Positions 1 to 64,000 of a stretch of 64,000 nucleotides of DNA are shown here, piece after piece. The notes under the pieces are model-generated. The model saw nothing but the letters and a program-made list of their open reading frames with translations, had not been told where the DNA came from and made no database searches. Both the position numbers and the translations under genes were made by a program. Within the stretch, counting starts at the first letter, position 1, and each line of letters begins with the position of its first letter. Source of the stretch: Syntrophus aciditrophicus SB (lineage in GTDB: Bacteria > Desulfobacterota > Syntrophia > Syntrophales > Syntrophaceae); the NCBI RefSeq assembly GCF_000013405.1, contig NC_007759.1, forward strand, positions 2,047,001 through 2,111,000. Direction: 5' to 3'.

Positions 1-542
1 GCCTCCCCCTGAAATTTCATCGTTCCCCGGATGAGATCCTGAAACAGGACAGGCCCCTGTGAGACCCGGAATCGCCAGGTCGGCCTCCTTCCCTGGGCTT
101 CCAGTCTTCTTCTGTCTGCTTCGGTCAGATTGCGACATTTACCCATGTAGCGGGGCGCCATTTTCCTGGACAGCAGAGATGTCCGTTCCAGCTCCAACTC
201 GTCCTCGGTACAGTAACAGGGATAAACTCTTCCGTCCTTTTGCAGGTTCTTCAAGAAGGATTCATAGAGATCCAGCCTCTCGCTCTGGCGGTAGGGTCCA
301 ACTTCCCCCTTCCCGTCCGGCCCCTCGTCCCAATCCAGAGAAAGCCATTTCAAGTCGTCAATCAGCCTGGCCTCAAAAGCCCTTGTGGATCGCTGCCGGT
401 CCGTATCTTCAATCCGCAGGATCAGCTTACCGCCATAGTGTCTTGCATACAGCCAGTTGAAAAACGCGGTCCGCGCGTTTCCAATGTGGAGCTCCCCGGT
501 AGGGGAAGGGGCAAAACGGACTCTCGGCTTGGTACTGTTCAT
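1..542 (-). CDS. gltX: Glutamyl-tRNA synthetase, N-terminal part (runs off left edge)
   Basis: Class I aminoacyl-tRNA synthetase that charges tRNA-Glu (or tRNA-Gln in organisms using the transamidation route) in the cytoplasm. About 180 codons are open from the ATG at 542 to the first base of the window, so the 3' part is missing. The N-terminus reads [18 protein letters not shown], with the class I HIGH signature as HIGN, followed by [11 protein letters not shown] and WDEGP typical of GluRS. A CYC...C cluster near residues 113-140 matches the zinc-binding insertion of many bacterial GluRS. The start ATG shares its A with the TAA stop of ispF (TAATG), so translation is probably coupled. The KMSKS half is not in the window. 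Confidence 0.95.
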
Positions 543-1021
543 TAATCCTGATTCTCCTTAACCAAAGCCACGGCAAAAACCGCAACCCCCTCCTGCCGAC
601 CGACAAATCCCATTCCTTCATTGGTCTTGGCCTTTATGTTGATCCGGTCTGAAGGCATTTTCAACACCCCGGCAATCTTTGACTTCATATCCGGAATGTA
701 GGGCATCAACTTCGGTCTTTCCATAATTACGGTGCTGTCGATATAGTCAATGGCAAAGCCTTTTTTATCAACCATCTCAAGGATTTTAGAAAGAAGTTTC
801 AGACTGGAGATTCCGGAATAAGCCGGGTCGGAATCGGGGAACTGAAAACCGATGTCGCCTTCGGAAATGGCACCAAGGAGTGCGTCGCAGATGGCGTGAG
901 TCAATGCGTCGGCGTCAGAGTGACCTGTAAGGCCGAACTCATGAGGGATCTCAACGCCCCCGAGGATCAACTTCCTTTTTGCAGCCCATCGATGACTGTC
1001 ATATCCGCATCCGACCCTCAT
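542..1021 (-). CDS. ispF: 2-C-methyl-D-erythritol 2,4-cyclodiphosphate synthase
   Basis: Fifth enzyme of the non-mevalonate (MEP) isoprenoid pathway; it cyclises CDP-ME 2-phosphate to MEcPP and releases CMP. The 159-residue length is normal for the family. Zinc ligands are visible as Asp8 and His10 (GYDSHRW) and His42 ([10 protein letters not shown]). The C-terminal [12 protein letters not shown] segment is the usual subunit-contact end. It lies between ispD and gltX on the same strand, as in many bacteria where the ispD-ispF pair precedes a class I tRNA synthetase. The 119-base gap to ispD has no clear promoter that I can see. Confidence 0.96.
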
Positions 1022-1140
1022 GCCGATCTCCCGTCAATTTTCCCAGTCTGTTTTTTTTGCGCCATCAGGGTTATCCCCTGATTTCATTATCCCCAGACCC
1101 TTTCAGGGTTTTTCTACTTCCGAACCCGGACGGGGAGCAT

Positions 1141-1845
1141 TCAAATCCTGCCTTCTTCCTTTTTAAGGAATGCTTCTGCCAGGATAAGATCATCCGGCGT
1201 GGTTATCTTGATATTTGTGCAGCTCCCTGGAACGACCTCGACTGGAATGCCCAGGCGTTCGACGAGACTGGCGTCATCCGTGCCGTAATAATCATCCTGA
1301 ACGGCCTTTTTGTATGCCTCTTGAATGATACGGCGGTGAAAGGCCTGGGGAGTCTGAGCCAGCCAGATCCTTTTCCTGTCAAGCGTTACGGAAATATGTC
1401 CGTCAGAATGGACTTCCTTTACGGTATCCATGGCCGGAACGGCAGCAATTGCAGCCCCGGACCGATGAGCCGCGTCAATGACCCGCGAAAGGATTTTTTC
1501 TGTTACAAAGGGGCGCACGCCATCATGAATAACAACAATTTCATCTTTTTCTACAACACACTTCAGGCCGTTTCTCACAGAATCCTGCCTTTCCCTGCCG
1601 CCGGCAACAATTCCTCTGATTTTTGTCAGTTGATAGGGTTTTTCGATGTTATCCCGGACAAAGACCATGTCGCTGTGCGGAACGACCAGCAGGATTTCGT
1701 CGATCAGGGGAAACTGCTGCAGTCTCAGCAGTGTATGGACAAGAACCGGCATCCCGTTTATTAAAAAATACTGTTTCGGGTTCGAACTCTGCATGCGCCG
1801 GCCTGAACCGCCGGCAGGTACAATGGCGACCACTTTTGGTTTCAT
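1141..1845 (-). CDS. ispD: 2-C-methyl-D-erythritol 4-phosphate cytidylyltransferase
   Basis: Third enzyme of the MEP pathway; it transfers CMP from CTP to MEP. The 234-residue protein starts with the nucleotide-binding loop PAGGSGRRMQSSNPKQY at about residue 10, and VIHDGVRPFV near residue 107 contains the conserved Asp and Arg of the family. Length is normal. A strong terminator sits between this gene and the upstream PIN-TRAM gene, so ispD-ispF-gltX is probably transcribed from a promoter in 1846-2005, where I do not recognise clear boxes. Confidence 0.95.
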   Translation of the reverse strand: MKPKVVAIVPAGGSGRRMQSSNPKQYFLINGMPVLVHTLLRLQQFPLIDEILLVVPHSDMVFVRDNIEKPYQLTKIRGIVAGGRERQDSVRNGLKCVVEKDEIVVIHDGVRPFVTEKILSRVIDAAHRSGAAIAAVPAMDTVKEVHSDGHISVTLDRKRIWLAQTPQAFHRRIIQEAYKKAVQDDYYGTDDASLVERLGIPVEVVPGSCTNIKITTPDDLILAEAFLKKEEGRI

Positions 1846-2005
1846 CTGAAATCAGCACCGATATTCCACTTTCGCACCCGAGCAAACTCTAAGACGTCTC
1901 CATGATCGGCGTCTCGATAAATATCGTGTACACTTGTGCCGCCTCGACTGTGACGCCCTGATTTCATGTCCGATCCGGAATTGTGATGATAGAAAACTCA
2001 ATACA

Positions 2006-2040
2006 TGAAAAAGCCCGGGATGTTCGACCACCCCGGGCTT
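2006..2040 (-). terminator. Rho-independent terminator after the PIN-TRAM gene
   Basis: A perfect 9-base stem (AAGCCCGGG at 2011-2019 with CCCGGGCTT at 2032-2040) is followed on the minus strand by a run of Ts (2007-2010 region). It lies ten bases beyond the stop of the PIN-TRAM gene and would separate that gene from ispD. Confidence 0.85.
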
Positions 2041-2049
2041 AAATTTGAA

Positions 2050-3081
2050 TTACTGTCTGGCATCGCTCCCGAAGCTTTTTTTATCATTCACAATATCTTT
2101 CAGCTCCGAAAAAATCATTCGCCCCGCCGTAGTCTGAAGAACGCTTGTCACCAAAGCTTCGACAGTCGCCCCCTGATGCCTCTGGGCATTATCCACGATA
2201 ATCATCGTTCCATCATCCAGATAGGCCACTCCCTGACCGGCTTCTTTTCCTTCCTTAATGATCTTTACCGTCATCACTTCACCGGGAAGAACTACCGGTT
2301 TCAGCGCATTTGCCAGTTCATTGACATTGAGAATTCTTATGCCCTGCAGTTCTGCAACCTTGTTCAGGTTGAAATCATTGGTGATGATCTTGCCGTTCAT
2401 CTTTTTTGCCAGAGCAACCAGTTTGGCATCCACGCTTTTAATCCGTGGAAAATCCTGATCAACGATTTCAATGGTGATGCCTGCACTCTTCTGCATCCGG
2501 TTGAGAATATCCAGTCCCCTTCTTCCTCTGGAGCGCTTCATGGAGTCGGATGAATCGGCAATGTACTGCAATTCATCCAGAACGAAGCGGGGAACGATAA
2601 GAGTACCTTCAAGAAAACCAGTGTCGCAGATATCGGCCAACCTTCCATCAATAATGGTACTGGTGTCAAGAATCCGATAGTCTTTGTTTTCCTTGCTCTG
2701 GCCATGCCCGAAAAGATTGAAAAGTTCTTCAACTTTTTTTGAACCGAGAACAAGTCCCAGATAACCCATGACCGAAGTCCAGATGGCGTATATCCAGGGA
2801 GCGATCTGATACTTCTCTTTTATATCTGTAATGAAATTAAGACCATAGGCAAAAAGGAAGGCAATCAGCAACCCAACGATCATACCGACGACACCGCCGA
2901 ATATGACCCGCAGAGAAACCTTCCTGATAGCCTGTTCCATCTTTATGACAAATAAAGCCGTTAGACAACCTAGAACCAGTCCGATTAAAGAACCGAGAAT
3001 CCCATGAGAGGGAAATGAATAATATGCAATAGCATACCCACTGACAGAGCATGCCAGAATCAAAAGACCCCTGACGATCAA
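2050..3081 (-). CDS. Membrane-anchored PIN-TRAM domain protein (YacL-like)
   Basis: Membrane protein of the YacL family: four predicted membrane segments in the first ~120 residues, a PIN nuclease-fold domain in the middle and a C-terminal TRAM RNA-binding domain. The PIN acidic set is visible (ILDTST, LDEL, SVDAKL, TNDFN), so a metal-dependent ribonuclease site looks intact; its substrate is not known. I place the start at the TTG at 3081 because AGGAGGT sits eight bases upstream; a longer frame starting at 3108 would run through that ribosome site. The neighbourhood carD, PIN-TRAM, ispD, ispF, gltX resembles the yacL-ispD-ispF-gltX block of Firmicutes. Confidence 0.88.
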   Translation of the reverse strand: MIVRGLLILACSVSGYAIAYYSFPSHGILGSLIGLVLGCLTALFVIKMEQAIRKVSLRVIFGGVVGMIVGLLIAFLFAYGLNFITDIKEKYQIAPWIYAIWTSVMGYLGLVLGSKKVEELFNLFGHGQSKENKDYRILDTSTIIDGRLADICDTGFLEGTLIVPRFVLDELQYIADSSDSMKRSRGRRGLDILNRMQKSAGITIEIVDQDFPRIKSVDAKLVALAKKMNGKIITNDFNLNKVAELQGIRILNVNELANALKPVVLPGEVMTVKIIKEGKEAGQGVAYLDDGTMIIVDNAQRHQGATVEALVTSVLQTTAGRMIFSELKDIVNDKKSFGSDARQ

Positions 3082-3106
3082 TACTTTCACCTCCTTTCCT
3101 CCGTCC

Positions 3107-3162
3107 AAAAAAATCGAAATGATTTATTCCTCACCCTTAGTGAGAAATAAATCATTTCGATT
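3107..3162 (-). terminator. Long perfect hairpin plus T-run just upstream of the PIN-TRAM ribosome site
   Basis: A 17-base arm (3112-3128) pairs perfectly with 3146-3162, and inside it CTCAC (3130-3134) pairs with GTGAG (3140-3144) around a five-base loop. On the minus strand the stem is followed by seven Ts (3113-3107), so it has the form of an intrinsic terminator for transcripts coming from carD. It ends only about ten bases before the ribosome site of the PIN-TRAM gene, so it could also act as an attenuator for that gene. Confidence 0.85.
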
Positions 3163-3385
3163 CTGTCCGGGTTGATTAAATTTGATTCAAAACACTCTTT
3201 TGTGCTTTTTACAAACACACGCAGACGGTTCATGCTGGAAAACTTCAGAGCAACAGCACTGCTGTTAAAAGAGAATTGACTCCCAGAGAATCCCTTCCTT
3301 GATCGGAGATCAATTTTCTGGATTTTTCGATTACACGATCCTGGGTAAAGAAATCCTTCCAGAAATCCAATTCCTCTGAAAAGAC

Positions 3386-3871
3386 TTACTGCAACGAGAA
3401 GATGGTCTTCAGATCCTGCTCAATTTTCGTTTCTTCAGCATTACTGGCGATGGAGATTTCTTTGATCAGAAGACTTTTGGCTGTATCCATCATTTTTCTT
3501 TCACCGAAAGACAGATTCTTGTCATTCTTCAAAATCAGCAAATCCCTGAGCACCCGGGCTATTTCAAAAACCGAACCGGTTTTGATCTTTTCCAGATATT
3601 CCCGATAGCGTTTATTCCAAGTCTGCTTGTCGATGGTTATGTCCTTGTTTTTCAGTATTTCATAAACCTTAGGAACGTCGTCTTCGAGGATCAGTTCTCT
3701 GAGCCCGACAGATTCCGCACTGCCGGTTGGGATCATGATCTTCATACCATTGCTCATGATCTTCATGATATAGAACTTCTGGGTGCTCCCCATGACCTCC
3801 CTGCTTTCAATGGCCTCAATGACACCCACACCCTGCGCTGGATATACTGCCAAATCACCCACCTTAAACAT
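3386..3871 (-). CDS. carD: CarD/CdnL-type transcription regulator
   Basis: Small global regulator that binds RNA polymerase beta through an N-terminal Tudor-like (RID/TRCF) domain and stabilises the open complex at promoters. The 161-residue protein begins MFKVGDLAVYPAQGVGVIEAI, the hallmark of the family, and continues with a helical C-terminal half expected to contact DNA near the upstream edge of the -10 element. It has a 220-base 3' leader region before the hairpin at 3112-3162. A promoter-like pair of boxes precedes it. Confidence 0.92.
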   Translation of the reverse strand: MFKVGDLAVYPAQGVGVIEAIESREVMGSTQKFYIMKIMSNGMKIMIPTGSAESVGLRELILEDDVPKVYEILKNKDITIDKQTWNKRYREYLEKIKTGSVFEIARVLRDLLILKNDKNLSFGERKMMDTAKSLLIKEISIASNAEETKIEQDLKTIFSLQ

Positions 3872-3906
3872 CTCTCACACTCCCTTGCTGCTAATTTGAA
3901 TTGCTT

Positions 3907-3935
3907 CTTTTATCAAATATTTAATTAAAGGTCAA
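3907..3935 (-). promoter_or_regulatory. Putative sigma-70 promoter of carD
   Basis: On the minus strand TTGACC (3935-3930) and TAAAAG (3912-3907) are separated by 17 bases in an AT-rich stretch 36 bases upstream of the carD start. The rest of the 315-base gap 3872-4186 holds no open frame or hairpin that I can support. Confidence 0.45.
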
Positions 3936-4186
3936 CACAAATTCAATATCTGTTCCATCTTCAAAACAATCAACTCCTGATTGTTATTTTTTTTGAAATC
4001 GATTTGTTTTTTCTGCAATCCTACATCTGTCAGGCTCTTTTCGGTTCACGCCAATGATCTCAATTTTCACCGATCAAGGCACAACCCTGTGATCCGCGCC
4101 GCATCCGAACCATTGCCATTCTGAATAAATGTAGCGTTTCCTTTTTCCATCCCCTGGATGAGGAACAATAATAACCAGTTGTTTAT

Positions 4187-5335
4187 CTATATATAATCAT
4201 GCATCATCAGAAATAAGTCTTTATCCAGTTGGCCTGGCGCCGTGACTTCGTATTGTTCAACCGTTTTTTTGAGCGAATTGTACAACCCGCTATCCGAAAG
4301 ATCATCCAGAGATCTGTAGCATCCTTTACGCCGGCCCAGCCTGAAAATCAGCTGATTTTGAGGGGACAGAGCCAGGTAGCGATCAATGACGCGCAGCATC
4401 TGTTCCTTTGCATCCGGCAATTTTCCCTGAATTTCCTCCAGGAGGTTGAGAATATGATCGCTGACCACTGTAGATTCAATTCCCTCCAGGTTTTCAATAA
4501 AATCCCTTATTTCTGTCACAATCTCGTTGTCGGTCAGCGGCACAAATTCGCCTTTGAGCATTTTTTCGTGGAGATCGGTGCCCGGAACAGCATGAATGGT
4601 TCTCAAGCGAATGAAATCAGGATTGATTTCATTGATCACTCTCGCCGTTTCCCTGGCATGTTCCTGCGTCCACCGGACTCCTCCCAGTCCGGGAATCACA
4701 TATTCGCTGAGGGAAATGCCTGCTTCGACTACGTTGCGCCCCCCCTTGATGTGCTCCGCAGCAGTAACGCCTTTCCGAATGAAGGCCAGAAGGGGATCAT
4801 AACCGCTTTCCATGCCGATGTGAATTCTCGATAATCCAGCGTCACGGAGCCTCTTCAGTTCCTCAACCGATTTTCTGGCGGCCGTTTTGGAACGGCAATA
4901 GGATGTGATTCTTGTCACGGAAGGAAAGGCCTTCCTGATTTCATTCAGAACCGGCACAAGATCATCGGTCCTCATGATCAGGGAATTGGCATCCTGAAGA
5001 AAAACGGATTCCCCCCCAAAATACAGCCAGGCAGCCACGGAACGGTAACTGTCATGATAACTGCTTTCCTGACTGAAGATCAGGCGGATCACCTTGTCCG
5101 TCACCCGTCCCCCTTCGCCGTGTTTCCAGGACAGTTCCTTGATATGCGTAATAATTTCTTTAATTTTGTGAATGTCGGCAAAAATCTCGTCGAGAGATCT
5201 CAGTTCGAATTTTTTTCCGCGATAGGAGTTGCAGAAAGCGCATTTGTTCCACGGACAATTGCGGGTCGCTCGAATGAGCAGACTTTTTGCTTCACTAGGC
5301 GGCCGAATGGGACCCTGTTCAAAGGGAAAATCCAT
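4187..5335 (-). CDS. Radical SAM protein with CX4CX2C cluster motif
   Basis: A 382-residue radical SAM enzyme of unknown reaction. The N-terminus has PPSEAKSLLIRATRN followed by CPWNKCAFC (residues about 28-36), giving cysteine spacing CX4CX2C rather than the usual CX3CX2C. The middle has the Elp3/coproporphyrinogen-oxidase-like pattern: RIHIGMESGYD, a VIPGLGG strand and RLRTIHAVPGTDL. The start ATG at 5335 follows GGGAGGTG with good spacing. It stands alone between carD and the NlpD-like gene. I remember this N-terminal pattern from conserved proteins of anaerobes, none with an established function. Confidence 0.85.
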   Translation of the reverse strand: MDFPFEQGPIRPPSEAKSLLIRATRNCPWNKCAFCNSYRGKKFELRSLDEIFADIHKIKEIITHIKELSWKHGEGGRVTDKVIRLIFSQESSYHDSYRSVAAWLYFGGESVFLQDANSLIMRTDDLVPVLNEIRKAFPSVTRITSYCRSKTAARKSVEELKRLRDAGLSRIHIGMESGYDPLLAFIRKGVTAAEHIKGGRNVVEAGISLSEYVIPGLGGVRWTQEHARETARVINEINPDFIRLRTIHAVPGTDLHEKMLKGEFVPLTDNEIVTEIRDFIENLEGIESTVVSDHILNLLEEIQGKLPDAKEQMLRVIDRYLALSPQNQLIFRLGRRKGCYRSLDDLSDSGLYNSLKKTVEQYEVTAPGQLDKDLFLMMHDYI

Positions 5336-5404
5336 GGAACACCTCCCATTTCATGATGTTTGTTTTCATGACTTTTACGTTCTCTCAAACTCCGGGAAAA
5401 CGGG

Positions 5405-6373
5405 TCAGGGCAGAAAAAAAAGAGGATTTCTCGCTCTGTTCTGATGCCGAACCTCAAAATTCAGATAGACATTTTCCTCTTTGCCAAGCCTTCCAACCAG
5501 AGCAATGGATTCCCCCTTCCTGACTGAATCATCCAGCAGGACCTTGCGGACCTTCAGATGTGTGTAGACTGTGGCAAAATTATCTGTATGCTTGATGATA
5601 ATCGTCTCACCATAATCCTTCAATTCCGCGGAAAAGATGACGGTTCCACTTGCAGCCGCTATCACGGGCGCCATATCCTTAGCGCTGATGCTGATCCAGT
5701 TGTGGTACATTCCGTTGGGCTGAACCCCGAATTGGGATATCACCCGCCCTTTCACGGGCCAGATGAAGCGTTTTTTCTCAAATTGCACTTTTCCGGGAAC
5801 ATCTGCCTGCGGCGGCTCCTTATTCAGAGTTCCGGCACCGCTTTTCGAGGGCGCCTGCCGGGGAAAAGGAACACTTTCCTTTGGAGACACGGCATCCTGC
5901 CCAGTTGGGGGCGCTGCCGGCGTCAGCGTCTCTGAGTGCTCCTCTACGGCACTTCCTGATGGCTGTTGCGGCAACCCGGAGGAAACAGCTTCCGGTGGGA
6001 CAATGCTCTCGGTTTCCGGCATCCTTCCACGAACGGAAGATGAATCTCCACCCGGCGGAATCCTGGAAATCAACCTTTCTCCAGTCGCCTGTTTATTCCG
6101 TCTTGCGGCAGGATCCTGCATTCTGAGCAGCAGCATGATATCTTCGACGACTTCCGTTGCATCAGGCACAAAAAGTACCTGATCCATTTCAATCCGATTG
6201 GTATCGTCGATATTATTGACCTCGGCCAGATCCTGAATATGAACGCGATAAGCCCTGGCAATGCTGTAGAGAGTCTCCCCTTTTTTCACTCGATGATAGA
6301 CCCCTTTCAGCTTCCCGGGCTTTAGTCCATAGCTGTTGGTGACAATCAACGGAAGAAGCAGAATCAGAAGCAA
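5405..6373 (-). CDS. NlpD-like LysM/LytM envelope protein, LytM site degenerate
   Basis: A 322-residue envelope protein with an N-terminal membrane segment (residues ~1-16), a LysM peptidoglycan-binding domain (about 25-70, YHRVKKGETLYSIARAY), a proline/serine/glutamate-rich linker (about 80-200) and a C-terminal LytM/M23 domain (about 205-322). The zinc site looks lost: the family HxGxDI is HNWISI here (Asp to Ser), and HLHFEVR is YLNFEVR (both histidines missing). Non-catalytic LytM proteins such as NlpD and EnvC activate cell-wall amidases. The gene lies 75 bases after pcm, matching the pcm-nlpD order of gammaproteobacteria, which supports an NlpD-like role. Confidence 0.82.
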   Translation of the reverse strand: MLLILLLPLIVTNSYGLKPGKLKGVYHRVKKGETLYSIARAYRVHIQDLAEVNNIDDTNRIEMDQVLFVPDATEVVEDIMLLLRMQDPAARRNKQATGERLISRIPPGGDSSSVRGRMPETESIVPPEAVSSGLPQQPSGSAVEEHSETLTPAAPPTGQDAVSPKESVPFPRQAPSKSGAGTLNKEPPQADVPGKVQFEKKRFIWPVKGRVISQFGVQPNGMYHNWISISAKDMAPVIAAASGTVIFSAELKDYGETIIIKHTDNFATVYTHLKVRKVLLDDSVRKGESIALVGRLGKEENVYLNFEVRHQNRARNPLFFLP

Positions 6374-6448
6374 ACCAAAGAGATGTTTTCTTGAAAGGAT
6401 CAGTCTTCTCAGTGTAGGTTCCTCATTTCGCTAAACAATCAGGGGGGA

Positions 6449-7105
6449 TCAGCCGGACCAGCCATACTCTCCGATAAGATCTACAAAGCGGCAGCCTCCC
6501 AGATTTTCTTTCTTTAACTCATTGATGTCCTCAGACAGTCTCGTAACTTTCACGAGATCCTGAATATGCCTTCCCCCTACGGGCAGGACCAGTCGGCCCC
6601 CGATCTTCAATTGTTCAATCAGTGGCATGGGGATATCAGGTGCACCCGCTGTAACCAGAATCGCATCAAAAGGAGATTCCTCTTTCCAGCCATAGGTGCC
6701 GTCCCCGATTCGTATCGCCACATTATAATAACCCAGCTGATCGAGTATGCGACGGGCGTTGTTGGCCAGTGACGCAATCCTTTCGATGGAAAATACCTGA
6801 TCCGCCAGTTCGGCCAGCAGGGCGGTCTGATATCCTGAACCCGTACCAATCTCCAATACTTTTTCCCTGCCCTTGAGATCCAGGGCATCCGTCATCAGCG
6901 CTACAATGTAAGGCTGCGAAATCGTCTGCATATCGCCGATGGGCAGAGGGTTATCGTTATATGCCTGATCGGCAAGGGCCTCTTCTACGAAGAGATGACG
7001 GGGAATTCTGGACATCGCCTCCAGAATGCGGGGATTTAAAACTCCTCTTGCCCGGATCTGGGTATCCACCATTCGCAATCGCTGTTTTTGAAATCGGTCC
7101 ATCAT
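6449..7105 (-). CDS. pcm: Protein-L-isoaspartate O-methyltransferase
   Basis: Repairs spontaneously formed L-isoaspartyl residues by S-adenosylmethionine-dependent methylation in the cytoplasm. The 218-residue length fits the family. [18 protein letters not shown] (about residue 78) is the SAM-binding motif I, and the PCMT signature residues [17 protein letters not shown] precede it (near residues 50-66). It overlaps the upstream small gene by four bases (ATGA) and is followed by the NlpD-like gene, so the three are probably one transcript. Confidence 0.95.
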
Positions 7106-7500
7106 AGTTCGTGCAGGTATCCCTTCCGTTCAGGAATTTTATAAAATTCTTCCACCCAGTGATGCCGTCGCATCCCGAGAGCTTCACGGGTGATGATCAG
7201 GTAATGATAACGAAGCTTTGCATCCTCTCGTAAATCATTGTAGCGGGCAATTTTCCCGTTGACTTGCTCCACGACGATCCGCTTCGTCAGTTCGTCAGCC
7301 ATGTCGCCTTCGGCATTCATGGCCTCTCCGGACATATTTCCATGAAGGCATAACAGAAGAGCCTCAATATCTTCCTTCAGATTGTGCATTTGCCGCAGGA
7401 TTGTGGAAACCGATTCGCCCGCCCTGCTCAGCACCTCCGCCTTCTCTCTGAGGAGTTCCTCCTGAAGGACATTTTCAGGCGTTTTTTCCTTTAAAACCAT
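7102..7500 (-). CDS. Conserved-looking small helical protein upstream of pcm
   Basis: I do not recognise this 132-residue protein. It is highly charged and almost entirely helical by composition, with a leucine-rich segment around residues 35-55 and no signal peptide or membrane segment. Its stop overlaps the pcm start by four bases (ATGA), so it is translated from the same message. GGAGTG precedes the start by about nine bases. Upstream (7501-7714) is AT-rich, with a TATAAT-like box near 7580 that could serve this leftward operon, but no convincing -35 box. Confidence 0.65.
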
Positions 7501-7714
7501 GCTATTTCACTCCGGTGAAGAAAAAATCCGTCCGGTAAAATTCGGAGGAATTTGTAACATATTAAAATTGAAGCACAATTATATAATATAAGTACCCTTG
7601 AATTACTACCATTGAACCTCTTAATTTTCAACTGAAAAGGCAGGCGCCTTCCTTCATCATTTTTACTTTACATTGAATTCCTCTTTAGTTAGGTAACAAG
7701 ACGAAAGGAAGGAG

Positions 7715-9313
7715 ATGCAGATGAATAAGGAAGCAATCGGAAATACCATGTCCCAGGCTGTCAGAAATGCTTATCGGCGGAATTGCGAAGACGAAACCAT
7801 GGAACCTCTTGTTCTGGTGGATACGGAGAAACGGCCAGTAGGCCGTATCCGGAAAAACGATGCCGTCATCTTCTACAATATCCGGGGAGAACGCGAAATC
7901 GAGCTGACACGCAGCCTCACCGAAAAGGGCTTTCAATCCTTTCACCCGGTGACCGATTTGTCCCTGTCCTTTGCCACGATGATCGAATACCGGCAGGGAT
8001 TAAATGTTCAGGTAGCCCATCCGCCGGAAGGCGAGGTGCAGGATACTCTCAGCGCTGTTCTCGCGTGGCACGGCATGAAGCAGGCCAAGATCACCGAAGC
8101 GGAAAAAGCGGTCCATGTGACCTATTTTCTCAATGGAAAGAAAGAAAGCCCGCTTCCGAAAGAAGAACGCATCATCGTCCCGACACGCAAGGATGTTCGC
8201 CTCTTTGATGAAGCCCCGGAGATGTCCATCGAAAAGATATCCCGGGAAATTATCGAGAAAATTCACGATCCCTCCTGCCGCTTCATTTTTGCGAATTTTC
8301 CCAATGTGGATGTCGTCGGGCATATCGAAAATGAACAGGCCATTCTCAGGGCGGTGGAAGCAGTCGACCGGCACGCTGGCCTGGTCCTTGATGAGGCCCG
8401 GCGGCAGGGTTTGACTGTGATGGTTACCGCCGACCATGGCACTGTGGAAAAATGGCTTTATCCTGACGGTGTCATCGACACGGGTCATACTGACAGTCCC
8501 GTCCCTTTTATTCTCATTCATGACTCCCCGGCTATGAAACTCCGCCGGGACGGCGCACTGACGGACATCGCCCCGACGGTTCTTCAACTCTTTCATCTCC
8601 CGGTCCCTTCTGTCATGACCGGACGATCGCTGATCACCCATCCCGCTCCGGAACAAATCCGGGAAGCGCAACGCCTGCTTCTCCTGATCCTCGATGGTTG
8701 GGGTGAAAGCTCTCCCAGTGAGGGCAATCTGATCTCCCGGGCCGCTACACCGACCATGGATTTTCTGAAAAAATCCTTTCCCTGGACGACTCTGAAAGCT
8801 TCCGGTGAAGCTGTCGGACTGCCCCCCGGCACCGTCGGCAATTCTGAAGCCGGCCATCTTCATATCGGCGCCGGCAGGCAGATTTACGCGGATCGGGTCC
8901 GCATCAACCGGGCCATTGAGGACGGAGCTTTTTTTGAAAACGAGGCATTCCTCAACGTCATGCGCGCAGCAAAGCAGAACGGAAAGGCCCTTCATCTCAT
9001 GGGCATCGTTTCTTTTTTCAGTTCCCACGGCTCCATCCATCATCTCTTCGCACTGATGGAACTGGCAAAGCGGGAAAATGTTCCTGAAGTCTACATTCAT
9101 GCCATGCTCGGCAGGCGGGGTGAAATGCCGGAAAGTGGCGCTCTGTATGTTGAAAAGATAGAAAGCAAGGCAGCGGAAATTCAAAAAGGCAGGGTGGTTT
9201 CGGTCATAGGCCGATACTGGTCCATGGACCGGGAAGAAAACTGGGACCGCATCAAAAAAACTTATGATATGCTGGTTTTTGGGAGGGGAACACCGGTATC
9301 CTGTCAACTTTGA
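7715..9313 (+). CDS. Circularly permuted cofactor-independent phosphoglycerate mutase
   Basis: A 532-residue protein carrying all of a BPG-independent phosphoglycerate mutase but in swapped order. Residues ~13-310 match the family's C-terminal half: RPVGRIRKNDAVIFYN, Arg57/Arg60, Lys131 (AEKAVHVTYF), Asp199/His203 (NVDVVGH), Asp240/His241 (TADHG), His258 (TGHTDSPVP) and DIAPTVLQLF. Residues ~318-532 match the N-terminal half: LLLILDGWG (Asp327), GEAVGLPPGTVGNSEAGH (Ser377 nucleophile), GRYWSMDRE and YDMLVFGRG. The family's FLDGRDTPP substrate loop is MLGRRGEMP (465-472), losing two aspartates. Metal and nucleophile residues remain, so phosphatase-type chemistry is likely; true mutase activity is uncertain. 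AAGGAAGGAG overlaps the first start; ATG at 7721 has better spacing. Confidence 0.85.
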   Translation: MQMNKEAIGNTMSQAVRNAYRRNCEDETMEPLVLVDTEKRPVGRIRKNDAVIFYNIRGEREIELTRSLTEKGFQSFHPVTDLSLSFATMIEYRQGLNVQVAHPPEGEVQDTLSAVLAWHGMKQAKITEAEKAVHVTYFLNGKKESPLPKEERIIVPTRKDVRLFDEAPEMSIEKISREIIEKIHDPSCRFIFANFPNVDVVGHIENEQAILRAVEAVDRHAGLVLDEARRQGLTVMVTADHGTVEKWLYPDGVIDTGHTDSPVPFILIHDSPAMKLRRDGALTDIAPTVLQLFHLPVPSVMTGRSLITHPAPEQIREAQRLLLLILDGWGESSPSEGNLISRAATPTMDFLKKSFPWTTLKASGEAVGLPPGTVGNSEAGHLHIGAGRQIYADRVRINRAIEDGAFFENEAFLNVMRAAKQNGKALHLMGIVSFFSSHGSIHHLFALMELAKRENVPEVYIHAMLGRRGEMPESGALYVEKIESKAAEIQKGRVVSVIGRYWSMDREENWDRIKKTYDMLVFGRGTPVSCQL

Positions 9314-9362
9314 TAACAGAATAAGTCGGCTGCCTGCCGAAACACCGACAGGGAGGAAGAAA

Positions 9363-9908
9363 ATGGAGGCTCGGATTGGGAACAGCGTTCTGGCCCTGAT
9401 TCAGGGGGATATAACCCAGGAAGATACCGACGCCATCGTCAATGCCGCCAATACGGGTCTGCGTGGAGGCGGCGGAGTGGACGGCGCCATTCACCGGGCC
9501 GGAGGGCCGTCCATCATGGCCGAATGCCGCCGGATCGGAGGCTGTCCCACAGGTCAGGCGGTGATCACCACAGGCGGCAAGATGAAGGCCCGTTACGTAA
9601 TTCACACCGTCGGTCCGGTTTATCGGGACGGTTCCCACGGGGAGGCGGAGCTTCTGGCCAGCGCCTACCGGGAAAGCCTGAAAATGGCTTCGGCCCGACA
9701 TCTGAAGAGCCTGTCCTTCCCCGCCATCAGTGCCGGGGTTTACGGATATCCCCTGGAGGAGGCCGCCCGGATCGCCCTGCAGACGGTCATCGATTATCTG
9801 AAAAAAAACAGGGATATAGAACTGGTCCGGTTTGTCCTATTCAACCAGAGCACCTACGATGCCTTTTCCAATGCTCTTGGAAAACTTTTACCCGGGGAAT
9901 CGAAGTAA
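9363..9908 (+). CDS. Macrodomain protein (ADP-ribose/O-acetyl-ADP-ribose hydrolase type)
   Basis: A 181-residue single macrodomain. The ligand-binding segments of the MacroD/YmdB class are present: LIQGDITQEDTDAIVNAAN (about residues 10-28), LRGGGGVDGAIHRAGG (about 31-46) and SAGVYGYP (about 125-132). This class removes acetyl from O-acetyl-ADP-ribose and can remove mono-ADP-ribose from proteins. I chose ATG 9363 because GGGAGGAAGA lies directly upstream; the open frame continues back into the mutase gene without another good ribosome site. It follows the permuted mutase by 49 bases on the same strand. Confidence 0.9.
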   Translation: MEARIGNSVLALIQGDITQEDTDAIVNAANTGLRGGGGVDGAIHRAGGPSIMAECRRIGGCPTGQAVITTGGKMKARYVIHTVGPVYRDGSHGEAELLASAYRESLKMASARHLKSLSFPAISAGVYGYPLEEAARIALQTVIDYLKKNRDIELVRFVLFNQSTYDAFSNALGKLLPGESK

Positions 9909-9966
9909 TCCGCGATCCCAGCCACCCGACTGACATACGTGGACAAAACCATCACCGCCCCCTGTC

Positions 9967-10320
<354 letters not shown>

Positions 10321-10436
10321 TTACTCCTTTCGAAATATCTTGAAAGTGTGAAATATTCCGGAAATTTTTAAATAAATTCCAATCCCTGTCGGGACAGGTC
10401 TTGACCCGATTCCGGAACTGTGAGAAAAGACAGTTC

Positions 10437-10943
10437 ATGCGCAGGAGAGCATCTCAAAAAAAACTGGAACCCCTTGGCCAGGTTCTTCAAAAGATCCTTA
10501 AGAAGCGACGCGTGCCCGTCGATCTCGAAGAGAAAAGACTCCTCTCTTTATGGAATCGGGCCGTCGGCCCGCAAATCGCCGCCCAGACACGTCCCCGTTA
10601 CATAAAGGGCAAGACACTTTTCGTGGATGTTACCACATCGGTCTGGATGCATCAGCTTCACTTCCTGAAGGCGGATATCATCAGGCAGTGTAATTCTTTA
10701 GCACAAAAAGCGGCCATCCGGAATATCTTCTTTTCAGTGGGCGAGATTGCCTGCCCGCTTTCTTCCCCTCCGGAAACGCCTTCCGCCCAGTCGGTTTCCC
10801 GCGTCCTTAAAAAAAGGGACCGCCGGATGATCGACAGTTGCACGGAATGCATCGCCGATGAGGAGCTCCGGGAAATCGTCAAAAGGGTTATGACCCGGGA
10901 AATCACCCGTCGTCGGATGATGGAAGCCGGGAAAGTTCGTTGA
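10437..10943 (+). CDS. DciA-like DUF721 protein
   Basis: A 168-residue protein whose first ~100 residues fit DUF721, the domain of DciA, which helps load the replicative helicase in bacteria lacking DnaC/DnaI-type loaders. Seen directly: the LEEKRLLSLWNRAVGPQIAAQTRP segment split by conserved Trp and Gly residues, and TLFVDVTTSVWMHQLHFLK. A longer frame opens with TTG at 10401; I prefer the ATG at 10437, but neither start has a strong ribosome site. The 3' end overlaps the convergent methyltransferase gene by 41 bases. Confidence 0.75.
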   Translation: MRRRASQKKLEPLGQVLQKILKKRRVPVDLEEKRLLSLWNRAVGPQIAAQTRPRYIKGKTLFVDVTTSVWMHQLHFLKADIIRQCNSLAQKAAIRNIFFSVGEIACPLSSPPETPSAQSVSRVLKKRDRRMIDSCTECIADEELREIVKRVMTREITRRRMMEAGKVR

Positions 10944-11667
10944 AGATTTCCCCCATGGCCTCGGTATATTCACCCTCATTCCTGTAAATAAACAGAGGAG
11001 GTAAAATTTCCAGCTCCTCGCCGCCTCCCTTACAACCCTCAGCGAGAATAAAGATTCCTTCCGTATCGCACCGGGAATGGATGATACGGCACCGTTTGGG
11101 CTCAAGGACGGTTTTCCGCATCCCGGCGATCAGGGCCGCCATTCTCCGGATGGGGTAAATGACAAAAATCCGGCCGCCGGGCCTCAGGACATAAGAGGCC
11201 GCTTCGAGAAAGTCCCGAAGCGTTCCCCGGACCTCATGCCGGGCCAGGGCCTTCTCGCCCCGGGGGTTGATTCTTCCGGAATGCAATTTTCGATACGGCG
11301 GATTGACGACAACGGCATCAAAAGATTCCGAATCGAAAATCCGGCGGATCGAATGGATATCCCCCGCCTTGAACGTCAGCCGTTCTTCCAGGGAATTCAG
11401 GGCAGCACTGCGCGAGGCCATCTCGACCATTTCCTCTTGAATATCGATTCCCGCGATCCGGACATCCGGCCGGCGCATCGCTGTGATCAGGGCTATGACC
11501 CCACTGCCCGTTCCCATATCCAGAAGGGACTCATTCCTGCGCAGGCGGATGAAATGGGCCAGCAGAAGGGCGTCCAGAGAGAAGCGATAGCCTTTTGCCT
11601 TCTGGATCACCTTGAGGCGACCGTTGAGGAGTTCATCCACGGTCTCGTCCTCGCGCTGAGGGATCAT
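10903..11667 (-). CDS. TrmN6-like N6-adenine methyltransferase
   Basis: A 254-residue class I SAM methyltransferase. LLDMGTGSGVIALITA (about residue 48) is motif I and VVNPPYRKLHSG (about residue 120) carries NPPY, typical of exocyclic amino-group methylation. The N-terminal KVIQKAKGYRFSLDALLLAHF matches the TrmN6/YfiC family, which methylates A37 of tRNA1(Val), so that substrate is likely but not proven. It ends inside the 3' end of the convergent DUF721 gene. Confidence 0.82.
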   Translation of the reverse strand: MIPQREDETVDELLNGRLKVIQKAKGYRFSLDALLLAHFIRLRRNESLLDMGTGSGVIALITAMRRPDVRIAGIDIQEEMVEMASRSAALNSLEERLTFKAGDIHSIRRIFDSESFDAVVVNPPYRKLHSGRINPRGEKALARHEVRGTLRDFLEAASYVLRPGGRIFVIYPIRRMAALIAGMRKTVLEPKRCRIIHSRCDTEGIFILAEGCKGGGEELEILPPLFIYRNEGEYTEAMGEIFNELSRLPSSDDG

Positions 11668-11750
11668 GGAAAGACTGCCTCTTTCATTTTGCGGTTGTTC
11701 TCCGGTTCAAAATGCACCATTTCCTTTTTGTTCACCCAGAGAAAATCCCC

Positions 11751-12992
11751 TTATTGCAAACGATGGACAAAAAGACCGCTTCGCAGCTTCGGTTCAAACC
11801 ATGTGGATTTGGGGGGCATGACGAGCCCCGCGTCCGCCACGGCCATCAGTTGATCCAGCGTGGTGGGAAAGAGTGAGAATGCCACGGCGAATTTCCCTGA
11901 ATCCACCAGCCGTTCCAGTTCCTCCATTCCCCGGATCCCTCCGATGAAATCGATGCGCTGATCCGTCCGGGGATCATGGATACCCAGAACCGGTTCGAGA
12001 AGGTGATTCTGCAGGATAGACACATCCAGGCTGCCGATGGGATCCGTCTCATCGCAGAGATTCTTCCGGGCCGTCAGTTCGTACCATCGCCCGTCCAGAT
12101 ACATGCCGAAGGAATGAAAAGCCGACGGGGATTTTGCGGTAAAATCCGCACGGATCTCGAATAGTTCTTCGACCTTACGGAGAAACTCTTCTTTTTCGAG
12201 GCCATGAAGGTCGCGGACGGCCCTGTTGTAGTCCATGATTCGCAACTGATTGTGGGGAAAGATCACAGAGAGGAAAAAGTTGTAGGGTTCATCACCTCGA
12301 TGGCCGGGATTGCCTTCCCGTCGGAAACGGCAGACGGAACAGGCGGCAGCGGCCCGATGGTGTCCGTCGGCGATGTAAAGCGCCTCCAGCTTTCGCAATT
12401 CCTGTGCAAGATTCCGGATATCCTCGGGGTTGCTCACAATCCACACTGTATGAACAATCCCGTCGGCTGCGGTAAAGTCGTACTCGGGAGATCCGGACTT
12501 GAACCCTTCGACGAGCCGGTCGATTTCTTCCGCTGCCCGGTATGTCAGAAAAACAGGGCCAGTCTGCGCATTGACCGTATCGACGTGACGGGTACGCTCC
12601 AGTTCTTTATCCGCACGAGTCAATTCATGCTTTTTGATCAGGCCCGATTCATATTCACTGACACTGGCACAGCCTACGATGCCGGTCTGTTCATGGGCGC
12701 CCATCCGCTGGCGGTAAATATAGAAACAGGGGTTTTCATCCTGAAGCATCACTCCCTGTCGAACAAAGTTTTCCAGATTTTCCTTCGCTTTTTCAAAGAT
12801 TTTTTCCGGAACGACGTCATCCGGCGGGTTGACATCGATTTCAGATTTTTCAACGCGAAGAAAGCTCACCGGATTACCGGAAGCAAGCGCCCTGGCTTCG
12901 TCCCGGTTGAGGACGTCATAGGGAAGAGAGGCGACCTCCTTCGCAAAGGAACGGCCAGGTCTCAGGGCTCTAAATGGGATCACTACCGACAT
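11751..12992 (-). CDS. DUF1015 family protein
   Basis: A 413-residue cytosolic protein of the DUF1015 family, for which I know no established reaction. The start is the ATG at 12992, seven bases after GGAGGAG. Recognisable segments are PFRALRPGRSFAKEVASLPYDV (about residues 5-26, with the conserved PYDV), a YIYRQ strand, and ALYIADGHHRAAAA (about residue 218), whose GHHR motif is the best conserved part of the family. The 3' end has FFLSVIFPHNQLRI. It stands alone between the TrmN6-like and thiF genes. Confidence 0.85.
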   Translation of the reverse strand: MSVVIPFRALRPGRSFAKEVASLPYDVLNRDEARALASGNPVSFLRVEKSEIDVNPPDDVVPEKIFEKAKENLENFVRQGVMLQDENPCFYIYRQRMGAHEQTGIVGCASVSEYESGLIKKHELTRADKELERTRHVDTVNAQTGPVFLTYRAAEEIDRLVEGFKSGSPEYDFTAADGIVHTVWIVSNPEDIRNLAQELRKLEALYIADGHHRAAAACSVCRFRREGNPGHRGDEPYNFFLSVIFPHNQLRIMDYNRAVRDLHGLEKEEFLRKVEELFEIRADFTAKSPSAFHSFGMYLDGRWYELTARKNLCDETDPIGSLDVSILQNHLLEPVLGIHDPRTDQRIDFIGGIRGMEELERLVDSGKFAVAFSLFPTTLDQLMAVADAGLVMPPKSTWFEPKLRSGLFVHRLQ

Positions 12993-13293
12993 AACGATTC
13001 TCCTCCTACAGAATTTCCGGAATACTGGCATATTGAAATCGTTAAATCAATCCCCAAACCGGACTCCGGTGAAGTTTTGCAGGCAAGTCAACCAGGGCGT
13101 AAGATCGTATCTCCGATTCCATATCAGAGCCTCCTCTTCGCTTGTTTTTATCGGCTTGCCGCGGGCCCTCCTGCAGATGGCGGTATCACCTTTGTCTTAC
13201 CCGCTTGATTTCATCAATGATCTGAAAGCAAAATTTTGTGCATCGCCGCAAAGGCGGGTTATGAAAACACGCGGGGATTTCCCGATGGAACGG
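12993..13293. other. Gap between thiF and the DUF1015 gene; one 26-codon frame
   Basis: No recognisable gene. On the minus strand a 26-codon frame (13122-13042, starting MESEIRSYALVDLPAKL) follows GAGGAGG with seven bases spacing, so it could be a leader peptide for the DUF1015 gene. There is no family resemblance and no terminator that I can see after thiF. Confidence 0.3.
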
Positions 13294-13911
13294 TTAAGAG
13301 ACGGGATGCGACAGCACCCGTTCGAGGATTGTGTCGGCCTGTTTGGCCGCAACGATGTTGACTTTCGGAGAAAGGGCGGGCCGGAACGCGATATCGGAAT
13401 GCAGATCTCCGATAAGGACGAAATTTTTCTTCAACGGATGCACCCTGATGTCGTCACTCGAACCACAGCCGCCAATCCCGGAGACCGCCACAATAAATTT
13501 ATCAAGGGGCAGCAGTTCCGAAACCAGCATGCTCTTGTCTTCCGCCTTGTCCAGGCATTCAGCTACGATAGGGCAATTGGAAAAGAGGCCTCTCACCGAG
13601 GTCTGTTCGATCTTTCTGACTTCAACGGCGAGTTCGAGATCGGAAGAAATGCGCAGGAGGTTCTGCCGGAGGGCTTCGACCTTGTACATCCCGACCTGAT
13701 CTGCAAAGTAAAACTGGCGATCCAGATTTCCCGTCTCGACCACATCGAAATCGACAAGTTTCAGTTTACGGAAACCGACCCGCACGAGGTGCGCCGCGCA
13801 ATTTGATCCCAGACCGCCGGCCCCGGCAATGCCGACCATGGTCCGCCGCACCCTTTCGAAGTTTTCCCTGCCGATTTTAGCAATCAAATGTTGATGAAAT
13901 GCCGTATTCAC
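13294..13911 (-). CDS. thiF: Sulfur carrier protein ThiS adenylyltransferase
   Basis: Activates the C-terminus of ThiS as an acyl-adenylate before sulfur is loaded for thiazole formation. The 205-residue protein is the short ThiF form. GIAGAGGLGSNCAAHL (about residue 28) is the nucleotide-binding loop, and LVDFDVVETGNLDRQFYF with its Asp, Asn and Arg is the E1-type ATP site. The zinc CxxC pairs of longer ThiF/MoeB proteins are missing. I take GTG 13911 as start because it overlaps the thiH stop as GTGA; a frame from TTG 13926 would add only five residues. Last gene of the thi operon. Confidence 0.88.
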   Translation of the reverse strand: MNTAFHQHLIAKIGRENFERVRRTMVGIAGAGGLGSNCAAHLVRVGFRKLKLVDFDVVETGNLDRQFYFADQVGMYKVEALRQNLLRISSDLELAVEVRKIEQTSVRGLFSNCPIVAECLDKAEDKSMLVSELLPLDKFIVAVSGIGGCGSSDDIRVHPLKKNFVLIGDLHSDIAFRPALSPKVNIVAAKQADTILERVLSHPVS

Positions 13912-15023
13912 AGGCCTGCAATCCAATCGTTCAATACCGGTTCGTAGCCTTTTTCCCGAAGCCGGGCCATTATTTCCGGAATAGTCCGGGAATCGGCGAT
14001 CTCGAACTGGGGCAGACCTTCGTTCTGTCCGGCCGCCTTTGTGTAACCGCCGACACTGGTTGCGGAACCGGCCGACATCCGGGTAATTCCCAGGGGGATG
14101 AGGTTGTCACGGAAGCGGGAATCTTCGCGGGTGGAAAGGGCGATTCCCAGTCGGGGGATAAAAAGCCGCAGGGCCAGAATAATCTGCACCATGTTTTTGT
14201 CGCTTACCCTGCATGAACCCTGAAACGAACCGACGAAAGGCCTCAATCTGGGAACGGAGGCGCCGATTTCCACATCGGGAAACTGCTCCTGCAGATACCG
14301 GGCATGGAGTCCTACAAAAAGAACATCTTGCCTCCAGTCTGCCAGGCCTAAAAGGGCGCCGATATTCACCTGCCTCATCCGGGCTGCCGCCCCGCGCTCC
14401 GGAGCCTCCAGACGGAAGCGGAAATCCCGCTTCCGTCCCGAGGGATGGATAATCCGATAGAGGTCTTCGTCGTAGGTTTCCTGATAAAGGGTGAGCCCGT
14501 CGACGCCTTCAGAAACCAGTTCGGCATAATCCCCTTCAGAGAGGGCATAAACCTCAACAGCAACGGAAGAGAAACGCCTTTTGAGCACACGCGTGCAATC
14601 CCGGAGATAACCGACCGGACTCATTTTTTTTGATTCGCCTGTCAGCATAAGGATATGCCGAAGACCTGTTTCGGCGATGCATTTCGCCTCCCGGTCCACT
14701 TCTTCCAGGCTCAATCTTTTCCGCTCGCGCTGATTTCTCGCGCTGAAGCTGCAGTAAAGGCAGGCGTTTTCGCAGTAATCCGATACGTAAATGGGCGCGT
14801 AGAGCTGGATGGCACGGCCGAAATACCGAAGCGTCAATTCCCGCGCCCTCTGAGCCATGGGCTCCAGATAACGCTCCGCCTCAGGAGAAAGAAGCGCGAG
14901 AAAATCAGAAAAGTCGAGGAATTCCCTCTGGAGAGCCCTCTCAATATCCGCCCCCGAAACTGCGGCTAAGACCGCTTCCCATTCGGAATTCCGGTATCTG
15001 CAAAAGACATCATAAAAACTCAT
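13908..15023 (-). CDS. thiH: 2-iminoacetate synthase (tyrosine lyase)
   Basis: Radical SAM enzyme that cleaves tyrosine to dehydroglycine and p-cresol for the thiazole ring of thiamine; it replaces the oxygen-dependent ThiO and so fits an anaerobe. In the 371-residue protein CENACLYC (about residue 85) is the CX3CX2C cluster motif, followed by SFSARN. ESKKMSPVGYL, EVYALSEGDY, YQETYDEDLY and the C-terminal AGSATSVGGY are ThiH-type. Twelve bases separate it from thiG, and its stop overlaps thiF. Confidence 0.95.
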   Translation of the reverse strand: MSFYDVFCRYRNSEWEAVLAAVSGADIERALQREFLDFSDFLALLSPEAERYLEPMAQRARELTLRYFGRAIQLYAPIYVSDYCENACLYCSFSARNQRERKRLSLEEVDREAKCIAETGLRHILMLTGESKKMSPVGYLRDCTRVLKRRFSSVAVEVYALSEGDYAELVSEGVDGLTLYQETYDEDLYRIIHPSGRKRDFRFRLEAPERGAAARMRQVNIGALLGLADWRQDVLFVGLHARYLQEQFPDVEIGASVPRLRPFVGSFQGSCRVSDKNMVQIILALRLFIPRLGIALSTREDSRFRDNLIPLGITRMSAGSATSVGGYTKAAGQNEGLPQFEIADSRTIPEIMARLREKGYEPVLNDWIAGL

Positions 15024-15035
15024 TCCGATAATTCC

Positions 15036-15815
15036 TCACTCAGTATCCCTCAAGAATCCCGTCAGGGGCGAAGAGGCCCTTGCACCGCCCGCGATTTCGG
15101 GCAGGCCGCTCCGCCAGGCCAGCCTTCCCGCCTTGACCGCCATGCTGAATGCCCGGGCAAATTCCACGGGATTCCGGGAAACGGCGATGGCTGTATTGAC
15201 CATCACGGCCGCGCACCCCATCTCCATGCACCGGCAGGCATCGGAGGGCTTTCCCAATCCGGCGTCCACGACAATCGGCACTGAAATTTCCCGGATCATG
15301 ATGTCCACCAGTTCTTCCGTCCTGAGCCCTCTGTTGGTTCCGATGGGCGAACCGAGGGGCATCACGGCGGAGGCGCCGCAGTCTGCCATCCGCCTGGCCA
15401 TGGACAGATCGGGACTCATGTAGGGAAAGACGACAAAACCTTCCCTGACGAGAATTTCCGTCGCCTTGAGGGTTTCCATGTTGTCGGGCAGAAGATATCT
15501 GCTGTCGGCAATGACCTCGACCTTGATCCAGTTTCCCGCACCCGCGGCCCTGGCGAGCCGGGCAATCCGAATCGCCTCCTCGGCATTTCTCGCACCGGAG
15601 GTGTTGATCATCACCGTGCAGGACTGCGGAACATAATCGAGGATATTCTCCGTCTTCACGCTGCCGTCGACCCTTCTCAGAGCAACGGTCACCACATCGG
15701 CCCCGGCAGCCAGCAGGACCTCCCGCATCACCGCGTGGCTCGAATACTTTCCCGTCCCCACAAAAAGCCGGCAGGCAATCCTTTTTCCTCCGATTTCCAG
15801 CGTATCTTCCAACAT
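15036..15815 (-). CDS. thiG: Thiazole synthase
   Basis: TIM-barrel enzyme that builds thiazole phosphate from deoxyxylulose 5-phosphate, dehydroglycine and ThiS thiocarboxylate. The 259-residue length is normal. [12 protein letters not shown]-like [26 protein letters not shown], and [21 protein letters not shown] are typical. The Schiff-base lysine should be the one in [10 protein letters not shown] (near residue 98). Its ATG shares one base with the thiS stop (TAATG), and its ribosome site is inside the last codons of thiS. Confidence 0.96.
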
Positions 15816-16018
15816 TATCCTCCTCCAACGAAACTGACGATTTCGATACGATCTTCATCCCGCAGGCTGACCTTCGGCCAGTCATCCCGGAAAATCACCT
15901 GAAGATTCACCTCGATGACAATGTGCTCAGGGACCAGGCCCCTGTCGCGGACGAGTTCCTGCAGGGTCGTGACGCTGTCAGGCAGGGCTTCCTCTCTGCC
16001 GTTGATTCGCACTCTCAT
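15815..16018 (-). CDS. thiS: Sulfur carrier protein ThiS
   Basis: A 67-residue ubiquitin-fold carrier that delivers sulfur as a C-terminal thiocarboxylate. It ends EIVSFVGGG, keeping the obligatory Gly-Gly terminus, and begins [13 protein letters not shown]. The start overlaps the thiE stop as ATGA. The three glycine codons read GGAGGAGGA and stand just before the thiG start, so they also supply the thiG ribosome-binding site. Confidence 0.95.
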
Positions 16019-16677
16019 TTCGCGTTTATTCCGCCTTTTGCCAGTTGGGATTTATACCAGGCCGTCCGCGAAGCCACATCATCCGCCTGCATGATGTCCC
16101 GAATCAGCGCCATGCTGGCTGCCCCTTCCTTGAGAAGGATGCCGAGGTTGGCCGTATTGACGCCGCCGATAAAGACGACAGGCTTCAAGGCTACGCGGAG
16201 TGTTTCCCTGATGTCTGCCGTCCCGATGGAATAGTCCTTGGTCTGCGTCGGAAAGATTGGACCGAAGGCGAGATAATCGACATCCAGCGTGTTTGCCCTT
16301 TGAAACTGCTCCAGGGAATGCGTGGACAGACCGATGATCCGGTCGATTCCGATAATCCGCCGCACTTCGTCGAGGGGACATCGCTGCAGATCTTTCTGCC
16401 CCATGTGTACGCCGTCGGCATCCAGCTCCGCGGCCAGCAGAGGGTCGTCGTTGACGATAAAGGTCACTTTGTTTTTTCGGCACAGCTCGCCAAGGGCGCT
16501 CCCCAGTCGGAGGAGATCCTCCCGCGACTTGTGTTTTTCCCGCATCTGCAGGATATCGATGCCCCCGGCAACAGCCTCCTCGGCGATGGACATCACGGAC
16601 CTTCCGGCGCCGTATTCTTCACTGAGAACAAGATAAAGGCTGGGCTCCCCGATTATTTTTTTATTGTGCACCCTCAT
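16015..16677 (-). CDS. thiE: Thiamine-phosphate synthase
   Basis: Joins hydroxymethylpyrimidine diphosphate to thiazole phosphate. 220 residues; GGIDILQMREKHKS, FIVNDDPLLAAELDADGVHMGQ and YLAFGPIFPTQTK carry the substrate and phosphate-binding residues, and PVVFIGGVN closes the TIM barrel. I place the start at ATG 16677, six bases after GAGG; an upstream in-frame ATG at 16704 lies inside the riboswitch terminator hairpin and is unlikely to be used. First gene of the operon thiE-thiS-thiG-thiH-thiF. No thiC, thiD or thiL is in the window. Confidence 0.94.
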   Translation of the reverse strand: MRVHNKKIIGEPSLYLVLSEEYGAGRSVMSIAEEAVAGGIDILQMREKHKSREDLLRLGSALGELCRKNKVTFIVNDDPLLAAELDADGVHMGQKDLQRCPLDEVRRIIGIDRIIGLSTHSLEQFQRANTLDVDYLAFGPIFPTQTKDYSIGTADIRETLRVALKPVVFIGGVNTANLGILLKEGAASMALIRDIMQADDVASRTAWYKSQLAKGGINAK

Positions 16678-16691
16678 TTCATACCTCAAAC

Positions 16692-16730
16692 AAAAAGCCC
16701 TCATGCTGAATTTTCAATGCATAAGGGCTT
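16692..16730 (-). terminator. Riboswitch-controlled terminator before thiE
   Basis: On the minus strand AAGCCCTTATGC (16730-16719) pairs with GCATGAGGGCTT (16706-16695), with one mismatch, and is followed by Ts. It lies between the TPP aptamer and thiE. Its 5' arm is also complementary to GCATAAGGG at the 5' edge of the aptamer, which would give the antiterminator. Confidence 0.88.
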
Positions 16731-16741
16731 AATTTTTCTCT

Positions 16742-16840
16742 TGCACTCCCTCCGCCGGCATTACCCGGATCAGGTTGTGAGGGTCTTCCGCTCACGTTTG
16801 CGGAACTCTCAGGCCGAAACCACGACCTCCCCTTATGCGC
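16742..16840 (-). promoter_or_regulatory. TPP riboswitch aptamer (THI element)
   Basis: Reading the minus strand, the conserved thi-box parts appear in order: GGGGAGGTC, GGCCTGAGAG, a variable P3 hairpin, ACCCTCA, ACCTGATCCGGGTAATGCC and GGCGGAGGGA. P1 can form from GCAT (16838-16835) and GTGC (16745-16742). Binding of thiamine diphosphate would stabilise P1, release the terminator arm and stop transcription before thiE. With no ligand, GCATAAGGG (16838-16830) can pair with CCCTTATGC (16727-16719) for nine bases and prevent the terminator. Confidence 0.96.
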
Positions 16841-16852
16841 TATGTGGCGGGC

Positions 16853-16881
16853 ATCAAATCATACTCCTTCTTTCCTGTCAA
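16853..16881 (-). promoter_or_regulatory. Putative promoter of the thi operon
   Basis: TTGACA (16881-16876) and TTTGAT (16858-16853) are 17 bases apart on the minus strand. The start point would fall a few bases before the TPP aptamer, as expected for a riboswitch leader. Confidence 0.6.
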
Positions 16882-17114
16882 GACGTTGCTTGAACAGGTT
16901 CAGGCTTTCCGGGACATTTCGATCGCCCATCTTTTTGTTGCATTATGGAATCTTTGGAGTTAAAAATCTCCGAACATGCAATCCCCAAAGAAATACGATG
17001 ATGATCAGCTGGTCTTATTAATCTGCTTTTTTCGTTTTTAGATTTTCGAATGCCCCGGCGGATGTTGATTCGTCCGCATGATTCCGAACGGGCGGCGCAA
17101 TTTTTTGAGCATAC

Positions 17115-18056
17115 ATGGACGTTGACGCATGTAAACGAAGATGCCGCATTCTGACCGCCCTCGCGGTGTTCGTGCTGTTCACGGCGGTTCCCCGACAGGG
17201 GGGCGGCTTCGCGTTTTCCAATGATTATCCCTTATCTTATTTCGAATTCTTCGAGGAAAAACCCTCTGTTGCCGGAGTGATCCGGAAGATAGGCCCCAGG
17301 GCCGAAGCGCGCATCAAACCGTTTTTCGAAAAGGCCGGCCTCCCCTATCCCTCCCGTCGGCTTGCTTTCGTCGTGCTGAAAGAGGAAAAGAAACTGGAAG
17401 TCTGGACCAGATACGACGGGAACTGGGTTCATGTACGCACCTATGATATCCTTGCCGCCAGCGGCAGCCGGGGGCCTAAGCGGAAAAAAGGAGATTATCA
17501 GGTGCCCGAAGGAATCTATCAGATCGTCAGCCTCAATCCCGCCAGCCGTTTTCACCTATCCATGAAGATCAATTATCCCAACGCCTACGATCTTCAGATG
17601 GCCCGGAACGAACAGCGTTCAAACCTCGGCGGCGATATCTTCATCCACGGCAAAACCAGATCCCATGGCTGTCTCGCAATGGGCAACAAAGCCATAGAGG
17701 AACTCTTTGTACTGGTCGCCAAAACGCGTCCGAGAAATGTGAAAGTGGTCATCGCACCCCATGATCTGCGCAAGAGCGACCCAGCCCTCAACTTGCCGTC
17801 CCAACCCTCCTGGCTGCCTGACCTCTACGGCGTCATAGGCCGTGAACTTGCAAAGTTCAGGCTCAGCGAAGACGCACCGGAAGATTCGTTTTCAGAAAAT
17901 AATTCAAAAATGCGGATGACTGCAAATCCCGAAGCGACTGTCCCAAAGGAACCGCCTGTCATAAATCAGCCGAAGGTCCAGGAGATGCTGGTACGCCAGA
18001 ACAGTGAGGACGGAAAAGCAGCGGATCTTCAACAGGAAACAGTTCATTTACAGTAA
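17115..18056 (+). CDS. L,D-transpeptidase (YkuD/ErfK-type) family protein
   Basis: A 313-residue exported protein with an N-terminal hydrophobic segment (residues ~10-28) and a YkuD domain at about 75-225. The catalytic pattern HGKTRSHGCLAMGN (about residues 178-191) contains the conserved His and the SHGC nucleophile. RLAFVVLKEEKKLEVW and GIYQIVSLNP match the murein L,D-transpeptidase branch with a YafK-like start. The C-terminal ~80 residues are low in structure, Glu/Pro/Gln-rich. It may cross-link peptidoglycan or anchor proteins; the branch also includes hydrolases. Confidence 0.85.
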   Translation: MDVDACKRRCRILTALAVFVLFTAVPRQGGGFAFSNDYPLSYFEFFEEKPSVAGVIRKIGPRAEARIKPFFEKAGLPYPSRRLAFVVLKEEKKLEVWTRYDGNWVHVRTYDILAASGSRGPKRKKGDYQVPEGIYQIVSLNPASRFHLSMKINYPNAYDLQMARNEQRSNLGGDIFIHGKTRSHGCLAMGNKAIEELFVLVAKTRPRNVKVVIAPHDLRKSDPALNLPSQPSWLPDLYGVIGRELAKFRLSEDAPEDSFSENNSKMRMTANPEATVPKEPPVINQPKVQEMLVRQNSEDGKAADLQQETVHLQ

Positions 18057-18352
18057 GGCATTCCGGGTCCCCAACCGCCGCGACCCTGCAGACCAAAGTA
18101 ACCGTCCCGGGTACAGGACACGGGAAATACAGCCGGCATCACAATAAACCCCCAAAGCCGTTCCCCCCGATCTCCCCATATTTCAAGTTCCAGGAACAAT
18201 AAATGTAAAGAGGCAAGAGGTCCCATCCCTTCCTGAAATGAGGTTTTACTGCCTTCCCTGTCCCATGGAAGACTTCAATGCCAATCCATGGTATTATTAA
18301 TTTCCGGTCCTCAAATAAAGACAGAATATCAAGGATATCCGAGGTGTCTGCC

Positions 18353-19324
18353 ATGCCGCTTAAAATAGACTTGACACATGCGAAGGAGGAAAGGGAACCA
18401 GGCGTCGTGGATCGATGGATTCAGGCTTTCCGCCTTCAGTTCGTGCCCACAAGCATCTTCCCCGCCCTGCTGGGAAGCGTCATTGCCTGGGCGACTTTCC
18501 GGGAATTTCATTTTCTATATTTTGTCATGGTCATTTCCGGGGTGGCACTGCATCATATCGGCCTCAACATGATCGATGACGTCTTTGATTATCTCCACGC
18601 GGTGGACCGTTCCCACGGCGGAGAGAAAAATCCCTACACCGGCGGGAGCGGTGTTTTAGCGGGGCGTCTTCTTTCAGCCAGAAATGTGTTTTGCGTATCG
18701 ATTTTCTGCTATTTCCTTGCTCTGATCACGGCGGTTTACCTGACTCTATCCGTCGGCTGGCCCGTTCTGATCTTCGTGGGCATCGGTCTTTTTTCTTCCG
18801 TTTTTTACAGCGTGCCGCCCATACGGTACGGCTATCGGGGTTTCGGCGAGTTCAGCCTTCTTATCAATTTCGGCCCGGTAATCTGTCTGGGGGCTTTCTA
18901 TGCGCAGACCGGATCGATTGCCTGGGAACCCTTCATCATATCGCTGGTTCCCGGGTTTCTCATGTGGTCCATGATCGTTATCAACGAAATACCTGATTAT
19001 GAAGAGGATCGCCAGGCAGGCAAACTGAACCTCGTTGCCCGCTTCGGGAAAAAAGCCGGTATCCTCCTGTATTCAGCCGGACTGATCAGCGCTTACGCCA
19101 CTCTGCTCCTGGCTGTCTTCTTCGGCGTCTCATCGCTCCAGGTACTCCTTGGATTCCTGTCGATCCCTGCCGCCTTCAATTCCCTCATAATATTAAGAAA
19201 AAATTATCACGACAGACTGAAGATGGCCCCTGCCAATCTTGCCGCTATCAAAGTCCACGCGTTTACACTGAGCTTTCTGATTATTGGATATCTGGCAAAA
19301 GGAGTTCAGGTAAACTTGTTGTGA
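18353..19324 (+). CDS. UbiA-family prenyltransferase (MenA-like)
   Basis: A 323-residue integral membrane protein with eight to nine predicted segments. Both prenyl-diphosphate binding motifs are present: NMIDDVFDY (about residue 69) and DYEEDRQAGK (about residue 215). The order and the NPYTGGSGVLAGRLLS segment between them resemble the MenA branch, which prenylates 1,4-dihydroxy-2-naphthoate, but no other menaquinone gene is in the window, so the acceptor is uncertain. ATG 18353 follows GAGGTG by eight bases; an open frame extends upstream without a ribosome site. The 296-base gap before it (18057-18352) shows nothing recognisable. Confidence 0.85.
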   Translation: MPLKIDLTHAKEEREPGVVDRWIQAFRLQFVPTSIFPALLGSVIAWATFREFHFLYFVMVISGVALHHIGLNMIDDVFDYLHAVDRSHGGEKNPYTGGSGVLAGRLLSARNVFCVSIFCYFLALITAVYLTLSVGWPVLIFVGIGLFSSVFYSVPPIRYGYRGFGEFSLLINFGPVICLGAFYAQTGSIAWEPFIISLVPGFLMWSMIVINEIPDYEEDRQAGKLNLVARFGKKAGILLYSAGLISAYATLLLAVFFGVSSLQVLLGFLSIPAAFNSLIILRKNYHDRLKMAPANLAAIKVHAFTLSFLIIGYLAKGVQVNLL

Positions 19325-19686
19325 TATTGTTGATTTGTAATCAGCATGCAAGCGTGCGTCATCCCTTGATCCGTTCATTCCCGCCTTTCATAAGACCCTG
19401 TTGGCGCAATTGATCTGCAGACCGGCCGCAAAAGACCGTTGCGGACCGGATTCTCACAAACCAACGCCTCCATCATAAGACAGAATTCCCACTAATTACA
19501 ATGTGTTTCAATTCCGGTCACTGGAATGGCCGAATGTCTTTAAATCCGCATTTAACCGTTATTATGGATTTATTTGTTTTGAATAGAAAAGAGGATGTGT
19601 TATGGAGTGCTCCAAATCATCGAAGACAGATTTCGTATTCTTGATTTTCAACTGCAAAAATTTAAAGCTATGGGAAGTAACGGGAT
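19325..19686. other. Gap before the cysteine synthase gene
   Basis: No gene of normal size. The last 85 bases hold the start of a 32-codon frame described separately. The middle is AT-rich (19540-19600) and could contain the cysteine synthase promoter, but I see no convincing pair of boxes. Confidence 0.4.
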
Positions 19687-19700
19687 ATGGACACACATGA
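19602..19700 (+). CDS. Possible leader peptide overlapping the cysteine synthase start
   Basis: A 32-codon frame, MECSKSSKTDFVFLIFNCK and on to YGHT, starts six bases after AGAGGA and ends 13 bases inside the cysteine synthase gene in another frame. Cysteine synthase itself has no strong ribosome site, so its translation may depend on ribosomes ending this frame. Two cysteine codons are present. No homologue is known to me; it may be chance. Confidence 0.3.
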   Translation: MECSKSSKTDFVFLIFNCKNLKLWEVTGYGHT

Positions 19701-20574
19701 TGTAATGGAACTGATAGGAAACACGCCTTTAATTCGGCTGAGAAACGAAAATATAATCGCCAAGGCTGAATTTCTTAATCCTGGAGGAAGTATAAAAGAC
19801 CGCATTGGCCTGGCAATGATCGAAGCGGCGGAACGGGATGGAACACTGAAACCGGGAATGAAAATTGTCGAGCCGACCTCGGGCAATACCGGAATTGGAA
19901 TAACGCTCGTCGGGGCTGCAAAGGGATATGAAGTATTTATTGTCATGCCCGAAGGTATGAGCGAGGAGAGAAAGCATATCATTAAGGTTCTGGGCGGAAA
20001 TCTCGTTCTGACTCCGGACAGTGAGAACATAGCCGGCGCGATCAAAAAGGCGGAAGAACTTGTTGAAGAATTCCATGGATATATGCCGAATCAATTCAAG
20101 AACCCTGCTAACGCACTGGCCCACTTCACACATACCGCGCCGGAACTCTGGAAACAGGCGGAACATAAAATCGATGCCTTTATTTCGGGAATTGGAAGCG
20201 GCGGAACGATTCAGGGGGTTGGCTCTTTTCTGAAGGAGAGGAATCCGGACGTGACCATTGTGGCCGTGGAGCCCAAAAACGTATCCGCTCTTCTCGGTCA
20301 TGAGCCGGGTTTACACCAGATCCAGGGAATCGGGGATGGATTCATCCCTGAAATTCTCAACGTTTCCCTGATCGACAGAATAATTGAAGTCTCTGATGAC
20401 GATGCAATCAGGACAACGCGTGAGCTTGCATCAAATAATTCTCTTTTATGCGGAACTTCATCCGGGGCAAACGTATGGGCCGCGAGGCAGATAGCCATGG
20501 AACATCCGGAATGGACGATAGCCACGGTTCTTGCGGACCGGGCGGAACGGTATTTCAGCACCGGCTTACTCTGA
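19687..20574 (+). CDS. Cysteine synthase (PLP-dependent, CysM/CysK type)
   Basis: Makes cysteine from O-acetylserine (or O-phosphoserine) and sulfide. The 295-residue protein has NPGGSIKDRIG with the PLP lysine at about residue 38, TSGNTGIG (about 61-68) for the cofactor or substrate carboxylate, ISGIGSGGTIQG (about 165-176) for PLP phosphate, and GTSSGANVWAA near the C-terminus. The N-terminus, ELIGNTPLIRL, is canonical. It is shorter than E. coli CysK (323) and close to the CysM-type. No cysE neighbour is seen. Confidence 0.93.
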   Translation: MDTHDVMELIGNTPLIRLRNENIIAKAEFLNPGGSIKDRIGLAMIEAAERDGTLKPGMKIVEPTSGNTGIGITLVGAAKGYEVFIVMPEGMSEERKHIIKVLGGNLVLTPDSENIAGAIKKAEELVEEFHGYMPNQFKNPANALAHFTHTAPELWKQAEHKIDAFISGIGSGGTIQGVGSFLKERNPDVTIVAVEPKNVSALLGHEPGLHQIQGIGDGFIPEILNVSLIDRIIEVSDDDAIRTTRELASNNSLLCGTSSGANVWAARQIAMEHPEWTIATVLADRAERYFSTGLL

Positions 20575-20659
20575 GCGCAAACCGGCAGACGCGGAAACAA
20601 CCCGTTTCAGACTGGAGCGGCAATCTTCATTTTCCCCTGGACAACTTCAGAGTATTAAA

Positions 20660-21139
20660 ATGACAACCACGCTCTGGATAATCGCCTTTTTGATGGTACT
20701 TGCCGGCCTCGCCGGCACCCTGCTCCCATCGCTGCCCGGCGTGCCGCTGATTTTCGGCGGCTTGCTTCTCGCCGCATGGATCGACGATTTTCAGCGCATC
20801 AGCGTTTTTACGGTTATGGCGATGGCAGTTCTGGCGGTTCTCAGCATCGTCATCGACTATGCCGCCGCGGCCGTGTCCGCCAAACGGGCAGGCGCAAGCA
20901 GGCAGGGTATCATCGGCGCTGCCGTCGGCACTCTCGCAGGCATATTCAGCGGTCTCTGGGGGCTTCTGTTCATGCCGCTGGCAGGCGCCGCAATCGGTGA
21001 ATTCATCGCGCACAGAGACCTGTTTCGCGCCGGCAGAGTGAGCGCCGCCACATGGTTTGGACTGCTCGTCTCTACCGCGCTCAAACTGGCCATCGCGTTC
21101 ACAATGGTCGGGGTGTTTGTTGCGTCGCTGCTGATCTGA
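20660..21139 (+). CDS. DUF456 family membrane protein
   Basis: A 159-residue integral membrane protein with four to five predicted segments and the DUF456 pattern: LAGLAGTLLPSLPGVPLIF at the start, IDYAAAAVSAKRAGASRQGI and GAAVGTLAGIFSGLWGLLFMP in the middle, and GEFIAHRDLFRAGRVSAAT. Glycine-rich repeats (G-x-x-x-G) suggest tight helix packing. Function unknown. I prefer ATG 20660; the frame is open upstream to 20531 in the end of the previous gene, with no good ribosome site at either place. Confidence 0.75.
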   Translation: MTTTLWIIAFLMVLAGLAGTLLPSLPGVPLIFGGLLLAAWIDDFQRISVFTVMAMAVLAVLSIVIDYAAAAVSAKRAGASRQGIIGAAVGTLAGIFSGLWGLLFMPLAGAAIGEFIAHRDLFRAGRVSAATWFGLLVSTALKLAIAFTMVGVFVASLLI

Positions 21140-21263
21140 ATGATCCGGCACAATCAGCTGGGGAGAATGAGCCGTGGCATGAAGAGTTGTCTCAAAACTC
21201 CGGGATGAAAAAGGCCCGCGAAAATTTCATGCAGGAAACGCACTGAAATTCACAAGAAAACCG

Positions 21264-23357
21264 CTACTTGATCCACTTCAATTCCTTCCGAAGCTGGTCG
21301 GTTATTTTTACGGCGTCATTGGGATCCGTCAGAATCGTGGGCGTAACGAGGACGAGAAGCTCCGTCTTGTCCTTTGTCTTCGATGTCGCCTTGAACAGGT
21401 TTCCCAATATGGGAATATCGCCGAGCAGCGGCACCTTGCTTTCACCCAGGCTCTGATTTTCCTGCATCAGTCCTCCCAGGACGATTGTCTGTCCATGCGC
21501 GGCAATGATGGACGTGTTGATGCGCCGGGTCAGGATAATCGGGGAATCGCCGACACCCGGAGTTTCCGCGATATCGGATACCTCCTGGGTGATCTCGAGC
21601 GTCATCAGGCCTTCCGTATTGATGGTCGGCTTCACCTTGAGCATCACGCCGGTGCTCCGGTACTGAATACTCTGGGAAACGCTTGTCGAGTCCGTCGTGT
21701 TGACGCTGTCCAGGGTGGAAATCTGTCCGGTCACTGTCGGGACATCTTTGCCGACCTGAATGGTGGCCTCCATATTGTCGAGAACCATCAGCCGCGGCGT
21801 GGAAAGAATGTTGGCTTTACTCTTTTCTGCAAGGGCGCTGATCAAAGCCTCAAATTGTCCCGTTCTGCTCAGGAACGCATAGGTCAGACCCAGCGGTTCC
21901 AAACCGAGTTTGCCCAGCGTCCCCAGCGTATAGGAATCGCCGTCCCAGGAATTTCTGATAAACCATTCCACGCCGTACTTCAACTCATCCGTCAGCGTCA
22001 GTTCGACGATGGTCGCTTCGATGAGCACCTGCCGGGCGGGCACATCCAGGGCCTGGAGGAGATTCAGCAGATTTCGATAGACGTCCGGCTTGCTGAGGAT
22101 AATGATCATGTTCTTTCTGTCATCCGCCGACATTCTCAGCCCGGCGGCATCAAAGGCATCGCCTCTGTCGCTTCCAGGCCTTGCCGGCACGCCTCTTGGC
22201 GTTGTAAGCGCAGCCGGTTGAACCATCCGGCTGTCGGATGACGGCATTGACCCGTAAAGTTTCTGGATGGACTCAAGCAGATCGGTTGCCCGGGAATATT
22301 TCGGAATGAAGGTATACGTCTTGAACTCCGTCCCTGCCGCTTCCGGAGTGTCCAGCTTCTCCTTCCATCCCCGGATGGTCCTTGCTGTCTGTCCGTCGGG
22401 GCAGACCGCAAGGACGGCATTCAACTGCTTGACGGGCAGAAAGTAAGGCCCCGGCTCTTTCGGCATTCTGGCGACGGCAAATCCCAGTCCCTCGAGAATT
22501 TTCGTGAGCTGAGAAATAAATTCCTCTGTCTGCCAGTACGTCAACCTTATAAGAAGGAGATTCTTGTCCCGGAGATAAGGGACGTCAAAGGTGGCGATAA
22601 ACTCGAGAACCGGCCTCATCCGGGACGCCCGGCCATGGAGGATCATGACATTTTCCCGGGTGTATGGCTTGATCTCAACGTCTGACCTGAAAAGATCCTT
22701 GATGAGGGGCTCCACATCCTGAGGACGGATGTGGAGCAGGGGTACGATCTGCAGGATGTCCGCCGGAGAATCCACGGAAGAAACGCCTATCCGGACATCG
22801 ACGGGAGACCGGGGTTCAGGCGGCACTTCAAGGACATAAAGGGCGCCGGCCCTTTCTTCCAGATAAATCCGCTCCTTTTCCAGCAATCCCAGAATCACGT
22901 TCAGCGCCCTGTCCGGGGGCATGGCCTGGGGCATCCTGATTGTGATCGGTTTTTTATTGTTCATCATTTTTTCATCCATCACGAAGGCGACCTTCAACGT
23001 TTCCCCCAGGGCATAGATGACGAAATCAGAGAGCGGCACCCTTTCGGCATTCAGCGTCACCGGCTGGTTCGCCATCGTGAGGCGACGGGGATCGATGGGC
23101 TGGCTGGGTGGAAGCATTTTCTCCGGCGCTTTCCGTTCGAAGGCAGGAATCCTGATCTCCTCAACAACAGGCTGCTTTGCCTCCTCTGAAGGTCCGATCC
23201 CTCCGGCCTCTTCACTTTGCAGGTCTTTTCCTGCTGACCTTTCCAGGGTCACCGGCTGATGCCAGGCTGGCGGGGACGTACAACCGATCAGGAAAACCGG
23301 AAGCAGGAAAATCAGAACACCAGTCAGCACCTTTCGATGGAATCCCGTCATCGTCAT
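21264..23357 (-). CDS. gspD: Type II secretion system secretin
   Basis: Outer-membrane channel of the type II system. The 697-residue protein begins at ATG 23357, overlapping the transglycosylase stop as ATGA. The signal sequence ends LPVFLIGCTSPP with a lipobox, so it is predicted to be lipidated, unlike classic GspD, which needs a pilotin. N0 (about residues 90-165), N1-N3 ring domains, and the secretin domain follow; the latter shows STPRLMVLDNMEATIQVG, GVMLKVKPTIN and the closing IVLGGLMQENQSLGESKVPL and LGDIPILGNLF. It is the last gene of the operon, whereas gspC-gspD usually comes first. Confidence 0.93.
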   Translation of the reverse strand: MTMTGFHRKVLTGVLIFLLPVFLIGCTSPPAWHQPVTLERSAGKDLQSEEAGGIGPSEEAKQPVVEEIRIPAFERKAPEKMLPPSQPIDPRRLTMANQPVTLNAERVPLSDFVIYALGETLKVAFVMDEKMMNNKKPITIRMPQAMPPDRALNVILGLLEKERIYLEERAGALYVLEVPPEPRSPVDVRIGVSSVDSPADILQIVPLLHIRPQDVEPLIKDLFRSDVEIKPYTRENVMILHGRASRMRPVLEFIATFDVPYLRDKNLLLIRLTYWQTEEFISQLTKILEGLGFAVARMPKEPGPYFLPVKQLNAVLAVCPDGQTARTIRGWKEKLDTPEAAGTEFKTYTFIPKYSRATDLLESIQKLYGSMPSSDSRMVQPAALTTPRGVPARPGSDRGDAFDAAGLRMSADDRKNMIIILSKPDVYRNLLNLLQALDVPARQVLIEATIVELTLTDELKYGVEWFIRNSWDGDSYTLGTLGKLGLEPLGLTYAFLSRTGQFEALISALAEKSKANILSTPRLMVLDNMEATIQVGKDVPTVTGQISTLDSVNTTDSTSVSQSIQYRSTGVMLKVKPTINTEGLMTLEITQEVSDIAETPGVGDSPIILTRRINTSIIAAHGQTIVLGGLMQENQSLGESKVPLLGDIPILGNLFKATSKTKDKTELLVLVTPTILTDPNDAVKITDQLRKELKWIK

Positions 23358-24001
23358 ATATCTTCTTTCCCCTTGAAAATCTGATAGTAGTTCATGACCC
23401 TCTTGACATAATTCCATGTTTCCCGGAAGGGAGGGATGCCTCCATAGGTCATCACCCGCGTCGGTCCGGCATTATACGCCGCAAGCGCCCGGATCAGGTC
23501 GCCGTTCTGGTTGGTCAGTAAGCGACTTAAATAACCGACACCGCCGTGAATGTTTTCAACCGGATCAAACGGATCGGATACACCCATATCCCGCGCGGTA
23601 TCCGGCATGAGCTGCATCAATCCCATGGCTCCCTTGGGCGACAGGGCCTGAGGATCGAAATTCGATTCCGCTTTGATCACTGCCCTGACCAGGTCGGGAT
23701 CAACAGAAAACCGCTTGCAGGCGGACAAAATGACCTCGCTGTAATCAGGGCCGTGAGGCGACGCAGTGCATCCCCTCCGCGGAATGGCCGATATCTTTGA
23801 ATACTGCGGCTGCAGTTTCGCCAAAGGCAGTCGCACCTTGCTGCGTCCCGGACCGGGGACATTGGTGAAGTAGGAGGGTCCGCCTCTATCTCGAAAAGTG
23901 TAGAGATCATCAGCCAATCCAGTCATCGTAAACAAAATGGTTATTCCAAGGGCGGACATTCCAGCCAACAGTACCAGGGGCAACCGTTTCATGAATTTCA
24001 C
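23354..24001 (-). CDS. Lytic transglycosylase (SLT) inside the secretion operon
   Basis: A 215-residue exported protein: signal sequence (residues ~1-30), a short DUF4124-like segment DDLYTFRDRGGPSYFTNVPG, then an SLT domain at about 95-205. The catalytic glutamate is in KAESNFDP, followed by GAMGLMQLMPDTA, IHGGVGYLSRLL and LAAYNAGPTRV, all canonical for Slt70-like enzymes. It overlaps both neighbours by four bases (ATGA on each side). A likely job is opening peptidoglycan for assembly of the secretion channel. Confidence 0.92.
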   Translation of the reverse strand: MKFMKRLPLVLLAGMSALGITILFTMTGLADDLYTFRDRGGPSYFTNVPGPGRSKVRLPLAKLQPQYSKISAIPRRGCTASPHGPDYSEVILSACKRFSVDPDLVRAVIKAESNFDPQALSPKGAMGLMQLMPDTARDMGVSDPFDPVENIHGGVGYLSRLLTNQNGDLIRALAAYNAGPTRVMTYGGIPPFRETWNYVKRVMNYYQIFKGKEDI

Positions 24002-24516
24002 CGTCCTTTCCGACCGATTTTTCCGGTCTCCTTTTTCGCCGGCGCGGATGTCCGGAGATGGACATCAAACACCTTCAGTTCCTTTGTTTCTTTCCCTTTC
24101 TTCAGCTTGACGGCAAGAGGAGCGATCTCGGCAATGACGGATCCATCCATCAGTTTTTTCCCCTCCGGAAACGTCCGGATCACCCCGTTGAAATCCCGGA
24201 GCACCGCCTTCTTCTCCTTTCCCATCAGGACGGCCACCAGCGCATAAGGATTCTCCGGCAGCGCCGTTATGGGTGAATTGTCCTTGACGTCATAGCTTCC
24301 GCTCTCGGCAAAGAGATTCCTCTTCTTCAGCGCCGAATCCGACGGCTGTTGAGGAACCCATGGTTTCCCCGGTTCCCTGTCGGGTTTCGCATCTCCTGCT
24401 TTTTCCATCTGGCCGGACAGCCTGGCGGGCAAAGGGGGCGGTCCCGCCGCGAAAAAAAAGGCCAGCGACACAATGACGGCTGCGATAACGATATCAGGCA
24501 GAAATTTCCGGATCAT
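23998..24516 (-). CDS. GspC-like inner-membrane protein
   Basis: A 172-residue protein with one N-terminal membrane segment (about residues 8-25), a proline-rich linker and a small beta domain at about 85-155 (NPYALVAVLMGKEKKAVLRD) that resembles the homology region of GspC, or PilP, which contacts the secretin N0 domain. ALKKRNLF before it is the usual GspC segment. The PDZ domain of classic GspC is absent. Position next to the secretin-proximal genes and four-base overlaps on both sides support the role. Called by structure and context. Confidence 0.72.
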   Translation of the reverse strand: MIRKFLPDIVIAAVIVSLAFFFAAGPPPLPARLSGQMEKAGDAKPDREPGKPWVPQQPSDSALKKRNLFAESGSYDVKDNSPITALPENPYALVAVLMGKEKKAVLRDFNGVIRTFPEGKKLMDGSVIAEIAPLAVKLKKGKETKELKVFDVHLRTSAPAKKETGKIGRKGR

Positions 24517-25049
24517 TGTTCCAGCCTGTATGCCGACAGGGTCAGAGAAAGCACGTAATCCCTGGGCCCCCTGTTCATCTCCATATTTCGGATGCCCAGG
24601 ATTTTCTTGGATGTTTCCACCGTCTGCAGGATGTCCATGAGGGTTTTTGGCGGACCACTGAACCAGAGCGTAACGGGCGCTTCACTGAGAGTCTTCCCCG
24701 GAATCGTTTCCAGAATTTCAAACCGCACCAGTTCCCCTCCTTTTTCTCTGGCGACACCGTTCAGCCGATGCACGATTCCCAACTGGATCTCCATGAAATC
24801 CTGGCTTTTCTCATAGAGATAAGGAGCCAGCTCTTCCTTTTTAACCATTTCTGGAGCTGTTTTTCTGTTTTGCTGCTGATTCAGGAGACGGACTTTCAGA
24901 AGGTAGCTCTCCCGCTGCGCATCAAAGACCCGTTTCTCCTTCTCCACGGCGCTGTAAAGAGGATAGACCAGAAACCGCAGAAGAGCGAGAATAACAATCA
25001 GATAAATTCCGACGATCTTCAGCTTATCCTGTTTTCCCGCGTCCGTCAT
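24513..25049 (-). CDS. GspM/PilO-like inner-membrane protein
   Basis: A 178-residue bitopic protein: short cytoplasmic start, membrane segment at about residues 11-30, coiled coil at about 32-70 and a ferredoxin-like periplasmic domain at about 80-178. This is the GspM/PilO plan. It should pair with the GspL-like protein encoded six bases upstream and form the assembly platform. Sequence similarity is low, as usual for this family, so the call rests on architecture and operon position. Confidence 0.72.
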   Translation of the reverse strand: MTDAGKQDKLKIVGIYLIVILALLRFLVYPLYSAVEKEKRVFDAQRESYLLKVRLLNQQQNRKTAPEMVKKEELAPYLYEKSQDFMEIQLGIVHRLNGVAREKGGELVRFEILETIPGKTLSEAPVTLWFSGPPKTLMDILQTVETSKKILGIRNMEMNRGPRDYVLSLTLSAYRLEQ

Positions 25050-25054
25050 CTTTT

Positions 25055-26242
25055 TTATCCTGCCATCTCGATCGCTACGCTGAATGCATACTGCCCGGCT
25101 TTCTGTTCCATGTTCAGCGGGCCTTTAAGCCTGACGTTCCGGATTTCTTTCTGCTGAGCCAGCACCCGGAGGACATCCAGGGGCTCTCTGGACAGAATCC
25201 AGACTTCCAGATTATTCCCATTGAAGAATACGGTATTGAGGTAACTTCCCTTCGGCAGGACCCGGGCCAGCAAATCCAGAGCGCGCACCGGCGACGGGAA
25301 AGTCCCCCGTTTTTCATTCAGCTCCTTGAGCACCTCGGAAAAATCTTCGGGCGAGTTCCCCTTGCCCGAGTCCGTCATGAGGATCTGCCGGTCCATCTGT
25401 CGGGAGATTTTCCGGAGCTCCTGAGTGGATTGATCAAAATTCCGGACGGTCAGATAGAGAAAAAGCCCGTACCCGAGGATGCAATAGAGGACAATCCGCA
25501 GCAGCAGTCCCTGGTATGAAGGAAGCTGCACTTCCCCTCGAGCCCGGAATTCACGGGAAGAAACCGATGGAAGCGCAGCGATGCACGGCGGGTACCCCCG
25601 GTCGGTCTCATTGGCCACCGTCAGGTCAGGGGTCTGTTTCAAGGAAAACGGAAGCTCTCCATAAATCCGGATTTTCTGGATTTCGACCCCGTAAGGATCC
25701 AGACTCTTCAGGAATCTTCCGACATCCCCTTCCGTGACCGCATCGGCCGGATGGGAAGCCGCGCCGAGAAACCGTCCGTTTTCTGCCGCCAGAAGGTGAG
25801 TTATCCCCCCGTAAGTCCACACCATGAGCTCCGGGGCGGCTGAAGAAAAAGCGGCATCCTCCGGAACTGCATAATGAAAGGGCAGAATTTTTCTCAAGGC
25901 ATCATAGGACTCGCTTTCCCACGCCCAGATATCGAGTTCCGTATAAGCTGAAGAGGATCGGAAGACACGACAGAAATAATCCGGCCGGGAAAAAGGGAAA
26001 AGTTCCCCCAGCTCCAGGCTGACCGCCTGCATGAGTTTCTCCTTCGAGGCGGGAGGATACCGTTTCCGGACATGAAGGAGGCGGTCTCTACCGACAATCA
26101 GGACATTCCTCTGCAGCACTCCCCGCGCCGGCGACAGACTTTCCAGCGGACCTCCGGCGATCCGGACGGGCTTTCCCCGAACGTACTGATAAAGTTCCAG
26201 ACCATTTTTATGCCAGTAACCGGCGATCAGTCCCATGCTCAT
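25055..26242 (-). CDS. GspL-like assembly platform protein
   Basis: A 395-residue protein with a cytoplasmic actin-like (PilM-type) domain in residues ~1-235, a single membrane segment at about 253-275 (LLLRIVLYCILGYGLFLYL), coiled coil at about 275-320, and a PilN-like periplasmic domain to the end. GspL links the ATPase GspE to the membrane platform. The gene starts two bases after the gspK stop region and precedes gspM, the common order K-L-M. Confidence 0.78.
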   Translation of the reverse strand: MSMGLIAGYWHKNGLELYQYVRGKPVRIAGGPLESLSPARGVLQRNVLIVGRDRLLHVRKRYPPASKEKLMQAVSLELGELFPFSRPDYFCRVFRSSSAYTELDIWAWESESYDALRKILPFHYAVPEDAAFSSAAPELMVWTYGGITHLLAAENGRFLGAASHPADAVTEGDVGRFLKSLDPYGVEIQKIRIYGELPFSLKQTPDLTVANETDRGYPPCIAALPSVSSREFRARGEVQLPSYQGLLLRIVLYCILGYGLFLYLTVRNFDQSTQELRKISRQMDRQILMTDSGKGNSPEDFSEVLKELNEKRGTFPSPVRALDLLARVLPKGSYLNTVFFNGNNLEVWILSREPLDVLRVLAQQKEIRNVRLKGPLNMEQKAGQYAFSVAIEMAG

Positions 26243-26244
26243 TT

Positions 26245-27174
26245 CTACTCCTCGCGCCAGTAGATGACGCTGTAGGGTGCAACGTTGCTCTGCCTCAAAC
26301 TCAGTCCCGCGTAAATGGAATACATGCTCTTCGGCTGTCCCGCACTCACCTTGACATCCATGTAAAGAGAGGGTGTGCAGGAGGCTGCCGTGGCAGTCCT
26401 TGAAATTCTGCGCCCGGTCAGAACCTGCAGCGCGCTTTCGGTAATGGCCCCGACCTCTTCCCTGTACGCCCTGATCCGCTTCAGCGCTTCCTCATCGATA
26501 TCCAGCGCGGACACAATGACATCGTCGGGGGCGGTATTCGGGTTGAACCCGGTTGTCGGCAGAAGAGTCAGACTGGAACGGATCCGCTCATATCCCTCGG
26601 GAGACATCCCCCGGACAAAACCGAACTCCTCCGGATACTGAAGGGCATAATTGCGGGGAACGTAGGATCTGCCCTCCTTCCTGTAAAAAAAAGCCTCCGC
26701 CCCGTTCAGGCGGGCAAGATCATCCTGGTCGGTCCAGTCCCGCACGCTGTCGACCGGAACAGCGGGATTTTCCATCTGGATAAGCCTTGTAATCAGCCGT
26801 TTCATGGCCTCTGCGTTGAGGGTGTTCAGGGACAGCAGACCGTTGCTGTCCTGAATACGGACATTCACATCTCCGTCTAACGGCACCGCCGTATTATCCA
26901 GGGAAAGCTTCCGGAGCGAAGTCATTTCGTCGAAACCCGAAAGGACCACCTCCCGGGGCATCACTTTTCCGTTGAGCAATAGATAAATCAGGGTGTCATA
27001 AGCCGACCGCGCCATGACGATGGCCTCCGTCTTGTTCTTCAGGCTTTCCGCGGCCTTGAGATGCTCCTTGACCAGCCAGTTGAATCCCAGCCCCACGGTC
27101 AGCAGCACCGCCACCATGAAGACCATGAGGATGCTGGCTGATCCGCGGTTATGGTTTGTTGGAATAGGTCGCAT
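26245..27174 (-). CDS. gspK: Type II secretion minor pseudopilin GspK
   Basis: Large minor pseudopilin that caps the pseudopilus tip. 309 residues; a short basic leader then NRGSASILMVFMVAVLLTV, the hydrophobic N-terminal helix, which lacks the usual Glu5, a known feature of GspK. RIQDSNGLLSLNTLN (near residue 108) and VRDWTDQDD are family signatures, as is GFNPNTAPDDVIVSAL for the helix-hairpin-helix-like insertion. Its start overlaps gspJ by 26 bases. Confidence 0.9.
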   Translation of the reverse strand: MRPIPTNHNRGSASILMVFMVAVLLTVGLGFNWLVKEHLKAAESLKNKTEAIVMARSAYDTLIYLLLNGKVMPREVVLSGFDEMTSLRKLSLDNTAVPLDGDVNVRIQDSNGLLSLNTLNAEAMKRLITRLIQMENPAVPVDSVRDWTDQDDLARLNGAEAFFYRKEGRSYVPRNYALQYPEEFGFVRGMSPEGYERIRSSLTLLPTTGFNPNTAPDDVIVSALDIDEEALKRIRAYREEVGAITESALQVLTGRRISRTATAASCTPSLYMDVKVSAGQPKSMYSIYAGLSLRQSNVAPYSVIYWREE

Positions 27175-27859
27175 TGTAAGCCGTCTTCAACAGCGAATTT
27201 ACGTTGAGGTTGAAAACCAGGCTGCCCTTCGAATCCCCCTGGCGATAGGATACCTGGATCAGCGCTGGGAGCCGTTTCATCCTGTTTCCTTCAAAACGGT
27301 CAAACCATTCGTATCGTCCTTTTGCGGCGTCATAACCGTAATATCTGAATGAAACGCCGTCGAGCTGTTCCAGCATCCGGATGGCCTGCCCTTTTCTGTA
27401 ATCGCCGAAGAGGCAGCTCCGGTCAATTTCCTCATAAGTCATCGTATAAACAGGAAGTTCATAATAGGTCAGGGCGGAGCTCCCGTTCCCATCCGCCTCC
27501 TTTTTTATCCAGACCACCACGGGCAGCTTTCCGGCCAATGGCGCAAGGGACACATAAGAAACGCTGTCCGTGCCGCCCCGGAAGTAAGGAAACCAGCCGT
27601 CAGCCCGAGTCCGGACGTAATAATCGGTCACCGAGTTGAAGCTTTTGTCGATCCAGATCATCCGGGCATAGCTCCAGAAATCGAGCCCTTTCTCCATCAG
27701 CCCATGGTACTGGCGGAGACCCTGATTCAAGGCCATCCCAGCCAGCATGAGCATCACCGCGAAAATGGCGATGGCCACGACCACCTCGATCAGCGTGTAG
27801 CCCCGAGACTCAGCCCGGCGCATCTTTCGTCGAAGACTTCGACTTGTATCTGAAGACAT
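27149..27859 (-). CDS. gspJ: Type II secretion minor pseudopilin GspJ
   Basis: A 236-residue prepilin-like protein. The peptidase site is RG/YTLIEVVVAIAIF with Glu at position +5, followed by a long hydrophobic helix, then the globular domain containing the usual YY and W residues. The open frame begins at 27859, overlapping gspI by 50 bases; ATG 27823 would give a more typical short leader and a 14-base overlap. Minor pseudopilin of the tip complex with GspI and GspK. Confidence 0.86.
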   Translation of the reverse strand: MSSDTSRSLRRKMRRAESRGYTLIEVVVAIAIFAVMLMLAGMALNQGLRQYHGLMEKGLDFWSYARMIWIDKSFNSVTDYYVRTRADGWFPYFRGGTDSVSYVSLAPLAGKLPVVVWIKKEADGNGSSALTYYELPVYTMTYEEIDRSCLFGDYRKGQAIRMLEQLDGVSFRYYGYDAAKGRYEWFDRFEGNRMKRLPALIQVSYRQGDSKGSLVFNLNVNSLLKTAYNATYSNKP

Positions 27860-28250
27860 GGATCTGATATTCCCTCATCACGCCCTGAAACGACAGATGA
27901 AAATCAACCCGATACAGAAAGAGGTCATGAAGGGAAGAAGAAATCTTTCCCGCATCGGAGACAGCGATCGGCTGTATCGAAGAAAGCGGGCGGGCTTCCC
28001 ACGTAAGTCTGACCCCGTCGCCCATATCTTCCGTTCCGTTTTTTTTCTGCAGATCCAGAGTCCGGATCAGACCGGAGGCCTGAATAAGCTTCGCCGACAG
28101 CGTGTTGGATATTTTCGCCCGTTCCAGGTGTTCGAAGCCCATCCGGAAAAGATACATGGTCGCGGCGATTCCGGAGGTAAGGATCAGGCCGGCGATAAGG
28201 ATCTCCAGAACAAGAAATCCGCCTGTTTTCAAGGCTCCAGGCCGCGTCAT
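27810..28250 (-). CDS. gspI: Type II secretion minor pseudopilin GspI
   Basis: A 146-residue prepilin-like protein with leader MTRPGALKTGG, cleavage before FLVLEILIAGLILTSG and Glu at +5. The rest forms a small globular domain. Overlap with gspH is four bases (ATGA). The identity as GspI rather than GspH rests on gene order and size. Confidence 0.82.
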   Translation of the reverse strand: MTRPGALKTGGFLVLEILIAGLILTSGIAATMYLFRMGFEHLERAKISNTLSAKLIQASGLIRTLDLQKKNGTEDMGDGVRLTWEARPLSSIQPIAVSDAGKISSSLHDLFLYRVDFHLSFQGVMREYQIHVFRYKSKSSTKDAPG

Positions 28251-28666
28251 CCGCGCTCCTCCTCCGGCTCCAGTTTGAGTGCTCCAAAGGGAGCGGTCAC
28301 ATTCAGGAGATAACGTTCACTGCCCGAGACAATCCGGATTACACCGTTGGAGGTCGCACCGGTGCGGTAGAAGAAAATCGGCTCCTCGACGGAGATGAGC
28401 ACACCATCAAAGGATATGTCCTTTCCATTCACCATCAGGGTGCTGTTCCGGGAATCCAGCAGATGCTCCTCGCTGTAAAGGAAGGATTCCCGGTGAAGCC
28501 CGGAAACGTACAACATGACCTCCTGAGCCCGGAGCGCGGCCTTGTAGCGGCTGAACATGTCATAAGAAACAGGCAGGGCCACGGAAAGCATGAGGGCGAT
28601 AAGGACCGTCACCGTCACCAGTTCAAGAAGCGTAAACCCATTCTGCCGTTTCAGGAGGCCGCGCAT
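28247..28666 (-). CDS. gspH: Type II secretion minor pseudopilin GspH
   Basis: A 139-residue prepilin-like protein: leader MRGLLKRQNG, mature start FTLLELVTVTVLIALML with Glu at +5, then a GspH/FimT-like beta domain with repeated short strands. It follows gspF by ten bases. The order F-H-I-J-K is that of the classic cluster without gspG, which here sits at the operon start. Confidence 0.82.
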   Translation of the reverse strand: MRGLLKRQNGFTLLELVTVTVLIALMLSVALPVSYDMFSRYKAALRAQEVMLYVSGLHRESFLYSEEHLLDSRNSTLMVNGKDISFDGVLISVEEPIFFYRTGATSNGVIRIVSGSERYLLNVTAPFGALKLEPEEERG

Positions 28667-28676
28667 CGCAGACGCC

Positions 28677-29876
28677 TCAAAGCTTGATGCTGCTGACGCT
28701 CATGACCGTCATGATCAGGGTAATGACGATAAACCCGACCACGACACCCATCACGACGATAATCACGGGCTCCACAAGAGTCAGCAGACGTTTGATGCTG
28801 TTTTTGAAGCGTTCGTCGAACATCGTGTAGAGTTCAAAAAAGATTTCCTTCAGGTTGGAACTCTCCTCGCCCACCCGGATCATGTTCGGCATGATGTCGG
28901 GCAGGAGGGAAATTTCGGCAAAGACATCGGCAATCTTCCGCCCCTCCCTGATCTGTCCCACGATGGGCGTCAGGGCGTTCCGCAGGGTGGCATTCTGAAT
29001 CAGAGAGATGGAAAGCCTCAGCGCCCGCAGGAATTCGACGCCGCTTAACAGCATGGAGTACATGGAATAGCAGAAGCGGGAAATTTCGAGGTTGAGAATC
29101 AGCTTCCCCACCCCGGGCAGAGAGATCAGGCGGCTGGAAAGATTCGGCAGCCGAACGCGGCCGGGATAAAGTTTCCGGGCCAGCCACAAAACGCCGCCCG
29201 CGCCCATAAAGATGGCCAGGCTGGTGAAGTTGAACCATTCGCTCAAGGTGTAAAGCACAAGAGCAGGCAGGGGCAGACTGGTCGTGTTCGTGCCGAAGAT
29301 GCTGAAAAACCGGGGAACCACAAATTGGAAAATGGCCAGAAACGTCAGGATGCTGGCACAGATCAGGAACAGAGGATAAGTCATGGCATTCCGGATTTCC
29401 GCACGGAAGGAAATCTGGAATTTCAGGTACTGGGCGATGTTTTCGAAGGCCGCCTGCAGATTGCCGGCCGCCTCGTTGACCTGAATCATGCTGACCAGGA
29501 AGGGTGAAAAAGAGCCTGTCTTTTCAAAGGCCGCCGCGACATCGCCTCCTGCCTTGACGTCATTGAGCACAGCGGTCAGCACATCCCTGATGGCCTGCTT
29601 TTTCGCGCCGTTGCGCAGCAGTTCCAGCGAGCGGTCGATCCGCATGCCCGAACGCAGGAGGGTGCTCACTTCCCGGGAAAGGCTGTAAAGATCCTGCAGT
29701 GAAATCCCCTTGCGCCAGGCAAACCGAAACTCCGATTTTTTCCTCTTTTCGACCAGACTCGTAACCGTCAACCCCCGCGCCCTCAGCTTGGCCAGGGCCT
29801 CCATCCGATCACCGGCGGAGAGGATGCCCCGGTTTTCCTGACCGGCAGAATCGAGGGTTGAATAGGCAAATTCCAT
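28677..29876 (-). CDS. gspF: Type II secretion inner-membrane protein GspF
   Basis: Polytopic platform protein with two T2SSF domains. 399 residues; QDLYSLSREVSTLLRSGMRID (about residue 58) starts the first repeat and ISRFCYSMYSMLLSGVEFLRAL (about residue 260) the second. Three membrane segments are predicted near 165, 215 and 370, the last ending the protein with a VIVVMGVVVGFIVITLIM helix. The ATG shares one base with the gspE stop (TGATG). Confidence 0.93.
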   Translation of the reverse strand: MEFAYSTLDSAGQENRGILSAGDRMEALAKLRARGLTVTSLVEKRKKSEFRFAWRKGISLQDLYSLSREVSTLLRSGMRIDRSLELLRNGAKKQAIRDVLTAVLNDVKAGGDVAAAFEKTGSFSPFLVSMIQVNEAAGNLQAAFENIAQYLKFQISFRAEIRNAMTYPLFLICASILTFLAIFQFVVPRFFSIFGTNTTSLPLPALVLYTLSEWFNFTSLAIFMGAGGVLWLARKLYPGRVRLPNLSSRLISLPGVGKLILNLEISRFCYSMYSMLLSGVEFLRALRLSISLIQNATLRNALTPIVGQIREGRKIADVFAEISLLPDIMPNMIRVGEESSNLKEIFFELYTMFDERFKNSIKRLLTLVEPVIIVVMGVVVGFIVITLIMTVMSVSSIKL

Positions 29877-31552
29877 CAGCAGACCCTCAACACTTCTTCA
29901 AGAGTGGTCTCTCCCCGGACAACCTTCAGGATGCCGTCTTCCCGGAGCCGGCGAAAGGACGTCCGTTCCGTCAGGGCCGCGCGCAGGGCTTCCAGCGACC
30001 GCTTTTTCAGAAGAATCTCCTTGAGATCATCAGTATATTCAAAGAGTTCAAAGATGGCGATTCTCCCCCGATAGCCTGTTTCCCCACATTGAGGACATCC
30101 CTCTCCGCGACGGAGAGATATCCCCTCTTCCAGAAGGGGCGCGTACTTTTCGGCGAGTTCATGAAGGCCGTATTCCCGCAGCGGTGGTTCCGCCGCCGGA
30201 TCGGGACGGCTGCAGAAGGGACAGTTTTTCCGAATGATCCGCTGAGCCATGACCCCGATGATGGCCGCGTTCAGCAGGTAGTCTTCGATGCCCATTTCGA
30301 TCAGACGGAAGAGGCTGCTGGGGGAATCATTGGTATGCAGGGTCGAAAGGACCAGGTGCCCCGTCAGGGCGGACTGGATGGAGATTTCCGCCGTTTCCCG
30401 ATCGCGGATCTCACCGACCATCACGATGTCGGGGTCATGGCGGAGAATGGAGCGCAGGGCGGCGGCAAAGGTCAATCCGATTTCACCGCGGACCTGGATC
30501 TGATTGATCCCCTGCAGCTGGTACTCCACCGGATCTTCGATGGTAATGATCTTGCGGTCCGGATGATTCAGGCGGGTCAGCATGGAATACAGGGTCGTGC
30601 TCTTCCCCGATCCGGTCGGCCCGGTCACGAGGATCATTCCGTAAGGGTGGGAAATCAGTTCCACGGCAACGGCTTTGTGGTCCGCATCCAGCCCCAGATA
30701 ATCCAGATCCAGGGAAACCTTTTCCCGATAGAGCAGTCGCAGGACCACGCCTTCCCCGTTGATCGTGGGCAGAGTGGAGACGCGGATGTCCAGAAAAAGC
30801 GAGGCGATTCGGGTCGTGAATTTTCCGTCCTGAGGCAGCCTCTTTTCCGCGATGTCCAGTTCCGCCAGCAGTTTGATGCGCGAAACCGTGGCCAGATAAA
30901 ACGCCTCCTCCAGCGTATCGATGTCGTGCAGAATCCCGTCGATCCGGAATCGGACCCGGTATTTCTTCTCCGAAGACTCGATATGGATGTCGGAGGCCCG
31001 CATTTCCACGGCCTTGTTCAGGAGGCTGTTGAGGTACTTGATCACCGGCGCCTCGAAGGCCATTTCCTTGAGTTTTTCCGCGTCCTCTTCGACGACCAGG
31101 GATACGAACTCCCGATCCTGGCCGTCCAGATAGCTCCTTGCCAGTTCATCGACGGTTTTTTCCGGAGCGAGAATCAGGCGGACGGCATAGCCAAGGTTCT
31201 TGACCACGTAATCGGACATGGAGGAATTGAAAGGATCGCTGGTCAGAGCCTCAAGGAGTTTCCTTTCGTGATCCACCGCCAGGGGGATGAAGTGGTTTTT
31301 GAGCAGGAAATCATAGTCCAGGCGATTGCTGAGAAAGGCGGCCAGAGAATCCTCCATCGCCCCCCCGCCGGAATACAGGGGAATGTCGAGATACGAGGAC
31401 AAAGCCTCGACCCGCTGACTTTCGGTCATGGCGCCGATCTGCACCAGCAGGCGGCCGAGCTCCCCCCCCAAATCCCTCTGAAGCTTCAGAGCTTTTTTGA
31501 GGTCCTCATCCGTCAGATGACAGGTTTCCTGCAAAAATTGCGAAAGGTGCAT
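29876..31552 (-). CDS. gspE: Type II secretion ATPase GspE
   Basis: Hexameric cytoplasmic ATPase that powers pseudopilus assembly. 558 residues: N1/N2 domains (about 1-150, MshEN-like repeats), then the ATPase core with ASDIHIESSEKKYRVRFRIDG, Walker A GPTGSGKSTT at about 312, Asp box ITIEDPVEYQL, Walker B DPDIVMVGEIRDRETAE and His box HLVLSTLHTND. The zinc-binding C-M domain has CPFC near 442 and CPQC near 485. All motifs are intact. Confidence 0.96.
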   Translation of the reverse strand: MHLSQFLQETCHLTDEDLKKALKLQRDLGGELGRLLVQIGAMTESQRVEALSSYLDIPLYSGGGAMEDSLAAFLSNRLDYDFLLKNHFIPLAVDHERKLLEALTSDPFNSSMSDYVVKNLGYAVRLILAPEKTVDELARSYLDGQDREFVSLVVEEDAEKLKEMAFEAPVIKYLNSLLNKAVEMRASDIHIESSEKKYRVRFRIDGILHDIDTLEEAFYLATVSRIKLLAELDIAEKRLPQDGKFTTRIASLFLDIRVSTLPTINGEGVVLRLLYREKVSLDLDYLGLDADHKAVAVELISHPYGMILVTGPTGSGKSTTLYSMLTRLNHPDRKIITIEDPVEYQLQGINQIQVRGEIGLTFAAALRSILRHDPDIVMVGEIRDRETAEISIQSALTGHLVLSTLHTNDSPSSLFRLIEMGIEDYLLNAAIIGVMAQRIIRKNCPFCSRPDPAAEPPLREYGLHELAEKYAPLLEEGISLRRGEGCPQCGETGYRGRIAIFELFEYTDDLKEILLKKRSLEALRAALTERTSFRRLREDGILKVVRGETTLEEVLRVC

Positions 31553-31554
31553 GG

Positions 31555-31968
31555 CTACCAGTTCTTGATGGATTGTTCATCCAGCTTGCCGTTGGTTCCA
31601 AGAGAATAGAGGTCAAAGGGACCGTGCTCGCCGGGGGCTTTGTACTGATACTCCTGATCCCAGGGATCCCTGGGGATCATCTGTTTGGAAAGATAGGGTC
31701 CCCGCCATTTCGCGTCCGACGATTTGATCAACTCCTCCAGCGTTTCGGGGTAGCGGCCGACATCCACCTTGAAAGCCAGGACGCTGGAGGACAGCATTTC
31801 CACCTGTGTCTTGGCGATTTCCTCCTTGGAACGTTCGAACCTTCCGATCAGATTGGGTGCGATGAGGGAAGCGATGAGACCGATGATGATGACGACGATC
31901 AGGATTTCGATGAGGGTAAAGCCGCTTTCATTCCGGTGTTTTCCTGTGCTTGAATTCGTGATGCCCAT
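31555..31968 (-). CDS. gspG: Type II secretion major pseudopilin GspG
   Basis: Main subunit of the pseudopilus. The 137-residue protein has leader ending NESG, mature start FTLIEILIVVIIIGLIASL with Glu at +5, and the typical C-terminal calcium-loop region WDQEYQYKAPGEHGPFDLYS followed by SLGTNGK. First gene of the twelve-gene leftward operon, so it is likely the most highly transcribed, as needed for the major subunit. Confidence 0.95.
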   Translation of the reverse strand: MGITNSSTGKHRNESGFTLIEILIVVIIIGLIASLIAPNLIGRFERSKEEIAKTQVEMLSSSVLAFKVDVGRYPETLEELIKSSDAKWRGPYLSKQMIPRDPWDQEYQYKAPGEHGPFDLYSLGTNGKLDEQSIKNW

Positions 31969-32468
31969 GAGAAGACTGCCTTTCTGTCAGACAAAGCCCC
32001 CGGAATTCCAGAGGGCCATTTCCGGCAAAGCCGGTTCTGTCTTTCCTCCATGCCTTTTCCATCCTCCCGGACAAGGAAATGAAATCAACGCTTCATTTCA
32101 TACCATTCTTTTGAAGGCATTTTATTGATCATTCTATGGATTCATTCCACTATAAGATAACTTATCCGGATGAACTATAAGGATAACCCTGATTTGTGAC
32201 TTCCAAAATTCTTATTTTGACCCCTGACGTTCTCAGGGAAGCCAGGATGGAAATCAGCGCGGAATGACTGATAATTTTCGCCGGGAGATAAATGGATTGG
32301 TCAACGGGGAGAAGGATGATTTCCCTGCACTGCCAGACACAGCAAAGGATAGTCCAGATCGCGACCCGAGCTGGAGCGTTTGTTCCCGCGCAGGCCGTCG
32401 CTTTTTGAGATTCCCCTCCCTGGACGGGTCGAAAAGGGAACACGGAGATCAATATATAATCAGCTGAA
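31969..32468. other. 500-base gap between the gsp operon and the formiminotransferase gene
   Basis: No open frame with coding character on either strand and no tRNA. It should hold the gsp operon promoter on the minus strand; an AT-rich stretch at 32095-32165 is the best place, but I see no good pair of boxes. A short inverted repeat, TTATCC with GGATAA, lies at 32161-32187. Confidence 0.4.
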
Positions 32469-33392
32469 TTATTCGGCTTTCTTGAATGGGAAATCGGGAT
32501 CGCAGAGGCACTCTTCGAGAATGCGGCTGCTGGTGAAATCCTTCAGCTTGAAATATTCGGGGTCTCTTCCGCCCAGGGCATCCCGGGGGACCAGTCCGAT
32601 CAGCTCTGATTCCAGGATTTCGACGCCCAAACACTCAGCCCTGGCCTTGATCTCATCGAAAACGCGGCACATGGAGGTCTCCCGGTAATCGGTGAGATTC
32701 ATCGAGACCTGCACGACCTGCCGACTTTCCAGGGGAATCCCGATGGCTTTCACGTGCGGCAGCCCGCCGCTGGACTGGCGGATGCATCGGGCGATTTCCC
32801 GGGCTGGTTCCAGATCGCAACAGTTCAGCACCACATTGAAGGCGACAAGGGGAATTCTCGCTCCCACAGCCGTGGCCCCGCTTTTCGCGTTAAAAACAGC
32901 GGGTCCCGCATCGGGCTTCCAGGAAGGATCTTTCAGTCGTTCTTCAAGGCTCTCGTACCCTCCCCTTCTCACAGCGGGAAGTTCCCTTCGCTCGGACGTC
33001 AAGGCTGCAGCTCCGTAAAAGTAAACGGGGATTTGATTCTGGTCGCCGAATATAGCCCCAAAGCTGTGTGCGGCGGCAATGGCGTCCTTCATCTCCGCAT
33101 CGTCCAGGGGAATAAAAGGCACCACATCCACCGCGCCGATGCGGGGATGAACGCCGCCCCGATGTTTCCGCATGTCGATTTGTTCAACCGCCCGGTTACA
33201 GGCCGCCAGCGCACCGGCAACCACCGTGTCCGGTGATCCGATGAAGGTGACCACGCTGCGGTGATGATCCGCATCCAGGCTGTAATCAAGGAGCCGGATA
33301 CCAGAAACAGCGGTCAATACCGCAACGATGCTTTCGACGACCTCGCGGTTTCTTCCCTCGCTGAAATTGGGCACGCATTCGATGATTTTCAT
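32469..33392 (-). CDS. Glutamate formimidoyltransferase (formiminotransferase domain)
   Basis: Transfers the formimino group between formiminoglutamate and tetrahydrofolate; in anaerobes it can also work as a formyl-group shuttle. 307 residues, close to the isolated N/C-formiminotransferase domain without the cyclodeaminase. KIIECVPNFSEGRNREVVESI at the start, DYSLDADHHRSVVTFIG, DMRKHRGGVHPRIGAVDVVPFIP-type segment (RIGAVDVVPF) and GIPLESRQVVQVSMNLTDY are family signatures. Start ATG 33392 is preceded by GGGAG at ten bases. The hut genes expected for histidine degradation are not in the window. Confidence 0.9.
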   Translation of the reverse strand: MKIIECVPNFSEGRNREVVESIVAVLTAVSGIRLLDYSLDADHHRSVVTFIGSPDTVVAGALAACNRAVEQIDMRKHRGGVHPRIGAVDVVPFIPLDDAEMKDAIAAAHSFGAIFGDQNQIPVYFYGAAALTSERRELPAVRRGGYESLEERLKDPSWKPDAGPAVFNAKSGATAVGARIPLVAFNVVLNCCDLEPAREIARCIRQSSGGLPHVKAIGIPLESRQVVQVSMNLTDYRETSMCRVFDEIKARAECLGVEILESELIGLVPRDALGGRDPEYFKLKDFTSSRILEECLCDPDFPFKKAE

Positions 33393-33668
33393 TTTATTTT
33401 CTCTCCCTGTTAATTCAGACGCGCTCAAAGTCCAGATAAAAACGAAACCCTTTCCGGTAATCTCCCTGAAGGTTGTCCGGGGTTGACCGGAGTCGAAGCT
33501 GCTCATTGAATTTCAACCGCAACAAGGAAGGAATGGCCAACCTAGAAAGATCTCCGCCGTCACGAGAACCTTAATTTTGACATGATAGCCGGACAGAGGA
33601 AAATAAAGAGTTGCATACGCTATGTCAAGGGATTTATAAAGATTCGCCGCAGTTAAAGGCAGGCTGAA

Positions 33669-33934
33669 AAGCAAGGCATATGGCAGACGTATAATCACAC
33701 GGCGGAGATCAGTATCTACATCTCGCCTGAAGAGTGCGGCAAAGGACTGGGCGCCGCCTGCTTGCGGAAGCATTGGGAATGACGCAGAAATTAAGGATAA
33801 AGACGGTCCTGGGTTTCGTGTTTTCGCACAACGAACCAAGCATCCGTCTTCTCAGGTCATGTGGCTTTGAAGAATGGGGCAGGCTTCCGGGTCAGCACCG
33901 GACGGTTCACAGAGATTACCAGGCCGTACAATGA
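33669..33934 (+). pseudogene. Broken GNAT acetyltransferase (phosphinothricin acetyltransferase-like)
   Basis: One frame reads TYNHTAEISIYISPEECGKGLG, the acetyl-CoA loop of a GNAT enzyme, then stops; another frame, starting within the same bases near 33740, continues RRLLAEALGMTQ and TVLGFVFSHNEPSIRLL, the family's C-terminal half, to RDYQAVQ. A single frameshift near 33745-33755 explains the split. The N-terminal ~80 residues are not recognisable upstream. A further open stretch to 34079 has no recognised family. The rest of the gap 33393-34131 shows no intact gene. Confidence 0.72.
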
Positions 33935-34131
33935 CCGGAAGGAAACACTGATCAGCAATGAGGCGTTGGCAAGTATCACTCTCTTCGTTGCGGTCAGCAA
34001 ACCGGAAGAGATGGAAACGGTCAAAAAGCTGATCGTGAGCATTTTAAACAGAAGCCAAACACGAAAATTTTACCAGTAAAGCAAACGAGATATAAAGAAG
34101 TTAGATCAACATTGACAGAGGGGGTACACCT

Positions 34132-34899
34132 ATGGACATGTGGAAGTTCTTTGACATCACTCATCGTGAGCACATCCTCTGCAATCCGATGAGTCTTGAG
34201 AAATTGGATCAGCTGATTACGCTTCTGCGTCTGAAACCTGGCGCACGCGTGCTTGAAATCGCCACCGGAAAGGGCGAATTTATTATCAGGCTTGCAGAAC
34301 GATATCGGCAAATGACAGGAACAGGGATTGATTTCTCTCCTTACTGCATTGCAGAAGTCCGCAAAAAGCACCAGACACGTGTTCCGGATGCCCAACTCTC
34401 CTTCCTGGAGATGGATGGGGCCGAGTATCTCCCGGAAACCCTGGAGAGCTTTGATCTGGTAGCCTGCATCGGTGCAAGTTGGATTTATGGCGGGCATCGA
34501 GGGACGTTGAACGCGCTATACAGGATGGCAACCCCGGAAAGTTGGATCGTTGTGGGAGAACCGTACTGGCGTCATGAACCGGAAGGAGAGTATTTACAAG
34601 CGATCGGAGTGACACGGAGCGACTTCGGAACGCATTATCAGAATGTAGAGGTCGGGCGAGAGCACGGATTGGAGGCGGTCTACACACTCGTAAGCAGCCA
34701 GGATGACTGGGATAAGTATGAGGGGCTCCAATGGTATGCTGCAGAAACCTGGGCAAGTGACCATCAGAACGATCCCGATGTGGAGACTGTGCTGAAGCGC
34801 GTGCGTGAGAACAAGACAGCGTATTTGAGGTGGGGAAGAGAAACGTTGGGATGGGCGATTTATGTGTTCAGGAAAGGAGGATACGGGGGAAGCAAGTAG
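34132..34899 (+). CDS. SAM-dependent methyltransferase, class I
   Basis: A 255-residue cytosolic methyltransferase of unknown substrate. VLEIATGKGEFIIRLAERY (about residue 40) is motif I, GIDFSPYCIAEVRKK motif II, and FDLVACIGASWIYGG with a following WIVVGEPYW strand complete the fold. The start THREHILCNPMSLEKLDQL is the pattern of small-molecule methyltransferases of the UbiE/CMAS type. It sits in an accessory pocket next to broken acetyltransferase genes, with the DUF6765-like gene 58 bases downstream. Confidence 0.82.
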   Translation: MDMWKFFDITHREHILCNPMSLEKLDQLITLLRLKPGARVLEIATGKGEFIIRLAERYRQMTGTGIDFSPYCIAEVRKKHQTRVPDAQLSFLEMDGAEYLPETLESFDLVACIGASWIYGGHRGTLNALYRMATPESWIVVGEPYWRHEPEGEYLQAIGVTRSDFGTHYQNVEVGREHGLEAVYTLVSSQDDWDKYEGLQWYAAETWASDHQNDPDVETVLKRVRENKTAYLRWGRETLGWAIYVFRKGGYGGSK

Positions 34900-34957
34900 A
34901 AACCATATCCCCTTGAAGGAAAAGGAACAACGAACTCAGCCAGAAAGAGTGTCAAAA

Positions 34958-35950
34958 ATGGACAAGGAATTTCATTACCACATCACCGGCATCATAGCCA
35001 GACGAGCGGGCTTCAGTGATGAAGAAGCTCGAACCATCGCTCACGCCTCTCAACTCGTAGACGACAATGACACCTTGTGTTCCATTCACGATGCGGATTC
35101 CGGCACAGAGTATGAAGTGTATATCAGTCAAACCATGGACATTCTCAAGCCCAAGCGCGAACTGATGCGGATCTACCCTATATTTCATTTTCTCCCCGGT
35201 GATCCCCTTGCGCCCTCCGCTCGGCGGTCTGATGGAAAGATGCACATCTTAACAACGACCCCCCGCAACAATCTTGCCCGCAAGATCATGAAAGCAACAC
35301 GAAAAGAAAAGTCCCCATACCGGCTTCATCGTCTGGGTGTGGCCGCTCACGCCTTCGCCGACACGTGGGCGCATCAGAACTTCGTAGGCTGGTACGACGG
35401 CATTAATGGACAGGACATGAATCTGCTGCCCAATATCGGACATGCCGATTTCATCAATCATCCCGACTGGATGGGTCATTGCTGGAACGACAGCCGGATC
35501 ATAAACAATCAGGTGAACAACCATCACCGTTTCCTCGATGCCGCCAAATGCCTGTTTCAGGAATTCTCTCTCTGTACAAAAGGAAAGAATAAAGACGCGT
35601 CATGGCCTGTTTTGCAGGAGGACCTGCAGAATGCCATGGGACCGGTATTCAGCGGCGAAAAATTGATGGGTGCGGAGGCCCGACTCGAGAAATACGACAA
35701 GTTGTTCAGACTGCCGGATTACGAACCACGCACCTGGTTCAACAGCGCCGTTGAAACTTCCATAAAGGGACTCCCCGACGACTTCATGCCCTCCCTGACT
35801 GTTTTCAAAGACCACCATCAATGGAAGGGTAATTGGCAAAATTCAGACTGGTATCTGTTTCAGGAGGCCGTCAAGGCACACCAGGCTTTCTGTATGAAAG
35901 AACTCACTCCGTTATTCGAACAGATGAATGTAAAGTTAAGCGATCATTAA
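34958..35950 (+). CDS. DUF6765-like histidine-rich protein
   Basis: A 330-residue protein without signal peptide that I match from memory to DUF6765. It starts MDKEFHYHITGIIARRAGF and has histidines at spacing that recalls zinc-dependent phospholipase C/S1 nuclease folds: HYH near residue 6, AHASQLVDDND near 29-39, HRLGVAAHAFADTWAHQNF near 123-141 and HPDWMGHCW near 166. A trinuclear metal site is possible but not shown. The open frame extends upstream to 34862; ATG 34958 is chosen because family proteins begin with this motif. Confidence 0.7.
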   Translation: MDKEFHYHITGIIARRAGFSDEEARTIAHASQLVDDNDTLCSIHDADSGTEYEVYISQTMDILKPKRELMRIYPIFHFLPGDPLAPSARRSDGKMHILTTTPRNNLARKIMKATRKEKSPYRLHRLGVAAHAFADTWAHQNFVGWYDGINGQDMNLLPNIGHADFINHPDWMGHCWNDSRIINNQVNNHHRFLDAAKCLFQEFSLCTKGKNKDASWPVLQEDLQNAMGPVFSGEKLMGAEARLEKYDKLFRLPDYEPRTWFNSAVETSIKGLPDDFMPSLTVFKDHHQWKGNWQNSDWYLFQEAVKAHQAFCMKELTPLFEQMNVKLSDH

Positions 35951-36029
35951 CAGCGGGTACACAAGGTCATAGCCTCGTCACGGAACTATGCCGCATCGAT
36001 TCAGTCATCTCAATATGCAACAAAATTCC

Positions 36030-36151
36030 TTAGAGGAATCTGGTACGGTATCGGCCCGCTTTCCGTGTTGCCGGGGTATCAGAGACAAGGCATTGGAAAA
36101 TCCCTTGTCAACAAAGGCTTGTCCATGCTGAAAGAGCTTGGCGGCCAAGGG
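36030..36151 (+). pseudogene. GNAT acetyltransferase fragment abutting ftsY
   Basis: The frame reads LRGIWYGIGPLSVLPGYQ and RQGIGKSLVNKGLSMLKELG, the central acetyl-CoA-binding part of a GNAT enzyme. Homology stops at about 36150, exactly where the 3' end of the convergent ftsY begins, so the fragment lacks both ends. It looks like debris of an insertion or deletion at this point. Confidence 0.7.
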
Positions 36152-37096
36152 CTAATGATTGCCCTGTTCGAACAGGGCCTCCACGAATTCCTCGCTATTG
36201 AATTCCCGGAGATCGTCCAGCCCCTCGCCGATGCCGATGTACCGGATAGGGATGTTGTATTCCTGGGCGATCCGGAGAATGACGCCGCCCTTGGACGTCC
36301 CGTCGAGTTTCGTCAGGACGATCCCGGTCACTCCCACGGCATCGGTGAACATTTTCGCCTGGTTGACGGCGTTCTGGCCCGTCGTCGCGTCCAGGACAAG
36401 GAGAACCTCATGAGGCGCGCCGGGAAGTTCGCGGCCCATGATCCGCTTCATCTTCTTCATTTCTTCCATGAGATTGACTTGGGTATGAAGCCTCCCCGCC
36501 GTATCGATAATCAACACCTCCGCTTTGCCGGATTTTGCCGCTGTAATCGCATCGAAAACGACCGCCGAGGGATCTGAATCCTGCTTCTGCTTTATCAGGG
36601 GCACCCCCACCCGCTGACTCCAGATCTCCAGCTGCTCGATAGCCGCTGCCCGGAAGGTGTCGGCAGCAACCATTGCAACAGTTCGACCCTCCTCCTTGAA
36701 TTGATTCGCCAGCTTGCCGATGGTGGTGGTTTTTCCCGTCCCGTTGACGCCGACGACGAGGATCGTGAAAATCTGCTTCTCCGGGATAACGAGCGGCGCT
36801 TCGTTCTTCTTCAGAAGTGTTTTCATCGTGCTGCGCAGGACTTCCTTCAGCCGCTCGGGAGAATCCAGTTCTTTCCGCTTGACCGAATCGGTCATCTTTT
36901 CAATCAGTTCCGAGGTAAAGGCCGGCCCCACATCTGCCGCGATCAGCGCTTCCTCCAGTTCATCGAAAAGCTCCTGATCGATCTCCTTCTTTCCCAGGAT
37001 GATATCGTCCACATCGGTCAAAAGCAGATCTCGCGTCTTGGCAAGCCCCCGCTTCAGTTTGTCAAAAAATCCCTGTTTCTTTTGAAATATGCTCAT
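36152..37096 (-). CDS. ftsY: Signal recognition particle receptor FtsY
   Basis: GTPase that docks SRP-ribosome complexes at the membrane. 314 residues: a short N-terminal region (no long acidic A domain), N domain (about 20-95), and NG GTPase domain with GVNGTGKTTTIGKLANQF (about residue 117), DTFRAAAIEQL, IIDTAGRLHTQVNLMEE, LTKLDGTSKGG and a GIGEGLDDLREF closing loop. The start ATG 37096 begins MSIFQKK; upstream in-frame codons are unlikely to be used. Convergent with the acetyltransferase fragment. Confidence 0.96.
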   Translation of the reverse strand: MSIFQKKQGFFDKLKRGLAKTRDLLLTDVDDIILGKKEIDQELFDELEEALIAADVGPAFTSELIEKMTDSVKRKELDSPERLKEVLRSTMKTLLKKNEAPLVIPEKQIFTILVVGVNGTGKTTTIGKLANQFKEEGRTVAMVAADTFRAAAIEQLEIWSQRVGVPLIKQKQDSDPSAVVFDAITAAKSGKAEVLIIDTAGRLHTQVNLMEEMKKMKRIMGRELPGAPHEVLLVLDATTGQNAVNQAKMFTDAVGVTGIVLTKLDGTSKGGVILRIAQEYNIPIRYIGIGEGLDDLREFNSEEFVEALFEQGNH

Positions 37097-37491
37097 ATGA
37101 TCAGTCGCTCCGTTAATCGGAAAATCACCTCGGTTCCATTTCACTGCACTATCTTCGTGGCCTGCTTTATCGGCTCTTCGACGCTTTCTTATGTGTACGC
37201 CTTCATCGCATCCGCCCGGCCGCCCCTATATCACCTCTGATCTGGAACCGAAATAAATCCGTTACCTTGAATGGTTTTCCCCGACTTCCCCCGTCGCTTC
37301 GTTTTCATTGCGCGCGGGAAAAACCAACCTTCTCCGCTTTGGCTGTTATACAGAGGCCAGCGCCCTTGTCAATGGTAAATTCCGCGGATCATACTTTTCA
37401 ACAGTTGTATTTTTTCCTTATTTCTGATTAACGGACTCTGTTCGAAAACCTTCCTGCCCGACAACGGCATGAAAAAAAGAGGTCCAGAGTT
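37097..37491. other. Gap between divergent ftsY and the ABC-F gene
   Basis: Should hold the promoters of both genes. I see no small gene and no hairpin with a T-run. TTGTCA near 37366 with CATACT 18 bases downstream is the best, weak, promoter candidate for the ABC-F gene. Confidence 0.35.
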
Positions 37492-39519
37492 TTGATTAAT
37501 TTCAACAATATCCGCCTTTCCTTCGGCGACCGGGTGATCTTTGACGACGTAAGCTGGATGATTTCCCCTCGGAGCCGGATCGGTCTGGTGGGAGACAACG
37601 GCGCAGGCAAGACGACCCTGCTGCGGGCCATCGCGGGCGGCTTGGAGCTGGACGGCGGCAGCATCGACATCGTCGACCGGAAAAATACGACCCTGGGGTA
37701 TCTTCCCCAGGATCTCATTGAGCTGGAATCCCTCAATATCCTGGATTTTCTCAAAAAACGCAGCGGACTGGCAGAGCTGGAAGACGCCATGAAAACCTGC
37801 GAAGAGCGGGTTTCTCTGTGCCCGGCCGACGACCCTGAGCATGAGGCTCTGCTGAAAACCTATGAGAAGGCTGTGGCGGCTTTTCAGGCGAAAGACGGCT
37901 ATGCCTTCGAAGCCCGGGCCCGGCAGGTGCTCCATGGATTCGGATTCCGGGATGCGGATTTTTCCAAAAACTGCCTGGAATTCTCCGGCGGCTGGAAAAT
38001 GAGGATTCTTCTTGCCGTGATTCTGTTGTCGCGGCCGGACATCATGCTCCTCGACGAACCCACCAATCACCTGGATACGGAAAGCATGGAATGGCTGGAA
38101 AGCTACCTGCGGGATTATCCGGGAACGCTGATCACCGTCTCCCACGACCGCACTTTTCTCGACAAGATCACGACCTCGACCGCGGAACTGTCCCAGGGGA
38201 GAATTACGCTGTACAAGGGAAACTACTCCTATTATCTTGCCGAGAAAGAAAAACGGCGCCTGGCCCTGTTGAAGGAAATGGAAAGCCAGAAAGCGGAAAT
38301 CAGGAAAATCCGGGAATTTGTTGAACGGTTCCGTTACAAGGCAACAAAGGCAGCCCAAGTCCAGAGCCGCGTAAAAATGCTCGAAAAAATAGAGCTGATC
38401 CGTGCGGAAGGGGCCGAAAAAACCGTCCGCATCCACTTTCCCGCATGCCCGCCCAGCGGCAGAGATGCGATTTCCGTACGTGGGTTGTCCAAAGCCTATG
38501 GGGACAACGAAGTGTTTTCCAATGTGAATTTCACGGTCACACGGGGGGAAAAAATCGCCCTGGTGGGCATGAACGGCGCGGGCAAATCCACCCTTTCCCG
38601 ACTGCTGAGCCGGATCGAAGAACCCAGCGCCGGCGATGTCCATTACGGGCTGCATGTCAAACTTTCTTTCTTCTCCCAGGAAAGCGCGGAAAATCTGAGT
38701 TACGACAGGACCATTCTGGAGGACATCAACAGCGTCCCGACCCGGTGCAACGACCAGGAAAAACGGAATCTTCTCGGGGCGTTCCTGTTTTCCGGCGACG
38801 ACATTTACAAACCGGTGGCCGTCCTTTCCGGAGGCGAGAAATCCCGCCTTGCCCTGCTGAAAATCCTCATGCAGGACGCCAATCTTCTCATTCTGGATGA
38901 ACCGACAAACCACCTGGATATGAAGACAAAGGACATTTTCCAGGAAGCCCTGCTGGACTACTCCGGCACCGTAATCCTCGTTTCCCATGACCGGTATTTC
39001 CTGGACCGCCTTGTCAACCGGGTCATCGAAATCCGGGATGGACAGGCCTTTGAGTACAAGGGCAACTATTCTTATTTCATTGCCAAACGGGAGGAATTCC
39101 TGGGCGGCATCGGTGCGGCGCAGTCAGGTAAGCAGGCGGCGGTCCCGATCGATAACGGCCGGGAAAGCAAGCTCCAGAGAAAAGAACTGCGGCGGCTGGA
39201 AGCGGAGGAACGAAACCGGCGCGCGAAAATCCGCAGCACCCTGAAAAAAGAACTCGATGCCGTCGAACAGACCATCACCTCCCTGGAAGAACAGAAAGGC
39301 GCCATCGAGGCGACCCTCTGCACACCGGACATCTACCGTGACCCTGAAAAACTGAAGACGCTGCGGCAGGAGCTGCATTCGATAGACAGGGAACTTGAAC
39401 AGTTTTACAAAGACTGGGATGATCTCACCCTGCGGATGGAAGCCCTGGAGAATCCTGCAGGGGAAGATATCCTTTCCTCACCGGCATCGGATTCCATATC
39501 AGGCGCCGTCCAGCCCTGA
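37492..39519 (+). CDS. ABC-F family ATPase (Uup/YdiF-like)
   Basis: Soluble twin-ATPase protein of the ABC-F group, which acts on ribosomes or, for Uup, on branched DNA and ribosome assembly. 675 residues: first ABC domain with GDNGAGKTTLLRAIAG (about 36), FSGGWKMRILLA, LLLDEPTNHLDT; linker (P-site tRNA interaction motif region, about 245-320) rich in Lys and Glu; second ABC domain with GMNGAGKSTLSRLL, LSGGEKSRLALLKIL, LILDEPTNHLDM; and a C-terminal coiled coil (about 560-650) as in Uup. The start is TTG 37492 after GAGGT. The 3' end overlaps the convergent ferritin-like gene by 21 bases. Confidence 0.92.
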   Translation: MINFNNIRLSFGDRVIFDDVSWMISPRSRIGLVGDNGAGKTTLLRAIAGGLELDGGSIDIVDRKNTTLGYLPQDLIELESLNILDFLKKRSGLAELEDAMKTCEERVSLCPADDPEHEALLKTYEKAVAAFQAKDGYAFEARARQVLHGFGFRDADFSKNCLEFSGGWKMRILLAVILLSRPDIMLLDEPTNHLDTESMEWLESYLRDYPGTLITVSHDRTFLDKITTSTAELSQGRITLYKGNYSYYLAEKEKRRLALLKEMESQKAEIRKIREFVERFRYKATKAAQVQSRVKMLEKIELIRAEGAEKTVRIHFPACPPSGRDAISVRGLSKAYGDNEVFSNVNFTVTRGEKIALVGMNGAGKSTLSRLLSRIEEPSAGDVHYGLHVKLSFFSQESAENLSYDRTILEDINSVPTRCNDQEKRNLLGAFLFSGDDIYKPVAVLSGGEKSRLALLKILMQDANLLILDEPTNHLDMKTKDIFQEALLDYSGTVILVSHDRYFLDRLVNRVIEIRDGQAFEYKGNYSYFIAKREEFLGGIGAAQSGKQAAVPIDNGRESKLQRKELRRLEAEERNRRAKIRSTLKKELDAVEQTITSLEEQKGAIEATLCTPDIYRDPEKLKTLRQELHSIDRELEQFYKDWDDLTLRMEALENPAGEDILSSPASDSISGAVQP

Positions 39520-40017
39520 TCTTTCCTGTTCCTGATACCAGGCTGCGGGATTCGTCAGGAATTGCTCTGTGTCTTTCAGAGAAGAAAAGTGCTCGTGCTC
39601 GATCCGGGACAGAAGATCGAAAAAGGCTTTTTCCTGAGGATCGGTCACTTCATCCCGCAGGCGGGCGTAAAAGGCCGTTCCCTTCGCTTCAAAATCAATT
39701 GCTGTCCGAAGTGCTTCCATATCATCCGCGTTTCCGGCAGCCATCTGCTTGACGGATTTAAGGACGTTCTTCAGGACATCCTTTACGGAGGTCTCTTTTA
39801 CCTTGAGCGGCAGCGTCTCCGGCCACTTTTCCTCCTTGACCCAGCGGTCATGGAGCTGCTTCAGCCTCTCGTAGTGTTCCAGCTCTTCATCGGCGATCTG
39901 TTCGAACATCGCCTTTCCCAGTGGATTCCCGGTTCTTCCGGCCTGCTGCAGATAAAACTCCCGTTCATTTGTTTCGTTCTGCAGAGCGACATTCAGGGCA
40001 TTAAGACGCTTTTCCAT
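39499..40017 (-). CDS. Ferritin-like/rubrerythrin-family diiron protein
   Basis: A 172-residue four-helix protein with two ExxH-type half sites: NETNEREFYL and ADEELEHYERL in the first pair, AIDFEAKGTAFYARL and IEHEHFSSLKDTEQFL in the second. These give the ligands of a diiron centre. A rubredoxin domain is absent, so it is not a complete rubrerythrin; such short relatives are taken to handle peroxide or iron. The start follows a good AAGGAGG-like site. It has its own leftward transcription unit. Confidence 0.82.
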   Translation of the reverse strand: MEKRLNALNVALQNETNEREFYLQQAGRTGNPLGKAMFEQIADEELEHYERLKQLHDRWVKEEKWPETLPLKVKETSVKDVLKNVLKSVKQMAAGNADDMEALRTAIDFEAKGTAFYARLRDEVTDPQEKAFFDLLSRIEHEHFSSLKDTEQFLTNPAAWYQEQERSGLDGA

Positions 40018-40161
40018 AAGTCGGCCTCCTTATGCGGTGGGTTGATAAAACCTTTCGGAATTAAATTAAAAAATGCTGGAAATACCCAAGAGAAAAAGAC
40101 CGCTGAAATTAACAAAAAAATAGCACAGGGATTATCCGGGGGTCAAGAAATTTGCCGGAAA

Positions 40162-41763
40162 TCATTCCTCTTTCAGTTCATCGACCGATTCGGCGATATT
40201 CTGACAGTGATCCGAAATCCGTTCCAGCTGAATGAGCAGTTCAATGAAAATGGGACCGGATTCAGCGGCGTCAATCTGGTTATAAAAACGGACCAGATGG
40301 CGATCCCTGGATTCCTTCACTTCCACATCGATCTGCGCTTCACGGCAGGTGATGTTGCGAATTCTTTCTTCATCCCACTGAGAAATCAGCGCCAGGGCGT
40401 CATCCACGTTGGCTGCCACAAGCTGCCGAATATGATCAAATTCCACTTTTCCCATTTCCGTAAACTGAACATTTCTTTTATTTCGAGTCCGTGCCAGTTC
40501 TATGATATTGACGGCATGATCGGCAATTCGTTCGATGTCATCCACCATTGCGGTATAGTTGAACAGCGTCCGGGATGGCTGCGCGGTCAGGGAATTACGT
40601 GACAACTTCCATAAATATCGGACCACGTCTCTGCGGAGATGATCAACGACCAGTTCCATATAGAGGATATTCTCCTGCCTGGCCCGTTCATAATGTTCAA
40701 ACAGGGCCAAACTTTCGGTCATCATTCTGTTGGCCAGAAAAGCCTCTCTTTCCAGTTCTTTTTTGACACAGCGGAGGGCTTCAGGCGGATTGTTCAGACA
40801 AGTCTCATTCAGATACAGAGGCCAAAGAGGAAGGGTTTCCTCCGTTCCGGGAATGAGTTTTTCGATAAGGCGGGAAAAAGGCTTCAGAATGAAAATAAAG
40901 GAAACCGCCAGCAGGACATTGAAAAGCAGATGCCCCAGGGCAATCTGCTGAGCTGCCGAAGTGGACATTCTTTTAAGGATATCGACAAAGAATGGAAAAA
41001 CCGCAAGACAGATCAGAACGCAGAGAAATTTAAAAAGGAAGTGTGAAGCCGCACTCCGTTTTCCGCTGATGCTCGCCACAGATCCCGCCAGCAGGGCCGT
41101 GGCGGTCGTTCCGACATTGGCCCCCATCACGATCGGCAGGGCGTTCTCGATGCCCATGGCTCCCTGCTGAGCCAGGATGACGAGCATGCTGATGGGGATC
41201 GCCGAAGATTGAATGATTCCCGTAAAAACCGCACCCACCAGAACCCCCAGAAGCGGATTTTTCGTTTCCTGAAACAGATGAACGAAAAACGGCGTGTCCT
41301 GAAGAGGCGCCGTAGCCGTGGTGGCCAGGCTCAGTCCGAAAAACATCAGACCGAAGTAAAACAGCGCCTCCCCGATGAGCGTCCAGGAATTTCTGCCAAT
41401 GGCCCAGATCAGACCGCCCAGAATGACGACCACCGGTGACAGAGCGGTCATTTTCCAGACTACAAGCTGCACCGTCAGCGTCGTTCCGATGTCGGCTCCC
41501 AGGATGATGCCCAGCGAGGAATAAAAACTGATCAATCCGGCACTGACCATCCCAATGGTCAGTACGGTCGTGGCGGAACTGCTCTGGAAAAGCATCGTCG
41601 TGATCATGCCGGTGAGCAGGCCATAGACCGGCCTTTCCACGGCATAGCGGATATAGGTGCGTATCCTCTCCGTAAAAACCGTCTGCATGGACTGGCTTAA
41701 TTTGACCATCCCGAAGAGGAATAAGGCGAGTCCCGCGCTCAGAATCAGAATGTCCGCCGGCAT
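40162..41763 (-). CDS. Na+/phosphate cotransporter family protein with PhoU-like tail
   Basis: A 533-residue membrane transporter of the NptA/PNaS type. Two Na/Pi-cotransporter repeats are visible: GLLTGMITTMLFQSSSATTVL (about 55-75) and GAVFTGIIQSSAIPISMLVILAQQG (about 180-204), each with the QSS motif that binds sodium and phosphate. The C-terminal ~200 residues are a PhoU-like helical bundle. I use ATG 41763 (MPADILIL), about 11 bases after GAGGAGAG. A terminator hairpin ends just before that ribosome site. Confidence 0.9.
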   Translation of the reverse strand: MPADILILSAGLALFLFGMVKLSQSMQTVFTERIRTYIRYAVERPVYGLLTGMITTMLFQSSSATTVLTIGMVSAGLISFYSSLGIILGADIGTTLTVQLVVWKMTALSPVVVILGGLIWAIGRNSWTLIGEALFYFGLMFFGLSLATTATAPLQDTPFFVHLFQETKNPLLGVLVGAVFTGIIQSSAIPISMLVILAQQGAMGIENALPIVMGANVGTTATALLAGSVASISGKRSAASHFLFKFLCVLICLAVFPFFVDILKRMSTSAAQQIALGHLLFNVLLAVSFIFILKPFSRLIEKLIPGTEETLPLWPLYLNETCLNNPPEALRCVKKELEREAFLANRMMTESLALFEHYERARQENILYMELVVDHLRRDVVRYLWKLSRNSLTAQPSRTLFNYTAMVDDIERIADHAVNIIELARTRNKRNVQFTEMGKVEFDHIRQLVAANVDDALALISQWDEERIRNITCREAQIDVEVKESRDRHLVRFYNQIDAAESGPIFIELLIQLERISDHCQNIAESVDELKEE

Positions 41764-41781
41764 TGTGTATTCACTCTCCTC

Positions 41782-41837
41782 AAAAAAAAGATCCTCCCGA
41801 CAGTACGGATTCTCCAACAGCCGTCGAAAGGATCTTT
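41782..41837 (-). terminator. Terminator between rubrerythrin and the phosphate cotransporter
   Basis: AAAGATCCT (minus strand, 41837-41829) pairs with AGGATCTTT (41795-41787), with CGAC/GTCG as an inner pair, and is followed by a T-run (41789-41782). It lies 42 bases after the rubrerythrin stop and ends at the cotransporter's ribosome site. Confidence 0.8.
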
Positions 41838-41878
41838 GCAGTAATCTTCATGAATCCGGGGGAAAATATTCGAAAACC

Positions 41879-42376
41879 TCAGTCGATCTTTTTGAAGACC
41901 TTTCCCTTGGCGCCGCAGACAGGACAAGTCTCCGGGGCATCTTTTCCAACCGTGTAACCACAGACCGGGCATACGTAATACGGATAGACTTCTTCAGCGC
42001 TGCCCATTTTCGCCAGCGCTTCTTCGTACAATCGGTGATGCACTTTCTCTACCTCATTGGCATACACGAATGAACGTTCCGCCTCCTTATTTCCCTCGGC
42101 CCTGGCCTGATCGATCATCGCCGGGTACATTTCCCTGAACTCGTGACTTTCCCCGGAAACAGCCTCTTCCAGATTTTCTTTTGTGCTGCGGATGCCCTTC
42201 AGGGCCCGCAGGTGATTATGGGCGTGAACCGTCTCGGCTTCGGCAGCCGCCCGGAATAGTCTGGCAACCTGGGAATATCCTTCCTGTTCCGCCTTTGCCG
42301 CGAAAGCCAGATACTTTCGATTGGCCTGGGACTCACCGGCAAATGCCTCACCCAAATTTTCTTCCGTTTTCGACAT
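41879..42376 (-). CDS. rbr: Rubrerythrin
   Basis: Peroxide-reducing diiron protein of anaerobes. 165 residues: four-helix diiron domain with GEAFAGESQANRKYLAFA, AEAETVHAHNHLRAL, EAVSGESHEFREMYP and FVYANEVEKVHHRLYEEAL, then a rubredoxin-like C-terminus with CPVCGYTVG and CPVCGAKG binding one iron. ATG 42376 follows GGAGGAAG by seven bases; a longer frame to 42427 is unlikely. Together with the ferritin-like protein it gives local oxidative-stress defence. Confidence 0.94.
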   Translation of the reverse strand: MSKTEENLGEAFAGESQANRKYLAFAAKAEQEGYSQVARLFRAAAEAETVHAHNHLRALKGIRSTKENLEEAVSGESHEFREMYPAMIDQARAEGNKEAERSFVYANEVEKVHHRLYEEALAKMGSAEEVYPYYVCPVCGYTVGKDAPETCPVCGAKGKVFKKID

Positions 42377-42763
42377 GAACTCTTCCTCCTTCCTGCTCCT
42401 TGATATCGTTCTGAATGCGTTTTTCATCCCTGACAGAAAAACAGAGAAAAGACCGGAAGAACTATACCATTAACCTGACCTTCAGCGCAATGATCGATCA
42501 TTCCCGACAAAGAACGTATCCCCACTCGGGAAACAGAACCAGCGAGTGGATGCTCAATGTTCAAGGCTCAATCTTTCAGATTGACGAGCATCCCCATTTT
42601 AACCGGCCCTCTCAAAATAAGGTGTCCAAATACCCGTAAAACCGGTGCTATACAACGTGGCGACGATGTAATCTTGGGAATCAGGGTGAAAATCATTCTT
42701 GTCACACCGGTTTTTTTTTGATAGCAAAGCGGCTGGTTTATAAAAAACAAATATAGTAACTTA
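42377..42763 (+). ncRNA. Structured intergenic region, possible small RNA or kpsF leader
   Basis: The 387-base gap between divergent rubrerythrin and kpsF holds several strong inverted repeats on the plus strand: CCACTCG (42522-42528) with CGAGTGG (42543-42549); GGATGCTC (42548-42555) with GAGCATCC (42586-42593), which shares two bases with the first stem and encloses TCAATCT/AGATTGA (42568-42584); and a 10-base stem ending in nine Ts (42638-42719). No coding frame fits. It could be a free small RNA or an untranslated leader; the 5' end is unknown. Confidence 0.4.
42638..42719 (+). terminator. Terminator-like stem upstream of kpsF
   Basis: AAAACCGGTG (42638-42647) pairs perfectly with CACCGGTTTT (42705-42714) around a 57-base loop and is followed by a run of nine Ts (42711-42719). 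It stands 45 bases before the kpsF start. TTGATA (42717-42722) and TATAAA (about 42739) could be a kpsF promoter with short spacing directly after it. Confidence 0.6.
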
Positions 42764-43774
42764 ATGACAAGGCAACAGAATATGCAAAAAGATCAGACGA
42801 TTGTCCGGGCAGAAGAAGTTCTCAGAATTGAAGCGGAAAGCATCCTGCAGCTTATCGGCAGACTGGATGGAAATTTTTCCCGGGCAGTGGATATTATCTA
42901 TCGTTCTCCAGGAAGGGTGATTGTGACCGGAATCGGAAAATCCGGGTTGATCGGGAAAAAGATTGTCGCCACGATGACCAGCACCGGCACTCAGGCCCTT
43001 TTCCTTCATCCCGTTGAAGGCCTTCACGGCGATCTCGGCATTGTAACCAAGGATGACGTGCTTCTGGCCATTTCCAACAGCGGGGAAACCGAAGAAGTAA
43101 ACCGTCTCATCAGCAGCGTGCAGAAAATCGGCACTCCTCTGATTTCTTTTACGGGCAACCCCTCCTCAACGATGGCGCGAGCCAGCGATGCGGTGATCGA
43201 CGTGGGCGTGGAACGGGAGGCATGCCCTTTCGGGCTGGCTCCCACCTCAAGCTCCACGGCCACACTGGCCATGGGTGACGCCCTGGCTGTCGCCCTGATC
43301 GACAAGCACAAATTCAGCGAAAAGGATTTCTATAAATTCCATCCCGGGGGGAGCCTGGGACAGCGTTTGCGGGCAAAAGTCCGGGATGTCATGATCAGTG
43401 GTTCGGATATGCCTCAGATCTATGCCGGGACATCGGCGATCGATGCCATCTCGGTTCTCGATGAGAAAAACAAGGGCTTTATTCTGGTGACCGATGAACT
43501 CAACCGTCTCCAGGGCATCCTGACCGATGGCGATGTGCGTCGTCTCGTTCGAAAAGGCCTCGATATTTCAGAAAAACGGATTGACGATATCATGACCCGC
43601 TCGCCCAAGTCGATTCAAGACAGCTGGTCTCTTGCCCAGACAATCGAATTCATGCAGAAGGATGAAATCACCGCCCTTGCCGTTGTAAACGGCGGCAATC
43701 AGCTTCAGGGCTACATCCATCTGCACGATATCCTCGGACGGGGCGGCACTGTCCGGATATCATTACCGCTATAG
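42764..43774 (+). CDS. D-arabinose 5-phosphate isomerase (KpsF/GutQ family)
   Basis: Converts ribulose 5-phosphate to arabinose 5-phosphate, the first step to KDO of lipopolysaccharide. 336 residues: SIS domain (about 40-175) with VIVTGIGKSGLIGKKIVATM, LLAISNSGETEEVN, and APTSSSTATLAMGDALAVAL, then two CBS domains (about 210-336). The family histidine is in FHPGGSLGQRL. ATG 42782 has AAGG nine bases upstream and may be the true start; ATG 42764 has no ribosome site. Confidence 0.93.
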   Translation: MTRQQNMQKDQTIVRAEEVLRIEAESILQLIGRLDGNFSRAVDIIYRSPGRVIVTGIGKSGLIGKKIVATMTSTGTQALFLHPVEGLHGDLGIVTKDDVLLAISNSGETEEVNRLISSVQKIGTPLISFTGNPSSTMARASDAVIDVGVEREACPFGLAPTSSSTATLAMGDALAVALIDKHKFSEKDFYKFHPGGSLGQRLRAKVRDVMISGSDMPQIYAGTSAIDAISVLDEKNKGFILVTDELNRLQGILTDGDVRRLVRKGLDISEKRIDDIMTRSPKSIQDSWSLAQTIEFMQKDEITALAVVNGGNQLQGYIHLHDILGRGGTVRISLPL

Positions 43775-43848
43775 ATATAAGCGGATATATCCTTGAAATA
43801 CCTGTGCTTTAATAATCGGGGATAAATCCGCGATGAAATTTTATCATC

Positions 43849-44877
43849 ATGATCTCATCTTTAAAAAAATGCATCATCGTGTCACTCATGCTTGCCGGCA
43901 TCCTGACTTTTCTTCTGCCGGCCAGGGCGTTGTGCGCCGGTAGTGTTCCCTTAAATAAAGGGGCGATCGCAATCATGACCCGGTTTGACGAATCCGGCAA
44001 GGGGTCACCCGAACCTTCTTTCCTTAATCTTCAATACGGTGGATCCGCCGACACCAATGCGGCCCGGAAAACCCTGCGGGCCATGGCCAAGGCGTCACCG
44101 GACTCCAAAGCATCTTACTGGGCTAAACTGGGAACACGATTCTCCGTCCAGAAGGGAAGCGGAGGAGAAACCTACGGAAGGGCAAGAATTACCCTCTACG
44201 GGCTCTCTTATTCCGGAACTGTAAACACTCCGAAAGCCTCGGCAGGGAAAGTCACTCTGAAGATGACGATTTCCAGCATCCAGAGCAAAGCCATGGCGGA
44301 ATTAACCCTTTTAAACGCCTCAGGAAACGGCACATCGCCGAAGATTTATGAAAAAGAAAAGGCAGACGGTTCCGCAGATATTCATGTCACAGCAGGAGAT
44401 ACGATCCTGGTCGAGCTGGAACTCGTTGCTTCGGCAGGCAGTGGATTTCAGAAGTCTCCCGCCGAAGTCGACTTCTACTCGGGAAAGAAAAAAGTCTCCT
44501 TTGAGGGCATCCGGGTCGAGATACTTGACACGGACCCCCCTCTTCCCATTGCCACTCCCCTTCCCGGACAGGTTCTTTTTTACGACAATCCCCGGTGTCT
44601 GAACGTCAAACCCGAGAGCTGCCTTATCCTTAACAAGGGCGAGCAGGTTGATGACCTGACCCAGCGCAGCCGGTCGCAGGACTCTGCGGAAACCTGGAAT
44701 GATCGGATTGCCTGCCTGAAAATAGGGTCGGATGTCAACCGGGTGACTGTCTATCAGAATGCGAATTTCAAAGGAAGGAGCCGCTCTTTCACCCGGACGG
44801 TCTCAAATCCTCACGGAGTTTGGAGCCTTCATGGAAACGGATGGGACAGGGATATCAGTTCCATCGTGATCGAATAA
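43849..44877 (+). CDS. Secreted protein with C-terminal beta/gamma-crystallin-like domain
   Basis: A 342-residue exported protein of unknown function. Signal peptide MISSLKKCIIVSLMLAGIL to ALCAG (cleavage near residue 30). The middle (about 40-235) is beta-rich with no recognised family. The last ~80 residues look like a beta/gamma-crystallin pair of Greek keys: LFYDNPRC, WNDRIACLKIG, VTVYQNANFKGRSRSFTR and WDRDISSIVIE; the DRDISS end is the calcium-binding motif of the family, the NDRIAC one a degenerate copy. Four cysteines could form disulfides. Calcium-dependent envelope or surface stabilisation is a guess. Confidence 0.7.
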   Translation: MISSLKKCIIVSLMLAGILTFLLPARALCAGSVPLNKGAIAIMTRFDESGKGSPEPSFLNLQYGGSADTNAARKTLRAMAKASPDSKASYWAKLGTRFSVQKGSGGETYGRARITLYGLSYSGTVNTPKASAGKVTLKMTISSIQSKAMAELTLLNASGNGTSPKIYEKEKADGSADIHVTAGDTILVELELVASAGSGFQKSPAEVDFYSGKKKVSFEGIRVEILDTDPPLPIATPLPGQVLFYDNPRCLNVKPESCLILNKGEQVDDLTQRSRSQDSAETWNDRIACLKIGSDVNRVTVYQNANFKGRSRSFTRTVSNPHGVWSLHGNGWDRDISSIVIE

Positions 44878-44892
44878 ACCCCTCGATTTCCC

Positions 44893-45294
44893 TCATTCGG
44901 CGGGCAGGATCTTGACCAGCACCTTTCTCGTCCGCGGGCCGTCAAACTCACAGAAGAAGACCGATTGCCACGTTCCTAGCACCAGTCCGCCATTCTCAAT
45001 GATCACCATCTCTGAAGAACCGACGAGCGATGTCTTGATGTGGGCATCGGAGTTTCCCTCCATATGGCGGTATTGAGGATCGCCGAAGGGAACGATTTTG
45101 CTCAGCCCCATCAGAATATCCCGGGGAACGGCGGGATCGGCATTTTCGTTGACCGTCACTGCCGCCGTCGTATGAGGAACAAACACATAACAGATGCCGT
45201 TTCTAACCCTGCTCTCCTTGACGGCCGCCCGAATTCGAGCCGTAATATCGATCATTTCCACGCGTTCATCCGACTTGACAGTAAAGGACTTCAT
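44893..45294 (-). CDS. YjbQ family protein (UPF0047)
   Basis: A 133-residue protein of the YjbQ fold, linked in some studies with weak thiamine-phosphate synthase activity, but of unknown physiological role. CYVFVPHTTAAVTVNENADP (about 40-59) has the conserved His and Asn/Glu, HMEGNSDAHIKTSLVGSS (about 80-97) the second His cluster, and LGTWQSVFFCEFDGPR the closing motif. Start ATG 45294 follows AAGGGGG. It overlaps nothing and is convergent with the crystallin-like gene. Confidence 0.88.
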   Translation of the reverse strand: MKSFTVKSDERVEMIDITARIRAAVKESRVRNGICYVFVPHTTAAVTVNENADPAVPRDILMGLSKIVPFGDPQYRHMEGNSDAHIKTSLVGSSEMVIIENGGLVLGTWQSVFFCEFDGPRTRKVLVKILPAE

Positions 45295-45345
45295 GGTACC
45301 CCCTTTCCGGAAAGACAACAGAAGAAATTTTTAACGACTGTCGAT

Positions 45346-46092
45346 CTAAAGTCTGTTGATCATACCGGCGAGATATCCGGCGCCGTATCCGTTGTCGATG
45401 TTGACGACACAGACCCCGCTGGCGCAGCTGTTCAGCATGGCAAGAAGCGCGGAAAGACCATTGAAGCTCGCCCCGTATCCGACACTTGTTGGGACGGCAA
45501 TGACGGGCTTGTCGACCAGCCCCCCCACGACGCTGGGCAATGCCCCTTCCATACCGGCAACGACAATGACCACCCTGGCTCCCCGGATGGCCTCCAGATT
45601 GTAAAACAGGCGGTGAATTCCTGCGACGCCCACATCGACAATCCTTTCGACCCGGTTGCCGAAGAGTTCCGCGGTCACGGCGGCTTCCTCGGCAACCGGC
45701 AGGTCCGAGGTTCCAGCTGTTACCAGAGCGATATAGCCGGAAGAGACCTCCAAGGCTTTTCTCTTTATGGTAAAGGCCCTGGCCAGAGAGGAGTAAACGG
45801 CAGCGGGACAGATTTTTCTGATTTCCTCGAACAGATCTTCGCTGGCTCTCGTCGCCAGAATATTGGCCTCGCGTTCAAGCATCGCTTTAACAATCGCTTT
45901 TACCTGCTCAACCGTTTTGCCTGAACAGAAGATCACCTCCGGGTAACCGACGCGCCATTCCCGGTGAGTGTCGATCTTGGCACAGCCCACGTCGAGATAA
46001 AAATGGCTCTTCAAAAGGGCCATTCCTTCATCGACAGCGACTCTGCCCTCCTTCACTTTTTCAAGAATATCCCGGAGTACGTCCGTATCCAT
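45346..46092 (-). CDS. larB: LarB, pyridinium-3,5-biscarboxylic acid mononucleotide synthase
   Basis: First step of nickel-pincer nucleotide cofactor synthesis: carboxylates and hydrolyses nicotinic acid adenine dinucleotide. 248 residues; the C-terminal two thirds are a PurE-like AIR-carboxylase fold with VTAGTSDLPVAEEAAVTAEL, DVGVAGIHRL, VVIVVAGMEGALPSVVGGL and IAVPTSVGYGASFNG. The N-terminal DTHREWRVGYPEVIFCSGKT is characteristic of LarB. Third gene of larC-larE-larB. Confidence 0.93.
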   Translation of the reverse strand: MDTDVLRDILEKVKEGRVAVDEGMALLKSHFYLDVGCAKIDTHREWRVGYPEVIFCSGKTVEQVKAIVKAMLEREANILATRASEDLFEEIRKICPAAVYSSLARAFTIKRKALEVSSGYIALVTAGTSDLPVAEEAAVTAELFGNRVERIVDVGVAGIHRLFYNLEAIRGARVVIVVAGMEGALPSVVGGLVDKPVIAVPTSVGYGASFNGLSALLAMLNSCASGVCVVNIDNGYGAGYLAGMINRL

Positions 46093-46113
46093 TTTTGCTC
46101 ATGCTTTCCCAAT

Positions 46114-46929
46114 CTAAGAAGATGCCGATTTCAAAAGGCTTCTGTTCATATTTCCGCTCTCATAGCCTTCCAGTTCCAGGGCCACAAAGACATAACCCAA
46201 AGCCTTCAGGGCCCGGGATACGTCGTCCAGGATTGTTTCCCGGAAGAAATCCCGGCGCTCCTCCCTGCCGACCTCAATCCGGGCAAGATTGCCGTGGCTG
46301 CGGACCCGGACACAGCGGAAACCCGATTCCCTCAGGTAGTTCTCCGCTTTCTCGATTCGATCCAGTTCGCGAAGGGTAATCTCGTGACCATACGGCATCC
46401 GGGACAAAAGACAGGCGTCGGGCGCCTTCTGCCAGTTGGGCAGACCGATTTCCCGTCCGATTTTCCGGATCTCCTTCTTGCGCCATCTCTGCTCCAGAAG
46501 AGGACTGGGGACTTTCAACTCCTTCAAAGCCTTCATTCCGGGGCGGTAATCCTGCAGGTCATCCAGGTTGGAACCGTCCAGGACGGAGGGAATGCCCCGC
46601 TGATCCGCCTCGGCCTTCATGGCGGAAAACAGCTGTCTCTTGCACCGGAAACAGCGGTCGTCCGGATTGAACCGGATCTCTTCGTTCAATGGGATTTCCA
46701 GCACGGCATGGCGAACCCCAATGGTTTCCGCAATCCGGCCTGCCTCACAAATTTCCTCCTTCGGCATATAGGGCGCTGATGCCGTCAAGGCGGTAACACT
46801 GTCCCCCAGAGCCTCCCGGGCAGCCCAAAGCAGGAATGTGCTGTCCACCCCTCCGGAAAAGGCCACAGCACAGGAGCCATAAGATTTCAGAAAGTTCACA
46901 AGGATGTCATATTTCTGAGATCGACTCAT
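46114..46929 (-). CDS. larE: LarE, ATP-dependent sulfur transferase for nickel-pincer cofactor
   Basis: PP-loop enzyme that converts the two carboxylates of the LarB product to thiocarboxylates. 271 residues; SGGVDS at 25-30 is the ATP pyrophosphatase loop. Cys93 and Cys96 (DDRCFRCK) plus Cys173 (APDACLLSR) form the three-cysteine set thought to hold a [4Fe-4S] cluster in catalytic LarE enzymes, in contrast to the single sacrificial cysteine of Lactiplantibacillus LarE; this assignment is inference. ATG 46929 overlaps the larC stop as ATGA. Confidence 0.92.
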   Translation of the reverse strand: MSRSQKYDILVNFLKSYGSCAVAFSGGVDSTFLLWAAREALGDSVTALTASAPYMPKEEICEAGRIAETIGVRHAVLEIPLNEEIRFNPDDRCFRCKRQLFSAMKAEADQRGIPSVLDGSNLDDLQDYRPGMKALKELKVPSPLLEQRWRKKEIRKIGREIGLPNWQKAPDACLLSRMPYGHEITLRELDRIEKAENYLRESGFRCVRVRSHGNLARIEVGREERRDFFRETILDDVSRALKALGYVFVALELEGYESGNMNRSLLKSASS

Positions 46930-48119
46930 CTGCATTTCCCGCTGGACAGAAAATCCAGAATTTCCAGAATACTGACGCCCTTTTCCCCGGCCAGTCTCTT
47001 GCAATCTTCATATTCCGGTTTAGACTTGATTCTCTTTCCTTTAAAGTAGGCTTGCTTCATAGTCACGGGGCCGTATTTCGTCTCCACTGTGGAAAAGTCC
47101 CTTTTCAGCATGACTTTTGATATCCGGTATGCCCTCAAACCGAAAGTCGACGTATGAAGCCAGAGGATTTCTTCCATTTCTTTTTTTCTTTCCTGATCGC
47201 AGATAACGCTCAGGGTCACCGCGGGACGGGACTTTTTCATGAGAATCGGGGTAAGCGTGACATCGAGCGCCCCCTTCTCGAACAGTCTATCCATAACCGC
47301 ATCATACAGTTCCGGATTCATGTCGTCGATGTTACACTCCAGAACCCAGGCATCCTGCTCCGCTACATCCGGGTCAGACTCCCCCTCCCCGCTTTCTCCG
47401 AGATAAATTCTCAGGACGTTCGGAATTTCCGTATCCCTCTGCCCGACGCCGTAACCGATCTTCACGGGGGTAAAATTCAGTTTATCCGTAAAGGAGTCTA
47501 CCGTAGCGGCAAGGATCGCCGCTCCCGTGGGCGTCGTGGTTTCAAAAGCCACCGCTCCGGATTTCAGGGGAATCCCCCTGAGAATCTCGACTGTTGCCGG
47601 CGCGGGGACAGGCAGAATTCCGTGGGTGCAGCGGACAAAGCCTCCCCCTATCTCAACAGGAGAAGAAAGCACACGGTCCACTTGTAAATAATCAAGGCAC
47701 ACCGCGGCGCCGACAATGTCCACGATGGAATCGAGGGCTCCTACTTCATGAAAATGGACCTCTTCCACATCACATCCGTGAACCTTCGCTTCCGCTTCCG
47801 CGACCTTCCGGAAGATATTGAGACCTGTATTTTTTGCCCGGGCGGAAACTCCGCTTTCCTCAAGAAGGCGAGCAATATCGGAGTATGTTCGATGCTGATG
47901 GGAATGATCATGGGTTTGAAGCAGCACCTCGAAGCGGGTTCCTTCAATACCCCGCCGCTTTTCCCTGCTGATTCGAATTTCATAGGAATCATCGATGTTC
48001 ACTTTCTTCAATTCCCCCAGCAGATATGCAGGATCAACACCCAGATCCAGCATGGCGCCCAGATTCATATCGCCGCTGATGCCTGAAAAACAATCATAAT
48101 ACAGTATCTTCATCATCAT
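46926..48119 (-). CDS. larC: LarC, CTP-dependent nickel insertion protein
   Basis: Cyclometallase that inserts nickel into the pincer cofactor. About 397 residues in one uninterrupted frame, unlike L. plantarum where a frameshift joins LarC1 and LarC2. Seen: ILYYDCFSGISGDMNLGAML at the start, HDHSHQHRTYSDI histidine run (about 75-87), VHFHEVGALDSIVDIVGAA, TTTPTGAAIL and the C-terminal CNIDDMNPELYDAVMDRLF. Three adjacent ATGs (48119, 48116, 48113) are possible starts; the ribosome site is weak. Divergent from nikR. Confidence 0.92.
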   Translation of the reverse strand: MMMKILYYDCFSGISGDMNLGAMLDLGVDPAYLLGELKKVNIDDSYEIRISREKRRGIEGTRFEVLLQTHDHSHQHRTYSDIARLLEESGVSARAKNTGLNIFRKVAEAEAKVHGCDVEEVHFHEVGALDSIVDIVGAAVCLDYLQVDRVLSSPVEIGGGFVRCTHGILPVPAPATVEILRGIPLKSGAVAFETTTPTGAAILAATVDSFTDKLNFTPVKIGYGVGQRDTEIPNVLRIYLGESGEGESDPDVAEQDAWVLECNIDDMNPELYDAVMDRLFEKGALDVTLTPILMKKSRPAVTLSVICDQERKKEMEEILWLHTSTFGLRAYRISKVMLKRDFSTVETKYGPVTMKQAYFKGKRIKSKPEYEDCKRLAGEKGVSILEILDFLSSGKCR

Positions 48120-48226
48120 ATTCCGTTGCAAGCGCTTATTTTGCCGTCATCACCCGATAACAGCTCTTCCAGCCTGGAACAGGATTTTCTTCGACTGACC
48201 AACCGCAATACTGCGAATTTTTGAAA

Positions 48227-48256
48227 TTGACGAATCCGCCCGCGAAGTGCTATTAA
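48227..48256 (+). promoter_or_regulatory. Putative promoter of nikR
   Basis: TTGACG (48227-48232) and TATTAA (48251-48256) are 18 bases apart; the start would lie about 23 bases before the nikR ATG. I looked for a NikR-type palindrome between larC and nikR and found none that I would defend. Confidence 0.42.
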
Positions 48257-48285
48257 ATCAACCTATTCCAGCTTAGAGGAAGATC

Positions 48286-48699
48286 ATGTCTGATATCGTC
48301 AGGTTTGGTGTATCACTGGACAACACGTTACTGAAACAGTTTGATCGGTTCATCAAGGATCGGAACTACACAAACCGATCCGAAGCCATACGCGACCTGA
48401 TCCGCCAGGAGCTATTGAAGAAGGAATGGACGGAAGATCAGGAAGTCGCCGGGGCCATTACCTATATCTATGACCATCATCAGCGGGACTTGCTTAATAA
48501 AATAATTGATATCCAGCACGATTTTCATGATGTCATCAAGTCAACACAGCACATCCATCTCGACCATGACAACTGCCTGGAAATCGTCGCGGTCAAGGGA
48601 AATCCGACCACCATCAGCAAGCTTTCCAACGCATTGAAGGCCATCAAAGGCGTAAGACACGGATCACTAAGCATTTCGGGCGTTGGTCAGATCGCATGA
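48286..48699 (+). CDS. nikR: Nickel-responsive regulator NikR
   Basis: Ribbon-helix-helix repressor with a C-terminal ACT-like nickel domain. 137 residues: RFGVSLDNTLLKQFDRFIKD and YTNRSEAIRDLIRQEL make the DNA-binding part; the nickel ligands are in HDFHDVIKSTQHIHLDHDNC, where HIH and the Cys six residues later match E. coli His87, His89 and Cys95, with an upstream His as fourth ligand. It is transcribed divergently from larC-larE-larB, which fits control of nickel use. Confidence 0.93.
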   Translation: MSDIVRFGVSLDNTLLKQFDRFIKDRNYTNRSEAIRDLIRQELLKKEWTEDQEVAGAITYIYDHHQRDLLNKIIDIQHDFHDVIKSTQHIHLDHDNCLEIVAVKGNPTTISKLSNALKAIKGVRHGSLSISGVGQIA

Positions 48700-48766
48700 A
48701 AAATATCTTTTTCTGTTCTGAAAAGACCGTCCATAAAATTCACAGGTCGACAAGTCGGCACGCATA

Positions 48767-48802
48767 AAAGAAAAGGGGTTACAGTAAATCCTGCAACCCC
48801 TT
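48767..48802 (-). terminator. Terminator of tRNA-Val
   Basis: On the minus strand AAGGGGTT (48802-48795) pairs with AACCCCTT (48780-48773), extended by CAG/CTG, and runs into TTTTCTTTT. It lies nine bases after the tRNA CCA end. Confidence 0.8.
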
Positions 48803-48810
48803 GATTTCAT

Positions 48811-48885
48811 TGGTAGGCGGTACTGGGATTGAACCAGTGACTTCTACCGTGTGAAGGTAGCACTCTCCCGCTGAGTTAACCGCCC
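48811..48885 (-). tRNA. tRNA-Val (anticodon CAC)
   Basis: A 75-base cloverleaf with encoded CCA. Acceptor GGGCGGT pairs with ACCGCCT (first pair G-U), D arm GTTAACTCAGCGGG-type, anticodon stem CTACC/GGTAG around TTCACAC gives anticodon CAC (codon GUG), T arm CTGG-TTCAATC-CCAG, discriminator A. Confidence 0.95.
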
Positions 48886-48903
48886 ATCGTCGTACGGGTG
48901 CAA

Positions 48904-48932
48904 GCTATATCCCAAAGAATCCTCTTTTTCAA
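48904..48932 (-). promoter_or_regulatory. Promoter of tRNA-Val
   Basis: TTGAAA (48932-48927) and TATAGC (48909-48904) are 17 bases apart on the minus strand, 19 bases upstream of the tRNA. Confidence 0.55.
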
Positions 48933-48957
48933 GCGAAAATATGGATTCATCTGGTTT

Positions 48958-49764
48958 TCATTTCCCGCCTTCACAGAGTTCCCGATAAAACTCCACCCTC
49001 CTGTCCCTGTAAAGGTGGTTAAAAGGATTCAGGTTTTTGTTCCTGGCCCGGGAAACATCGATATCGACAACCGCCACCTCATCGCCAATCGATCCGGCCT
49101 GATAAAGAACATCGGCATGGGGACCGGTAACCTGACTTTTGCCGGTAAAAGAAAGCGTCCTGCCATCCCGGACATCCTGCCCGGTCCGATTGGCCGTAAT
49201 GGCATAGACATGATTCTCCAGACAGCGGGTTTTCATGGCATCCTGGCAAAAAGGCAGAACCAGGTTGGCACAGTGGCAGATGACATCCGCCCCCTTCAGG
49301 GAAAGAATCCTCATGAACTCAGGAAAAAACCAGTCGAAACAGATCATGATCCCGATGCGGCAGATGCCAAGATCATAAAGTTCAGGGGCGCGATCTCCCG
49401 GTTGAAACCAAAGTTTTTCTTCATTGAACAGATGAATTTTACGATAAGTTCCCAGATAACCCCTTGGTGAGACCAGAACGGCTGAATTATAAAACCGTCC
49501 TTTCTCACGTTCGGCCAATCCGGCCACAATAAAGGAACCACCGCGTCGGGCCATTCCGCACAGGAATTCTGTCGTTCTTCCGCCAGGAATCTCCTCGGCA
49601 AGTTCAGCAACTTCCTGGTGGGCAGTAAAAAGATAGCCGGTATTAAAAAGCTCGGGAAGTACGAGAAGGTCCGCCTTTGTACAATTTATCAGACTCTCTG
49701 TTTGCTGAAGATTCTCAGCAACCTTTCCGAAAACCGGTCCGATCTGAATAAATCCCGCTTTCAT
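48958..49764 (-). CDS. Carbon-nitrogen hydrolase (nitrilase superfamily)
   Basis: A 268-residue amidase-type enzyme of the nitrilase superfamily, substrate unknown. The catalytic Glu, Lys and Cys are in LLVLPELFNTGY (about residue 40), YRKIHLFNEEKLWFQPG (about 112) and IGIMICFDWFFPE (about 146). AANRTGQD-type ITANRTGQDVRDG and VVDIDVSRARNKN are also typical. Length suits a free-standing omega-amidase-like or carbamoyl-putrescine amidase-like enzyme. ATG 49764 follows AGAGGATGG. Confidence 0.9.
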   Translation of the reverse strand: MKAGFIQIGPVFGKVAENLQQTESLINCTKADLLVLPELFNTGYLFTAHQEVAELAEEIPGGRTTEFLCGMARRGGSFIVAGLAEREKGRFYNSAVLVSPRGYLGTYRKIHLFNEEKLWFQPGDRAPELYDLGICRIGIMICFDWFFPEFMRILSLKGADVICHCANLVLPFCQDAMKTRCLENHVYAITANRTGQDVRDGRTLSFTGKSQVTGPHADVLYQAGSIGDEVAVVDIDVSRARNKNLNPFNHLYRDRRVEFYRELCEGGK

Positions 49765-49868
49765 ACCATCCTCTTAATAATGTTATTTTTCTATTTCAGT
49801 ATGTTTCCGCCCTGCCCCTGTCATGTCGGATCAACCTGACCTTGAACCATGACCACAGCACCTTTTTG

Positions 49869-49897
49869 CTTATAATATCAATTCCATAAAAGATCAA
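49869..49897 (-). promoter_or_regulatory. Putative promoter of the nitrilase-family gene
   Basis: TTGATC (49897-49892) and TATAAG (49874-49869) are 17 bases apart on the minus strand, giving a leader of about 98 bases. Confidence 0.5.
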
Positions 49898-50077
49898 TCT
49901 TCTTCTTTCCCTGACGATCAGAGAGCAGCCCTCCTCCTTCAGAATTTGCCCTGAAGAAAAAATTCTTTCTCAACCCGCGCTGATTCTGGATAGCAGAATT
50001 ATTTAATCAATTTTTCAATTTTTGAGTTGGCGAACCTCTATCTAACTCTGCGGATCTACAACAGTTGAAAATATTTA

Positions 50078-50107
50078 TTGACAAAAACAACCCCATAGGT
50101 TAAGTGC
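50078..50107 (+). promoter_or_regulatory. Possible promoter of the biotin carrier gene
   Basis: A perfect TTGACA (50078-50083) is followed after 16-17 bases by a weak TTAAGT/TAAGTG box. It lies in the 453-base gap 49765-50217, which otherwise holds only the leftward promoter at 49869-49897 and AT-rich sequence with no open frame of note. Confidence 0.35.
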
Positions 50108-50217
50108 ACCACGGATTTGATGGCAGTCAACCAGCTTTATAGATAGTGGGTTTCCGTTGCCGAAAGGGATGGGCCCTGGCAGTTAAAATTCATCAAAAGA
50201 AACTGTAGGAGGAAATT

Positions 50218-50427
50218 ATGGAAGTCACTGTACCCATGGAAGGAAAGGTTGTAGCAATCAAAGTTAATGTCGGCGACAAGGTTGAAGAAGACGACGAAAT
50301 CGCGGTCATGGAAGCCATGAAGATGGAAATGCCTGTCCCGTCGCCGGTCAGCGGCGTCGTAAAACAAATCATGGTCAAGGTTGGTGACAAGGTTGCGGCT
50401 GAGGCTGCGTTGATGGTCATCGAATAG
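50218..50427 (+). CDS. Free-standing biotin carboxyl carrier protein
   Basis: A 69-residue biotinyl domain with nothing else attached. EAMKMEM carries the biotin lysine (about residue 36), flanked by the usual glycine turns VKVNVGDKV-like VNVGDKVEEDDEI and SPVSGVVKQIMVKVGDKV. A strong TAGGAGG precedes the ATG. It lies 306 bases before the acyl-CoA dehydrogenase and is the natural carrier for the carboxyl group removed by the carboxyltransferase at 51959-53731. It lacks the proline/alanine linker found in GcdC. Confidence 0.93.
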   Translation: MEVTVPMEGKVVAIKVNVGDKVEEDDEIAVMEAMKMEMPVPSPVSGVVKQIMVKVGDKVAAEAALMVIE

Positions 50428-50531
50428 ATCAGATTTTCCAGATATTACACACCAAAGAAACAAGAAAACACCCCATACCGATCTTTACAAAGTGGTTCAG
50501 CCGCTTCAAAATGCAGGATATTCAATGCAGA

Positions 50532-50568
50532 AACACCGTGCCGGTCTATGCGCCGGCACGGTGTTGTT
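50532..50568 (+). terminator. Strong terminator hairpin after the biotin carrier gene
   Basis: A perfect 13-base stem (AACACCGTGCCGG, 50532-50544, with 50553-50565) around an eight-base loop, followed by GTTTG. It divides the biotin carrier from the dehydrogenase gene; the gap 50428-50733 contains nothing else except a good ribosome site, AAGGAGGAT, before 50734. Confidence 0.7.
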
Positions 50569-50733
50569 TGCCACATGATGCTTGAAATGTTACGCCGATC
50601 ATCCACTCATAAGATAATGTCAGTAGAGCCGCTTGCGCGACTTTATCATGACTTCTTTCCGTTAGGGAACGGCGGACACGGACTGAAGCGGTTTTCTGCA
50701 CCACAATAACATTACCAAGGAGGATACATTATT

Positions 50734-51885
50734 ATGGATTTTGCTTTATCAGAAGAACTTGAAATGCTACGCTCCATGGCGCGGGATTTCGCGGCCGAAA
50801 AGATTGCTCCCTTTGCAGACAAATGGGACGAAGAACACTACTTCCCCTATGAGGAAGTCGTCAAACCGATGGGCGAACTGGGCTTCTTCGGCACGGTCAT
50901 TCCGGAAGAATACGGTGGAACCAACATGGGCTGGCTGGCCGCCATGATCCTCACAGAAGAAATCTCCCGTGCATCCAGCGCGCTTCGCGTCCAGATCAAC
51001 ATGGAAGGCCTTGGCTGCGCCTACACCATCTGGAAGTATGGAACGGAAGAAGCCAAGAAGAAGTACGTTCAGAAGCTGGTTTCAGCCGAATACCTTGGCG
51101 GCTTCGGCATCACCGAATTCAACGCCGGTTCCGACGTTATGTCTATGAAATCCACTGCCGAGGACAAAGGGGATTATTATCTGCTGAACGGTTCCAAGAC
51201 CTGGATCTCCAATGCCAACTGCGCCGATGTCATCATTTACTATGCCTATACGGATAAGGCAGCAAAAGGCAAGGGTCTGTCCGCATTTGCCGTGGAATTG
51301 AAGAACAACCCCGGCATCCGCACGACGGATCTGGACAAGATGGGAAGCAAATCCTCACCGACCGGTGAAATCTATCTCGACAACGTCAAAGTCCCGAAGG
51401 AAAATCTCCTCGGCAAACCCGGCGACGGCGCCAAGATCGTTTTCGGTTCTCTCAATGGAACCCGTCTCTCCGCCGCGGCCGGCGGAATCGGTCTTGCCCA
51501 GGCCTGCCTCGACGCCGCCATCAAATACGCCAATGAACGTGAACAGTTTGGAAAACCCATCGGAACGTTCCAGGCCAACCAGTTCCTCATCGGCGAAATG
51601 GCCACCGAATTGGAAGCCGCTAGACTGATGGTCTACAGGGCTGCCTGGCAGAAGGATCAGGGCAATCTGGGCAACACAGTTGAAACAGCTCAGGCCAAAT
51701 ATCTGGCCGGCGAAGTGGCCTACAAGTGCGCTATCGGCGCCATGCGCATTTTCGGCGCCTATGGTTATTCCACAGAGTATCCAGTGAACCGTTACTATCG
51801 TGACGCTCCCACCTATGCCATGGTGGAAGGTTCAACCAATGTCTGTAAGATGATCGTCGGCGGAGCTCTGCTGGCCCAGAAATAA
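50734..51885 (+). CDS. Acyl-CoA dehydrogenase, glutaryl-CoA dehydrogenase type
   Basis: FAD enzyme oxidising an acyl-CoA at the alpha-beta bond. 383 residues: N-terminal helical domain, FGITEFNAGSDVMSMKSTA and LNGSKTWISNANCADV for FAD/substrate, and the C-terminal YAMVEGSTNVCKMIVGGALL with the catalytic Glu. Next to a glutaconyl-CoA decarboxylase carboxyltransferase gene, the likely substrate is glutaryl-CoA, oxidised to glutaconyl-CoA without decarboxylation, as described for Desulfococcus and Syntrophus. The order carrier, dehydrogenase, carboxyltransferase agrees with what I recall for Syntrophus aciditrophicus. Confidence 0.88.
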   Translation: MDFALSEELEMLRSMARDFAAEKIAPFADKWDEEHYFPYEEVVKPMGELGFFGTVIPEEYGGTNMGWLAAMILTEEISRASSALRVQINMEGLGCAYTIWKYGTEEAKKKYVQKLVSAEYLGGFGITEFNAGSDVMSMKSTAEDKGDYYLLNGSKTWISNANCADVIIYYAYTDKAAKGKGLSAFAVELKNNPGIRTTDLDKMGSKSSPTGEIYLDNVKVPKENLLGKPGDGAKIVFGSLNGTRLSAAAGGIGLAQACLDAAIKYANEREQFGKPIGTFQANQFLIGEMATELEAARLMVYRAAWQKDQGNLGNTVETAQAKYLAGEVAYKCAIGAMRIFGAYGYSTEYPVNRYYRDAPTYAMVEGSTNVCKMIVGGALLAQK

Positions 51886-51958
51886 CCCATAAACCGAGGT
51901 TTTCTGACCTCTGTTACGTTACATGTTACAGTGCAGATTTACTGGAGGATAGTTATTC

Positions 51959-53731
51959 ATGAGACAATACTTTGAAAAGATGGACGATCTGGGCAAGCCC
52001 CTGAAACCCGCTCAGATTGAAAGAATGAAGGAAAACGTTGCACAGATTGAGGAAGTGTATGCAGAAGTCGCAGCGGAATTCGAAAAGGCAAAAAATGCAG
52101 GCGTTCCCGCCGAGGATGTCCACAAAAAAGGCGAAATGACCGTATGGGATCGTATCGAATACATCGTGGATCCCGGTACGTTCTGTCCGCTCCACACCCT
52201 TTTCAATCCCGCAGGAAATAAAGAGGGCGTGACGGGCGTCATCGATGGTCTTGCCCGAATCAGCGGCAAATGGTGCGTCCTGATCGGATTTGACAACAAG
52301 GTTACTGTGGGCGCCTGGATTCCCGGTCAGCCGGAAAACAACCTCCGTGCCACCGATATGGCCAAGATCCTCAATATTCCCATAGTCTGGCTGGTCAACT
52401 GCTCCGGTGCGAGACTGCCCGAGCAGCATAAATTCTATGCCAACCGCCGCGGCAGTGGGACCTGCTTCTTCCGCCACGCGGAACTGGAAACGCTGGGGAT
52501 TCCCGTCCTAGCGGGGATTTACGGAACGAATCCGGCCGGCGGCGGCTATCAGGGAATCAGCCCGACCATTCTTCTCGCTCACAAAAACTGCAACATCGCC
52601 GTGGGTGGCGCAGGCATCGTCAGCGGCATGTCCCCCAAGGGATTCTTCGATGAAGAAATAGCTGAAGCGCTTATCGAAGCAACGCGCAAGTTCAGGGCAA
52701 CTCCTCCAGGAAGAGTCGCGATTCATCATGATGTGACCGGATTCTTCCGCGCAGTCTATGAGGAGGAAACAGGTGTCCTGGATGGATTGAAGCAGTACAT
52801 GGCTGAAATGCCGGCTTATAATCCCCGTTTCTTCCGGGTTGCCCAGCCTGCAGAACCCAAGTACGATCCCAAGGAAATCTCTTCCATCATCACCTTCAAC
52901 CAGAAGATGGTTTATGATTTCGATAATATTCTGGCCCGTCTGGTGGACAATTCCGAGCATATGGAATTCCGTCCCGGTTTCGGACCTGAGGTTTACACCG
53001 GTCTGGTCAAGATCGACGGCTTCCTGATCGGCGCCATCGGCAACCGTCATGGTGTTCTGCCCAACTACCCGGAATATACCAATGAGTACATCGGGGTGGG
53101 AGGAAAGCTGTATCGCCAGGGTCTGATCAAGATGAGCGAGTTTGTCTCCCTCTGTGATCGTGATCGTATTCCCATTGTGTGGTTCCAGGATACTTCAGGA
53201 ATCGACGTTGGCGACATCGCGGAAAAAGCGGAACTTCTCGGGCTGGGTCAGGCTCTTATTTATTCCATCGAGCAGACGAAACTTCCCATGATGCTGACGG
53301 TCCTCCGCAAGGGATCGGCAGCGGCCCATTACGTCATGGGCGGCCCCACGGCCAATAACCACACGGCCTTTACGCTGGGCACGGCTACGACGGAAATTTA
53401 CGTCATGCACGGCGAAACCGCGGCAACAGCCAGTTTTGCCCGCAGACTGGTCAAGGAAAAGGATGCCGGCAAGTCCCTGCAGCCTGTCCTTGATAAGATG
53501 AATCAGTTGGCAAAGGAATACTATAACAACTCACGTCCGGTATACTGTGCCCAGCAGGGTTTGGTGGACGAAATCGTTCGTTACGAAGACATCCGCAAAT
53601 ACCTGGTCGCATTTGCCAATGCAGTGTATCAGAATCCGAAATCCATCTGCCCGCAGCATCACTTGATTCTGCCGCGGATTATCCGTTCTGAGATTGTTAA
53701 AGGATTGCCCAGACCAGCAAAAGAAGCATAA
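51959..53731 (+). CDS. gcdA: Glutaconyl-CoA decarboxylase carboxyltransferase (alpha) subunit
   Basis: Transfers CO2 from glutaconyl-CoA to biotin, giving crotonyl-CoA; the biotin is then decarboxylated by a sodium-pumping membrane subunit. 590 residues, the usual length for GcdA. Two crotonase-fold carboxyltransferase halves are seen: NCSGARLPEQHKFYANR and GTNPAGGGYQGISPTI with GGAGIVSGMSPKGF in the first, and WFQDTSGIDVGDIAEKAELLG, RKGSAAAHYVMGG and HGETAATASFARRL in the second. Ribosome site TGGAGGAT. GcdB/GcdD membrane subunits are not in the window. Confidence 0.92.
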   Translation: MRQYFEKMDDLGKPLKPAQIERMKENVAQIEEVYAEVAAEFEKAKNAGVPAEDVHKKGEMTVWDRIEYIVDPGTFCPLHTLFNPAGNKEGVTGVIDGLARISGKWCVLIGFDNKVTVGAWIPGQPENNLRATDMAKILNIPIVWLVNCSGARLPEQHKFYANRRGSGTCFFRHAELETLGIPVLAGIYGTNPAGGGYQGISPTILLAHKNCNIAVGGAGIVSGMSPKGFFDEEIAEALIEATRKFRATPPGRVAIHHDVTGFFRAVYEEETGVLDGLKQYMAEMPAYNPRFFRVAQPAEPKYDPKEISSIITFNQKMVYDFDNILARLVDNSEHMEFRPGFGPEVYTGLVKIDGFLIGAIGNRHGVLPNYPEYTNEYIGVGGKLYRQGLIKMSEFVSLCDRDRIPIVWFQDTSGIDVGDIAEKAELLGLGQALIYSIEQTKLPMMLTVLRKGSAAAHYVMGGPTANNHTAFTLGTATTEIYVMHGETAATASFARRLVKEKDAGKSLQPVLDKMNQLAKEYYNNSRPVYCAQQGLVDEIVRYEDIRKYLVAFANAVYQNPKSICPQHHLILPRIIRSEIVKGLPRPAKEA

Positions 53732-53773
53732 ATAAGGACTAACACCCCTTATCTGGTCATTGAGTAACTAAAG

Positions 53774-53810
53774 AAGGCCGAAGCGTGAATTCTTCATGCT
53801 TCGGCCTTTT
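53774..53810 (+). terminator. Terminator of the glutaryl-CoA gene cluster
   Basis: AAGGCCGAAGC (53774-53784) pairs with GCTTCGGCCTT (53798-53808), extended by TGAA/TTCA in the loop, followed by TTTT. It lies 42 bases after the carboxyltransferase stop and would serve as its intrinsic terminator. Confidence 0.92.
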
Positions 53811-53885
53811 ACATTCCCTTTTCGTCCGTCTCAAGAAGACAGGGAAGAACGGACATCACGACAATCAACCTGCCTTTATTCTCTG

Positions 53886-54485
53886 TTAAACTTCTCTGCC
53901 CTCCGATTTATGCTTGAGTTCCAGAACCCGCTGCAGGTCCTGTTCCGTATTGATATTCAGAAACATCCGACATTCAGGGTCAAAGCTCCGGATAACGGAT
54001 TCAGGAATATACAGAACCCGCATCCCTTTGAAACAACCGGTCATTTTGAGGCGATCCCTGATCAGCAGACTTTTTATGGAGGGCAGACAGCGCCGTGAGT
54101 AAATGGCATGAAGCGGGTGAAAACCGTCTGCGGTTTCTGGAACAACCACATCATATTCGGAAGCTTTTCCCGTCATGTACCGGATAAATTCGACATTCAG
54201 GTAGGGTATGTCACAGGCGCATAAGAAGGCATGGTCAAAGGAAGCGTAAAATAGTCCCGAATAAAGCCCTCCCATAGGGCCCTTTCCCTTATAGATGTCG
54301 GTAACCAGGGCGATATCCTGATCCAGATAAAGAAGGGGCTCATTGGTTACAAGAATCACCTCTGAAAAAAGCTGACGGAACAGTTTCACCGTTCGATCGA
54401 TCAGGCGTTCACCGTTAATCTCCAGGAAGGCCTTGTTCAATCCCATTCGAGAACTTTTTCCACCGGATAGAATGATGCCCGTCAT
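53886..54485 (-). CDS. mobA: Molybdenum cofactor guanylyltransferase MobA
   Basis: Attaches GMP to molybdopterin to give the guanine dinucleotide cofactor used by DMSO-reductase-family enzymes such as formate dehydrogenases. 199 residues; GIILSGGKSSRMGLNKAFLE is the nucleotide-binding loop, FLCACDIPYLN holds the metal-binding Asp, and the HPLHAIYSR segment follows. Standing alone, convergent with the gcdA terminator. Formate metabolism by syntrophs would need it. Confidence 0.92.
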   Translation of the reverse strand: MTGIILSGGKSSRMGLNKAFLEINGERLIDRTVKLFRQLFSEVILVTNEPLLYLDQDIALVTDIYKGKGPMGGLYSGLFYASFDHAFLCACDIPYLNVEFIRYMTGKASEYDVVVPETADGFHPLHAIYSRRCLPSIKSLLIRDRLKMTGCFKGMRVLYIPESVIRSFDPECRMFLNINTEQDLQRVLELKHKSEGREV

Positions 54486-54558
54486 CCAGTTACCCTCCCC
54501 GGCATAGCCCCGGAAGCCATTAATAAATTTTTATCTCTCTGTTTCATCATTTTTTCCT

Positions 54559-57312
54559 TTAACTCCAGAGGTCTTCAAAACGGCGGCAACGGGAATCCAG
54601 AAAAACAAGTCTGCCTTTGTCGGTCTCCGAACGAATAAGCCGTCCCATTCCCTGTTTCAGTTTGATGATAGCTTCATAATAGTAGCGGCTCCAGAACTCT
54701 TCCTTGGACAGCGATCCTTTACGGGCGGTCTGCAAGGGATCAAAGGGATACGGAAAGGGTATCCGGGTAATGATCACCTGAGTCAGGGTATCCCCCCGGA
54801 AATCGACCCCATACCAGAAAGTTTCTACTCCAAAGAGGACGCTTTCCCTGATCGACCGGAATTCATCGATCAGATTTCCCGTGGGACGGCCCATCTGTTG
54901 AATCAGTAGAGGATATCCGTCGGCGATGATTTCGTCACCCGTCTGCAGCGCCACCGCTTCCAGATCGCTGTAGCTTGAAAAAAGAACCAGAGTGCGTCCC
55001 CGGTTCTTACGAATCAGTTCCGGAAGAAGGTCAACCACAGCTTTCAACCAGGCCTGCTTGTTTTCATAACCGCCATTCACGGCACCGTCAGGTAGAAAAA
55101 CTTTCATGGATTCAAGGGAATAGGGAGATGGAATCGCCACGAAGCGAAATTCCCGCCCATCCTGATCCGTGAAAAAAGTGCGATCTTCCTTCCCAGCTGG
55201 CGAAATCGAATCACAGCCTGTCGCATCATCCATCCCGACGATTCGGCAAAAGTCGTTGAACCGGTTTCGATGACGCAAGGTGGCCGAGGTGTAGATAACG
55301 CAATCTCGTTTATTATAAACATGCGCTTTAATCAAACTGGATACATCCACGGCGGAAACCGTGATCACCCAGTGTTTGAAGAAGAGCTGGCAGGCAGCGA
55401 CGGTATTTTCAGTGCGGATTGTTTTTTCCATGGTCTGAAAGTTATCTGCTTCTGTATAGAGCCGGGCTATGGCATTTCTGACCCGTTCCTGCGAACGGGG
55501 CAATATTTTCAATACCCGGGACGCATCCGGATCTTTCAAAAAAGACAACCCTTTACCGATACCCCTTAAAAGATCGGCAAACAAACGAAGCATCTTTTCA
55601 ATGTCCCCATCAGGGTACGCACCATGACAGACCGGCAGTTCCAGAATCTCACCCTTTGCAAAGTAAGGATGAATCGTCTGGAGCATGCTCCCGAATTCAT
55701 GAACGGTCTGATGAAATTCATTGATGGTTTCATGACATTGCTGAAGCATCATCTCGACTTCCCCGGATACCTTCCGAGAAACCCTCTGAAGCACCGATTC
55801 CAGATATGCGATGATATCAGTGATCTCGCGGGAATGCACGGAGAGGCTGAACGCGTTGCGCACGGCCTGTTCAAAATGATTCGCTTCGTCCACAATGCAG
55901 TTCCGAAACAGTCCGGACAATTCCTCGTCGTGATCAATCAAGGCCAGTTTATGATGGTTCGTAATGACCAGACGGGCAGACCGGGCTTCGGCAAGAGCAA
56001 CCTGGGCCGGGCAGAGGGTATGATTTCCCGCGCACCCGGTCTTCGCTGAAATCTCATCCTGAAGCTGACGGAGATAAAGGCCATCGTTCAGGTAACGGCC
56101 AATTTTCTCCCCAACAGTTTCACCGTCGACCTGTCGATAAAGAAAAATGAGATTTACAAAGTACAGCCATGCCAGCAGGCTGGCCCCTTTCAAATCTTCT
56201 TCGAAGGCTGAATTCAGTTTTTCGGCACAGAGATAATTGGATTTGCCTTTCAGGACGGCGATGGAGATCTTTGAATAACCCCGTTCAAGGGCGACAGTTC
56301 TATTGATTTCCTGTTGAAAGATCTGATCCTGGAGGCTTTTTGTATAGGTCGAAATCATTATCCGGGCTTCGGGATTGCGATGCAGATATTCCATGACCGG
56401 TATCAGATAACCCTGGGTTTTCCCCGTTCCCGTCCCAGCCTCCAGCGTCAGGACCGCCCCGTCATTCAATGCCTCTGCGACATGAAAGGCATAATCCAAC
56501 TGGGTTTTTCGGAACTTGAAACCCTGAGCGGCTCCCGCCAGCCCGAGGCAAAGGTCTTTGACTCTTTGATCCGATATATTCCGTTGACCTTCCAGGATCT
56601 GCGGCTCCAGTGAAACCGTTTTTGCCTTTTCCAGATACCTCATCCAGTTTGCCGTGTCAGACCGGTTCACGGGCTTGAACAGCCCTCCCCAGTAATCCTG
56701 ATAATGCCGGGTCAGATGAAGAAATACCTCACCCAGCAGGGTATCGCTCTTCTGCAGATAATAGCGCAGCGCCGCTGACGGCGGATTGGTTTCGTCATTC
56801 AGCCGGTTACCACAGATATGACGGACAAGGTCCATCGAAAGCTCCACCAGCTCCGCAGCGGAAAAGCTGATCTTTTCGCGTCTTTTTCCTTTCATGAATT
56901 CCCATAGGCTGCGAGGGGAAAAGGATTCGACATGGGGAAGGAAAAACTCCAGCGCAAAGCTGAGATCAATTCCGCGTTCCCGGACGCAGAACCGGAGGAC
57001 GAGATCCAGAACATGATGAGGATCCAGAACCAGTATAAATGCCTGCCCAGCGAGAAAAGAACTCAACCTGGAGGCCACCTCTTCTGCCGGAGGCGGATCT
57101 TTAAGATTCTCCCGTGAGATATTGGAATGGTAACGCTCCCGTTCGGTAAGATATCCGTATCGGACCAGGGACGAGAAATCCCGGCGGGAATGATCACGGG
57201 ACAGAATGGTGGCGGCTATTTCATAAATCCGGTTGCCTTGATCTTCCTTCAAGCCTGTGTGAGCATAAACAAATGCAACGTCATCAATGGGATATGAATA
57301 GGGTTTCAGCAT
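54559..57312 (-). CDS. DinG-type superfamily 2 helicase with inactive exonuclease-like N-terminus
   Basis: A 917-residue XPD/DinG-type helicase. Helicase parts: TLEAGTGTGKTQGYLIP Walker A (about residue 294), MISTYTKSLQDQI motif Ia, iron-sulfur cysteines near 375 (NYLCAEKL) and 425-435 (GCAGNHTLCPAQ), VITNHHKLALI, IVDEANHFEQA (DEAN instead of DEAH, about 474), and C-terminal GVETFWYGVDFRGD, ITRIPFPYPFDP and KQGMGRLIRSETDKG. The first ~120 residues align in outline with the DEDDh exonuclease of DinG/DnaQ fusions, but DxExTG is YAHTGL and HNxxFD is LDPHHVLD, so nuclease activity is probably lost. The 300-base upstream gap 57313-57612 holds a weak AGCCCTT/AAGGGCT hairpin (57327-57352) and the tRNA promoter. 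Confidence 0.9.
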   Translation of the reverse strand: MLKPYSYPIDDVAFVYAHTGLKEDQGNRIYEIAATILSRDHSRRDFSSLVRYGYLTERERYHSNISRENLKDPPPAEEVASRLSSFLAGQAFILVLDPHHVLDLVLRFCVRERGIDLSFALEFFLPHVESFSPRSLWEFMKGKRREKISFSAAELVELSMDLVRHICGNRLNDETNPPSAALRYYLQKSDTLLGEVFLHLTRHYQDYWGGLFKPVNRSDTANWMRYLEKAKTVSLEPQILEGQRNISDQRVKDLCLGLAGAAQGFKFRKTQLDYAFHVAEALNDGAVLTLEAGTGTGKTQGYLIPVMEYLHRNPEARIMISTYTKSLQDQIFQQEINRTVALERGYSKISIAVLKGKSNYLCAEKLNSAFEEDLKGASLLAWLYFVNLIFLYRQVDGETVGEKIGRYLNDGLYLRQLQDEISAKTGCAGNHTLCPAQVALAEARSARLVITNHHKLALIDHDEELSGLFRNCIVDEANHFEQAVRNAFSLSVHSREITDIIAYLESVLQRVSRKVSGEVEMMLQQCHETINEFHQTVHEFGSMLQTIHPYFAKGEILELPVCHGAYPDGDIEKMLRLFADLLRGIGKGLSFLKDPDASRVLKILPRSQERVRNAIARLYTEADNFQTMEKTIRTENTVAACQLFFKHWVITVSAVDVSSLIKAHVYNKRDCVIYTSATLRHRNRFNDFCRIVGMDDATGCDSISPAGKEDRTFFTDQDGREFRFVAIPSPYSLESMKVFLPDGAVNGGYENKQAWLKAVVDLLPELIRKNRGRTLVLFSSYSDLEAVALQTGDEIIADGYPLLIQQMGRPTGNLIDEFRSIRESVLFGVETFWYGVDFRGDTLTQVIITRIPFPYPFDPLQTARKGSLSKEEFWSRYYYEAIIKLKQGMGRLIRSETDKGRLVFLDSRCRRFEDLWS

Positions 57313-57552
57313 GAACAGTCATCAAAGCCCTTCCCCGGACGGGTTTTATCAAGGGCTGAATTCATTAAAGTGTCTGAAAAGTCCAAGGATTACCCGGTAA
57401 AATGTCCTTTCTGTCGCCTCTCATATCACACAAGCTCGGATGACTGAACAGGAAATCAGCGATTTTAAGGCATTTTTATTTCATTTGATCGTCAGTCCGA
57501 TAAAGATTCCCCTTTAAGGGAACCAGCAATAAAAAAATTTGCAAGCGGGTTC

Positions 57553-57582
57553 TTGACAAGTTTATGTTTTTTAGGATAGAAA
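57553..57582 (+). promoter_or_regulatory. Promoter of tRNA-Thr
   Basis: TTGACA (57553-57558) and TAGAAA (57577-57582) are 18 bases apart, about 30 bases upstream of the mature tRNA. Confidence 0.55.
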
Positions 57583-57612
57583 GACAGCTTCTTACTGATT
57601 GAGTTGATCAGG

Positions 57613-57687
57613 GCCGGAGTAACTCAGGGGTAGAGTAGCTGATTCGTAATCAGCAAGTCGGGGGTTCAAATCCCCCTTCCGGCTCCA
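57613..57687 (+). tRNA. tRNA-Thr (anticodon CGT); integration site
   Basis: A 75-base cloverleaf with encoded CCA. Acceptor GCCGGAG pairs with TTCCGGC (last pair G-U), anticodon stem GCTGA/TCAGC around TTCGTAA gives CGT (codon ACG), T arm GGGGG-TTCAAAT-CCCCC, discriminator T. An integrase gene begins its 3' end two bases after the CCA, so the tRNA 3' half is the probable attachment core. Confidence 0.95.
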
Positions 57688-57688
57688 G

Positions 57689-58693
57689 TTAAATCAAAGG
57701 GTTACATTCTGTAACCCTTTTTTTGTGGGTGACTCTTGTGGGTGACTCAAGGTTTTTCATGGCCCCAATCAAGCTCTTTCTTATCGACTGCAAATAAATA
57801 TCTGTTGTAGTCGGTCGTTGATGACCCAATAGGGCTTGGATATCTGTTATAGGCACACCGGAGTTCGCCAGCCTGCTTGCTCCATAATGTCTCAGCGCGT
57901 GATAACCGAAATATCTTACCCCTGCCATCCTGCACGCCGTCTTCAAGAATTTGCTCCGGTAAAAATACGGTTTGCCGTCTTCATGGCAAAACACATATTC
58001 TGCTATCCTCGGCACCGTGTCAAAAACTTCCTTTAGTGTTTCATTAAGAGGGATTATTCGTTCAGTTAAGTCCGAATTCTTGGATTTTCTCGTTTTCAAA
58101 ATCAGATAATCCTTGTGAATGTCTTCCCATTTCAGCTTGTTGATCTCATTAATCCTTGCCATTGTGCAAAGCACCGCTGTCAGATAAAGTTTTTGTTCAT
58201 CATTGCAGAATTCGAAAACTTTTCTGATGTCTTCTTCTGGGGGGATGTATTTCTTGTTTTTCTCAATGGGGAAGAACTTGATTTTCTCGGCAGGGTTTGA
58301 GTTTATCATATCCCTTTCAACCCCATGATTAAAAAGGGCTTTTATAAATCTCAGTTCCTTATTCGCCACATAATGGGAATTATTGGCAACTCGGGAAAGA
58401 TAATCATCAACGTCTTTGCGTTCGATTTTCTTTTTGTTGCCCCACGCCAATATTAACTTTTCAAAGAGCGACTTATTTTCCTTGAAATACTTGACTGTTC
58501 TTCTGTCTCGCAAATCCCTAAGTCTGCTTTCGCACAAACTTATAAAGTCCGAATTCATCACTTTTAGCTTCTTTCGGGCTTCTGCTTCGGCGGCTTTTGC
58601 CTCCTGCTTGGTCGTAAAGCCACTCTCCCTCTGTCTCACTCCGTTCTTCCAAAAGTCGTACCTCCATTTGTCCCGATGCTTGTAAACAGTCAT
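57689..58693 (-). CDS. int: Tyrosine-recombinase integrase
   Basis: Site-specific recombinase of 334 residues. The start MTVYKHRDKWRYDFWKNGVR is the beta-sheet arm-binding domain of phage-type integrases, residues about 50-150 are the SAM-like core-binding domain, and the catalytic domain has Arg in CTMARINEINKL (about 180), HALRHYGASRLA (about 264) with His and Arg, LLGHQRP with the second His, and TTTDIYLQ with the nucleophilic Tyr (about 298). The last codons (RVTECNPLI) coincide with the transcription terminator of tRNA-Thr on the other strand. Confidence 0.95.
   Translation of the reverse strand: MTVYKHRDKWRYDFWKNGVRQRESGFTTKQEAKAAEAEARKKLKVMNSDFISLCESRLRDLRDRRTVKYFKENKSLFEKLILAWGNKKKIERKDVDDYLSRVANNSHYVANKELRFIKALFNHGVERDMINSNPAEKIKFFPIEKNKKYIPPEEDIRKVFEFCNDEQKLYLTAVLCTMARINEINKLKWEDIHKDYLILKTRKSKNSDLTERIIPLNETLKEVFDTVPRIAEYVFCHEDGKPYFYRSKFLKTACRMAGVRYFGYHALRHYGASRLANSGVPITDIQALLGHQRPTTTDIYLQSIRKSLIGAMKNLESPTRVTHKKRVTECNPLI
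57696..57724 (+). terminator. Terminator of tRNA-Thr, lying in the integrase 3' end
   Basis: AAAGGGTTACA (57696-57706) pairs perfectly with TGTAACCCTTT (57710-57720) around TTC, followed by a T-run to 57724. It is on the plus strand nine bases after the tRNA and overlaps the last codons of int. Confidence 0.9.
57723..57748. repeat. Two tandem 13-base repeats beside the attachment site
   Basis: TTGTGGGTGACTC occurs at 57723-57735 and again immediately at 57736-57748. The position, 36 bases from the tRNA end and inside the integrase 3' coding part, suits arm-type binding sites for integrase or excisionase. Because 13 is not a multiple of three the two copies encode different residues, so the repeat is not kept for the protein. 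Confidence 0.7.
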
Positions 58694-58835
58694 TTATTCT
58701 CTCCTCCAATATTTGTTTTTCAAATCTCACGATCCTCCCAATTTTTATCCCCCCCAAAAGGGTACGGTTAGCGTAGACAAACCACTTTGAGCACTTGAGC
58801 ATATCCGCGACCTCTTGAGGAGTCAGAAATTTCAT
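58518..58835 (-). CDS. Excisionase-like helix-turn-helix protein
   Basis: A 105-residue frame whose first ~55 residues (MKFLTPQEVADMLKCSKWFVYA, then GGIKIGRIVRFEKQILEERI) form the MerR-like winged helix of the HTH_17/excisionase family. The remaining ~50 residues are encoded in the 176 bases that overlap the start of int in another frame and show no family likeness. ATG 58835 overlaps the stop of the preceding small gene as ATGA. It should direct excision of the element or regulate int. Confidence 0.8.
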   Translation of the reverse strand: MKFLTPQEVADMLKCSKWFVYANRTLLGGIKIGRIVRFEKQILEERINDCLQASGQMEVRLLEERSETEGEWLYDQAGGKSRRSRSPKEAKSDEFGLYKFVRKQT

Positions 58836-59011
58836 TTTCTTTTCAGTACTTCCAGTTTTCGCTTGTCTTGGTCCAGCTTTTCTTCGTTGATTTTCCCTCC
58901 GGCCGCCTTTATGTTTTCAAGCATCCTTATCAAACCCAGCAGTTTCTCCGTTTCGCTTTGTTCAGGTTGGGAAAAATCGAGCTCAAGACTGTGGCTCTTT
59001 TTGCGTTTCAT
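58832..59011 (-). CDS. Small charged protein before the excisionase gene
   Basis: A 59-residue protein, MKRKKSHSLELDFSQPEQSE and on to KLEVLKRK, rich in Lys and Glu and mostly helical. A near-perfect AGGAGGTGA stands directly before the ATG at 59011, and the stop overlaps the excisionase start as ATGA, so it is very likely translated. I do not recognise a family; it may be a DNA-binding accessory or regulator. Confidence 0.7.
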   Translation of the reverse strand: MKRKKSHSLELDFSQPEQSETEKLLGLIRMLENIKAAGGKINEEKLDQDKRKLEVLKRK

Positions 59012-59245
59012 TTCACCTCCTGGAGATTTGCCCCGCCCCCTTTCGGGGGCAGAGCGGGGTTAGTCCTTTTGAGTTGCTTGCTTATCTTTCACCTTCGGCA
59101 CAACAACCCGTGCCTGCGTCGTGAAAGTCCTCTTCGGCCCCCTGTGGAAGCCTATTGTCTCTCGACAAAGGGTTTTCGCCTTAGCGTTGTACCAATGTTA
59201 TGATAAAGGTTACTAGCAAGCACCTTTCAGCCCTCATATTGGATT
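59012..59245 (-). other. Gap with GC-rich hairpin and a start-less open frame
   Basis: CCCCGC (59032 region) and GCGGGG (59052 region) with an inner CCCCC/GGGGG pair form a compact hairpin just before the ribosome site of the 59-residue gene. On the minus strand an open stretch of about 45 codons (HWYNAKAKTLCRETIGFHRG and on to KDKQATQKD) has protein-like composition but no start codon, and may be a broken gene. Confidence 0.4.
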
Positions 59246-60349
59246 TTAGGCTGCCTGGTAGGACTCCGCCGTAAACCAAGATGGTCTTGATTTGCGATGG
59301 AGCACCGCCTTTTTCGGGGGCTTGATAGCAGTGAATATCGGGGGACGCGGGGCTTTGGCTATCCCCCTTTCCTTGGGGGTCATATATCCGACGTGGTACT
59401 TTTCGATGAACTGCAAGGTCTGCGGTTCGATATCCAGTTCCTTGGCGACGTAAGAAGCTTCACGGTGTCCGAGCCTGTAGGAAACGATGTTGCCCACGTT
59501 CAGCATGACGCGTGTCATGGTTTCGGGGATGACGGCAAAATCCTGGGTAGACAAAACGCATGATAACTTGTACTTACGCCCCTCTTTGAGGATATCCAGC
59601 ATGTTGGGGTTGAGGAAGTTGTGGCACTCATCAATGTAGAGGGCAAGCGGTTGGTATTCTGCGTGTTTCTCGTACCGGAAATAATTCTTAACCGCTTGGT
59701 TGACAAGGCTGCCCATGAAAATCATCTTCTCCCTGCCCATTCCGAAGCAATCTAGTATAAACGTTTTGCGGTTCCTGATAATCTCTCCGATGTTAAGCGA
59801 GTTTTTACCGCACAGCATTTTTTCCATTTTCGGGTCGCTTAACAGGTAATTGAGGCGGGCTAAAATTCCGTCCCGTGTTTCGGCGTTGCCTCGCATGTTG
59901 GCAATGTAATCCCTGACGCTCAAAAGACTGAGGCGATTATTCTTGAGGCACTCCTTAATCGCCAAATCCAAACACTCAATCATCTTGACCGTGAAAAGCT
60001 GGTTAGGGGTGGTAATGGTGACAACCTGGTTGACGGCTTCCCTAATGCTTTCCGCAATCTGGTCGGGCGTGTAAGGCACTTTCATGGGGTTAATGGGGAT
60101 AGGGTTGTTCAGGGACGAATACATACCTCGGCTTATCGAGTAGCAATCGCCAGCCAGGAAGCCGGACGGGTCAATTAAAATCTTGGCGTTCTTCCAATAG
60201 TTGTCTTCCTCCCACCAATTCATTATCAAGGTACTTTTTCCTGTTCCGCTCTTTCCCATCAAAAGGGTATGGGTGTATCTGTCTTCGATGTATTTTGACA
60301 TGTAGGTCTCCTTGTCGTTTCCGATTTTCAGTCTGGGCAGGTCATTCAT
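59246..60349 (-). CDS. HerA/FtsK-type ATPase (DNA transfer or packaging motor)
   Basis: A 367-residue single-domain ATPase of the HerA/FtsK superfamily. Walker A is MGKSGTGKSTL (31-41), Walker B LALYIDECHNFL (about 236-241 region), with a downstream SCVLSTQDF sensor-like strand and an arginine in RLGHREASYVAKEL. No membrane segment. The closest types by plan are VirB4/TraD-like coupling or mating ATPases and packaging ATPases of membrane-containing phages; I cannot decide. It starts inside the end of the coiled-coil gene (8-base overlap) in a tight operon. Confidence 0.85.
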   Translation of the reverse strand: MNDLPRLKIGNDKETYMSKYIEDRYTHTLLMGKSGTGKSTLIMNWWEEDNYWKNAKILIDPSGFLAGDCYSISRGMYSSLNNPIPINPMKVPYTPDQIAESIREAVNQVVTITTPNQLFTVKMIECLDLAIKECLKNNRLSLLSVRDYIANMRGNAETRDGILARLNYLLSDPKMEKMLCGKNSLNIGEIIRNRKTFILDCFGMGREKMIFMGSLVNQAVKNYFRYEKHAEYQPLALYIDECHNFLNPNMLDILKEGRKYKLSCVLSTQDFAVIPETMTRVMLNVGNIVSYRLGHREASYVAKELDIEPQTLQFIEKYHVGYMTPKERGIAKAPRPPIFTAIKPPKKAVLHRKSRPSWFTAESYQAA

Positions 60350-60794
60350 CTTCCGCCTCCATCAGGAGTTTTTTGAGCTTTATCTTCCTTAGTTGGACTT
60401 CCAACGAATCCAATTCGACTTCTTGGGCGATTTTGGCGGTTTCGTACCGGATTTTCTCAGTTAAGGATTTTTCCTGGTCTTCCTTGAGCTCCCGCATCCG
60501 TTGCTTGTGGTCCAGTTCCCTGTAAGTGTCGTTGACGGTGGCGCTGAAAGTCAGGACTTTGTGGACGGCGTCCAGTTTGGCGTTGGTCGCCCTTAACGTG
60601 TCCTCCGCCATCTTGGCTTCCAATTCCTTGGCTTTCGCCATCCTTGTCCGTTTGAAATTGCCGAATATCATCCCAATAGGGTTCATCTCGTATTCCATCG
60701 GCTGGATGGTAGCGGGCATCAGGTCTTTTACCAACGCCGGAACTTGGGGGGAACGGGCGAGGACGTTTTGGATCGGATTCAACGGTTCGTTCAT
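60342..60794 (-). CDS. Coiled-coil protein of the element operon
   Basis: I do not recognise this 150-residue protein. Residues about 1-45 are proline-containing (NPIQNVLARSPQVPALVK, MEYEMNPIGMIFGNF), and about 48-150 form a long, highly charged coiled coil ending KLKKLLMEAEDE. No signal or membrane segment. Its ATG 60794 uses GGAGG made of the last two glycine codons of the upstream membrane protein gene. Position between a membrane protein and the ATPase suggests it bridges the two. Confidence 0.75.
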   Translation of the reverse strand: MNEPLNPIQNVLARSPQVPALVKDLMPATIQPMEYEMNPIGMIFGNFKRTRMAKAKELEAKMAEDTLRATNAKLDAVHKVLTFSATVNDTYRELDHKQRMRELKEDQEKSLTEKIRYETAKIAQEVELDSLEVQLRKIKLKKLLMEAEDE

Positions 60795-60795
60795 C

Positions 60796-60969
60796 TTATC
60801 CTCCGAATTGGTTGAAGTAGTTTGACCACATCTGCTGGCTTCTTTGATTTTCAGCTTCTCTCCTGTAATAGTTATAGGCTTTGGTAAATCCGCTGCTTCT
60901 GCCCATGAAATACCCGGCAAGGAAGATGACCAGCCCGATTCCAACGTAAATCATCTGCATCTTATTCAT
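60796..60969 (-). CDS. Small single-pass membrane protein
   Basis: A 57-residue protein: MNKMQMIYVGIGLVIFLAGY gives one membrane helix near the N-terminus, followed by a basic and aromatic tail (FTKAYNYYRREAENQ, WSNYFNQFGG). ATG 60969 overlaps the stop of the upstream gene by eight bases. It could anchor the ATPase complex. No family recognised. It ends GG, encoded by GGAGGA, which also serves the next gene's ribosome site. Confidence 0.72.
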   Translation of the reverse strand: MNKMQMIYVGIGLVIFLAGYFMGRSSGFTKAYNYYRREAENQRSQQMWSNYFNQFGG

Positions 60970-61525
60970 CGAGAAACCCCACATATTCTTCAAAATCAAA
61001 ATCACCTGCTCCGTCCATTCCTTTGACGACGATATCGAACTGCTCGACTTTCGTGCCGAAGAGTTCGGACAGTTTCTTTTCGGCGTCCTCCCAGAGTACC
61101 CACGCGTTGACTTTCTGTTTAAGGTATTCCTCCGTTTCGTTGTTCGCGACTTCCAGAACGAAGCAAAGAAGTTCGTCGCCTTTCAACATAAGGACGATGG
61201 CGTCCGACCGCAGTCCGACTTCCTTGATTTCCACCTCCCTCAAGATGTGATTCTTGTGGTTAAGCTTTAAAATCTCCGCCAAGGCTTTGGTCAGTTCCTG
61301 GGCGTGCCCTTTGTACTCGCTCCGACATCCCTTGACCCGAAAATAACCGTTTCCTTTTTCCAGCTTCCCGAGGTCAACCAGGGCGTTGAGCGCCTTGTAA
61401 GTATTGTTAACTGCTGACGTTCCCGCGTTCCAGATTCCCTTGCTCGCCATGATATCCCCGACCGTGTGCTTGTCGGCGATTTTCAGGCTCTCCATGATGG
61501 TTAAGATTTCTTCTTCGTGCGCCAT
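60962..61525 (-). CDS. Winged-helix plus nuclease-like protein (replication-relaxation-like)
   Basis: A 187-residue protein. Residues ~1-72 are a winged helix (EILTIMESLKIADKHTVGDI, ALVDLGKLEKGNGYFRVKG). Residues ~95-150 contain GLRSDAIVLMLKGDELLCFVLEV and ETEEYLKQKVNAW, a D...ExE...K spacing like PD-(D/E)XK folds and like the Replic_Relax family (PF13814) seen in mobile elements. ATG 61525 follows AAGGAGGATCAC. First gene of the leftward operon, under the promoter at 61555-61584. Confidence 0.7.
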   Translation of the reverse strand: MAHEEEILTIMESLKIADKHTVGDIMASKGIWNAGTSAVNNTYKALNALVDLGKLEKGNGYFRVKGCRSEYKGHAQELTKALAEILKLNHKNHILREVEIKEVGLRSDAIVLMLKGDELLCFVLEVANNETEEYLKQKVNAWVLWEDAEKKLSELFGTKVEQFDIVVKGMDGAGDFDFEEYVGFLDE

Positions 61526-61554
61526 GTGATCCTCCTTCCGTTTTTGTTTAATCG

Positions 61555-61584
61555 TTAATAAAACGTTACAACGTAACATGTCAA
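61555..61584 (-). promoter_or_regulatory. Promoter with inverted repeat between its boxes
   Basis: TTGACA (61584-61579) and TATTAA (61560-61555), 18 bases apart, point to the operon of the nuclease-like protein. The spacer contains the inverted repeat GTTAC-AAC-GTAAC (61565-61577), a probable repressor site. Confidence 0.62.
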
Positions 61585-61623
61585 GTATTATTTTTAATAT
61601 CTTGATAGACAGAAAAAAATCTC

Positions 61624-61651
61624 TTTACATTTCGACAATTTGTTATATATA
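61624..61651 (+). promoter_or_regulatory. Promoter of the rightward unknown gene
   Basis: TTTACA (61624-61629) and TATATA (61646-61651), 16 bases apart. The expected start point falls at or next to the ATG at 61658. Confidence 0.42.
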
Positions 61652-61657
61652 GACGAT

Positions 61658-62125
61658 ATGAAAAGGACGAAACTTGAAATATATGTGTTCTATTATGGGG
61701 AATATCTGGAGAAACTCGGTGGGTATAACTTGGCTGCCCAACTGGCTTTGAGTGATTTGGGCAGTACCGGGGACGATAAGGCTGTTATCCAGAGGTGCTA
61801 CAGGGACTTGAAAAAGGAAGATTTTGACGGTTCAATAATCGATTACATGTGTTGGATCAGTACGCAGTGCGTCCTTGATGCGGTATCAAAACATGTTTCC
61901 GAAAAGACACCTACCAAATACATCGAGTTCATCATTGAGCACAGCAGTGACTTTTGGGAAGACACCCGAAATCTCTTGAGGCTATTCAATAAGAACCCCG
62001 TTCACTTCTTTCGCTGGTTCGGAATCAAGGAGGATGCAGAAGCCTACAAATTATTGGCCGGTTATTGGTACAAACTTTTTATGGCTGATTATAACTACCT
62101 ATTGTCATTAAAATCAAAAAGTTGA
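61658..62125 (+). CDS. Unknown helical protein, only rightward gene of the element
   Basis: A 155-residue protein rich in Tyr, Trp and Phe (YVFYYGEYLEKLGGY, YMCWISTQCVLDAVSK, FFRWFGIKEDAEAY, YWYKLFMADYNYLLSL), likely all-helical and soluble. No family recognised. The start MKRTKLEIY at 61658 has no ribosome site but a -10 box seven bases upstream, so the message may be leaderless. It is divergent from the nuclease-like operon, a place often taken by a regulator, though no DNA-binding motif is seen. Confidence 0.65.
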   Translation: MKRTKLEIYVFYYGEYLEKLGGYNLAAQLALSDLGSTGDDKAVIQRCYRDLKKEDFDGSIIDYMCWISTQCVLDAVSKHVSEKTPTKYIEFIIEHSSDFWEDTRNLLRLFNKNPVHFFRWFGIKEDAEAYKLLAGYWYKLFMADYNYLLSLKSKS

Positions 62126-62152
62126 ATCACTTATAACCACACCAATAGGCAG

Positions 62153-62545
62153 TCACTCCAATCTTGATATCCGCTTCACGTAGTCGGCAAACGCTACTAT
62201 GCTATACATAAAATCATTCATTTCCTTGTTGTTCCTAAATCTATAAACGGCTTCAATAAATATGAATCCCAAAGCAACAGCAACCAAGACAGTGAGGGCT
62301 GAGAGCACGGACGATACCGGAAATCTGCCGATGTAATATGTAGTGTTCCAAGCGTATTCGCAAATCGTGTAATGTATATTGATCAAGCCTAAAGCCATAA
62401 GAATGACGATGAACACGTTGAGCTTTATGGGGTTTTTCTTCAAAAGATATCTATGAGCAAAATACACGATAGCGTAATAAATGATAAAAACCGCAATCAA
62501 TTCCAACAATAACACTCCATCCGCATGTTCCTGCTTAGGAAACAT
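62153..62545 (-). CDS. Small integral membrane protein
   Basis: A 130-residue protein with three to four membrane segments (LLLELIAVFIIYYAIVYFA, LNVFIVILMALGLINIHYTI, VLSALTVLVAVALGFIFIEA) and a short charged C-terminus. No family recognised. ATG 62545 is placed six bases after AGGAG. It is convergent with the 61658 gene. Confidence 0.68.
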   Translation of the reverse strand: MFPKQEHADGVLLLELIAVFIIYYAIVYFAHRYLLKKNPIKLNVFIVILMALGLINIHYTICEYAWNTTYYIGRFPVSSVLSALTVLVAVALGFIFIEAVYRFRNNKEMNDFMYSIVAFADYVKRISRLE

Positions 62546-62599
62546 CAATCTCTCCTTTCGTCGCGTAGAGTTTTCCGGTCTTTAGATAGTCGTGCAGTT

Positions 62600-62646
62600 A
62601 GTTTTTTAAACTTTATATACCTAATAATTGCAAACAGTTTTTTAAA
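62600..62646. repeat. Direct repeat AGTTTTTTAAA
   Basis: The 11-base sequence occurs at 62600-62610 and 62636-62646 in an AT-rich stretch between two leftward genes. It may be a protein-binding site; nothing more can be said. Confidence 0.4.
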
Positions 62647-62649
62647 GAA

Positions 62650-62904
62650 TTATCGGTTCTCTATTTCGGTCTTATAAATAATGGGAAGAAAAATCACTAT
62701 AACGTCTGTTAACCGCATTATCTTAATAGTTTTGAGAGGTTGAGTCATGGTTAAACGCCTCTTTTTACGTAAATAACTAACTAAAAATTTCGGGGGCGGT
62801 ACATATCTAAACAAGGGGGTTGCTGTGAGGCATTCTCTGAGCGTCCACCTCTTGACATTCAAAAGGTGGCTGCTAAAATCCAAGAAGAAGTGAGGAGGAG
62901 CCAT
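62650..62904 (-). CDS. Small basic protein with C-terminal hydrophobic segment
   Basis: An 84-residue frame starting MAPPHFFLDFSSHLLNVKRW, with a very basic middle (VSYLRKKRRLTMTQP) and a hydrophobic stretch, DVIVIFLPIIY, near the end. ATG 62904 follows GGAGGT at six bases, and that ribosome site contains the stop of the upstream gene, which argues for coupled translation. The longer frame starting at 63009 overlaps that gene and is not preferred. No family recognised. Confidence 0.5.
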   Translation of the reverse strand: MAPPHFFLDFSSHLLNVKRWTLRECLTATPLFRYVPPPKFLVSYLRKKRRLTMTQPLKTIKIMRLTDVIVIFLPIIYKTEIENR

Positions 62905-62909
62905 TTCTG

Positions 62910-63089
62910 CTACCTCCGATTCGAATCCTTGACAGTCATGCAAGCCTTCTTGAACTCTTCTCTGAAGATTCTCACCGCGAAAGAGAGTGTCGCGTTGGTC
63001 TCGATACACCCTGCTTCGCGTTCTAGTCCGTCAAGGAAATCATAGTATAAATTCGTGAGAATTTCACAAACCTGGGATTCCTTCACCAT
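62910..63089 (-). CDS. Small helical protein
   Basis: A 59-residue protein, MVKESQVCEILTNLYYDFLD and on to KDSNRR, probably helical. AGGAGG lies eight bases before ATG 63089. Its stop TAG is inside the ribosome site of the next gene. No family recognised; small helical proteins at such places are often regulators. Confidence 0.62.
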   Translation of the reverse strand: MVKESQVCEILTNLYYDFLDGLEREAGCIETNATLSFAVRIFREEFKKACMTVKDSNRR

Positions 63090-63227
63090 ATTGTTCACCT
63101 CCTTTCTAGCAGGCTCCTCCGCCTGATGAAGCAGGATGAGCAGCCGGATTCCTTTGGAATGTCAAGAGTGGTCGCCACCTAGGCGGCTGCTTTTCGTTTA
63201 CTGTCTTGTACAATCTCAATGTAAATC

Positions 63228-63833
63228 TCACATTGCTTTGCCTTTCCGGTTATAGATGATTCCGTTTTCAACGAACTGGGTGTAACAAGCACCCAAGACT
63301 TTGTTGGGCATCTCGGGAAATACCTTTGCCGAAATATTGAAGACTTTCTGAAGTCGGTGGGCTTCCAAGTGAGGGAACTCCCGGTGCCTCATGATGAAGA
63401 CTATCTGGCCTCTGGTTCCCATGTAATGCTTTCGAAGCTTTTCTTCAAGCTGGCTGTCGGTCATGTGGCCGTTGTCCAGCTCAAAGCAATAATGGAGAAT
63501 AGTAGCGTCGGCGGGTCTCCTGAACGAAACGTACTGCAACCCTCTGTCGTGGAGGAACTTCCCGACAACATCCCTCACGCAGACGTCGTGATTGAACAGG
63601 AAAGTCGGCAACGTGTTGGCGGCCATCGTGTAAGCCAGTTTGCCGTCTTGGTTCTTGATTCTCTTAAGACGCAGCGAGCTGTCTTTTCCTTTTAACATCT
63701 CGGAAAGCTCCGACGAATAAACCCTAAGCAGGGTATCGTCGCATCGGCCCTCCATGAAGAAGGACACGTTGCGGGGGACCGCCCACTGAACCTCCTGGAT
63801 GAACCATCTGATGAGATTTCTTTTTGTTGCCAT
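63228..63833 (-). CDS. Replication-relaxation-like protein
   Basis: A 201-residue protein. The middle and end show FLFNHDVCVRDVVGKFL (HxxxVxD), RRPADATILHYCFELDNGHM and DSQLEEKLRKHY, then QIVFIMRHREF. This series is what I remember for the Replic_Relax family (PF13814) of mobile elements, some members of which are treated as candidate relaxases. A similar D...E...K arrangement is present in the protein at 60962-61525. ATG 63833 has no clear ribosome site; a longer frame to 63890 passes through a hairpin. The gap to the next gene (63090-63227) has an AGCAGCCG/CGGCTGCT inverted repeat. Confidence 0.65.
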   Translation of the reverse strand: MATKRNLIRWFIQEVQWAVPRNVSFFMEGRCDDTLLRVYSSELSEMLKGKDSSLRLKRIKNQDGKLAYTMAANTLPTFLFNHDVCVRDVVGKFLHDRGLQYVSFRRPADATILHYCFELDNGHMTDSQLEEKLRKHYMGTRGQIVFIMRHREFPHLEAHRLQKVFNISAKVFPEMPNKVLGACYTQFVENGIIYNRKGKAM

Positions 63834-63847
63834 AACACAAATTACTC

Positions 63848-63974
63848 GGGGCAAGGGGCCTGGGGCGTAAGCCCCAGCAAATGGTTTCATGATGTCTCAT
63901 CGCAAGTGAGCTTCTGAAAGCATTTGCTGGGGGTTTCAATGCTTCGCTTGAAAGCACCAGGTTACCTTTGCCCC
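63848..63974. repeat. Nested and competing inverted repeats upstream of the replication-relaxation-like gene
   Basis: Outer GGGGCAA (63848-63854) with TTGCCCC (63968-63974); a long hairpin CCCCAGCAAATG (63872-63883) with CATTTGCTGGGG (63921-63932), extended inside by TTTCA/TGAAA and CTCA/TGAG; CTGGGGC-GTAA-GCCCCAG (63860-63877), which uses the same bases as the long hairpin; and TTTCAA/TTGAAA (63934-63953). Two structures exclude each other, as in attenuators or replication-control leaders. It is 15 bases upstream of the chosen ATG on the minus strand. Confidence 0.7.
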
Positions 63975-64000
63975 AACGATTAAACGCTGATTGCCGCCAT

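Follow-up and report, generated by a model that had tools for sequence, protein, structure and literature searches.

The open reading frame at 7715–9313 of the window (the whole 64,000-nucleotide stretch of Syntrophus aciditrophicus SB DNA that was analysed, from a genome that is a single contig of 3,179,300 bases) raises the question whether a phosphoglycerate mutase of the iPGM/GpmI family can carry its two halves in reverse order and, if so, what such a protein does. An earlier note, made from the letters alone, had read here one uninterrupted frame with the family's C-terminal half first and its N-terminal half second, cut within the transferase domain, and had offered either a working permuted mutase or a phosphatase with a new substrate. 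The frame is indeed open throughout:

7705–7714, forward strand: ribosome-binding-like sequence AAGGAAGGAG, 6 nt upstream of the ATG at 7721
7715–9313, forward strand: uninterrupted frame of 532 aa encoding the permuted iPGM paralogue

As the AAGGAAGGAG stretch, read directly from the sequence, adjoins the ATG at 7715 with zero gap, the in-frame ATG at 7721 is likely the true start. An antisense open frame of 435 aa (8000–9307, reverse strand) overlaps the gene, and antisense frames are also seen in homologues; it is probably a shadow of codon usage.

The 532-aa protein contains the Pfam domains Metalloenzyme and iPGM_N and reaches a whole-protein score of 473.5 bits against the NCBIfam model TIGR01307 (cut-off 330.65) over two stretches in swapped order. 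Residues 8–307 correspond to model positions 209–504, and the remaining stretch, as matched when the genome was scanned, corresponds to model positions 2–211. Comparison by phmmer with the Bacillus stearothermophilus (Bst) iPGM chain 1ejj likewise gave swapped stretches:

7757–8638, forward strand: first segment (aa 15–308), the iPGM C-terminal part, Bst 219–510, i-E 1.4e-55
8639–8674, forward strand: linker of 12 residues (aa 309–320) joining the old C and N termini
8675–9292, forward strand: second segment (aa 321–526), the iPGM N-terminal part, Bst 6–211, i-E 4.6e-56

The first segment comprises the second half of the transferase domain followed by most of the phosphatase domain, and the second comprises the beginning of the phosphatase domain, Ser nucleophile included, and then the transferase domain's first half. 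The new termini fall between Bst residues 211 and 219, within the transferase domain, as had been proposed. Both the phosphatase and the transferase part of TIGR01307 are present and significant, and the two halves find the same family and the same PDB chains, not two different proteins; only the collinear N-to-C order is lacking, here as in 57 distinct genes. The protein is a genuine circular permutation of iPGM/GpmI whose break lies in the transferase domain. The linker differs in length and sequence from relative to relative, as would a passive connector. At loci L029 and L100 (G051), about 47 extra residues lie between the old termini.

Structure prediction, which the earlier note had suggested comparing with an iPGM, gave a concordant picture. 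An AF2 model built from the 57 permuted sequences reached a pLDDT of 89.9 and a pTM of 0.86, and all 22 Foldseek matches with E ≤0.001 were iPGMs covering about half of it. By VIA-align, model residues 10–309 superposed on residues 214–505 of the Staphylococcus aureus chain 4nwj (Z 21.9, 2.0 Å over 290 residues); sequential alignment of the whole model takes in the first segment only, as a permutant should. Folding of the second segment by itself gave a pLDDT of 72, as expected for a half-domain, and the resulting model aligned with 4nwj 2–228 (Z 11.2, rmsd 3.7 Å over 206 residues), above the level of unrelated chains. In the predicted models the two segments therefore match the same iPGM chain in swapped order.

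Permuted genes of this kind were widely found. Of 60 genomes compared in the genus and order (the source genome included), 28 carried the gene as a single uninterrupted match and four more carried it split by an insertion or by contig ends, and in the class it was present in 47 of the 84 genomes that are at least 95% complete, in none of them with internal stops. When 84,980 species genomes were scanned, the permuted order turned up in many MAGs of Syntrophaceae, Smithella and Smithellaceae and on one WOR-3 MAG contig, the closest named matches being Syntrophus MAGs (80–83%); full-length matches from Clostridia, Marinomonas, Phycisphaera and Halorhabdus had the canonical order. Within the phylum (395 genomes), the permuted order also occurred in two families that share only the phylum, f40 (58–61%) and f22 (53–55%), and the other matches listed outside the order were half-length and of the canonical kind. 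In comparisons with relatives, dN/dS was 0.06–0.12; the gene is under strong purifying selection, which rules out a decaying pseudogene in the source genome.

In trees of the N half, the C half and the whole rotated alignment, the permuted proteins formed one clade each time, weakly supported in the N-half tree (0.34) and with support of 0.86–0.94 in the C-half and whole trees. This suggests that the permutation arose once. Within the clade f22 branches first, followed by the WOR-3 contig, f40 and the window's order; the canonical sister lineage is unstable from tree to tree. The WOR-3 gene (L063) lies on a 5.8 kb contig binned as that candidate division and branches near the base of the clade, and reflects either transfer or mis-binning. 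The notion that the order is an assembly error, or an accidental fusion of halves from two genes, both named in the earlier note as possible refutations, is barely conceivable, and nothing was found in its favour: the 57 distinct permuted genes come from independent assemblies, including single-contig and 5-contig genomes, and each half yields the same monophyletic clade.

To place the catalytic residues, 57 permuted and 38 canonical proteins were compared in a rotated alignment. All 14 catalytic, metal and basic substrate residues considered are retained, each in 57 of 57 permuted proteins: the Ser nucleophile and the ligands of both metals (D12, S62, D403, H407, D444, H445 and H462 in Bst numbering), and the basic and His residues of the substrate site (H123, R153, R185, R191, R261, R264 and K336). 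The first group is encoded at the following positions, all conserved in 57/57:

8309–8323, forward strand: metal ligands Asp199 and His203 (Bst Asp403, His407)
8432–8488, forward strand: metal ligands Asp240, His241 and His258 (Bst Asp444, His445, His462)
8693–8695, forward strand: codon of metal ligand Asp327 (Bst Asp12), in DGWG
8843–8845, forward strand: codon of nucleophile Ser377 (Bst Ser62), in GNSEAGH

Together with K131 (Bst K336) and R57/R60 (Bst R261/R264), every active-site residue named in the earlier note corresponds to its Bst counterpart. In S. aureus iPGM with 2-PG, H123, residues 153–154, R185, R191, R257 and R260 are among the phosphoglycerate-binding residues used for superposition (PMC5382265). 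By this alignment, the phosphoryl-transfer machinery and the anion-binding residues appear intact across the permuted clade.

The acidic side of the substrate pocket is different. In the 38 canonical enzymes D119, D151 and D154 never or hardly ever vary, whereas all 57 permuted proteins have F, G and G there; at the two positions of the DGRD loop, Asp151 and Asp154, the comparison is Asp/Asp in 38/38 versus Gly/Gly in 57/57. Three stretches carry changes:

7883–7897, forward strand: RGERE (aa 57–61), canonical R-x-D-R-A; Arg261 and Arg264 kept, D263E and A265E fixed in the clade
9011–9034, forward strand: altered loop SFFSSHGS (aa 433–440), canonical SDGGVHSH; His123 kept, with D119F, G120F, G121S, V122S and S124G
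9098–9127, forward strand: altered substrate loop HAMLGRRGEM (aa 462–471), canonical HxFLDGRDTP; D151G, G152R, D154G, and residue 155 to Glu

In the last of these, FLDGRD has become MLGRRG, with D151 replaced by G466, G152 by R467, D154 by G469 and residue 155 (T/V) by E470, while R153 is kept as R468. The loss of two aspartates in the change from FLDGRDTPP to MLGRRGEMP had been correctly seen; the retained Arg between them, the invariant Glu next to them, the second altered loop (SDGGVHS to SFFSSHG) and the change from R-x-D-R-A to R-G-E-R-E had been missed. R467, E470, E59 and E61 are new invariant residues of the clade. Fixed in 57/57 are D119F, V122S, S124G, D151G, G152R, D154G, D263E, A265E, M404V and G409E; residue 155 is Glu, 187 Trp and 337 Ala, and in all more than 30 fixed positions are specific to the permuted clade, many of them surrounding the active site. 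As judged from the alignment, the acidic substrate-loop residues are replaced alike throughout the clade, and E470 with the Glu pair of RGERE would leave room for partial compensation of the lost Asp.

Whether the permuted gene could be the housekeeping mutase depends on what else its carriers encode. The earlier note had proposed looking for a second, normal gpmI or gpmA; in the source genome neither another gpmI nor a histidine-phosphatase-type gpmA was found, and three archaeal-type apgM genes (L031, L032, L033) were present instead. One of them is an NF003160 phosphoglycerate mutase (553 bits, above cut-off), one lies above the cut-off for proposed homoserine kinase and one is divergent. 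The number of apgM genes agrees with PMC2964296, the text of which contains no word beginning with 'permut'. Another phosphoglycerate mutase (NF003160-type apgM, gpmA by TIGR01258, or canonical gpmI) was present in 34 of 40 carrier genomes; the six in which none was detected are drafts of 85–96% completeness, about 1.7 such cases being expected from incompleteness alone (our own sum over the listed completeness values). In 11 of 24 further carriers, a canonical gpmI scored above cut-off. As a housekeeping gene should often be the sole phosphoglycerate mutase, an accessory function would fit best for the permuted enzyme.

The neighbourhood of the gene was compared across the 57 distinct loci:

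6449–7105, reverse strand: divergent neighbour, by its sequence alone a pcm-like gene (protein-L-isoaspartate methyltransferase); 47 distinct loci
7102–7500, reverse strand: divergent neighbour beside pcm, 132 aa, product with no Pfam or NCBIfam match; conserved at 46 distinct loci
9363–9908, forward strand: macrodomain gene (Pfam Macro; NCBIfam O-acetyl-ADP-ribose deacetylase), next downstream gene at 45 of the 57 loci

In the window's order, the permuted gene lies between the two divergent genes and the same-strand macrodomain gene, which at several loci begins within a few nucleotides of the permuted gene's stop. In the more distant families f40 and f22 the neighbours are others, namely a TRAP-type solute-binding protein, dehydroquinase or Lon protease, and no single conserved metabolic neighbour was found across the loci. 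The macrodomain gene is also present in most genomes of the order without the permuted gene, and with the distant families having other neighbours, a functional link to it was rejected as a clue to the substrate. In relatives without the permuted gene the flanking genes are often still together, and short remnants persist at the conserved spot in G055, G048 and G041, at loci L144, L145 and L159, covering aa 471–529, aa 36–69, and aa 7–50 plus 498–519. As flanks and remnants persist, this comparison indicates that the gene was present at the locus in an ancestor and was then lost several times. Many relatives in which it is absent or fragmentary have an NF003160-type apgM.

Among known proteins, the closest kin are GpmI/iPGM enzymes (TIGR01307; B. 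stearothermophilus 1ejj/1o98, S. aureus 4nwj), with which the permuted protein shares both halves by sequence and fold, the Ser nucleophile, both metal sites, His123 and all substrate-site Arg/Lys residues; it differs from them in the swapped halves, the loss of D119, D151 and D154, the SFFSSHG and MLGRRGE loops and R-G-E-R-E. The apgM proteins (TIGR00306, NF003160) belong to the same superfamily with the same phosphatase-domain chemistry, and the source genome encodes them in genes of their own; the permuted protein scores only 34.4 bits over about 96 residues against TIGR00306 (cut-off 320). Phosphopentomutase (PRK12383) shares the metalloenzyme superfamily core, yet the score is 29.3 bits against a cut-off of 254. 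PhpG (CMP-5'-phosphonoformate--3-phosphoglycerate phosphonoformyl transferase, NF038358), of the apgM type, carries a name that credits a member of the superfamily with a reaction different from that of phosphoglycerate mutase; the apgM proteins of the source genome match NF038358 below cut-off, whereas the permuted protein has no match to it at E 0.001.

Taken together, we favour, with a probability of roughly 60%, that the gene encodes a working phosphoryl-transfer enzyme, permuted once, whose re-tooled pocket takes a small acid other than, though related to, phosphoglycerate and which does not serve as the cell's housekeeping mutase. Its activity, changed substrate and route of origin are what we infer. 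A search of the literature for proteomic or genetic data on the permuted gene returned nothing usable, and no activity or expression data were found. The simplest origin would be a tandem gpmI duplication from which the outer halves were then lost, joining the old C terminus to the old N terminus and leaving the new termini between two transferase-domain helices. The changes of D119/D151/D154 to F/G/G and the new invariant Glu and Arg would have been acquired before the radiation of the clade. In the enzyme, two metal ions held by D327, D199, H203, D240, H241 and H258 would activate Ser377, which would take the phosphoryl group from a small phosphorylated acid bound by R468, R500, R506, R57, R60, K131 and H438; the phosphate on the different but related acid would then be transferred or hydrolysed. 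A different acid appears most likely because the acidic residues of the substrate loops are replaced and new Glu and Arg residues have become invariant.

Considerably less probable, though a serious competitor, is a working phosphoglycerate mutase in which the permutation was neutral and which backs up or replaces the other mutases. E470 and E61 may stand in for the lost D154 and D151, leaving phosphoglycerate as the substrate. This would agree with the retention of all nucleophile, metal and basic substrate residues, the last of which also counts against a new substrate, with the TIGR01307 score above cut-off and with the six carrier drafts in which no other mutase was detected. It is at odds with the complete replacement of D151/D154, with the clade-specific fixed positions near the active site, with the presence of another mutase of any of the three types in 34 of 40 carriers and with repeated loss of the gene. 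Of the two possibilities raised by the earlier note, the evidence thus leans to the new substrate, without settling the matter. We regard as improbable a phosphatase or sensor, in which dephosphorylation through Ser377 was kept and back-transfer was lost together with the Asp residues that position the acceptor, or which acts as a catalytically silent regulator. The losses do lie in the acceptor-side transferase loops, with the phosphatase-site ligands intact; however, the acceptor-side basic residues and the new Glu and Arg are invariant, implying a retained ligand rather than decay, and purifying selection is strong.

Circular permutation within a catalytic domain is uncommon in nature, and no description of a permuted member of the well-studied iPGM family was found in text searches of the open literature, in agreement with the earlier note. 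It is an attractive but tentative proposition, with slightly less than even odds, that this is the first natural permutant of the iPGM family, that its new pocket transfers phosphoryl groups on a substrate so far unknown in the superfamily, and that permutation may have left the transferase domain free to alter its specificity. As its score exceeds the NCBIfam equivalog cut-off, automatic annotation based on this cut-off would call the protein an ordinary phosphoglycerate mutase, hiding both the swap and the altered pocket. The permuted order is common across much of one bacterial order and present beyond it, and the clade can be used to test whether specificity changed along with the permutation of the backbone. 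It is also a candidate source of a new enzyme activity in syntrophic bacteria, organisms whose central carbon metabolism is deduced from annotations of this kind.
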